From Acidobacteriota bacterium (GTDB taxonomy: Bacteria > Acidobacteriota > Terriglobia > Versatilivoradales > Versatilivoraceae), in assembly GCA_028875575.1 (NCBI GenBank), contig JAPPDF010000036.1, forward strand, positions 1 to 33,398: a stretch of 33,398 bases of DNA, written 5' to 3'. The stretch's first letter is position 1, and every line of letters starts with the position of its first letter. Positions 1 through 33,398 of the stretch are shown here, in pieces. The notes below the pieces were generated by a model. The model had not been told where the DNA came from and searched no databases. It was given only the letters and a program-made list of their open reading frames with translations. A program made the translations under genes and the position numbers.

Positions 1-67
1 AATCACTCCCCCCTTGAGGGGGAGTCGCAGAAGCCGAGCCGCAGGCGAAGGCTGATGCGGTGGGGGG
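1..67. repeat. Dispersed repeat, left contig end (inverted copy of the right end)
   Basis: The first 67 bases are the reverse complement of the last 67 (33332-33398) with one mismatch, at base 61. The outer part folds on itself (CTCCCCC pairing with AGGGGGAG around a short loop). A degenerate copy lies at 5039-5105 and partial copies at 33277-33301. The presence of several copies shows a dispersed intergenic repeat family, and the contig probably ends here because the assembler could not cross it. Confidence 0.9.
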
Positions 68-84
68 TAGGGCTCGGCTCCGAA

Positions 85-117
85 CCGGGAGCGCGGGCGG
101 GACGCCCGCGCTCCCGG
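85..117. repeat. Perfect 15-bp inverted repeat (strong hairpin)
   Basis: CCGGGAGCGCGGGCG at 85-99 pairs perfectly with CGCCCGCGCTCCCGG at 103-117 around the three-base loop GGA. It lies directly inside the contig-end repeat and about 265 bases before the first gene. There is no T-run, so it is not a standard terminator. GC-rich palindromes of this kind are common dispersed intergenic elements in environmental high-GC genomes. It could also act as an RNA hairpin or a transcription block. Confidence 0.8.
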
Positions 118-381
118 GTGGGGCGCTTCCCATCACTCTTGCTCCTCAAAGGGGGCGCATGCCGGCTTGCCGGACCGCGGTCGGTGTCGATGCGGCAGAG
201 CCGTCACGCTTGGTGGCCCTTCGTGGATCACTCCTTTTTCGTTGTTTTCAGGTAGGGCTCGTGTTCTACAAAGTGATGGAATTGGCGCGGCGCCAGTGCT
301 ACGCTTGACCCGCCCAACGGTCTTGAATTCGGGCTTCGGACTGACCGCGGGTCCGATACAGAGAGGGAGGGATTGAACCCT
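118..381. other. Non-coding leader before the dipeptidase gene
   Basis: No convincing gene is seen here. Bases 208-232, read on the minus strand, resemble the ACGAAGGGCCAC repeat found near 9261 and 17984, so this may be a worn copy. A weak promoter-like pair (TTGTTT near 240 and TACAAA near 266) could drive the dipeptidase gene, but the match is poor. A purine-rich ribosome site (GGAGG at 366-370) precedes the ATG at 382. Confidence 0.5.
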
Positions 382-1437
382 ATGCTGATTGTCGATTCCC
401 ACGTCGATATTGCTCACAATGCCCTTGAATGGGACCGGGACCTGTTGCAGAACATTGCCGCGATCCGGGAATCGGAAGCCGGCATGGCCCAAAAGGGCCG
501 GGGCCTCAACATGGTCAACTACGAGGAACAGCGCCGGGGAGAGATCGGGCTCTTCTTCGTCACCGTTGCTTGCCGGATCGCCTCGATGGGGAAACGCTTC
601 TCCGGCGTGCGGAACCAGGATATCGCCTACTCCAAGTGCCGCGGCGAGCTGGCCTATTACCGCCTGATGCAGTCCAAGGGGGTGCTCCGCCAGATTCGGG
701 ACCGCCAGGGGTTGGAGGCCCATTTGAGGGACTGGGGCCGGGATTCCGGGTCCGCGCCCCTCGGTTTCGTGCTCACCATGGAGGGAGCCGATGGCATCGT
801 CTCTCCCGAGCAGGTTCCGGAATGGTGGGATGAAGGCCTGCGTGTGGTGAGCCTCTGCCACTACGGCGTCAGCAGTTATTCCCACGGGACCCAGGCTCCG
901 GGGGGGTTGACGCCCCGTGGGCGTCCCCTGTTGAAAGCCCTGGAAGCGGCCGGCATGCTGCTGGACCTGACCCACCTGGCCGACCAGGCCTTCTGGGAAG
1001 CCCTGGACGCCTTTGGAGGCCGAGTGCTGGCCACCCACAACTGTTGCCGGGCCCTCTGCGACCATGACCGCCAGTTCGAAGACAGCCAGATCCGGGCCAT
1101 CGTGGAACGCTCCGGGGTCATCGGGGTGGCCCTGGACGACTGGATGCTCTCACCGCTGTGGGACCGCCAGGCCATCGACAACAGCGGCATCACGCTGGAA
1201 ACGGTGGCCGACCACATGGACCACATCTGCCAGGTGGCGGGCAACTGCAACCACGTCGGGATCGGGACCGACCTGGATGGGGGCTATGGGAAAGAACAGG
1301 CTCCCTGCGACATGGATACCATCGCCGACCTGCAGCGCATCCCCGAGATACTTCGAAGGCGGGGCTACGCCGACGCGGATGTCGCCAGGGTCATGCACGG
1401 GAACTGGATCGAGTTTCTTCGAAGCAGTTGGAACTGA
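382..1437 (+). CDS. Membrane dipeptidase family protein (peptidase M19)
   Basis: A 351-residue protein of the renal dipeptidase (M19) family, zinc-dependent amidohydrolases that split dipeptides, often including those with a D-amino acid. The dinuclear metal site is complete: HVD (His7, Asp9), Glu134 in TMEGAD, His198 in DLTHLAD, His219 in THNCC, and an aspartate in GTDLDGG (297-299). No signal peptide or membrane segment is visible, so despite the family name it is probably cytoplasmic. I chose ATG 382 over an in-frame TTG at 373 because GGAGG at 366-370 is 11 bases from the ATG but only 2 from the TTG. The next gene, a PLP enzyme, starts 63 bases downstream on the same strand, so the two may share a transcript for amino-acid or peptide breakdown. 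The family call is firm; the substrate is unknown. Confidence 0.9.
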   Translation: MLIVDSHVDIAHNALEWDRDLLQNIAAIRESEAGMAQKGRGLNMVNYEEQRRGEIGLFFVTVACRIASMGKRFSGVRNQDIAYSKCRGELAYYRLMQSKGVLRQIRDRQGLEAHLRDWGRDSGSAPLGFVLTMEGADGIVSPEQVPEWWDEGLRVVSLCHYGVSSYSHGTQAPGGLTPRGRPLLKALEAAGMLLDLTHLADQAFWEALDAFGGRVLATHNCCRALCDHDRQFEDSQIRAIVERSGVIGVALDDWMLSPLWDRQAIDNSGITLETVADHMDHICQVAGNCNHVGIGTDLDGGYGKEQAPCDMDTIADLQRIPEILRRRGYADADVARVMHGNWIEFLRSSWN

Positions 1438-1500
1438 TTCCCTGACGCCGGGGGGGCGGCGGTCCCTGCGGCGCTTGTTCTCGGAGCCAATGAAAAACAG

Positions 1501-2628
1501 ATGAACATCGAACCGCTCATTTCTCCGGACGCCTTCGTCGGCCTGGAAGGACTGATCCACCTCTGCACGGGCGGGGAGTCTCCCTGGATGAAGAACCACC
1601 AGTCGGTCTACGCCGATTTCGCCCGCTTGAAGAGTCTGGGGTACGAAGGCCGGGGGGAGGTGGCCGACCGGACCGAGGCCTGTCGGGAAAGAGTGGCCCG
1701 GTTATGGAACGTCCCTGCCGACCGGGTGGCCTTCCTGCCCTCGGCATCGGAGGGGATGAACTGGCTGGCCCGAGGCCTCGACTGGAGGGCCGGGGACAAT
1801 GTCGTGACCACCGGCCTGGAGTTTCCCTCGGTGGCCTACGCCTGGAGGTCTCTGGAAGCAGGGGGCGTGGCCGTACGAAGAGTTCCCCATTGCCAGTGGA
1901 GGGTCAGGGAAGAGGACCTGCTGGCTGCCGTCGACGACCGCACCCGGGTGATGGCCGTGAGCCAGGTCAGTTTCTACACCGGTCAGTGCCTGGATTTGCA
2001 GCGCCTGGCGGAGGGTGTCTCCCGGCGGGGCGTTCTGCTGGCCGTGGACGCCACCCATGCCTCGGGCGTGGTGGAGGTTCCGGCGGGCGTGACCGACCTG
2101 TGCGTGAGCAGTTCCTACAAGTGGATGCTGGCCACCCACGGGGTGGCCCCCTGCTACCTGAGCCCCAGGGCCGAGAATCACACGGCCGCAACCTGCTTCG
2201 GCTGGCGCAACCTGGTGGCCTGGCCCCGGGAACGCATGGAAGTCGTTTCGGATGTACCGGTCCGTCCCATGCCGGAAAAGATGGAGCCCGGCAACCCCAG
2301 CCTGGTGTCGGTGATGTTCTTGAACAATGCCCTGAAGGTTCTGTTGAGCACCGGGATGGCCCGCATCCAGGAGCACGCCCGGCAGTTGTCGGCAAGGATC
2401 GCGGCCGGCCTGGAAGGGTTGGGACACACCGTCATCACACCCGGCGAGTCCTCGGCCCGTTCCGGAAACACTTGCTTCCTGTCTGACGAGGCCGGGTCGA
2501 TTCAGGATCATCTCCGCAGCCGAAAAATTCTGGTTTGGGGGGAGTTGGGCCGAGTGCGGGTTTCCGGACACCTCTACAACGGCAGCCGGGACGTGGACCG
2601 CCTGCTAGCGGCATTGGCAGAGAATTGA
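1501..2628 (+). CDS. Class V aminotransferase-fold PLP enzyme
   Basis: A 375-residue fold-type I PLP enzyme of the class V aminotransferase / cysteine desulfurase-like group. Lys207 in SSYKW is the expected Schiff-base lysine, and Asp183 in AVDATHASG sits where the aspartate that pairs with the PLP ring nitrogen is found. QVSFYTGQ fits the segment that packs against the cofactor. The protein lacks the mobile cysteine loop of a true IscS/SufS desulfurase, so an aminotransferase, epimerase or lyase acting on an amino acid is more likely. The ribosome site is weak (GGAG 14 bases before the ATG), which suits translation coupled to the dipeptidase gene ahead. The superfamily is sure; the reaction cannot be told from sequence alone. 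Confidence 0.85.
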   Translation: MNIEPLISPDAFVGLEGLIHLCTGGESPWMKNHQSVYADFARLKSLGYEGRGEVADRTEACRERVARLWNVPADRVAFLPSASEGMNWLARGLDWRAGDNVVTTGLEFPSVAYAWRSLEAGGVAVRRVPHCQWRVREEDLLAAVDDRTRVMAVSQVSFYTGQCLDLQRLAEGVSRRGVLLAVDATHASGVVEVPAGVTDLCVSSSYKWMLATHGVAPCYLSPRAENHTAATCFGWRNLVAWPRERMEVVSDVPVRPMPEKMEPGNPSLVSVMFLNNALKVLLSTGMARIQEHARQLSARIAAGLEGLGHTVITPGESSARSGNTCFLSDEAGSIQDHLRSRKILVWGELGRVRVSGHLYNGSRDVDRLLAALAEN

Positions 2629-2708
2629 AGTGGATGATTTCCGCGCCGTTCTCACGTCCCTCCGGTTGAGAAATACGGGCTAGCCGGAGCCCACCGATTG
2701 GAGGAGTC

Positions 2709-4058
2709 ATGCAAGCTGGCCGGATAGGGCTGTTTGTCGCTCTGCTTGTCCTGGTTTCCTTGGGAAGTTCCGCCTGGACCGTCCCCGCGGCCGCTTCGGA
2801 CGAGAAGGTGAGCCGCGAGAGCCTGGACTACTTCATCATCGTGACCGGCAGCGAACTGCTCCAGGGTGTCTACGCCGATCAGCACACCCAGTTCATCGCG
2901 CGGACCCTGGGTCCCCTGGGATATCGCTGCCTGGGTTCGATGAGCATCGGAGACGTCCAGACGGACCTGTACCATGCCCTGGATTTCGCTCGCCGGAAGG
3001 CTCCCCTGATCCTGACCACCGGCGGTCTGGGTCCAACCAGTCAGGACATCACCCGCAAGGTGCTCTCCGACTACACCGCCATCGCCCTCAAGGAGCATCC
3101 CGGAGCCCTGACCGATCTCAAGAAGAGATACGGAGGGGCTCAGGGAATCTTGCGACCCGTTTTGCGCGGACAGGCGCTGGCCCCCGCCAAGGGGACCTAC
3201 CTGCCCAATCCCAACGGAACCGCGGTAGGGCTGGTTTTCGACGACAGCCAACGCGTGATCGTGGCGCTGCCGGGGCCGCCGCGCGAGCTTCGACCCATGG
3301 TCAGGAACGAGCTGGTGCCCTATCTTTCGGAGCGTTTCGGGCTGCGCAAGGTGGGCCATTCTCTCACCATGCGGTTTGCGGGGATCGGCCAGTCCAGCAT
3401 CGACCGGGTGATTCGAGACCATTTGAAGCTGCCGGAGGAACTGGCAGTCTGGTCTTCCTTCAACTCCAACCGCGTCGATATCACCTTCTCCTTCCCGGGC
3501 AACACACCTCAGGAACTGGAGCGTCTGAGAGGTCTTCAGGGCGAGCTCCTCCAGCATATCGGTGAGTACATGTATTCCGACGCCGGTGCTTCGCTGGAGG
3601 ATCGAATCTGGCACCTGCTTCAGCAGAAGGGTGTTTCCCTGGTGCTGGGCGAAATTGCCAGCGGGGGAGCGGTTTCTTCCAGTCTGCTGGCGGGGCAGGG
3701 AGAATCGACCCGTTTCCTTGGCGCCTATGCGGCCGGGAGCCCTCAGGCCTTGAGCCGGCTGTTTGGCGCCAAGCGGGATGCGGGCCTGGCTCCGTCACCT
3801 GAACGTCTCGCCAGCATGCTGGCCAGACAGGCGGCGGAAACGAAAGAGGGAGCCTGGGTGCTGGTCGTGGGTCCGGTGGGTCTGGACGAGAGCGGGGCGG
3901 CATTCGTTTGGATAACTGCCGGGTCGGTCGGGAGCGGCTTCGCCTCCCGCAGGATCAACGTGAGAAAGGGCCGCCGGCTCCGCAGGGATCGACTGGTGAC
4001 CCATGCCCTGGACCTGCTCAGGCGGGAGTTGTCCAAAGAATCAGGACTTGCGCCATGA
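2709..4058 (+). CDS. Exported CinA-like protein (MoCF domain plus degenerate CinA C-domain)
   Basis: A 449-residue protein related to CinA. After a clear Sec-type signal peptide (a hydrophobic stretch to about residue 25, then AAASDE), residues 38 to about 210 form a molybdopterin-binding-like (MoCF) domain with IVTGSELLQG and TTGGLGPTSQDITR. The C-terminal part (about 305-449) resembles the CinA/PncC deamidase domain, but the family's ESCTGG active-site motif reads EIASGG at 315-320, so NMN deamidase activity is doubtful. CinA proteins are normally cytoplasmic, so the signal peptide is odd. GGAGGAG lies directly before the ATG. The stop overlaps the start of the TlpA-type gene (ATGA), so the two are translationally coupled. 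Family membership is good; the function in the envelope is unknown. Confidence 0.8.
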   Translation: MQAGRIGLFVALLVLVSLGSSAWTVPAAASDEKVSRESLDYFIIVTGSELLQGVYADQHTQFIARTLGPLGYRCLGSMSIGDVQTDLYHALDFARRKAPLILTTGGLGPTSQDITRKVLSDYTAIALKEHPGALTDLKKRYGGAQGILRPVLRGQALAPAKGTYLPNPNGTAVGLVFDDSQRVIVALPGPPRELRPMVRNELVPYLSERFGLRKVGHSLTMRFAGIGQSSIDRVIRDHLKLPEELAVWSSFNSNRVDITFSFPGNTPQELERLRGLQGELLQHIGEYMYSDAGASLEDRIWHLLQQKGVSLVLGEIASGGAVSSSLLAGQGESTRFLGAYAAGSPQALSRLFGAKRDAGLAPSPERLASMLARQAAETKEGAWVLVVGPVGLDESGAAFVWITAGSVGSGFASRRINVRKGRRLRRDRLVTHALDLLRRELSKESGLAP

Positions 4059-4645
4059 ATCGATCGTCGCTGAAGCTGGGAGTGGCTGGAATCATCCTGC
4101 TGGCCTCGGTTTTTGCCTACTACCACTTTGAGGTGGTGCCTCGGATCCGGGCCGGCCGGCTGGCTGGGAGTTATACAGACCCGGCCTCCCGTCCCGAGGT
4201 CAACGGGTTTCGCTTTGAAACCCGGCGCGGAGTCGAGGGAATCGGGGACTATTCCGGCCGGGTGGTGGTGGTGGACGTCTGGGCCAGTTGGTGTCCGCCT
4301 TGCGTGGAGGGCATCCCGCGCTTGGCGGCACTGGCAGAGAGATTCAGGGACGCACCCTTCGACCTGGTGGGCCTGAGCGTGGACCGCGGCGGCTGGGAAG
4401 ATCTCGATCCCTTTCTGGAGAGGTATCCCGAGATCAACTACGAGGTGGCCGTCCCTCATTCCCTTCCCACTTTTCACCTCTATGCGCTGGTCGACCTGAA
4501 TCCGTTGGGAGATGTGGCCGTCCTGCCCACCTTTTTCGTCATCGATGCCCGGGGCAGGCTGGCTGGAAAGTTCGTGGGATCGGACACCCTCCCTGAGGTT
4601 TCCGCCCTGGTTGGCCGGTTACTGGAGGAGATCTCCGATGTCTGA
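4055..4645 (+). CDS. TlpA/ResA-type membrane-anchored thioredoxin
   Basis: A 196-residue thioredoxin-fold protein. Residues 7-22 form one hydrophobic N-terminal segment, either an uncleaved anchor or a signal peptide, placing the domain in the periplasm. The active site WASWCPPC (residues 76-83, Cys80 and Cys83) is typical of TlpA/ResA/CcmG-type disulfide reductases. The cis-proline region VLPTFFVID follows near residue 152. Such proteins keep cysteines of exported proteins reduced, for example during cytochrome c maturation. The gene overlaps the exported CinA-like gene by 4 bases and queF by 8, so the three form an operon. I chose the ATG at 4055 because it starts directly before the hydrophobic segment. 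Confidence 0.88.
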   Translation: MNRSSLKLGVAGIILLASVFAYYHFEVVPRIRAGRLAGSYTDPASRPEVNGFRFETRRGVEGIGDYSGRVVVVDVWASWCPPCVEGIPRLAALAERFRDAPFDLVGLSVDRGGWEDLDPFLERYPEINYEVAVPHSLPTFHLYALVDLNPLGDVAVLPTFFVIDARGRLAGKFVGSDTLPEVSALVGRLLEEISDV

Positions 4646-5024
4646 ATACACCCCTGATCATGCCGAGTCCGGGATCGATGCAGCGCTTCCAAAGCTGGAG
4701 GTGTGGCCCAACCAGTTTCGAGACTACGAAATTACCATCCAGGTGCCGGAATATACTTCCATTTGCCCCAAGACCAACCTTCCGGATTTCGGCACGATCA
4801 CCCTGTGTTACGTGCCGGACCAGGTCTGCCTGGAGCTCAAGGCGTTCAAGGGATACATCCTCGGGTACCGCTCCCTGGGCATCTTTTACGAGAATGCCGT
4901 GAATCGCATCCTGCGGGATGTGGTTGAGGCCTGTCAGCCGGTCCGAGCACTGGTTCGAGGTGAATTCAATGTGCGCGGCGGCATGAAGAGCATCATCGAG
5001 GCCCGTCATCCCCAAGGGCGGTGA
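4638..5024 (+). CDS. queF: NADPH-dependent 7-cyano-7-deazaguanine reductase QueF
   Basis: A 128-residue unimodular (short-type) QueF, which reduces the nitrile of preQ0 to the amine of preQ1 using two NADPH in queuosine tRNA modification. The catalytic pair is present in SICPKTNLPDFG: Cys43, which forms the thioimide with substrate, and Asp50. The QueF signature ELKAFKGYILGYRSLG begins at Glu66, and Glu85 in FYENAV matches the substrate-recognition glutamate. The residue just before it, usually histidine, is tyrosine here. GGAGGAG lies 7 bases upstream of the ATG, inside the TlpA-type gene. No other queuosine gene is in the window, so its place in this operon looks like co-transcription, not pathway grouping. 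Confidence 0.92.
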   Translation: MSEYTPDHAESGIDAALPKLEVWPNQFRDYEITIQVPEYTSICPKTNLPDFGTITLCYVPDQVCLELKAFKGYILGYRSLGIFYENAVNRILRDVVEACQPVRALVRGEFNVRGGMKSIIEARHPQGR

Positions 5025-5038
5025 ATCTCGGCCGGCGG

Positions 5039-5105
5039 CCTCCCACCGCATCAGCCCTGGCCTGCGACTTGGCCTCAGCAACTCTCCCTCGGCAGGGGAG
5101 TGATA
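5039..5105. repeat. Degenerate internal copy of the contig-end repeat
   Basis: By eye, 52 of 67 positions match the right-end copy (33332-33398), in the same orientation, starting at CACCGCATCAGCC and ending in AGGGGAGTGAT. It lies just after queF. With the end copies it shows a dispersed repeat family about 67 bases long. No coding potential. Confidence 0.75.
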
Positions 5106-5276
5106 GTGGAGGCCTGGGGAGTGTCGAGCCACGGTTCGGTCGGGAAGGGTAAATCCCGGTCGGCGGCCCAAGTTGCGATTGATTGGGATTTCGGCCCATG
5201 TTACTATTTTTCTGCCGTTTGCCCGTGGTGCCGGCTGCAGGAAATTTCGCTTCCCGCCTGTCGGCCAAAGTTTTGG

Positions 5277-5305
5277 TTGACAAGAGTCCGTTCCGGGCAG
5301 ATACC
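5277..5305 (+). promoter_or_regulatory. Candidate promoter for the ferredoxin genes
   Basis: A perfect -35 box TTGACA (5277-5282) is followed, after 17 bases, by GATACC (5300-5305), a weak -10 box. It lies about 80 bases before the first ferredoxin start, in the 361-base gap after queF. Apart from the repeat copy at 5039-5105, I see nothing else in that gap. Confidence 0.5.
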
Positions 5306-5385
5306 CTAAGTAAGCAGTCGCCTGGAGCGAACGACGGGTTTTCGGAAATGTCCCTGAAGGCATCATTTCTTAAGAGGAGTTTTGC

Positions 5386-5646
5386 ATGACCTACATCATT
5401 ACCGAGCCCTGCATTGGAACCAAGGACACTGCCTGTGTGGATGTCTGTCCGGTCGATTGCATTCATCCCAAGTCCGACGAAGATGGATTCGAGGAGGCCG
5501 AGCAGCTCTATATCGATCCGGACGAATGCATCGACTGTGGGGCCTGTGTTCCCGCCTGTCCGGTGGAAGCCATTTTCGCCGAAGAGGACCTTCCGGATCA
5601 GTGGAATGAATACCTCGAAATCAACGCCAACTGGTACCAGAAGTGA
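5386..5646 (+). CDS. 7Fe ferredoxin ([3Fe-4S][4Fe-4S]), copy 1
   Basis: An 86-residue ferredoxin of the seven-iron type. Its cysteine pattern matches the Azotobacter FdI class: Cys9, Cys17 and Cys58 fit the [3Fe-4S] cluster, Cys48, Cys51, Cys54 and Cys21 the [4Fe-4S] cluster, and Cys25 the extra cysteine nearby. It is a small soluble, low-potential electron carrier. AGGAG lies 8 bases before the ATG. A second gene coding an 88% identical protein follows 93 bases downstream on the same strand. The C-terminal tail ([10 protein letters not shown]) is identical in both, suggesting a shared binding face. The redox partner is not evident from the window. Confidence 0.93.
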
Positions 5647-5739
5647 GCGGTATCGCTCAATGACGGAATGGGGGTGGGCTTACCCCTCCAACGATTTGAT
5701 TCTCATGCTCCCAATGCTGAAAGAAGGAGGAAATCGATC

Positions 5740-6000
5740 ATGGCTTACGTGATTGCCGAGCCCTGTATCGGAACCAAGGATACAGCCTGTGTGGATGTCT
5801 GTCCCGTGGATTGTATTCACCCCAAGTCCGACGAGGATGAGTTTGAAGGTGCCGAGCAGTTATACATCGATCCGGACGAGTGTATCGACTGCAACGCCTG
5901 CGTCCCTGCCTGTCCGGTGGAGGCTATTTTCGCCGAAGACGACCTTCCCGACGAGTGGTCCCACTACCTGGAGATCAACGCCAACTGGTACCAGAAGTAA
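5740..6000 (+). CDS. 7Fe ferredoxin ([3Fe-4S][4Fe-4S]), copy 2
   Basis: An 86-residue tandem paralogue of the preceding ferredoxin. Ten residues differ (positions 2, 4, 6, 34, 37, 52, 67, 72, 74, 75), and all eight cysteines are kept. Gly52 to Asn, between Cys51 and Cys54 of the [4Fe-4S] site, could shift redox potential. It has its own strong ribosome site (AAGGAGG, 9 bases before ATG), so it is independently translated, probably from the same mRNA as copy 1. I chose ATG 5740 over an upstream in-frame start because of that ribosome site and the match to copy 1. The stop lies only 6 bases from the stop of the convergent PLP enzyme gene. Confidence 0.93.
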   Translation: MAYVIAEPCIGTKDTACVDVCPVDCIHPKSDEDEFEGAEQLYIDPDECIDCNACVPACPVEAIFAEDDLPDEWSHYLEINANWYQK

Positions 6001-6006
6001 ATGACC

Positions 6007-6990
6007 CTAGCGGGTCTCCAGGTCGGGGTGAAGGGGAGTGCTCAGGTATTTCAGGCCACTGTCGCAGACCAGGAAAGCGATGGTGGCCCCCTGCTCTTCC
6101 TTTTGCAGCAGTTGAATGGCCGCGGCCAGATTGGCCCCTGACGAAAAACCGCCGAATATCCCCTCCTCTGCAGCCAGCAGCCTGGCGGCTGCCATCGCAT
6201 CCTCATCGGTAACCTGAAGGTAGCCGCTCACCAGGCTCCGATCCACCAGCGGGAGATCGGGAAGACTGTACCCGCCACCCTGAAGCTGGTGGTTGGAACG
6301 CTCGACCGGCTTCCCGGCCAGCACCGCGGCTCCGGCAGGCTCCACGATGTAGGCGCGAATGGTGGGATTCTGCCTTCTCAGGTAGCGGGTCACACCGCTG
6401 AAGCTTCCGCCCGATCCTACGAAATCCAGGAACACGTCGACGCAGCCGCCGGACTGCTCCCACAGTTCGGGACCCGTGAAGCGTTCGTGAGCCAGCGCGT
6501 TGGAGATCAGATCGAACTGGTTGGCTCGAAAAGCCCGGCGCTCCCGGACCAGTTGGCCGGTCCTCTGTTCCACCAGGGCCAGATCCTCTCCGGAGACCTG
6601 GTTGGGAGGAGATCCCGGCGCCTGGTCCACCAACACCACCTCCGCGCCCAAGGCCCGCATCATGCGCGCTCTCTCGGGGGTATTGCCACGCGACATGACC
6701 GCAACGAAGGGATGTTCCAGCGCCCGGCACACGATGGCCAGGCCGGTGCCGGTGTTCCCGCTGGTGAGCTCCACCACCGTCTGGCCCGGACGAAGCGAGC
6801 CGTCCCGCCGAGCCTCTCGAATCATCTCCAGCGCAACCCGATCCTTCTTGCTGAATCCCGGGTTGAAGTATTCCAGCTTGGCCAGCAGGCGTCCCTGAAG
6901 TCCCAGGATGGGAACTGTGCGCCTGAGCTCGACCAGGGGCGTATTGCCAATGGTGTCGGTAATGGATAGGCTGGGTGAACGATCCGCCAT
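6007..6990 (-). CDS. Cysteine synthase/CysM-like PLP enzyme
   Basis: A 327-residue fold-type II PLP enzyme of the cysteine synthase / O-phosphoserine sulfhydrylase group. IGNTPLV opens the protein; Lys49 in NPGFSKKDR is the Schiff-base lysine; TSGNTGTG is the substrate-binding loop; GSGGSFSG binds the PLP phosphate; and CDSGLKYLST near the end is typical of the family. It would make cysteine from an activated serine and sulfide, or carry out a related beta-replacement. ATG at 6990 fits the normal N-terminus. A TTG at 7032 has the better ribosome site (GGGGAG about 5 bases away) and would add 14 residues, so the start is open. It is convergent with ferredoxin 2 and divergent from the aldo/keto reductase. 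Confidence 0.87.
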   Translation of the reverse strand: MADRSPSLSITDTIGNTPLVELRRTVPILGLQGRLLAKLEYFNPGFSKKDRVALEMIREARRDGSLRPGQTVVELTSGNTGTGLAIVCRALEHPFVAVMSRGNTPERARMMRALGAEVVLVDQAPGSPPNQVSGEDLALVEQRTGQLVRERRAFRANQFDLISNALAHERFTGPELWEQSGGCVDVFLDFVGSGGSFSGVTRYLRRQNPTIRAYIVEPAGAAVLAGKPVERSNHQLQGGGYSLPDLPLVDRSLVSGYLQVTDEDAMAAARLLAAEEGIFGGFSSGANLAAAIQLLQKEEQGATIAFLVCDSGLKYLSTPLHPDLETR

Positions 6991-7048
6991 GCTGTTTCGG
7001 GAATGAGAGACTACCGGGAACGGAGGCGGCAAAAACTCTCCCCCGGCG

Positions 7049-7078
7049 GTGACCTGGAGGCCGCTTCGGTATTATAAT
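7049..7078 (+). promoter_or_regulatory. Promoter for the aldo/keto reductase gene
   Basis: A consensus -10 box TATAAT (7073-7078) is preceded after 18 bases by GTGACC (7049-7054), which matches the -35 consensus in four of six positions. It would give a leader of about 120 bases before ATG 7208 and supports that start over upstream in-frame codons. Confidence 0.6.
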
Positions 7079-7207
7079 CCAGCCCATGCCTGCAGCTTGA
7101 GAATGGTAGGTGATTCGCCTGGATTGGGGCGTCGTACGGTGACTCTGCGGGATAGCCGGGACGGCATTCGGGCCGAATTCGATGACGTGCTGAAGCGGAG
7201 GTCGACG

Positions 7208-8185
7208 ATGAAGCGCAGAACCTTTGTGGCAGGTCTGATCGGGGGGACCCTGGCGGGGATGGGGAGGCGGTCGGCCCGGGCCGGGTCCGGCGAGGTGAAA
7301 CCCGGTGATATTCCCAAGCGGGTCTTCGGCAAGACCGGGGAGAAGCTGACGGTGGTCGGGCAGGCGGGGGGACGCTTCCCCCTGATCAGCGACCGGGAAG
7401 CCATCGCCGTGACCCGGCGAGCCGTGGACCTGGGAATCAACTATTTCGATACCGCCCACAGCTACTGGAACGGCCATTCGGAGGAAATCTACGGGGAGGT
7501 GCTGCCGCAATTTCGCCGGCAGGTCTTCATCACCACCAAGTCGGTGAAGCGGACTCGCCGAGAAGCCGAAGCCGAACTGCACCTTTCCTTGAAGCGTCTC
7601 CGCACCGACTACGTGGATCTGTGGCAGGTTCACTCGGTGTCGGAACTGGACGAGATCGACCGAATTCTGGGCCCGGGCGGGGCCATGGAGGCTTTCGAAG
7701 CCGCCAAGAAGGCTGGGAAGTGCCGCTTCATCGGCTTCACCGGGCACCGTGACCCGCATGTCCACGTGGCCATGCTCAAGGCCTATCCAGGATTCGACAC
7801 CATCCTGATGCCGCTGCACATCGCCGATCCCGCCTATCTCAGCTTCGAGAATCACGTTCTGCCCCTGGCCATCGAGCAGAATCTGGGCATCCAGGGGATG
7901 AAGAATTTCGCCAACGCCAAGCTGCTGCAGTCTTTCAGCGCAGCGGAGTGCCTCAACTACGTCCTGAGCCTTCCGATCCACTGCACTACGGTGGGCTGCA
8001 CCACGCTGGGCCAGTTGGAGGACGACGTGCGCATTGCCCGGAAATTCAGCCCCTATTCGCCTGAACAGATGGCATCCCTGCGCCGCCGGGCCCAGGGCAT
8101 CAAAGGGCCGGGCCTGGAGGACTGGAAGAGGGACGTGGAGGTTCGGGCTGGAATGGTCCGGCGTCCGCCCTACCTGGGGGGGTGA
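7208..8185 (+). CDS. Tat-exported aldo/keto reductase
   Basis: A 325-residue aldo/keto reductase with an N-terminal twin-arginine signal (MKRRTFVAGLIGG), so it is probably exported folded, with its nicotinamide cofactor. The catalytic tetrad is complete: Asp81 and Tyr86 (DTAHSY), Lys111 (TTKSV) and His142 (QVHSV). The barrel ends with the usual TVGCTTLGQLEDDV cofactor segment. GGAGG lies 7 bases before ATG 7208, and the methionine begins the Tat motif. Exported aldo/keto reductases of this layout are frequent in Acidobacteriota and Planctomycetota, but their substrates are mostly unknown. The stop is 11 bases from that of the convergent acetyltransferase gene. Confidence 0.9.
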   Translation: MKRRTFVAGLIGGTLAGMGRRSARAGSGEVKPGDIPKRVFGKTGEKLTVVGQAGGRFPLISDREAIAVTRRAVDLGINYFDTAHSYWNGHSEEIYGEVLPQFRRQVFITTKSVKRTRREAEAELHLSLKRLRTDYVDLWQVHSVSELDEIDRILGPGGAMEAFEAAKKAGKCRFIGFTGHRDPHVHVAMLKAYPGFDTILMPLHIADPAYLSFENHVLPLAIEQNLGIQGMKNFANAKLLQSFSAAECLNYVLSLPIHCTTVGCTTLGQLEDDVRIARKFSPYSPEQMASLRRRAQGIKGPGLEDWKRDVEVRAGMVRRPPYLGG

Positions 8186-8196
8186 ACGGGTTTGGG

Positions 8197-9138
8197 TCAG
8201 ACGTGGTCGATCCTGCAGATTCGGTCGGCGGTCTTCAAGTGCCTCTCCTCGATCTTCAAGCCGGTGTCCAGGGATTTGACCATGGTGACGGATTGGGTTC
8301 GGGGTTGAAGGTCAAACAGGGACCGGATGGCGGGCTCGTCCGGCAGCCAGCCTCCAACCCCGGTCCTTCCCTTGCGTTTAGCCAAGTCGATGGCCAGACT
8401 GAACAGCAGGCGGAGGGAGTCGGACCGTTCCCGTCTGACCGCGAAGTCACTGATTTGCCAGGCCCCACCCATCTCGGTGACCCGCACGTATCCCTGCGTC
8501 TGCGACTCCGGGTCTTTCAGCCAATAGAATTCATCCCCGGGTTGCTTCAGCAAGGTGTATTTCCAGTAGTTGAGCGGGCGCGCCACGGCCAGAGGGTAAG
8601 CTCCGTAATAGGCGCGGTAGATTTCCTGCAGCTCGGATAGCGTCCGGGAGGCTGAGAATTGCTGTAGGTCCCAGTTGTGCTCCCCGGCTCCCGGGGAAAC
8701 CGGATCGGTCGCCGCCCAGGCGTTCCAGGAAGGGCAGCGCAGGTAGCCCTGTTTGGCGTAGTAATCCGGATCGATGTCGGAGTAGAGGGAGCTGAGTCGA
8801 TCTCCTTGCTTCATCCGGTCCCGCTCGGCCCAATCCATCACGGCGGCTGCAAAGCCCCGCCGCCGATATTCGGGTCGGGTGTGAACCGATCCGATGGAAA
8901 AGCCCGCCACCTCCCGGCCGTCGATGTGAAAGTTCAAGGGGAAGCAGCCCAGCGAAGCCACTACCCTTCCGCGGAGACACCCGGCGTACCAGTGAGCCCG
9001 CTGGTGTTTGGGAGAAGCCAATCGGAGTCGAAGATGCTCTTCCAGCGAGGAAGCCATGGGCCAGAACTCGTAGACGTTCTCATAGCACTGCAACCGCTCC
9101 TCGGGAGAAGCGGGGTGGATGTCGAGTGTTTCGGCCAT
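8197..9138 (-). CDS. Eis-like GNAT-family N-acetyltransferase
   Basis: A 313-residue protein with an N-terminal GNAT domain. VHTRPEYRRRGFAAAVMD (about residues 85-102) is the acetyl-CoA pyrophosphate-binding motif A. The length and the extra domain after about residue 160 resemble the Eis-like group, which has a second GNAT-like domain; the substrate is unknown. ATG 9138 is preferred because GGAG lies about 8 bases upstream and MAETLDIHPAS is a usual family N-terminus, whereas extending to 9192 adds an arginine-rich tail without a ribosome site. It stands alone on the minus strand, convergent with the aldo/keto reductase gene. Confidence 0.8.
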   Translation of the reverse strand: MAETLDIHPASPEERLQCYENVYEFWPMASSLEEHLRLRLASPKHQRAHWYAGCLRGRVVASLGCFPLNFHIDGREVAGFSIGSVHTRPEYRRRGFAAAVMDWAERDRMKQGDRLSSLYSDIDPDYYAKQGYLRCPSWNAWAATDPVSPGAGEHNWDLQQFSASRTLSELQEIYRAYYGAYPLAVARPLNYWKYTLLKQPGDEFYWLKDPESQTQGYVRVTEMGGAWQISDFAVRRERSDSLRLLFSLAIDLAKRKGRTGVGGWLPDEPAIRSLFDLQPRTQSVTMVKSLDTGLKIEERHLKTADRICRIDHV

Positions 9139-9260
9139 GGAGTCTCTCCGTCGGAGGCGGGCGGCGCCATCGGAAATGCCGGCTTCACCCATTGTCTACC
9201 ACGGACAGGATAACCGTACCAGTCATTTGGGTGTACGACAAATTTGTGGGGCGAGGAAGA

Positions 9261-9352
9261 GAGTTATCCACAATGAGCCAAGAAGGACAACGAAGGGCCG
9301 CAAAGAAAGTCACGAAGGGGAACGACGAACCACGAATGGACACGAGTGAACA
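9261..9352. repeat. CACGAAGG-type degenerate repeat
   Basis: The stretch from GTTATCCACAA onward repeats ACGAAGG, CACGAAGGGG and CACGAATGGACACGA words. It matches in style the repeat at 17984-18060, which also opens with GTTATCCACAA. Small ORFs through it have no ribosome site or protein-like composition, so I treat it as non-coding. Confidence 0.65.
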
Positions 9353-9366
9353 GTAAAAAGGCTCAC

Positions 9367-9528
9367 TATTAACATCGATCCACAGGATGCACAGGATAAT
9401 CAGGACGCGAGCTTACTGCACGAGGAGCCGGCTGCGGCCATGATCGCACGCGCATTTGCGGAAAATCAGGATTACAAGCTGGCCGTTTCCTTAAAAAATC
9501 CTGTGCATCCTGTGCATCGATGTTAATA
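9367..9528. repeat. MITE-like element with 31-bp inverted ends
   Basis: Bases 9367-9397 and 9498-9528 are inverted copies 31 bases long with one mismatch; the arms carry ATCGATGCACAGGATGCACA. The 100-base interior has no ORF. The same arm sequence recurs at 18186-18213 and in shorter form near 9580, 18290 and 18411, so this is a multi-copy family. No target duplication is obvious. A miniature inverted-repeat element or a structured intergenic repeat both fit. Confidence 0.75.
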
Positions 9529-9728
9529 ATTCGTTCAAATGGTGCCCACGATTATGGGATGCCAGACTCCTGAAACCCAATCCTGTGCATCCATGTCGTG
9601 TTTGGGGGGTGCTGGTCCATGGCCTTTGCCGGGCCGCTCCGGAGCATCCCCGCTCGAGGTCCCCCGGGGGAAACGAATCCGCTCGGGAATCGTCTTTTCG
9701 AATCGATGGGGAGCATGAGGTATCGGTC
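9529..9728. other. Non-coding spacer before the FG-GAP gene
   Basis: The FG-GAP reading frame stays open from 9585, but the residues before 9729 do not look like a signal peptide or domain, and no ribosome site precedes earlier starts. A partial copy of the ATCCTGTGCATC repeat is near 9580. I see no convincing promoter. Confidence 0.4.
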
Positions 9729-12545
9729 ATGATGAAGCCTTCGGTGCTGTTGAGCCTGGTTGTGCTGCTGGCGCTCTTACTGCAGGGGGCGGCAGGAACG
9801 CTGGATGAGTCGGGTGATGGCGCCGCTGCCGCTGGCGGCCGCTTCAGGGTTGTCCACGAAGGGTTCGAGGCCTTCTCCGGGGGAGAGTTCGAGCATGCCG
9901 GTCAAAATATCTACGTCTCCCGAGGCGGGCGCATCCAGCTCATTCACCGTTGGGATCTGAACAACGACGGCTACTACGAGTTTGTCTTCAGCAATACCCA
10001 CAACGTGATGCTGGGCGGGGTGGATGCGCTGGGATACCTGCAGACTGCTCGGGGATTTCGTTCAGCCGTCTCTCCCGTCCATCGCTCCATTGCGCTTTAC
10101 GACCTGTGGCTCCAGGAAGAGAAGAGCCGCGACCGGGTGGTCCGGTTTCCGGTCGAACGTCCCGGTGCGGTGCAGTTTCACGATCTGGATCGGGACGGCT
10201 GGACAGACATACTCTTTGCCTCCTCGGGAGCCGGAGACACCGTCTCGACCGACAGCCTGGTCTACTGGGGCGATGCTACCGGGTATCGGACGCTGAGACG
10301 GGTGGAGCTGCCGACGGTCGGAGCCCGGGATCTGGCGGTCGGCGACCTGAATCGGGACGGCTACACCGACATCGTTTTTGCCAATTCCGGCAGCCGAAAG
10401 CCTCTGAGCACAGGCGAGGGATCTTACATCTACTGGGGTTCGAGCGATCGCTACGGGATCCATCACCGGAGCGTGGTGCCGACCCGATCCGCCATCGGCT
10501 GCGCCTTGGGAGATCTGAACGGGGACGGCCACCTGGACTTGATCTTCGCCACCTCGGAGCAGGGCCGGGGGGGGCTGTGGTTCTTTCCGGGCTCTCCCGA
10601 AGGACCGGATCTGGAAGCGGTGGTCAAGGTTCCGGTTGACGACCTGCAGTCGGTGCGTGTCGGAAGCGCCGACGGCTTGGGCAGGGTGGTATTGGCTCTT
10701 TCCAAAAAAAGCTTGCGGTTGTTTGCCTGGGATTCGGGGAGCCTGGTGGAGAAGAAGACCGTCTCCCTGGGAGGAGCGCGTGCCGTCATGGCCGATCTGG
10801 ATCAGGATCGGCGGGCCGACCTGGTGGTGGCCAGCGGCGACCGCTCCGCCGTTCTGTGGGGGAAGTCGGGCTGGTCGACCGATGGAGCCCTGTGGTTGCC
10901 AACCCTGGAGGCCACCGACGTGACGGTTGCCGATCTCAATGGCGACGACAGGCCCGATATCGCCTTTGCCAACCAGTTGCAGGGAACCCACGGGGATCTG
11001 GATGTGGCTTCCTATGTCTATTGGGGAGAATCCTGGGGCTATGGGCCGGAAAGCCGCACCGACCTCCAGACCTTTGGAGCCACGGCCGTAGCCGTCGGAG
11101 ACATCGACCGTGACGGGCGGCCGGACCTCCTCTTCGGAAACTCGGGCAGTGGCATCCAGGGGGGAAAGGGTGAAGAGATCTACGTCTACTGGGGCCGACC
11201 CCACCGGGGCTACAGCCCCGCGGCCATGACGGCCTATCCGTGCGTGATGGGGATGGCGACACTGATGGCCGATCTGGATGACGACGATCACGCCGAGCTG
11301 CTGGTGGCCAATTCCGGCCGCCACTATAGTGGGAAACCGGGGGCCAGCTACATTTACCGAGGTGGCAGCTCCGGGCCGGCCTTGGAGGGTCGGCTGGACA
11401 TTTCCGCGCAGGAGGTGGGGTCCTGGTCGGTGGCCGACCTCAATCGCGATGGCTTCCTGGATGCCCTGGCTTGCGACTTCGATACCCTGGCCATTGCCTG
11501 GGGTTCGGCAGCGGGATTTTCCACCGATCCCCAACGCGTCGAGGGAGTTGCCAAGACCACCCAGAACTGCCGGCTGGTAGACTTCAACCGGGATGGCTGG
11601 CTGGATGTGCTGGTGGCCGATGTGCAGGGAGTCAGGAGCCGGGTGTTGTTGGGAGACGGGCAGGGCTTCTCACTGGACCGGTCGGCCTGGGTGGAGGCGG
11701 CCTTTGTCGCCAACAGCGAATTTGCCGACCTGGACGGGGACGGTTGGCTGGACATGATGCTCACCCGGTCCTACAACTCCTTCGACCGCAACGACTCCTG
11801 GATCCGCATCTACCCGGGTGGCCCCGAGGGTTTTGCGCAGACCCACCGGTTCGAGTTCGCCACCGCCGGTGCATTCGACATGGCCGTGGCTGACCTCGAC
11901 AGCGACGGCGACCTGGACATCGCCGTTTCGCAGTACGCTTCCAGGGATCGGCGCAATCTGCCCGTCTACCTCTTCTGGAACGATGGCGGCGGCCGGTTTT
12001 CTTCCGGAAGACGGACGGATCTACCGGCGGAAAGCTCTTCCGGACTGCTGGCCGCGGATTTCGACGAAGACGGGCACCCGGACCTGCTGGTTTTCAACCA
12101 CAAGACCACCTACAAGGAAGACAATCACAGCAACGAGAGCTTCGTCTACTGGGGGTCCGCCCAAGGCTACCACACCCGCAACCGCAGCTATTTGCCGGCC
12201 CACGGGCCCCACTTCATGCAGAACGTCGACATCGGAAACCTGTCCAGCCGCAGGGCGGAGGAGTCCTACCTTTCGGTCCCGATCGAGGTGCCCCCGAGGT
12301 CGGCCAGGCTGGTACTCTCCTTCCAGGCGGACACTCCGCTGGGTTCAAGGGTGAGCGTCGCAGTTCGAACGGCCGGCACCTCGGCCGAGCTGGCAAAAGC
12401 TGCCTGGCGGAAACCGGGACCCGCCGGCGAGTTCGCTGTCCGGAAGGACGATCGCTGGCTGCAGTACCGGGCGACGCTCAAGGCGGGGCGGGGACATGCC
12501 ACGCCCTACCTGACCCGCGTGGCCGTTGAAGCGGTGGGAGAGTGA
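9729..12545 (+). CDS. Secreted FG-GAP/VCBS repeat beta-propeller protein
   Basis: A 938-residue exported protein. A signal peptide (about residues 1-23, rich in Leu and Val) is followed from about residue 76 to 790 by some 13 FG-GAP/VCBS motifs of the form DLNRDGYTDIVFAN, calcium-binding loops that mark blades of integrin-like beta-propellers. Between them recur YWG-bearing strands (VYWG, IYWG), so each blade has a second marker. The last 100 residues (WLQYRATL...TPYLTRV) form a separate beta-rich domain of the kind that closes extracellular repeat proteins. ATG 9729 has TGAGG 8 bases upstream and begins the signal peptide. Likely a cell-surface or secreted binding protein; the ligand is unknown. 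It stands alone, with repeat elements on both sides. Confidence 0.88.
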   Translation: MMKPSVLLSLVVLLALLLQGAAGTLDESGDGAAAAGGRFRVVHEGFEAFSGGEFEHAGQNIYVSRGGRIQLIHRWDLNNDGYYEFVFSNTHNVMLGGVDALGYLQTARGFRSAVSPVHRSIALYDLWLQEEKSRDRVVRFPVERPGAVQFHDLDRDGWTDILFASSGAGDTVSTDSLVYWGDATGYRTLRRVELPTVGARDLAVGDLNRDGYTDIVFANSGSRKPLSTGEGSYIYWGSSDRYGIHHRSVVPTRSAIGCALGDLNGDGHLDLIFATSEQGRGGLWFFPGSPEGPDLEAVVKVPVDDLQSVRVGSADGLGRVVLALSKKSLRLFAWDSGSLVEKKTVSLGGARAVMADLDQDRRADLVVASGDRSAVLWGKSGWSTDGALWLPTLEATDVTVADLNGDDRPDIAFANQLQGTHGDLDVASYVYWGESWGYGPESRTDLQTFGATAVAVGDIDRDGRPDLLFGNSGSGIQGGKGEEIYVYWGRPHRGYSPAAMTAYPCVMGMATLMADLDDDDHAELLVANSGRHYSGKPGASYIYRGGSSGPALEGRLDISAQEVGSWSVADLNRDGFLDALACDFDTLAIAWGSAAGFSTDPQRVEGVAKTTQNCRLVDFNRDGWLDVLVADVQGVRSRVLLGDGQGFSLDRSAWVEAAFVANSEFADLDGDGWLDMMLTRSYNSFDRNDSWIRIYPGGPEGFAQTHRFEFATAGAFDMAVADLDSDGDLDIAVSQYASRDRRNLPVYLFWNDGGGRFSSGRRTDLPAESSSGLLAADFDEDGHPDLLVFNHKTTYKEDNHSNESFVYWGSAQGYHTRNRSYLPAHGPHFMQNVDIGNLSSRRAEESYLSVPIEVPPRSARLVLSFQADTPLGSRVSVAVRTAGTSAELAKAAWRKPGPAGEFAVRKDDRWLQYRATLKAGRGHATPYLTRVAVEAVGE

Positions 12546-12546
12546 G

Positions 12547-12728
12547 AAGTGAAGAGTGATTAGTGAATAGTGATCAGTGGTCAGTGTTTAGTGAAGCGTT
12601 TTGGGAGCAGGCAAGCTCCTGACAACTTGGTTGCAATTCTTGGGGGATCGCGCTGAGACTGAATGGATGCTGTACGTCTCGATCAAACAACTATCCACTA
12701 TCCACTATCCACTAATCACTATCCACTG
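12547..12728. repeat. AGTGATTAGTGAATAGTG inverted repeat element
   Basis: Bases 12547-12596 are made of AGTGAxTAGTG words, and 12688-12728 carry the inverse (CCACTATCCACTAATCACT), so the segment can fold into a long imperfect stem around about 90 unique bases. It lies between the convergent ends of the FG-GAP and transglycosylase genes, where it could also work as a two-way terminator. The words are degenerate tandem copies, a type seen as dispersed repeats in many environmental genomes. Confidence 0.7.
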
Positions 12729-12797
12729 TTTCCCTAGCCGCACCGCCGTCTCATATGACGGGGCGGCTGATACAGGGCGAAACAGGGATGTTTCAGG

Positions 12798-13514
12798 CTA
12801 GCGGTAGCCTGATTCCAGGTTGGAATAGACCAGGCGGCCGGCGGAATCCCGATAGCTGACGATATCCGGCTTGAGCCCACCGTCGGCCGTGTCCGACAGG
12901 TCCCGGCCATAGAGCTGCCTGATCTTGCGGACATAGTCCCGAGTTTCCTGGTAGGGAGGAATGCCGCCATGCTTCCGGACGGCATTTTCACCGGCGTTGT
13001 AGGCTGCCAGCACCAGCGAAAGGTTGTCGGGAAACTGATCCCGCAGGAACTTGAGGTACCGAATTCCTCCCTCGATATTCTGGGCGGGATCGTATGCGTC
13101 GGCCACGCCGAACCGCTCGGCCGTCGCCGGCAGCAACTGCATGACTCCCAGGGCTCCCTTGGGGGAGATTGCCGTCGGATTGTAGTTGGACTCCACCCTC
13201 GCCACCACCCTGACCAGTTCCGGATCCATCCCGTGCTTTCGGGCGATGCGATCGATGAGTGTTCCGATCCCGGCAGGGGGCTGACCCCTTCTGCGAGTCC
13301 TCGGTGGCGAGCCCGGCTCCGCCGTCGCGGAGGAGCGGGAGACGGCGATGTTGCCGGTATTGGAAAATGTGCGGCGTCCGTCGGGATCGGTGAAGCTGCC
13401 GATCTCTCCGCCGTTCGAGGAGGGGCACACCGCCAGGGTGAACAGGCAGACGGCCGCAGCCATGTGTCGGTTCAGGTGCCAACCGGAAGTGCTGATTTTC
13501 GTGGGGGTAGCCAT
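12798..13514 (-). CDS. Lytic transglycosylase (SLT domain) with flanking DUF4124-like motifs
   Basis: A 238-residue exported murein-cleaving enzyme of the soluble lytic transglycosylase type. The catalytic glutamate is in VARVESNYNP. The family motifs SPKGALGVMQLLPATAERFGV, QNIEGGIRYLK and LAAYNAGENAV follow in order, then GGIPPYQET. A short DUF4124-like strand pair (FTDPDGRRTFSN) precedes the domain and a similar one (YRDSAGRLVYSN) ends the protein. A hydrophobic segment near residues 18-31 is the likely signal. The start is uncertain: ATG 13514 lacks a ribosome site, whereas TTG 13541 has AGAGG 5 bases upstream and would add nine residues. Downstream of alaS on the same strand, but with its own candidate promoter. 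Confidence 0.88.
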   Translation of the reverse strand: MATPTKISTSGWHLNRHMAAAVCLFTLAVCPSSNGGEIGSFTDPDGRRTFSNTGNIAVSRSSATAEPGSPPRTRRRGQPPAGIGTLIDRIARKHGMDPELVRVVARVESNYNPTAISPKGALGVMQLLPATAERFGVADAYDPAQNIEGGIRYLKFLRDQFPDNLSLVLAAYNAGENAVRKHGGIPPYQETRDYVRKIRQLYGRDLSDTADGGLKPDIVSYRDSAGRLVYSNLESGYR

Positions 13515-13584
13515 GGGAGCAGGAGCTGGATGACGGGGCAACGTTGCCTCTCTCAGGACAATAAGATGTCCCAGAACCGGAAAA

Positions 13585-13612
13585 AGTCTAATAGTTCTCC
13601 AGGGACCGACAA
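13585..13612 (-). promoter_or_regulatory. Candidate promoter for the transglycosylase gene
   Basis: On the minus strand TTGTCG (13607-13612) is followed after 16 bases by TAGACT (13585-13590). It lies in the 163-base gap between alaS and the transglycosylase gene. Both boxes match the consensus in four of six positions. Transcription would start near 13578, upstream of either possible start codon. Confidence 0.35.
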
Positions 13613-13677
13613 TCAGCGGTGATTCTCGGCCAGCCCCGGCTCTGCGAATTCATCGGCACGACTGAATAGTGGACAGG

Positions 13678-16338
13678 TCAACCCGCCCCTTCGACATGCT
13701 TCTCGACGTAGTCGGCAACCGCCTCCAGCGCCAGGGGTAGTTTGCTGGGGTCCTTGCCCCCGGCTTCGGCCAGATCCGGTCTGCCGCCACCGCCGCCGCC
13801 GACCAGCAAGGCGATTTCCTTGACCATCCTGCCTGCGTGCAGGCGGGAAGTCAGGTCGGGGGTGATGGCCGCGACCAGGGAGACTTTTCCGGAACCGGAA
13901 GTGGCCAGCACCACCACGCCGCGGCCAATCCGCGACTTCAACTCGTCCGCCAGATTGCGCAGCGAGGCCTTGTCCAGCCGTTCCACCACCGAAGTCAAGA
14001 CCTTGACGTCATTGACGCTCCTGGCGGAATGCAGCAGTTGCCCGACGCGGTCCTGCGCCAGCCGGTAGCGCATCTCCTGGAGTTCCTTCTCCAGAGACCT
14101 GATGGAGGCCTGGTACCGGCGGACCGACTCCACCAGCTCGGGCCGAGTTCCCTTGGAAAGTCCCTCCAACTGGCCGAGCAGTGCTTCGTCCTGGCGAAAG
14201 CGCCGCAGTGCTCCGGTTCCCGTAATGGCTTCAATGCGGCGGACCCCTGCCGCGATCCCGCTCTCGCTGACGATCTTGAACAATCCTATGTCGCCGGTGC
14301 GGGAAACGTGGGTGCCGCCGCAAAGCTCCTTGCTGAAACCGTTCACCGACACCACCCTCACCCGTTCTCCGTACTTCTCGCCGAAAAGAGCCATGGCTCC
14401 TTCCGAAACCGCCTGGTTCAAGTCCTGGACCAGAGTGGTGACGGGCAGGTTGTCCATCACCTTGCGGTTCACCAGGTCCTCGATCTCGATAAGGTCCTCC
14501 GGCGACAGGGCCGCATAGTGGGTGAAATCGAAGCGCAAGCGATCGGGAGCCACCAGCGAGCCCGACTGTTTGACGTGAAACCCGACCAGTTGGTGGAGGG
14601 CCGCATGGAGCAGGTGGGTGGCGGTGTGGTTTTTCCTGATGGAATCACGGCGCGTCCCGTCCACCCGGGCCTCCACCCTGTCGCCCACCTGCAGGGTTCC
14701 CCGGGCGCACCTGACCCGGTGAGCCGAGTAGCCGGGAGGGGCGGGATAGGTGTCCTGCACAACGGCTTCGGACTCGTCGCCCTTCAAGACCCCGGCGTCT
14801 CCAACCTGGCCACCTGTTTCCGCGTAGAAAGGGGTCCGGTCCAGGAAGACTTCTCCCACCGTGCCGGCAGGCAGCAAGGCGGCCTGCTTCCCCTGGATCA
14901 GGATGCCCTCGATGATCGCCTCCTCGGTATCAAGCTGGGTGTAGCCCAGGAATCGGGTCTTCTCCGCCGTGGGCGGGGGTGCTGAGCCGGCGGCGGTAGC
15001 CGTTTCCTTCCAACTGGCACGTCCCCTCTCGCGCTGAGCCGCCAGGCGCCGATTGAAACCCTCTTTGTCCAGGATCAGTCCACTCTCGTCCGCGATCTCC
15101 TGCATCAGGTCCAAGGGCAGGCCGTAGGTGTCATAGAACTTGAACATGACCTCACCCGGCAGACTGCCCCCGTGGCTCCCGGACGGTTCCAGTCGGTCCA
15201 GCACCTCACTGAGCTGGTCCAGGGCAATCCGCAGCGTGGAAGAGAAACGCTGCTCCTCGTGGCGCACCACCCGGGATACGTACTCCCGCGTTGAGGCCAG
15301 CTCCGGATAGGCATCCTGCATGAGATCCGCTACCCGGTCGCCCATGCGGTGCAGAAATTCGTCCTCGATTCCGATGAGCCTTCCGTGCCGGATGCCGCGG
15401 CGCATGATTTTGCGCAGGACATAGCCGCGGCCGTCGTTGGAGGGCACGACGCCGTCACTGACGAGGAAAGCCGTCGCCCTGGCGTGATCCGCGATCACCC
15501 GCATGGAAACGTCGGCGGCCTTGTCGCTGCCGTAGTCCCGTCGGGATATTTCGGCCGCGTATTGCGTCAGCGGCTTCAGCAGGTCCGTGTCGTAGTTGCT
15601 TTGCTTTCCCTGGAGCACCGCCGTCATTCGCTCCAGGCCCATGCCGGTGTCCACCGAGGGCTTGGGCAAGGGAACCAGTTGCCCCGAGTTCTGCCGGTCG
15701 AACTCCATGAACACCAGGTTCCAGATTTCGACGAAGCGGCCGCATTCGCAGGGAAAGCTGCACTGCGAACATTGCGAATATCCGGCCTCGCCGCCTGCCG
15801 GCCCCTGGTCGAAGTGAATCTCGGAACAGGGGCCGCAGGGGCCGGTGTCCCCCATGGCCCAGAAGTTGTCCTTCTCACCCAGGCGAAAGATGCGTTCGGA
15901 CGGAACCCCGACCTCCCGGTTCCAGATCCGGTGCGCGTCATCATCGTCCTGATAGACCGTGATCCAGAGTTGTTCCGGATTGAGCCCGTACACTTCGGTC
16001 ACCAGTTCCCACGCCAGGGGGATGGCTTCCGACTTGAAGTAGTCGCCGAAGGAGAAGTTCCCCAGCATTTCGAAGAAGGTGTGGTGCCTGGCGGTCTTTC
16101 CCACATTCTCGAAGTCGTTGTGCTTTCCGCCTGCCCGGACGCATTTCTGGGAGGTGGTGGCCCGGAGGTAGTCCCGCGTCTCCCGCCCCAGGAAAACGTC
16201 CTTGAACTGGTTCATGCCTGCGTTGGTGAACAGCAGCGTGGGGTCGTCGGCGGGGACCAGCGAGGAGCTCTTGACGATTCGGTGCCCTCGCTGTTGAAAA
16301 TAATCCAGGAACTGCCTGCGGGTTTCGTTTCCGGTCAC
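13678..16338 (-). CDS. alaS: Alanyl-tRNA synthetase
   Basis: An 886-residue class II alanyl-tRNA synthetase, joining alanine to tRNA-Ala. It has the N-terminal catalytic domain (LFTNAGMNQFKDVFLG, then KTARHHTFFEMLGNFSFGDY and GDTGPCGPCSEI), the editing domain with zinc ligands in HTATHLLHA and ELCGGTHV, and a C-terminal dimer domain with a GGGGGGRPDLAEAGG loop. A cysteine-rich insert (QCSQCSFPCECGRF) precedes EIWNLVFMEF; similar inserts are known in other AlaS. The usual N-terminus TGNETRRQFLDYF begins at GTG 16338, with AAAGGA about 10 bases upstream. An ATG at 16395 would add 19 residues but has no ribosome site. It lies just downstream of recX, a classic recX-alaS pairing. Confidence 0.95.
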   Translation of the reverse strand: MTGNETRRQFLDYFQQRGHRIVKSSSLVPADDPTLLFTNAGMNQFKDVFLGRETRDYLRATTSQKCVRAGGKHNDFENVGKTARHHTFFEMLGNFSFGDYFKSEAIPLAWELVTEVYGLNPEQLWITVYQDDDDAHRIWNREVGVPSERIFRLGEKDNFWAMGDTGPCGPCSEIHFDQGPAGGEAGYSQCSQCSFPCECGRFVEIWNLVFMEFDRQNSGQLVPLPKPSVDTGMGLERMTAVLQGKQSNYDTDLLKPLTQYAAEISRRDYGSDKAADVSMRVIADHARATAFLVSDGVVPSNDGRGYVLRKIMRRGIRHGRLIGIEDEFLHRMGDRVADLMQDAYPELASTREYVSRVVRHEEQRFSSTLRIALDQLSEVLDRLEPSGSHGGSLPGEVMFKFYDTYGLPLDLMQEIADESGLILDKEGFNRRLAAQRERGRASWKETATAAGSAPPPTAEKTRFLGYTQLDTEEAIIEGILIQGKQAALLPAGTVGEVFLDRTPFYAETGGQVGDAGVLKGDESEAVVQDTYPAPPGYSAHRVRCARGTLQVGDRVEARVDGTRRDSIRKNHTATHLLHAALHQLVGFHVKQSGSLVAPDRLRFDFTHYAALSPEDLIEIEDLVNRKVMDNLPVTTLVQDLNQAVSEGAMALFGEKYGERVRVVSVNGFSKELCGGTHVSRTGDIGLFKIVSESGIAAGVRRIEAITGTGALRRFRQDEALLGQLEGLSKGTRPELVESVRRYQASIRSLEKELQEMRYRLAQDRVGQLLHSARSVNDVKVLTSVVERLDKASLRNLADELKSRIGRGVVVLATSGSGKVSLVAAITPDLTSRLHAGRMVKEIALLVGGGGGGRPDLAEAGGKDPSKLPLALEAVADYVEKHVEGAG

Positions 16339-16382
16339 GGCTTCGGTTTCCTTTATGTCGACCTGTTCCGGCGGAGGATTGC

Positions 16383-16946
16383 TCAATCCCCCCATTCAAC
16401 GATTCGATGGAATCGCTTTCTGACCTCCCGGCGAACCGCCTCTGGAGGAAAGCCCCGGGCGAGCAGGTAATTATAGAGCCTGGCCACTCTTTTTTCATCC
16501 AATGGCTCGGTCAAGGCCTCCAGCTTGCGTTCCAGGCTGCGGCGCAAATGGTCCAGCTCCTCTTCCGGCGGGAACATCTCGTCCAGGACCTGGTTGACCA
16601 GGTCCCCGGGCAGCCCCCGAGCAGCCATTTCTCTCTGCAGCCTGGAGCGGCCGCTGTCGCCGCGGCGGAGGCGCACGGCCGCAAGAGTCTCGATGCACTG
16701 GCGGTCGTCCAGATAGCCGTCCGCCTTCAAACGGCCAAGGACGCCGGCCACCGCGGACGCATCATCGGTCCGGGCCAGCAGCTTGACTTCCAGCTCCCGG
16801 GTGGAGTGGACCTTCCGGCCCAGGGCCCGGAGGGCCCATTGGAAGAGGGACTCTGAATGGTGGGGTCGGGGCTCCTGGCTCACGGAGCGATGTGGGGGGG
16901 TGGGGCTGTCGGAGTCATACGAAGGCCAGCCAATCCGGGTGGTCAT
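16383..16946 (-). CDS. recX: Regulatory protein RecX
   Basis: A 187-residue RecX-like protein, which binds and modulates the RecA filament in recombination and SOS induction. Characteristic helix-repeat segments are [17 protein letters not shown], then [18 protein letters not shown] and [15 protein letters not shown]. The acidic and basic helices to the C-terminus fit the family's tandem three-helix repeats. ATG 16946 lies inside the end of ilvE (32-base overlap) with AAGG 9 bases upstream. GTG 16883 would give a 166-residue form lacking a poorly conserved tail and is possible. No recA is in the window. Adjacency to alaS supports the call. Confidence 0.82.
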
Positions 16947-17835
16947 CGCTCTTGCCTTCAACGATCTGAAAGAATCGTTGCTGGATTCTGGCGGTGACCG
17001 GTCCCCGGCGGCCGCTGCCAACGCTGATCTTGTCCACGCTGCGGATCGGCGTGACTTCTGCGGCGGTTCCCGTAAAGAACAACTCGTCTGCCAGGTAGAG
17101 AAGTTCCCGCGCGATGCCATGCTCCCGAACTTCAATGTCGAGGTCGCGGCAGATCTCGATGACTGCACGCCGAGTGATTCCGGGGAGAACCGAGGAGGCC
17201 AGCGCGGGCGTCAGCACCACGCCCTCCTGGATGACAAAGATGTTCTCGCCGCTGCCTTCGCTGACGTAACCGGCGGTGTCCAGTGCAATGCCCTCCGAAT
17301 AGCCGCCCTGCATGGCTTCCATCTTTATGAGCTGGGAGTTCATATAGTTGGCTCCCGCCTTGGCCAGGGTGGGGAGGGTATTGGGCGCAATACGGTTCCA
17401 GGAGGAGACGCAGACATCCACGCCTTGCTCCAGAGCTTCCTTGCCGAGGTACTGGCCCCACTCCCAGACGGCGATGACGACCTCCAGGGGGCAGCCCAGC
17501 GGGTTGACGCCAATCTCGCCGTAGCCCCTGAGAATGATGGGACGGATGTAACATTCCTTCAGTTTGTTTTCCCGAATGGTGCCCAGAATGGCCTGGCAGA
17601 GATCCTCGGCAGAGTAGGGAATCTCCATGCGATAGAGCTTGGCCGAATTCAGGAGGCGCTCCACGTGTCTTTCCAGGCAGAATACCGCCGATCCCTTGAC
17701 CGTGTGGTAGCAGCGAATGCCTTCGAAAACGGCGGATCCGTAATTCACCACATGGGAGAGTACGTGGATCTTGGCGTCGTCCCAGGGGACGAAATGCCCG
17801 TTGAACCAGATCTTTTGCGACTTGGGAATGGGCAA
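16915..17835 (-). CDS. ilvE: Branched-chain amino acid aminotransferase
   Basis: A 306-residue class IV PLP aminotransferase that interconverts valine, leucine and isoleucine with their 2-oxo acids. [18 protein letters not shown] opens the fold, followed by [16 protein letters not shown]; Lys159 in LAKAGANY is the Schiff-base lysine; EGIALD and [12 protein letters not shown] are the signature strands; VLPGITR holds the PLP phosphate. The start is TTG 17835, because AAGGAG lies 5 bases upstream and the length then matches the family; a longer frame to 17943 has no ribosome site. First gene of an ilvE-recX-alaS run, with an extended -10 promoter upstream. Confidence 0.93.
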
Positions 17836-17912
17836 TTCAACTCCTTGATTTGGATCGGCGTAGAGTGTCAGGAAGGGTGCGGTTCCCGGGGAGCCTGCCC
17901 CGAGGAGCGAGA

Positions 17913-17943
17913 AGTATAGCACAGCGCCGGAGTTTGCCGACAA
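17913..17943 (-). promoter_or_regulatory. Extended -10 promoter for ilvE
   Basis: On the minus strand TGC TATACT gives an extended -10 box (TATACT at 17913-17918), with TTGTCG at 17938-17943 nineteen bases further upstream. The long spacer is offset by the TGn extension. It implies a leader of about 70 bases before TTG 17835. Confidence 0.55.
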
Positions 17944-17983
17944 CCGCCCAAGCCCGCATCTCCCACCGGGAGCGACCGAGCGT

Positions 17984-18060
17984 TATCCACAACGGCCAAA
18001 AAGAGTTATCCACGAAGTTACACGAAGGACCATGAAGGGCCACGAAGGGGTTGGAGAAGG
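17984..18060. repeat. CACGAAGG-type degenerate repeat, second copy
   Basis: GTTATCCACAACGG, then GAGTTATCCACGAAGTTACACGAAGG and GGGCCACGAAGGGG words match the element at 9261-9352. It follows the ilvE promoter region within the 725-base gap 17836-18560. No gene is seen. Confidence 0.65.
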
Positions 18061-18121
18061 CTTGAGAGGGATCGGCCAAGAGGTGGGGAGGGAAGGATTT
18101 CCACCCGGGACACCTGTTTGT

Positions 18122-18329
18122 AACAAACGCCGGCGCCTGGTGGCAGGAAACCGGTTCAAAGTCGAGCATGGACGGAATTTTGATTCACATCGATGCACAG
18201 GATGCACAGGATTCTTCTTCCTTGAAACAAACGCCGGCGCCTGGTGGTTGGAAACCGGTTCGAAGTCAAGCCCGAGTAGAGGATTTATTGACATCGATGG
18301 ACAGGAGGCGCAGGAATTTTTCTGGAGAC
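18122..18329. repeat. Tandem duplication, two copies of about 104 bp
   Basis: AACAAACGCCGGCGCCTGGT begins at 18122 and again at 18226, giving a period of 104 bases. Both copies continue with GGAAACCGGTTC and then a form of the ACATCGATGCACAGGATGCACAGG repeat; the first copy keeps that repeat better. A further inverted fragment (GTGCATCGATGTTGAAT) lies at 18411-18427. No reading frame here looks coding, so this gap is a repeat cluster. Confidence 0.75.
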
Positions 18330-18520
18330 GGCGGCCTTGCAGTCCTGGGAATCCGCACACGATCATCGCCGGAGTCGGCCTCTTGTGCAGCGATCTCCCT
18401 TCCTGCTTATCCGGTGCATCGATGTTGAATGGATGGTCCTTCGCGATGGGTCCGCACGACAGGGTTGGGGCCGGACGGCCGGGCGACTGGCGGGTTTTTG
18501 CGGGGTGAGAAATGAGGCGA

Positions 18521-18541
18521 CCGGGCCAAATTCCGGCCCGG
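18521..18541 (-). terminator. Candidate hairpin terminator after the VWA/pentapeptide gene
   Basis: CCGGGCC (18521-18527) and GGCCCGG (18535-18541) form a perfect 7-bp stem with a 7-base loop, 20 bases past the stop of the minus-strand gene. The sequence after it on that strand has no strong U-run, so intrinsic termination is only possible. Confidence 0.4.
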
Positions 18542-18560
18542 GTCTCGTCGGATGGTTCGG

Positions 18561-21500
18561 TTATTCGAGCAGGAGCTTCACGTCGGTTTCGAATTGTCGA
18601 TAGTCGGTGAACCTGGTGACATTGCGGGTATGGACCCGCGCACTCTGCAGGATGCCGATCGACATGTTGAACTGAGCTCGAACCGGAAGCCAGTGGTGGC
18701 TCTCCCCGATGCGGACCTGGTCGTAGGCGATGCTCACTTCCGAGGTCTTGACGGGGAAATCCTCGGGAAGGTCCACCGTCTTCTTGATCAGTTGAACCAC
18801 CTGGTAGGAATCGACGTCGATCCAGCACAGTCCCCGGTAACCCACCCGCAGGGGGTTGCCCTGGTAGGTCACTTGGAGGGCGGAAGTCTCCTGCGGAATC
18901 CGAAAGGCCACCCGCACGGTCTGACGGCCCGCGATCTGCTCGGCCCCCTCCAGGCGGAAGGAGGTCCTGCTCTGAGGAGCGAACACGTTCTGGATAGCGG
19001 CCGCGAATTGACCGATGGAATATGCGCCGTCCTGGCTGCCCGATGTCTTTTGCCCCTCTACGGGCTGATAGGTTTCTTCTCCATTCGCGAACAGGAGGTC
19101 CTCCTGGAGCTGGTCTTTTTCCTGCCAACCTTGGAACAGACGCTCGAATCGCTCTGTCCGGCGGCGACAGACGAAGTCGGGCAGGTCCGAGAATGTCGTT
19201 TCCAACCTGCGGCGGACGGCATCCAGAAAGTCCGGCCATTCGGCGTCGGTCGGCACCCCGCCGGGTTGGCCGGAGGCAAGAGTGGGAGCAGCGGAGCCGC
19301 TGACGGTAAACTCTTCGGAACCGTTATCCGCCATGAACTCGGGACGATGGTATGCGGAGGGCGTGTCGGCGGGCTGCATTTTCCTGGTCGCGGCCTGTTG
19401 GGCGTCGAACGGCAAATGGGTGCTCTCGTCGTAGCGGGCTTCTGCAAACCGCGTCTTGCCGATCTTGATGTTGCCGGCAAGGGGAATAAAGAGGTTGGCC
19501 TCCCTTTGACCGACCAGAGATGCGCGGGTCAGTCTTGCGCCTCGAAGATCGGCCCGCCTCAGATCGCTGCCGAACAGGACTGCTTCCGACAGGTCGGCTA
19601 CCTGCAGAATGGCCTGGTTCAAGTCGGAATCTTTCAGGATGGCGCGCTGCAAATTGGCGCCCAGCAAGTTGGCGCCTTTCAGGCTGGCCTGAGTCAGGCT
19701 GGCATCGGTCAGATCGGCCCCTTGCAGTTGTGCGCCGTCCAGCGTGGCCTTGACCAGTTCGGCACCCGAAAGATTGGCGCCTCGAAGATCGGCCCCTCGC
19801 AAGTCTGCCTCCCAGAGCCTGGCCTGGGTCAAGTCGGCCCTCAGCAGAACCGCATCCCGAAGATCCGCATTGCGCAGATCCATGCCGCTCAGGTTGGCTC
19901 CGAAGAGATTCGTTCCCTTCAAGGTGTACGACTGCAGTGGGTGCCTCCGCAGGTCGCCGCATTCTCCCGGATGATCGAGGTTGTATCCCAACTCTCCCTG
20001 GTCGTTGGCGCAGGCCAACAAATCGCTGCGGAATCGGTAGGGCACCGCATCAGCGCCGTTACCGGAGGACCGTGGGATCTCCAGGCTGGCCCGGATCTTT
20101 TTCAGGTCGAGGCCAACCGCCGGCTCCGGACCGGAGGCTGTTTCGACATTAGTCTTACCGGAATTGACCGGCGCCGGCACGTCGCCGGATGCGGCCACTT
20201 CCTTACCCCGCCTCACCACGAAATCGGTCTCGGTGATGGTGGCGCGGCCGCTGCCTGATTCCTCGGTGGTGATCTCGAATCGGTAGCTGCCGGGGCTCAG
20301 GGATTGGGTGGACAGCTTGAAGCCCACCGCCACTTGGCCGGGCGTGCGCTCCTCCAGGTGGTTGCGGTCCAATGCGATGGGCGGAAAGTCGACGGCCTCG
20401 CCAGTGTCCTTGACTGCCTGGACGCGAGCCGTGAGATTGCCGTCCTCCAGCTTGGAGGCGTTGTAGAGTTTGTAGAACACGGCCAGAGGTTGGGGAACAA
20501 CAATTTCGTTGCTGATCGCGGGCCTCACCCGGAACCCGCGGTGAAACAGCCAGCGGGCTTCCGGCACCTGCATTCCGGCTACCGAAGGAGAAAAGGGCTG
20601 CAGGTCCTGACTCAGGATCAGGCCGCTGGTCATGAGCGCATCCCGGGGAAGGTCTGGGATCCACAGCGACTGCTCGGCCGTGCCCAATTGGGCGTGGCGG
20701 TCGGCGGCCACCAGCTTGATGCGATACTTGCCCGGCTTCAGCTTGAGGAATCCTTCCACGAACGATTCCGCCTCTCCGCTTGCCTGCGGGAAAGTCTGGC
20801 TGAAAATCGAAGCCGGCTGCCCGTCGTCGGAGAAGGCAACCCCCATCAGGCGTAGATCTTTCCCCGGCAACCAGCTTTTCGGGGTGTCTCTCGCAGAACC
20901 TTGGGAGACCTTGGCCGTGAACAGGACCAGGGCCCGCTCGGCCTCCTGGTAGAAGAAGTTGGCCTTGAAATCCACATTCAGATCGCGGTGCTGCTCGGAT
21001 GACTGCAGTCCGCGGTGGGTGGCCTTTTCCAGCGTTCCCGCTATTTCCTGTTCCGACAGCAGCGGTACCTCAACGGTTCGACGGAGCGAGCCCAGTCCGG
21101 AGTTGAGGTTCTCCCGGGCCGCAACCTTGACTTGATACCGTCCCGGTGGAACCTTCAGCACAACCTTGGAGGTCAGGCCCGATTGCAGCAGAGCCTGGTA
21201 GCTGCTGTCGCCAAGCTTGAAGTTCCAGGCCTTCTCGTCTCCTCCGACATACTCGTCCTTGGCGTCAAAGGCAACTACGGCCAGGTTGATCCGATTGATC
21301 CGCTTGCCCTCTTCCACCAGGAAGGGGAGATTCTTGAAGTCCAGGCGGGTCACGATCTCCAACTGGTAGGTATCTCCATCCAGGCGGGAGCCGTGATAGG
21401 ACATCTGCAGCGGGATTTCCCTGAGATCGGTGGGCGCCCGCATGGCTTCCAGCATTTCCTTCTTCTGCTGCTCTTCCTGGGACAAGCGCTCCTTGGGGGC

Positions 21501-22874
21501 ATAGAAGCCCCTGCGGTGAGTGACCCGGGCTCCAGGCCGTGAGACTCTCACTCGAAGCCTGTAGAAGCGCCCGTCGGGATTCTTGGGCGGGGTGGCGTAG
21601 CTCAGGACATAGTAGGAAAACTGCTGGTCCACCACCTGTCTGAGGCCCGCCCCCAGGTCGTTGTTGTCCTTGAAGTAGATGCCTCCCGTAGCCTTGGCCA
21701 GATACGCGAGGGACATTCCTTTTTGCCTGCGGTCCTCCGTGACCAGCAAGGATTTTTCAAGCCGGAGATTGCTGTTGTTGGTGAGATTGTTGCTGACGTC
21801 GTATATGGAGCTGGTGTCCAGCCCGGTGGACCGGATGGTATTGAAGATGATGCCGGTCTTCAGGGCCACGTCGACCAGGCGCTCCAGCTCATAGCGAAGC
21901 GCCCGGTGCAGGAAGCCTGCCGAGAGCAGCACCATGGATTTCTGTGCCTCCACCGGTCCGAGAGAGCGGATGTGCCCCCGCAGAACATCCAGCAAGCGCC
22001 GGGTGCGGCTCTTCTTGAGGGACAGGTGCTGGGCCGCCAGGGTGCGTACATAAGTTTCAATGGCCTGCTGGGTTGCATCCACCCCGGTCGTTCCGACTCC
22101 GACTCGCTGTCTCTGGCTCAGCGGGTTGGCCGAGGCGCCGCCTATCCCGCAGTCTTCGGCTTCGGCCATGGCCACGTCGAAGGCCCGGCTGCCCGGTGCT
22201 GGCGAAACCATATGGATTTCCTCGGCTTGAGCATCGGTCATGGTGACGCATACCGGTCGGTTCATCGACGACGTGAAATCCAGCTTTTTGTGGATTCTGT
22301 CGATCTCGGCCAGCAGCAGCTCGCTGTCCTGAGTGAAGGGGACGAAATAGCCGCGGGAGGCCGTCATGATGGAAATGTAGTTTCCCGCTTTCAATCCCCT
22401 TTCCACGAATCCGCGAATGGCTTGGACGGTGCGGCTGAGAGTGCCCATGGGGGGATAGGTGAGGTCGTCGATGACCAGGCTCAGCAGACGGGGCTTTTCG
22501 GGGGGCGCTTCCGGCGCCGGTTCCTCCGCGTCGACCGTGCTGCCCCAGGTCAGGGAGCTCTGCGAACCCTGGTAGATTTCCTGTGAAAATGACTGAATGG
22601 TCTGCTTCTTGCGGTTTTCCAAGACCTCGAAATCGTCGACGGTCAGGTCGGTAATGGGGTTCCCGTCACGATCCGTGACAATGGCATTGACCACCACCAC
22701 TTCTACCGGCACCTTGAGAGTGAATCCGGAAGAGGATTGGCCTTGGACACTTCCAGAACCCGCGGGCTTGTCCTCCGCAATGGCCGCGATCGGGGCCAAG
22801 AGGGCCGCCAAACAGCCGGCAACCAGGATTCCCGACAAAATTGCGCCGGGGAAAAGGGGCCTTGCGAGAGACAT
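18561..22874 (-). CDS. Exported VWA-like / pentapeptide-repeat / LPDFVC-domain fusion protein
   Basis: A 1,437-residue exported protein. After a signal peptide (about 1-33, ending AAIAED), residues 50-460 resemble the acidobacterial VWFA-related family: VPVEVVVVNAIVTD and VDDFEVLENRKKQTI, then a Rossmann-like domain with VIDDLTYPP in place of the usual metal-site DxSxS. Residues about 480-950 are beta-rich. Residues about 980-1,120 are some 28 pentapeptide repeats (A-D/N-L-x-x), forming a right-handed helix. The rest (from about 1,217) holds a domain with LPDFVCRRRTERF and WIDVDSYQVVQL, like acidobacterial cell-envelope proteins. ATG 22874 has AGGTG 7 bases upstream; ATG 22925 overlaps the -10 box and is unlikely. 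LVAGC in the signal resembles a lipobox but sits mid-helix. Role unknown. Confidence 0.85.
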   Translation of the reverse strand: MSLARPLFPGAILSGILVAGCLAALLAPIAAIAEDKPAGSGSVQGQSSSGFTLKVPVEVVVVNAIVTDRDGNPITDLTVDDFEVLENRKKQTIQSFSQEIYQGSQSSLTWGSTVDAEEPAPEAPPEKPRLLSLVIDDLTYPPMGTLSRTVQAIRGFVERGLKAGNYISIMTASRGYFVPFTQDSELLLAEIDRIHKKLDFTSSMNRPVCVTMTDAQAEEIHMVSPAPGSRAFDVAMAEAEDCGIGGASANPLSQRQRVGVGTTGVDATQQAIETYVRTLAAQHLSLKKSRTRRLLDVLRGHIRSLGPVEAQKSMVLLSAGFLHRALRYELERLVDVALKTGIIFNTIRSTGLDTSSIYDVSNNLTNNSNLRLEKSLLVTEDRRQKGMSLAYLAKATGGIYFKDNNDLGAGLRQVVDQQFSYYVLSYATPPKNPDGRFYRLRVRVSRPGARVTHRRGFYAPKERLSQEEQQKKEMLEAMRAPTDLREIPLQMSYHGSRLDGDTYQLEIVTRLDFKNLPFLVEEGKRINRINLAVVAFDAKDEYVGGDEKAWNFKLGDSSYQALLQSGLTSKVVLKVPPGRYQVKVAARENLNSGLGSLRRTVEVPLLSEQEIAGTLEKATHRGLQSSEQHRDLNVDFKANFFYQEAERALVLFTAKVSQGSARDTPKSWLPGKDLRLMGVAFSDDGQPASIFSQTFPQASGEAESFVEGFLKLKPGKYRIKLVAADRHAQLGTAEQSLWIPDLPRDALMTSGLILSQDLQPFSPSVAGMQVPEARWLFHRGFRVRPAISNEIVVPQPLAVFYKLYNASKLEDGNLTARVQAVKDTGEAVDFPPIALDRNHLEERTPGQVAVGFKLSTQSLSPGSYRFEITTEESGSGRATITETDFVVRRGKEVAASGDVPAPVNSGKTNVETASGPEPAVGLDLKKIRASLEIPRSSGNGADAVPYRFRSDLLACANDQGELGYNLDHPGECGDLRRHPLQSYTLKGTNLFGANLSGMDLRNADLRDAVLLRADLTQARLWEADLRGADLRGANLSGAELVKATLDGAQLQGADLTDASLTQASLKGANLLGANLQRAILKDSDLNQAILQVADLSEAVLFGSDLRRADLRGARLTRASLVGQREANLFIPLAGNIKIGKTRFAEARYDESTHLPFDAQQAATRKMQPADTPSAYHRPEFMADNGSEEFTVSGSAAPTLASGQPGGVPTDAEWPDFLDAVRRRLETTFSDLPDFVCRRRTERFERLFQGWQEKDQLQEDLLFANGEETYQPVEGQKTSGSQDGAYSIGQFAAAIQNVFAPQSRTSFRLEGAEQIAGRQTVRVAFRIPQETSALQVTYQGNPLRVGYRGLCWIDVDSYQVVQLIKKTVDLPEDFPVKTSEVSIAYDQVRIGESHHWLPVRAQFNMSIGILQSARVHTRNVTRFTDYRQFETDVKLLLE

Positions 22875-22923
22875 GGCTTGCACCTGTTTTTCGAGGGTTT
22901 TTGCGGACCGAAAACGGTAGTTC

Positions 22924-22952
22924 ATTATGGAACGATCGTCCCTCGCGGGCAA
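22924..22952 (-). promoter_or_regulatory. Candidate promoter for the VWA/pentapeptide gene
   Basis: On the minus strand TTGCCC (22947-22952) and CATAAT (22924-22929) are 17 bases apart. The -10 box overlaps the ATG at 22925, so a transcript from here starts inside the longer reading frame, which favours translation from ATG 22874. Confidence 0.5.
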
Positions 22953-22986
22953 CCCCATTTTGCGCGGCCCCGAGCCTGGCCTGAGC

Positions 22987-23016
22987 TTGACCCCTCTTTC
23001 GGCGCTCTGCTAACAT
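22987..23016 (+). promoter_or_regulatory. Candidate promoter for leuS
   Basis: TTGACC (22987-22992) is followed after 18 bases by TAACAT (23011-23016), preceded by TGC as an extended -10. It is divergent from the promoter at 22924-22952. The leader to ATG 23098 would be about 75 bases. Confidence 0.5.
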
Positions 23017-23097
23017 CGCCGCAGGTTGGGTGGAACGGCTGAAACTCAAACCAGGCAAAGGATTTCGGGCATCTTCCCCCTTGGCTGCCATACCCTC

Positions 23098-25707
23098 ATG
23101 ACTCCCAAATACACCCCCGACAGGATCGAAGCCAAGTGGGCCGACCGATGGGAACGGGACGGGCTCTATCGAACCGCTCCGGCCGACGGTCGCCCCAAGA
23201 GGTATGTGCTGGATTTCTTTCCCTACCCTTCGGGGGACGGGCTCAGCGTGGGCCACTGCCGTAATTACGTCCCCACCGACGTTTTGAGCCGCTATTACCG
23301 CATGCGGGGTGAGAATGTCCTCCATCCCATGGGCTGGGATGCCTTCGGTCTCCCCGCGGAAAACGCCGCCATCCGTTTGAAGACCAACCCGGCCAAGCTC
23401 ATCGCCCGCTTTGCCGCCAACTACAAGCGGCAGATGCGGTTGCTGGGAATTTCCTTTGACTGGAGCCGGGAGATCAACTCCTCTCGGCCCGAATACTATC
23501 GTTGGACCCAGTGGGTCTTTCTGCAGCTCTACCATTCGTGGTACGACCCGCGGCTGCAGAAAGCCTGTCCCATCTCCGGCCTGGAGCAGGAGCTGGCGAT
23601 GCAGGGTAGCGGCGGCATTCCCGGAGCTCCGACCATGACCGCCGAGGCCTGGAGGCAAATGCCGGTCACCGGGAGAAAGGATTATCTGAGCCGCTTTCGG
23701 CTGGCCTATCGCGGGGCATCCACGGTGAACTGGGACCCGGTGGAGAAAACGGTGCTGGCCAACGAAGAGGTGGTGGACGGCCGCGGCTGGCGAAGCGGGG
23801 CTCTGGTCGAGAAGAAGCGGCTGATGCAGTGGTTCTTTCGAATCACGGCCTACGCCGACAGGCTGTTGGCCGACCTGGAGGACCTGGACTGGCCAGAGGG
23901 CATCAAGCTGATGCAGCGCAACTGGATCGGGCGCAGCCGTGGGGCCGAAGTCAGTTTCGCCACCGCCGCCGGGCCGCTGACCGTGTTCACCACCCGTCCC
24001 GATACGCTTTGGGGCGCCACTTTCATGGTGCTGGCGCCGGAGCACCCTCTGGTACACGCCCTCACCGCTCCTTCATCGGCCAAAAAGGTCGAGTCCTATC
24101 TGCAGCAGGTCCGGGGCAAGAGCGATCTGGATCGGACCGCCCAGGGGCGGGCCAAGACGGGTGTGTTCCTGGGATCCCACGCCACCAATCCGGTCAACGG
24201 CGAAGCCATCCCGATCTGGATTGCAGATTATGTCCTGATGGGGTATGGAACCGGCGCCATCATGGCGGTCCCGGCCCACGACCAGAGAGATTTCGAGTTC
24301 GCCCGCCGGTACGGCCTGGAGATCCGGGTGGTGATTCAACCGGTGGGCCGGGATGAACCGCTGCAGTCCGACACCATGGAGGAGGCCTGGACGGGTGACG
24401 GAGTCATGAGCCGGTCCGGCTCCTTCGACGGCACCCCCACCGGACAGGCTGTCGACAGGGTCACGGACTGGTTGGAGGAGACCTATCGGGGCAGATCGAG
24501 TGTCCAATACAAGCTGCGGGACTGGGGGATCAGCCGCCAGCGCTATTGGGGCACCCCAATTCCCATCGTTCACACCGCCGACGGCGAGGCATCCGTGGCC
24601 GCTGACGATCTTCCGGTGCGGCTGCCGGAGGTGCGGCACTACGAGCCTACCGGCAGCGGAGAGTCGCCCCTGGCAGCCATTCCCGAGTTCGTGCAGGTGT
24701 CTCTGCCCGGCGGCATCCGGGGGAGGCGCGAGACCGACACCATGGGAACTTTCGCCTGCTCCTCCTGGTACTTTCTGCGCTTCGTGAGTCCCCGCAATGC
24801 CCAGGCAGCCTTCGACCGCAAGCAAGTGGACTACTGGCTTCCGGTGGACATGTACGTGGGAGGGGCCGAGCACGCCGTCATGCACCTGCTCTACGCCCGT
24901 TTCTGGACCAAGGCGCTCTATGATCTGGGCCACCTGCCGTTTTCCGAGCCCTTCACCTGCCTCCGCAATCAGGGGATGATCCTGGGGCAGGACGGAGAAA
25001 AGATGTCCAAGAGCCGGGGAAACGTCGTCACACCGGACGAAATGGTGGAGGCCTGGGGCGCCGACGCCCTGCGTGCCTACGAGATGTTCATCAGCGATTT
25101 CGAAATGTCCACCCCCTGGAATACCAACGGCCTCTCCGGAACCTTTCGTTGGCTACGCCGCGCCTGGGAGGTGATTTTGCGGCCTTCTCCTCAGGAGGGC
25201 TCCTCCTCGCGGACCCGGAAGCAGGACCGGGACCTGCGCCGCTGGACGCACAAGACCTTGCTCAAGGTCTCGAGCGACATCGAGGGATTTCGTTTCAACA
25301 CCGTGATCTCGTCGCTCATGGAATTCACCAATGCCCTTCATGAAGCCGCCAGGAAGCCGGTTGGAAGAGAGGCCTTTGTGGAAGCCACCGACGCGCTGCT
25401 CCTGATGCTGGCGCCGGTCGCCCCCTTTATGGCGGAGGAACTGTGGGCCTTGAAGGGGCGATCCTACTCGATTCACCAGCAGCCCTGGCCCAAGGCCGAC
25501 CGCCTTCTGGCGGCCGAAGAGGAGATCACGCTGGTGCTTCAGGTCAACGGCAAGGTGCGGGGGCGACTGAGCCTTCCGGCCGCCCTGACGGAAACGCAGG
25601 CTCGGGAGGCGGCATTGAGCCAGGAGTCGGTTCAGCGCCATTTGAACGGCAAGTCCCCCAAGCGATTGATTTATGTTCCCGGGAAACTGGTCAATATCGT
25701 GGTGTAG
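23098..25707 (+). CDS. leuS: Leucyl-tRNA synthetase
   Basis: An 869-residue class I synthetase charging tRNA-Leu. The N-terminus reads YTPDRIEAKWADRW, then the ATP-site motif in PYPSGDGLSVGH (Ser50 to His53). The HIGH motif therefore has serine in place of its first histidine. LHPMGWDAFGLPAENAAI follows. The CP1 editing domain shows TTRPDTLWGATFMVLAPEHP and GTGAIMAVPAHDQRD, including the aspartate that rejects mischarged tRNA. KMSKS is at 635-639. The anticodon-binding and C-terminal domains are complete. ATG 23098 was chosen over TTG 23026 because the family N-terminus begins there; neither has a good ribosome site. First gene of a leuS-lptE-holA group. Confidence 0.95.
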   Translation: MTPKYTPDRIEAKWADRWERDGLYRTAPADGRPKRYVLDFFPYPSGDGLSVGHCRNYVPTDVLSRYYRMRGENVLHPMGWDAFGLPAENAAIRLKTNPAKLIARFAANYKRQMRLLGISFDWSREINSSRPEYYRWTQWVFLQLYHSWYDPRLQKACPISGLEQELAMQGSGGIPGAPTMTAEAWRQMPVTGRKDYLSRFRLAYRGASTVNWDPVEKTVLANEEVVDGRGWRSGALVEKKRLMQWFFRITAYADRLLADLEDLDWPEGIKLMQRNWIGRSRGAEVSFATAAGPLTVFTTRPDTLWGATFMVLAPEHPLVHALTAPSSAKKVESYLQQVRGKSDLDRTAQGRAKTGVFLGSHATNPVNGEAIPIWIADYVLMGYGTGAIMAVPAHDQRDFEFARRYGLEIRVVIQPVGRDEPLQSDTMEEAWTGDGVMSRSGSFDGTPTGQAVDRVTDWLEETYRGRSSVQYKLRDWGISRQRYWGTPIPIVHTADGEASVAADDLPVRLPEVRHYEPTGSGESPLAAIPEFVQVSLPGGIRGRRETDTMGTFACSSWYFLRFVSPRNAQAAFDRKQVDYWLPVDMYVGGAEHAVMHLLYARFWTKALYDLGHLPFSEPFTCLRNQGMILGQDGEKMSKSRGNVVTPDEMVEAWGADALRAYEMFISDFEMSTPWNTNGLSGTFRWLRRAWEVILRPSPQEGSSSRTRKQDRDLRRWTHKTLLKVSSDIEGFRFNTVISSLMEFTNALHEAARKPVGREAFVEATDALLLMLAPVAPFMAEELWALKGRSYSIHQQPWPKADRLLAAEEEITLVLQVNGKVRGRLSLPAALTETQAREAALSQESVQRHLNGKSPKRLIYVPGKLVNIVV

Positions 25708-25732
25708 ACAGTTGCGGGATCGGGAGAGATCC

Positions 25733-26263
25733 GTGGTGGTTTCGGCCAAGGTGCTCCAGGTGTTGGCCGCCTGGCTGCTGACCGGCCTGCTGGCTGCCGG
25801 CTGCGGGTACCGCCTGGCCGGAAAAGCCACCGCCATTCCCGAGTCCGTCGATTCCATCGCCGTTCCCATTTTCACCAATCGGACAACCAAGTACAGGCTG
25901 GAGCAGCGCCTGACCTCGGCGGTGGTGGACGAGCTGACTTCACGCACCCGGTACCGCATCTCCTCCAACCCTTCTTCGGCCGCAGCTGTGCTGACCGGAA
26001 TCGTCACGGGGTTCAGATCGACTCCGGTAATCTTCTCGGGCAGGGCGGGGTCCACCATTCTGGTGACGGTGCGCCTGCGGGTGGAGCTGAGGGACTCCAG
26101 GTCCAAGAAGCTCCTTTTCGAGAATCGAAACTATTTCTTCCGGGAAGAGTTTGAAATCAGTCGGGCTTCCCAGGATTTTTTCCCGGAGGAAGGACCCGCT
26201 CTGGATCGGCTCGCCAAAGCCTTTTCGCGGGATCTGGTCAGCACCATCCTGGAGTCTTTCTGA
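25733..26263 (+). CDS. lptE: LPS assembly lipoprotein LptE
   Basis: A 176-residue lipoprotein. The signal peptide ends in lipobox LAAGC, so Cys24 would be lipidated and the protein held in the outer membrane. It continues GYRLAG, then IAVPIFTNRTTKYRLEQRLTSAV, matching LptE (RlpB/LptE family), the plug of the LptD channel that places lipopolysaccharide in the outer leaflet. GTG 25733 is preferred: GGAG lies 7 bases upstream and it starts directly before the signal peptide. It begins 25 bases after leuS and ends 5 bases before holA, the conserved leuS-lptE-holA order of many diderms. Confidence 0.9.
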   Translation: MVVSAKVLQVLAAWLLTGLLAAGCGYRLAGKATAIPESVDSIAVPIFTNRTTKYRLEQRLTSAVVDELTSRTRYRISSNPSSAAAVLTGIVTGFRSTPVIFSGRAGSTILVTVRLRVELRDSRSKKLLFENRNYFFREEFEISRASQDFFPEEGPALDRLAKAFSRDLVSTILESF

Positions 26264-26268
26264 CCGAC

Positions 26269-27303
26269 ATGTCCTTTGCCCAGTTCCAGACACACCTGCG
26301 CCAGGGAGAGTTCAGTCCGGCCTATTTCATTTTCGGTCCCGACGCTTACCTGAGAGATGCGGCCAGAAAGGCTCTCATGGAGGCCTTGAGCAAGGCCTGG
26401 GAGGGCGAACCGCCAAGTTCGAGAATCGATCTGGACCAGACCCGGCTGGATGAGCTTCTGGTCTCGGCCTTGACTCCCTCCCTGTTTGCGCCCAGGCAGG
26501 TCCTGCATATCCGGGGAGTCATGAAGCTGCGAGACCGGCAGATCAAGGAACTGGCCGACTACCTGGCCCGTCCCAACCCGGCTACCGTGCTGGTGTTCCT
26601 GGCGGGAGAACTGAGCCGCGACGACCGCAGGAAGAAGATTTTCAAGACGTTGCAGGCCGGCAGCCGGGTGGTGGACCTGGCCGTCCTGAGTGAGGCTCAG
26701 GCCCGAAGCTGGATTGCCAAGGCTCTAGGGAAGCGGGGACACCCCATCCAGGAGGAGGCGGTAGAGTGCCTGGTCGAACTTCAGGGAACCGATTTGGGCC
26801 GGTTGCATCTGGAGGTGGAGAAGCTGGCGCTGCTTGCCGGGGAGGGGAAGACCGTCACCCTGGAAATGGTTCAGGAGTTGGCCGGATATTGCCGGGACCA
26901 CACCGTTTTCGACTTCCTGGATGCCGTATTGGCTCAGGATCGCCGCCAAGCGCTTCGGCTGTGCTGCGAATTGTCGGCTCACCCGGCAGGAATGCTGTCC
27001 ATGGTCACGCTGCTGGGGCGGCGGCTGCGCAACCTGCTTCAAATCCAGGAGATCTCGCCAGCCACCAAGCTGGGGGATATGGCTCGTCAGATCGGGGCCA
27101 ATCCCTATTTCCTGAAGCGGTTGCTGGAGCCCGCCAAACGCTTTCGCCGCCAGACCCTGGTCACGGCCATCGATGGTTTGGCGTCCATCGATGACGGAAT
27201 CAAACGGTCCAGTCCCGACAGCCGCCTCTGCCTGGAACGCCTGGTTGCGGACCTGAGCGCCGGCGCCGGCAGTACCGGCCCCCCGCTTGGAAACAGGCGC
27301 TGA
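26269..27303 (+). CDS. holA: DNA polymerase III subunit delta
   Basis: A 344-residue delta subunit of the clamp loader, which opens the beta sliding clamp during replication. The N-terminal segment PAYFIFGPDAYLRDAARKAL replaces the P-loop region of other AAA+ proteins, as is normal for delta. FAPRQVLHIRGVMKLRDRQ and later LEVEKLALLAGEGKTVTLE are family segments. The C-terminal helical collar (residues about 215-330, MLSMVTLLGRRLRNLLQIQE) joins the clamp-loader ring. The gene starts 5 bases after lptE with no strong ribosome site of its own, so translation is probably coupled. Confidence 0.9.
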   Translation: MSFAQFQTHLRQGEFSPAYFIFGPDAYLRDAARKALMEALSKAWEGEPPSSRIDLDQTRLDELLVSALTPSLFAPRQVLHIRGVMKLRDRQIKELADYLARPNPATVLVFLAGELSRDDRRKKIFKTLQAGSRVVDLAVLSEAQARSWIAKALGKRGHPIQEEAVECLVELQGTDLGRLHLEVEKLALLAGEGKTVTLEMVQELAGYCRDHTVFDFLDAVLAQDRRQALRLCCELSAHPAGMLSMVTLLGRRLRNLLQIQEISPATKLGDMARQIGANPYFLKRLLEPAKRFRRQTLVTAIDGLASIDDGIKRSSPDSRLCLERLVADLSAGAGSTGPPLGNRR

Positions 27304-27349
27304 ATCCTGTCGGACCCTGGAAAGGTTCAGAAAACCCTGCGATGTTCCT

Positions 27350-27748
27350 TCAATCCTCAGGATCGGTCTGATCGGCTTTACGGAAGATTTCCTCGGCGGA
27401 TTGGAGTCCCTCCCAGGCAGAGGGAAAGCCGGCATAGAAGGCCATCTGCAACATGGTCTCTCGAATCTCCGCCCGGGTGGCGCCGTTTCGAAGTGCCATC
27501 TCCACGTTGAGCTCCAGTCCCCGGGTCCTTCCCAGGGCGGTCAGGCCTGCAATGGTGATCAGGCTCCGGGTGCGCAGGTCGAGCTTGGATCGGGTCCAGA
27601 CCTCGCCGGCCAGCACTCCCAATACGAATTGCTGGAAATCGGGCGAAATCTGCCCCCAAACGTCCCGGAGTTGGCGGGCTCTGTCTGCTCCGGCCATTTG
27701 AACGAATTGCTCGAAACCTCGCTGCACCCTGTCTTGACTCGATTCCAT
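27350..27748 (-). CDS. Carboxymuconolactone decarboxylase family protein
   Basis: A 132-residue protein of the CMD/AhpD superfamily, closest in layout to PcaC-like members: LDLRTRSLITIAGLTALGR, then LRNGATRAEIRETMLQMAFYAG and FPSAWEGL. It lacks the CxxC redox pair of AhpD, so it is not a peroxidase reductant of that type. Small all-helical proteins of this family act as decarboxylases or have unknown roles. ATG 27748 has GGAGG 10 bases upstream; a longer frame to 27847 runs through a palindrome and is less likely. It is divergent from hemH and convergent with holA (46 bases between stops). Confidence 0.85.
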   Translation of the reverse strand: MESSQDRVQRGFEQFVQMAGADRARQLRDVWGQISPDFQQFVLGVLAGEVWTRSKLDLRTRSLITIAGLTALGRTRGLELNVEMALRNGATRAEIRETMLQMAFYAGFPSAWEGLQSAEEIFRKADQTDPED

Positions 27749-27809
27749 GATGAAAATCCTCCCGCGTCTGTTTGTGGAAGCCGTCGGTGTTTCCAGTTCC
27801 CAAGTGCCC

Positions 27810-27829
27810 GGTTTCTTTGATAAGAAACC
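27810..27829. promoter_or_regulatory. Perfect 8-bp inverted repeat in the divergent CMD-hemH gap
   Basis: GGTTTCTT (27810-27817) and AAGAAACC (27822-27829) are perfect inverted arms around four bases, 62 bases upstream of the CMD-family start in the 237-base divergent gap. The size and symmetry fit an operator for a dimeric regulator or a small 5'-UTR hairpin. No flanking promoter boxes are convincing. Confidence 0.45.
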
Positions 27830-27985
27830 ATAGTTTGGCAAGGTCACCGCATACGGTTGAATGTTGCATGAAGCTTATCCGCTCGCGAGCCAAAACAACA
27901 GTCCGGCGCGATTGCAGCCTGGAATTGGGGTTGACGTTGCCGGAGGAGTAGCCCGTTTGCCTGGAGGAGAGATCCAACAGCCATC

Positions 27986-28933
27986 ATGACCGAGCAAGCC
28001 GTCCTGCTGATTGGCTTCGGGGGACCGACCCGAAGCGATGAGATTCGCCCGTTCCTGGACAACGTCCTGCGGGGGCGCAGCGTGCCCCGGGAACGGATCG
28101 AGGAAGTGGCCCACCATTACGAATTGATCGGAGGTCGATCACCCTTTAACGAGCTGACCTTCCGCCAGGCGGATGGACTGCGGCGACTGCTGGAAAAGGA
28201 GGGGCCTTCAATCCCCGTATACGTGGGTATGCGCAACTGGCATCCGCTTCTGGCCGACGTTCTGGAACGGATGGCCGGCGACGGGGTGCGGAGGGCGGTG
28301 GGTGTCATCCTGGCGCCTCATCAGGGCGAGGCCAGCTGGGGACGCTATCAGGATGCAGTTCGGGAGGCCAGGATCCTGCTGGAGGAAAAGCTGGGGCGGC
28401 CGGCTCCGGCGGTGGACTATTGCAAACCCTGGTTTGTCCATCCCGACTATGTGGAGGCTGTCGCCGACCGCGTCCGGCACCAGTGGAACCGAATCCCAAG
28501 CCGGAACCGGCTGCAGACCAGGCTGCTCTTTACCGCTCACAGCGTTCCCAGCCGATTTGCCAGCCCATACGTGGACCAGCTTCGCGAATCCTGCCGGGCG
28601 GTGGCTTCGGCCCTGAAGATACCGGATTGGGAACTGGTCTACCAGAGCCGTAGCGGCGGGCCGCGGGATCCCTGGCTCGAACCGGATGTCTGTGACGTCA
28701 TCGAGAGCCTGGGCAAGAACCAATGCCCCGGCGTGTTGCTGGTGCCCATCGGTTTCGTGTGCGATCACGTGGAAGTGCTCTACGACCTGGACGTGGAGGC
28801 CCGGCAGGTCGCCCGGAAGTGGAAGATGGACTTTTTCCGGGCTCCGACGGTCAACGACCACCCCCGCTTCATCCGGATGCTGGCCGACGTGGTCAGACGG
28901 GCTATCGAGGGTGGGGGGGAGCGCGGGGACTAG
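27986..28933 (+). CDS. hemH: Ferrochelatase family protein
   Basis: A 315-residue ferrochelatase that inserts ferrous iron into a porphyrin in the last steps of heme synthesis. LLIGFGGPTRSDEIRPFL opens the fold; VGMRNWHPLLADVL is a porphyrin-site segment; His185 in TAHSVP is the metal-binding catalytic histidine; Glu263 in CDHVEVLYDLD is its conserved partner. ATG 27986 starts at the usual family position, although the purine-rich GGAGGAGAG lies about 15 bases upstream. Whether the substrate is protoporphyrin or coproporphyrin cannot be told here. No other heme genes are nearby. It ends before a repeat-rich gap. Confidence 0.9.
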   Translation: MTEQAVLLIGFGGPTRSDEIRPFLDNVLRGRSVPRERIEEVAHHYELIGGRSPFNELTFRQADGLRRLLEKEGPSIPVYVGMRNWHPLLADVLERMAGDGVRRAVGVILAPHQGEASWGRYQDAVREARILLEEKLGRPAPAVDYCKPWFVHPDYVEAVADRVRHQWNRIPSRNRLQTRLLFTAHSVPSRFASPYVDQLRESCRAVASALKIPDWELVYQSRSGGPRDPWLEPDVCDVIESLGKNQCPGVLLVPIGFVCDHVEVLYDLDVEARQVARKWKMDFFRAPTVNDHPRFIRMLADVVRRAIEGGGERGD

Positions 28934-28970
28934 CGCGGGTCTTGCTTGGGTCTTTTTGGGGGGGGGACGT

Positions 28971-29090
28971 TGCGTTCCGGGAGGGTGCTTGCTATTCGCC
29001 GTCGATGCGACCACAACGGGTAGATGTGGCGTGGGGCGGGGTTTGTTTGGGGAAGCAGTGCGTTCCCGAACGGGTGCTTTCTATTCGCCG
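28971..29090. repeat. Direct repeat pair, period about 88 bp
   Basis: TGCGTTCCGGGAGGGTGCTT at 28971 onward recurs at 29059 as TGCGTTCCCGAACGGGTGCT; both copies continue to CTATTCGCCG. The repeated part is about 31 bases. It lies in the gap after hemH and contains no credible gene. Confidence 0.6.
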
Positions 29091-29130
29091 CATTCGCGGC
29101 TGGGTTGGCGCGGGGCGCGGACCCATACGA

Positions 29131-29314
29131 CCCCGGGCTGCCGCCCGGGGCTACCCTGAGCCGCAGCTACGCAGCTCTATAAGGATGGCCCGTAGGTGGC
29201 GTCTCGCCGGGTAATCCACGTCAACCGCAGCCTTCGCAGCTCTCCCGAAACCCACAACACTGCAGGAGGAAACGTGCTTTTTATTTGGAATATGCCCCGG
29301 GCCAGCGCCCGGGG
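29131..29314. repeat. Two CCCCGGG/CCCGGGG hairpin elements
   Basis: CCCCGGG-six bases-CCCGGGG occurs at 29131-29150 and again at 29295-29314, with the same stem and loop length. Between them CCGCAGCTACGCAGCTCT (from 29162) recurs as CCGCAGCCTTCGCAGCTCT (near 29226). This is a structured, repeat-derived non-coding segment. The whole gap 28934-29378 shows no supported gene. Confidence 0.65.
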
Positions 29315-29378
29315 GGAGCCACTGCAAAACGTCACATAGGGGAGTCAAGCCGCGAATGCTGCGGCAGCGACAAAAAAT

Positions 29379-29591
29379 TCATTCACTCCGCTCTGTTCTG
29401 ACCTTCGACCGACCGGCCCTGCTTGACCGTTCGGTGGGGGCGACCTTGGCCGCTTCGGAGTGGTGTTCGGTGGGCTGGGCCAGCGCCGCGGAGGTGGCGG
29501 GGGTCTTCTTGCCCTTCCTGGCAATCGTCGCGAATTCCTGCGACAATTTCTTCAGCCTGTCGATCTGGCCCTTGGTGAGTTTGCTGCTCAT
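29379..29591 (-). CDS. Possible small basic protein downstream of bufC
   Basis: A 70-residue reading frame, MSSKLTKGQIDRLKKLSQEF..., with a helical, lysine-rich first third and a low-complexity, Arg/Ser/Glu-rich tail. It lies on the same strand as the bufferin-type operon, about 80 bases past the bufC stop. No Shine-Dalgarno site is visible before ATG 29591, and I do not recognise a family. The helical start looks protein-like, but the gene may not be real. If it is, it could be co-transcribed with bufABC. Confidence 0.3.
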   Translation of the reverse strand: MSSKLTKGQIDRLKKLSQEFATIARKGKKTPATSAALAQPTEHHSEAAKVAPTERSSRAGRSKVRTERSE

Positions 29592-29670
29592 GGCGCAACG
29601 GGTGGGGTCGCGGTTCCCCAATCAGCCTCTGCCGCGGCTCGGACCACTCCGCTATTCCTGATTGAGGGGG

Positions 29671-30510
29671 TCATGCCGGGTCTTCCAGCTCAACCGCCTG
29701 AAACAGTCCTTCGGTCACCCAGCCGCGGAACCAGGAAAAGAGCTGTACCTCTCCGACCGGCTGGCCCCCACGTCTCAAGACCCCGCTCAGTGCCTCTCCG
29801 AGCGGCACTCCGTTGACAAGAGCTTTCAGAAGCCGGTAGGCGGGACGGGACAGATCCAGCCAGCGTAGGGCGAATTGGCTTCGATAGACCACCGCCCAGT
29901 GGTTTTTGCGCCGGGTGGCGGGCCGTGGTTTGCCCTGGCGCACCGCCTCCAGATAGGCCCCCACGGGGTAGCGAAGCTCCTGCACCGAGAGGGCAGCGAC
30001 AGGTTTGAGACGGGCGGTCTCCCAGCATTCGGGGGGTACCTCGGCAATGGCCTCGGGGGTGAGAACCGGCGATTCCTCGGCGTCGAACAGCCGGCTCATC
30101 AGCAGTTCAAAGCGAGCCAGCTCGTAGAGGAAGTCCTTCCGCACCATCCCGGGACTGCTCCGGATGAATTCGGGGAGATGATCTCCCAGACGATTCAAGG
30201 TATAGCTTTGGGAGGGATAGCGGTCGACATAGCCCCTGACCAGGTCGGAGAAGCGCTTCGGACCCAGAAAATGCGCCAGCCCGGGAAAATCGGCCTCCAG
30301 GGCTTCCTGCAAGCGGGCCAGGTACATGCCGCGGTAGATGCCGATTCGGTCGAAGGAATCGAGTGTGCGGGATGGCCGTATCAGACCCGTAAACCGGCTC
30401 GGCGGCACCAATTTTCGGGCTTCGGCGGAAGCCACCGCCTGCCGGTCGGAGCCCGGATGCAGGATGACCGCCTGCATCCATTTCTGGGTATTGCCCAGAT
30501 CAGGTGCCAT
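29671..30510 (-). CDS. bufC: DUF2063 family MNIO partner protein (BufC-like)
   Basis: A 279-residue protein of the DUF2063 ('putative DNA-binding domain') family. In characterised RiPP systems such proteins (MbnC, BufC/HvfC) bind the precursor peptide and pair with the DUF692 enzyme. Seen here: an N-terminal helical region with SFDRIGIYRGMYLARLQEAL and ADFPGLAHFLG, the usual start of the family (about residues 50-85), then YPSQSYTLNRLGDHLPEFI, and a C-terminal part (about 170-279) with the winged-helix-like RWLDLSRPAYRLLKALVNG. The start overlaps the DUF692 gene by 11 bases, so the two are translationally coupled. The role is inferred from family and context. Confidence 0.85.
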   Translation of the reverse strand: MAPDLGNTQKWMQAVILHPGSDRQAVASAEARKLVPPSRFTGLIRPSRTLDSFDRIGIYRGMYLARLQEALEADFPGLAHFLGPKRFSDLVRGYVDRYPSQSYTLNRLGDHLPEFIRSSPGMVRKDFLYELARFELLMSRLFDAEESPVLTPEAIAEVPPECWETARLKPVAALSVQELRYPVGAYLEAVRQGKPRPATRRKNHWAVVYRSQFALRWLDLSRPAYRLLKALVNGVPLGEALSGVLRRGGQPVGEVQLFSWFRGWVTEGLFQAVELEDPA

Positions 30511-31360
30511 AGGCTCTCTGGTGGTCCGGCTCGGGAAGGCCGCGGTGCCGGCGGGCTTTCAGGGCTTCGGCGTGCACCACCTCGAAGCTGGGAATGTTCT
30601 CGTCCCACTCCAACAGGGTGGCTACGCCGCCGGTTCTTTGGCAGGAACGTCGATAGAGGGACCAGACCTCGTCGATGACGTGATCGCTATGGGTGTCCAG
30701 AATATGCGTTCCCTTGTGGGTGTGCCCGGCCAGGTGGTATTGAACGACGCGGTCGGCCGGGACTCGGTCGATGAAGGCTTCCGGGTCCAGGCCGTGGTTG
30801 AAGCAGCTGACGTAGACGTTGTTCACGTCCAGAAGAATCCCGCAGTCGGCCTCCTGGGCCAGAGTGGAGAGAAAATCCACTTCGCTCCAGGTGGAGGTCC
30901 CGAATTCCAGGTAGGTGGATGGGTTCTCCAGGACCAGGGGGCGCTCCAGGATCTCGGAAACCGCTTTCACCCGTTCGATGGTGTAGCGCAGGGATTCGTC
31001 GGTGTAGGGCATCGGCAGCAGGTCATGGACGTTGATTCCACTCACGCCGGTCCAGCAGAGGTGATCCGAGACCCAGTGGGCCCGGGTACGGTCGGCCAGA
31101 GCCTTCAGTTTTTTCAGATAGCCCAGGTTCAAGGGATCGGTGCTCCCCACCGACATGGACACTCCGTGGAGCACGACCGGGTAGCGTTCCGCCACCTGGT
31201 CCAGCACGTACAGCGGGCGGCCCCCCGTATCCATGTAGTTTTCCGAGAGGATCTCGAACCAGTCGATGGGCGGGTGGTTGGCCAGAATGTAGCTGTAATG
31301 GACGGTACGGAGACCGATCCCGAACCCCAGGTCGGGTAAATTCCACCGATTCCTGCCCAT
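30500..31360 (-). CDS. bufB: DUF692 multinuclear non-heme iron oxidase (MNIO), BufB-like
   Basis: A 286-residue TIM-barrel enzyme of the DUF692/MNIO family, which uses two or three iron atoms and oxygen to modify cysteines of ribosomal peptides. Metal-ligand motifs are visible in order: FEILSENYMD, VLHGVSMSVGS, VSDHLCWTG, VLENPSTYLEF, ILLDVNNVYVS, then YHLAGHTHKGTHILDTHSDH and LLEWDENIP. ATG 31360 has GGGAGG 7 bases upstream and gives the usual length; a longer frame to 31435 is unsupported. The gene follows the cysteine-rich precursor by 120 bases and overlaps bufC. Known relatives (MbnB, BufB) make copper-binding oxazolone/thioamide or thiooxazole groups; the exact product here is inference. 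Confidence 0.9.
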   Translation of the reverse strand: MGRNRWNLPDLGFGIGLRTVHYSYILANHPPIDWFEILSENYMDTGGRPLYVLDQVAERYPVVLHGVSMSVGSTDPLNLGYLKKLKALADRTRAHWVSDHLCWTGVSGINVHDLLPMPYTDESLRYTIERVKAVSEILERPLVLENPSTYLEFGTSTWSEVDFLSTLAQEADCGILLDVNNVYVSCFNHGLDPEAFIDRVPADRVVQYHLAGHTHKGTHILDTHSDHVIDEVWSLYRRSCQRTGGVATLLEWDENIPSFEVVHAEALKARRHRGLPEPDHQRAYGT

Positions 31361-31480
31361 AAGGGACCTCCCGGTCCAAACGGACGAACCCAGCCGGTCC
31401 CGCTTCCCGCTCGCGAAGTCGCGTATTGCACCCAACGGTCGGAAGCGCCGGGGGGCCGGTCAGTCCTGGTAACTGTCAGG

Positions 31481-31855
31481 CTATTTCTTCTTTTCGACTC
31501 CGTGGAGGGGAACGGAGCAGCCGCCCTTGCCCTTGCAGGAGTTCTTGCCGGCGCAGCCGTTGTCGCCGCTGCCGCAGCCGCCCTGGCCCTTGCACTCGTT
31601 CTGGCCCTTGCAGGAGTGCCTGGCCGCCGTGGCGCAGCCGCCCTTGCCCTTGCAGGAATTCTTGCCGGCGCAGCCGTTGTCGCCGCTGGCGCAGCCTCCT
31701 TGGCCCTTGCACTGGTTGCGGCCCTTGCAGACGTGCTTGGCCTTCTTGTCTTCATCGGCCAACAACAGGGAATCCGTTTGGCTGACCGCCTTGGAGCCCG
31801 CCACCATGCCGGCCACGGCGGCTCCCATCACCTGAGTGAATTTCCTTCGATCCAT
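31481..31855 (-). CDS. bufA2: Cysteine-rich bufferin-type RiPP precursor with duplicated core
   Basis: A 124-residue precursor peptide. MDRRKFTQVMGAAVAGM is a twin-arginine-like leader. A charged spacer (ADEDKKAKHV) leads to two 32-residue units, C43-C74 and C82-C113, each with six cysteines spaced C-x5-C-x5-C-x6-C-x5-C-x5-C. The units match in 29 of 32 positions; a seven-residue linker separates them and a short tail (SVPLHGVEKKK) follows. KGxNxCKGxGGC words resemble the BufA2 family of periplasmic bufferin metallophores, which sequester copper after MNIO modification. ATG 31855 has AAGGAG about 10 bases upstream and starts at the RR motif. The symbol is by resemblance. A metallothionein-like protein would look similar, but the adjacent MNIO gene favours a modified peptide. 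Confidence 0.85.
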   Translation of the reverse strand: MDRRKFTQVMGAAVAGMVAGSKAVSQTDSLLLADEDKKAKHVCKGRNQCKGQGGCASGDNGCAGKNSCKGKGGCATAARHSCKGQNECKGQGGCGSGDNGCAGKNSCKGKGGCSVPLHGVEKKK

Positions 31856-31950
31856 AGAAGATGTCTCCTTGGGGATAGCTTCGAACGTCACCTTTCGAGT
31901 CATCCGGCAACCAATGCCGACCCGTCACCTGGCGCTTTCGAGAGAGCCTG

Positions 31951-31979
31951 AATATAGCCCAACCTACCACAAAAATCAA
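31951..31979 (-). promoter_or_regulatory. Promoter for the bufferin-type operon
   Basis: On the minus strand TTGATT (31974-31979) and TATATT (31951-31956) are separated by the ideal 17 bases, the best sigma-70-type promoter in this part. The leader would be about 90 bases. An imperfect inverted pair (CGAA...TTCG, within 31880-31900) lies in the leader. No metal-responsive operator such as a CsoR or CueR box is recognised by eye. Confidence 0.6.
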
Positions 31980-32179
31980 AGCCTCCTCTCTGCCGGCCGA
32001 AAGGGGTTGACCATGGCCTCCGTGGGTTTCCAATGACCGGCGGGAAGGACGAATGCAGCGGATTTCCAGGCTGTTCCAGACTGCCGGCTTCGGTCTCCGG
32101 GCGCCCCGCGTCTGTGGTATAGTCCGTGGCGGTTGGCGGGCTTTCCTGTAGCCAAACCCCAATTGGGAGGCTGAAGATC

Positions 32180-33229
32180 GTGTTCGAGACCATTGCATGG
32201 AGCGACGAAGGCGTGGTCATGATCGACCAAAGAAAATTGCCGGCCGTCGAAGAGTACCCGGTGTTCAAGACCTATGAAGAAGTGGCCCAGGCGATCAAGG
32301 ACATGGTCATTCGAGGTGCACCGGCAATTGGAGTTGCCGCTGCCATGGGAGTGGCGCTTGGGGCCGAGTCCATCAAGTCCCATGACCCGGAGCGGTTTGA
32401 GCAAGCGTTTCAGTCCATTTGCGAGACCCTGGCGGCAACCCGGCCCACCGCCGTGAATCTGTTCTGGGCCATCGAACGGATGAAGGGGGTCTACCGGCGA
32501 CACAAGTCCCAGGGACCCGCGGCTGTGGCTGCCGCCCTCAAGACGGAGGCCCTGCATATCCACGACGAGGATATTCGACTCAACCGCCGCATGGGAAGCC
32601 ACGGGGCCGCCCTCATCCAGGACGGTTCCCGGGTCTTGACACACTGCAATGCCGGTGCCCTGGCAACCGCCGGTTACGGCACGGCGCTGGGAGTCGTTCG
32701 GGCCGCGGTGGAGCAGGGCAAGAGAGTGGAAGTGCTGGCGGATGAAACCCGGCCTTTTCTGCAGGGAGCCCGTCTAACCGTTTGGGAGCTGCAAAGGGAC
32801 GAGATACCGGTCACCCTGATCACTGACAACATGGCGGGGTATTACATGAAACAGGGCCAGGTGGACTGCGTCGTTGTCGGGGCCGATCGGATCGCTGCCA
32901 ACGGGGACGTCGCCAACAAGATCGGCACCTATTCGGTTGCCGTGCTGGCGAGGGAGCACGAGATCCCCTTCTACGTGGCGGCGCCCCTCTCGACGGTGGA
33001 CCTGGACGTTCCCACCGGCGACCAGATCCCCATCGAGCAGCGCTCCCCGCGTGAAGTGACCCACCTGGGTGACAAGGCCATCGCTCCCCAGGGGGCCCCG
33101 GCCGGAAATCCCGCCTTTGACGTGACCCCTCACCGCTACGTGGCGGCCATCATCACCGACGCCGGTGTCGCCCGGCCTCCCTTCCTGGACAATCTGAGAG
33201 TTCTGAAGACGGGGGCGGCACTTACCTGA
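32180..33229 (+). CDS. mtnA: S-methyl-5-thioribose-1-phosphate isomerase
   Basis: A 349-residue isomerase of the methionine salvage pathway, turning 5-methylthioribose 1-phosphate into the ribulose form. RGAPAIG near the start, Cys156 in [10 protein letters not shown] (the catalytic cysteine), [12 protein letters not shown], and Asp236 in [18 protein letters not shown] are the family signatures; the eIF2B-like fold is complete. GTG 32180 is the start: GGGAGG lies 9 bases upstream, and the longer frame to 32126 is not conserved-looking. A -10-like TATAGT (32118-32123) has no good -35. It is divergent from the bufferin-type operon; the 324 bases between starts hold the bufA promoter and nothing else recognisable. 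Confidence 0.93.
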
Positions 33230-33276
33230 AACAAACGCCGTAACTCAGGAAGCCGCAAGTTTGCGGCGTCGCTTAT

Positions 33277-33355
33277 GCCCCCCACCGCATCAGCCTTCGC
33301 CATTCGGCGCTGCTTTGTGGCGCCGCGATTGCCCCCCTCCGCATCAGCCTTCGCC
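33277..33355. repeat. Direct copies of the contig-end repeat core
   Basis: GCCCCCCACCGCATCAGCC (33277 onward) recurs 54 bases later as GCCCCCCTCCGCATCAGCC (33331 onward), and both copies run on to TTCGCC. The second copy is the beginning of the right contig-end repeat. The pair shows that the element is itself often tandem. Confidence 0.75.
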
Positions 33356-33398
33356 TGCGGCTCGGCTTCTGCGACTCCCCCTCAAGGGGGGAGTGATT
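33332..33398. repeat. Dispersed repeat, right contig end (inverted copy of the left end)
   Basis: The last 67 bases are the reverse complement of bases 1-67, with one mismatch. The terminal part can form a hairpin (ACTCCCCCT...AGGGGGGAGT). It begins 102 bases after mtnA and truncates the contig, so what lies beyond is unknown. Confidence 0.9.

Follow-up and report, generated by a model that had tools for sequence, protein, structure and literature searches.

A two-core BufA2 precursor in a sponge-associated acidobacterium, its genus and the lineage of its maturase

The stretch of DNA analysed here (33,398 nucleotides, referred to below as the window) comes from a sponge-associated acidobacterium and probably encodes a two-core BufA2 precursor (Buf2, of the '12-Cys' kind) in a bufA-bufB-bufC operon, the two cores acting as two copper modules on one exported chain. 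We give this reading a probability of about 0.78. Bufferins, modified peptides that buffer copper, have been defined as a class only recently, and a 12-Cys Buf2 derived from duplicated 6-Cys domains has already been published (PMC12452194), so the doubled precursor is of a known type. What is new here is that the doubling is not an artefact, that it is older than the genus and has contracted to a single unit within it, and that it is linked to one clade of the maturase BufB. Also new are the half-module repeat, the Lys/Arg-His within the unit, the dispensability of Cys3 and Cys4, and the RRxF leader in most of the doubles of the phylum. The features of the locus are as follows.

31865..31870, minus strand: AAGGAG, likely ribosome-binding site, 9 nt 5' of the bufA2 ATG
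31481..31855, minus strand: bufA2 precursor gene (ORF and translation, 124 aa, ATG start; NF050166 match)
31730..31855, minus strand: leader, residues 1-42, with a Tat-like N-terminus MDRRKFTQ and then a weakly hydrophobic stretch
31634..31729, minus strand: core unit 1, C43-C74, made of half-module a CKGRNQCKGQGGC, ASGDNG and half-module b CAGKNSCKGKGGC
31613..31633, minus strand: separator ATAARHS, residues 75-81, the final RHS corresponding to the KHV that precedes unit 1
31517..31612, minus strand: core unit 2, C82-C113, made of half-module a CKGQNECKGQGGC, GSGDNG and half-module b CAGKNSCKGKGGC
31484..31516, minus strand: C-terminal tail SVPLHGVEKKK, with the (A/S)VP after the last unit conserved among double precursors
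30500..31435, minus strand: bufB, MNIO-family maturase (NF050167 356.4 bits, cut-off 310; PF05114 1e-107)
29671..30510, minus strand: bufC, DUF2063 partner, PME-type 1 (PF09836 5.8e-19, above cut-off)

The precursor had been taken for a BufA2 in a preliminary description made from the sequence, and profile NF050166 (Cu_RiPP_BufA2) agrees, scoring 61.2 bits where the cut-off is 60, a narrow margin for a match made up of three stretches. Its 12 cysteines lie in two equal sets of six, 6 or 12 being the number expected of a BufA2, and the adjoining genes for an MNIO (BufB) and a DUF2063 protein (BufC) are the neighbours expected of the family. The gene order is bufA2, bufB, bufC, and the ORFs of the last two overlap by 11 nt. 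The profile match of bufB begins at residue 38 of a TTG-start ORF, and translation probably starts further downstream, the Met at residue 26 being a likelier candidate than the listed TTG. The HvfC profile (NF050145) gives bufC 49.6 bits, below its cut-off of 142. There is no second BufA2 match in the genome and no DoxX gene was recognised at the bufA locus; the precursor has no DUF2282 Pfam match at E values up to 1, and EGKCG does not occur in its translation. A possible sign of Cys-Lys specificity, an acidic residue following the EWD motif in BufB, was considered, but D, E, A, Q and G all occur at this position and its equivalence with the published BufB2-Asp251 was not established, and the idea was dropped.

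Residues C43 to C113 of the 124-aa ORF occupy exactly 31517..31729 (minus strand, ORF start at 31855), and the near-exact duplication previously reported there stands. Units C43-C74 and C82-C113 are identical at 29/32 residues and 89/96 nucleotides (six codons differ, three of them nonsynonymously), and the equal spacing of the six cysteines was also read correctly (43, 49, 55, 62, 68, 74 and 82, 88, 94, 101, 107, 113, in steps of 6, 6, 7, 6, 6). Tandem Repeats Finder returned a 117-bp period with 90% matches and a 57-bp sub-period for the precursor, and the unit profile matches it twice, each time spanning positions 1-32. Among 100,000 shuffles of unit 2 the best match was 18/32, or 21/32 with the cysteines held in place, so the similarity of the units is not due to chance. 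The seven-residue linker that had been described between them is right as to length (ATAARHS), but its last three residues (RHS) copy the KHV before unit 1 and its independent part amounts to about four residues. This makes the true period 39 residues, some 36 of which belong to the unit, and the repeated unit takes in the preceding Lys/Arg-His. The His that precedes Cys1 is conserved in both units among 44 aligned homologues (H80 is invariant, H41 is kept in at least 90%), and so are V115 and P116 of the C-terminal tail (at least 90%).

A deeper repeat inside each unit, suspected before, is real: across 173 distinct units, halves a and b agree at 6.64 of the 10 non-Cys positions, compared with 2.4 after shuffling. 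The architecture of the unit is that of two 13-residue half-modules, CxGxNxCKGxGGC, plus six joining residues. In one homologue (L101) the two half-modules are identical, and another (L049, 4001..4414) carries extra partial half-modules (KGANECKGKGGC, AAKNECKGKGGC) within its double core, an indication that half-modules expand too.

All six cysteines are kept in 201 of the 248 distinct units collected. Cys3 and Cys4 are both absent in 21, Cys4 alone in 16 and Cys3 alone in none, counts that are inflated by relatedness and in which one loop deletion can take Cys3 and Cys4 together. Cys6 is displaced in 10 units and Cys1 is absent in none, while the constancy of Cys2 and Cys5 is built into the unit search, which demanded both. 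Across these units Cys3 and Cys4 are dispensable and Cys1 is always kept. A Cys3-Cys4 pairing is likely; a strict pairing, suggested by the 21 joint losses, was weakened by the 16 units with Cys3 only and was not retained. Two loci (L260 and L102) encode two-unit precursors with shortened units devoid of Cys3 and Cys4, and in L260 both units have four cysteines. Of the four cysteines in Buf1, the central two carry the modification and a disulphide joins the outer two (PMC12452194, Fig. 3 legend). The four cysteines of Buf1 of Caulobacter vibrioides match the C1, C2, C5 and C6 kept by the variant units here, and on this likeness C49, C68, C88 and C107 (Cys2 and Cys5, the half-module centres) are the likeliest residues to be modified. 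The four-Cys set retained in shortened units predicts which cysteines matter.

The working that we infer for the precursor (its chemistry, modified cysteines, export route, metal and stoichiometry) would be the following. BufC and BufB would recognise the leader and oxidise chosen cysteines of each unit to copper-binding heterocycles (5-thiooxazoles in the characterised relatives). The modified chain would then be exported, probably via Tat since the leader has RRxF, and would remain one molecule in the periplasm. Each unit of about 36 residues, [K/R]HxC...GGC, would be one copper-binding module in which Cys2 and Cys5 are modified, Cys1 and Cys6 make up the outer pair, and the pair of Cys3 and Cys4 is accessory. 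With one module per unit, the double chain should bind about twice the copper of a single-core bufferin, and two metal sites per chain, one of the outcomes envisaged at the outset, is the likeliest reading of the sequence. MNIO-DUF2063 pairs are known to convert Cys to 5-thiooxazole in every cassette of the multi-cassette mmr/fon precursors (PMC12538549, PMC13097082), and Buf2 of C. vibrioides shows a mass loss per modified Cys and an absorbance at 305 nm as in Buf1 (PMC12452194).

The two units could also make up one shared site or fold, for example a copper cluster across both, which we consider improbable. The doubles and their BufB do form one lineage, and what follows unit 1 (AT..KH) is consistently different from what follows unit 2 ((A/S)VP), so the units are not interchangeable ends. 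Against a shared site stand the one-unit forms, which persist in two sister species whose BufB and BufC are the same, and the published model of 12-Cys Buf2, which has two 6-Cys domains (PMC12452194). AlphaFold2 gave a mean pLDDT of 45.8 for the precursor on the 44-row alignment, too low for a usable fold, be it a shared one or one of two separate domains.

A way to follow the doubling in time is provided by the genus (nearest named record, Candidatus Versatilivorator vitaminiformans), compared here through seven genomes, one per species. The arrangement of bufA-bufB-bufC beside a divergent mtnA is kept in all seven, as is an AGGAG-type site upstream of the bufA start. The double form is found in five of them, including a single-contig chromosome of 5.1 Mb (G001, OX638355.1). 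An assembly artefact, raised in the preliminary description as something that could undo the duplication, is refuted by this genome and by four further assemblies of the genus. The other two species (G002 and G003) have a precursor of 85 residues, with leader and tail unchanged and exactly 39 residues fewer, in which the start of unit 1 is joined to the tail of unit 2. The absence of the duplication in close relatives, the other objection foreseen, is thus real for two species but is a derived condition inside the double clade. G002 and G003 group as sisters (bootstrap 85, mtnA 99.1% identical) within the doubles and have double outgroups, which identifies the one-unit form as a contraction. 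Collapse of a double gene during assembly, which would challenge the contraction only, is a rather unlikely source of these single forms. Both genomes are fragmented bins (770 and 370 contigs) and the same join would be expected from collapse, but the longest exact repeat between units measures only 30-62 nt in the five doubles, short for long k-mer assemblers, and the single form was recovered in two separate assemblies, those of the two sister species.

Between species, unit 2 matches unit 2 at 91-95 of 96 nucleotides, and within a gene unit 1 matches unit 2 at 87-91 of 96. The duplication therefore predates the genus and, with unit 2 nearer to the unit 2 of a sister species than to its own unit 1, the near-identity of the units does not mean that they are recent. 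Values of dN across the genus (0.007-0.039) are far below those of dS (0.148-0.316), so bufA2 is under purifying selection. Doubling is not essential, since two sister species manage with one unit. The genus is in this respect a natural experiment: five species have two units and the other two a single one in what is otherwise the same operon, so that dose, stoichiometry and maturation can be compared directly.

Beyond the genus, a survey of homologues for core number (a check proposed beforehand) recovered single, double and triple cores. The 77 distinct gapless double cores belong mostly to Acidobacteriota and Planctomycetota, with a few from Pseudomonadota and other phyla, and three loci (L083, L095 and L098) encode three full six-Cys units each (at least 18 Cys), exceeding both the 6-Cys and the 12-Cys Buf2 classes of PMC12452194. 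Of the 111 matching genomes in the class, 13 encode a double precursor, a figure near the published share of 10% (PMC12452194). Separators in doubles are mostly of 6-8 residues with a recurring AT..KH pattern. Mean identity between the units of one precursor is 26.5/32, and across species it is 24.2 for unit 1 against unit 2, 24.1 for unit 1 against unit 1 and 24.9 for unit 2 against unit 2, values that point to units of old date that have been partly homogenised or share a constraint.

Core number follows the maturase closely. On a BufB tree of 110 tips the distribution of single versus double or triple precursors takes 3 changes, where 34.5 are expected with shuffled labels, and all doubles and triples fall in one group of 68 tips in which G002 and G003 are the only singles; this is a quick tree with several long branches, and its deep joins are uncertain. 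As the doubles had first been fetched with a double query, which tilts the 80 best contig hits toward doubles (their frequencies were not taken as a census), the phylum was resampled by BufB alone. In this sample all 13 recognised precursors beside a BufB of at least 62% identity were double, the 8 beside a BufB of 54-57% identity were all single, and several loci had no recognised precursor. Taken together, these sequences suggest that doubling is a stable, old trait of one BufB lineage across several phyla.

Some of the loci retrieved are peculiar. Divergent Cys-rich proteins are encoded at three BufB loci (L267, L268 and L276), that of L276 (G389) being a protein of 263 residues adjoining BufB, with a double-core-like CATAQKHNC ... 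CAVP and a long extra C-terminus. A two-unit BufA2 of the acidobacterial/planctomycete type (L064, 4001..4240) comes from a record titled as a Klebsiella pneumoniae MAG, a label that is probably wrong.

Judging from its motif, the leader MDRRKFTQ would be of Tat type, and the host genome encodes TatC. RRxF near the start Met was found in 31 of 41 acidobacterial doubles against 4 of 76 singles (two of these four being the contracted forms), an association strongly shaped by common descent. It is present as well in five of the six Pseudomonadota doubles; most Planctomycetota doubles are without RRxF and many of them have lipoprotein-like leaders. The survey of bufferins presents their signals as Sec and raises the question of how premature export is prevented (PMC12452194), and its discussion leaves open how the precursors stay inside until modified. 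The words 'Tat' and 'twin-arginine' are not used in its main text, and a literature search gave no report that combines twin-arginine with MNIO or DUF692. Should the Tat-like leaders prove real, the question of timing would be simply answered in this clade. A joint reading, which we offer tentatively and regard as somewhat doubtful, is that core number is a fixed trait of the maturase lineage, a BufB clade (spanning Acidobacteriota, Planctomycetota, Pseudomonadota and others) having co-evolved with two-core precursors, those of Acidobacteriota and Pseudomonadota leaving via Tat instead of Sec. If true, such export would solve how modification ends before export.

The preliminary description had also envisaged that the units are cut apart after modification to give two free metallophore peptides per precursor. 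Multi-core precursors are cut into several products in other RiPP classes, and a short variable stretch does lie between the units. This outcome now looks very unlikely: around the operon, from hemH to mtnA, no gene was recognised as one for a protease, and part of the separator already belongs to the unit that follows, its final [KR]Hx being that of unit 2. Separators moreover show their recurring AT..KH and narrow range of lengths rather than a cleavage motif, and the mmr clusters are likewise devoid of a protease, their peptide being thought by the authors to stay whole (PMC12538549). About as improbable is that the duplication arose recently or neutrally by tandem expansion, or as an assembly artefact, and has no lasting function: tandem repeats easily expand and contract and two sister species have a single unit, but the five double species (one a single-contig chromosome), the closer match of unit 2 across species than of the units within a gene, the low dN, the many double cores in several phyla and their agreement with the BufB tree all speak against it.

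With the published 12-Cys Buf2 (PMC12452194) the two-core precursor shares 12 Cys in two six-Cys domains of the sequence, adjoining MNIO and DUF2063 genes, an NF050166 score above the cut-off and probably a signal-type leader. It differs in its Tat-like leader, where Sec signals are described for the former, in having no recognised DoxX and in the contraction to one core in two sister species. Buf1 (DUF2282) of C. vibrioides has the same presumed function and maturation by MNIO and DUF2063 proteins, but it has a DUF2282 domain and four cysteines, and CxGxNxCKGxGGC half-modules have not been described for it. The precursors of oxazolin, fontiphorin, gonophorin and bulbicupramide also have repeated Cys cassettes, which the MNIO-DUF2063 pair modifies singly with 4 H lost per Cys; theirs are EGKCG Lys-Cys repeats, whereas the precursor here has Cys-Lys in a repeated module of 32-36 residues.

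Other features of the window include two tandem, near-identical small ferredoxin-like proteins (5386..5646 and 5668..6000), which makes them the second case in this stretch of a Cys-rich protein duplicated in tandem. There is also a direct repeat of 104 bp in two copies with 80% matches (18118..18323), and an ORF of 1465 aa (18561..22958) joins a VWFA-like N-terminal part to a pentapeptide-like stretch (ADLRGANLSGAELVKA...), a combination that is unusual by eye.
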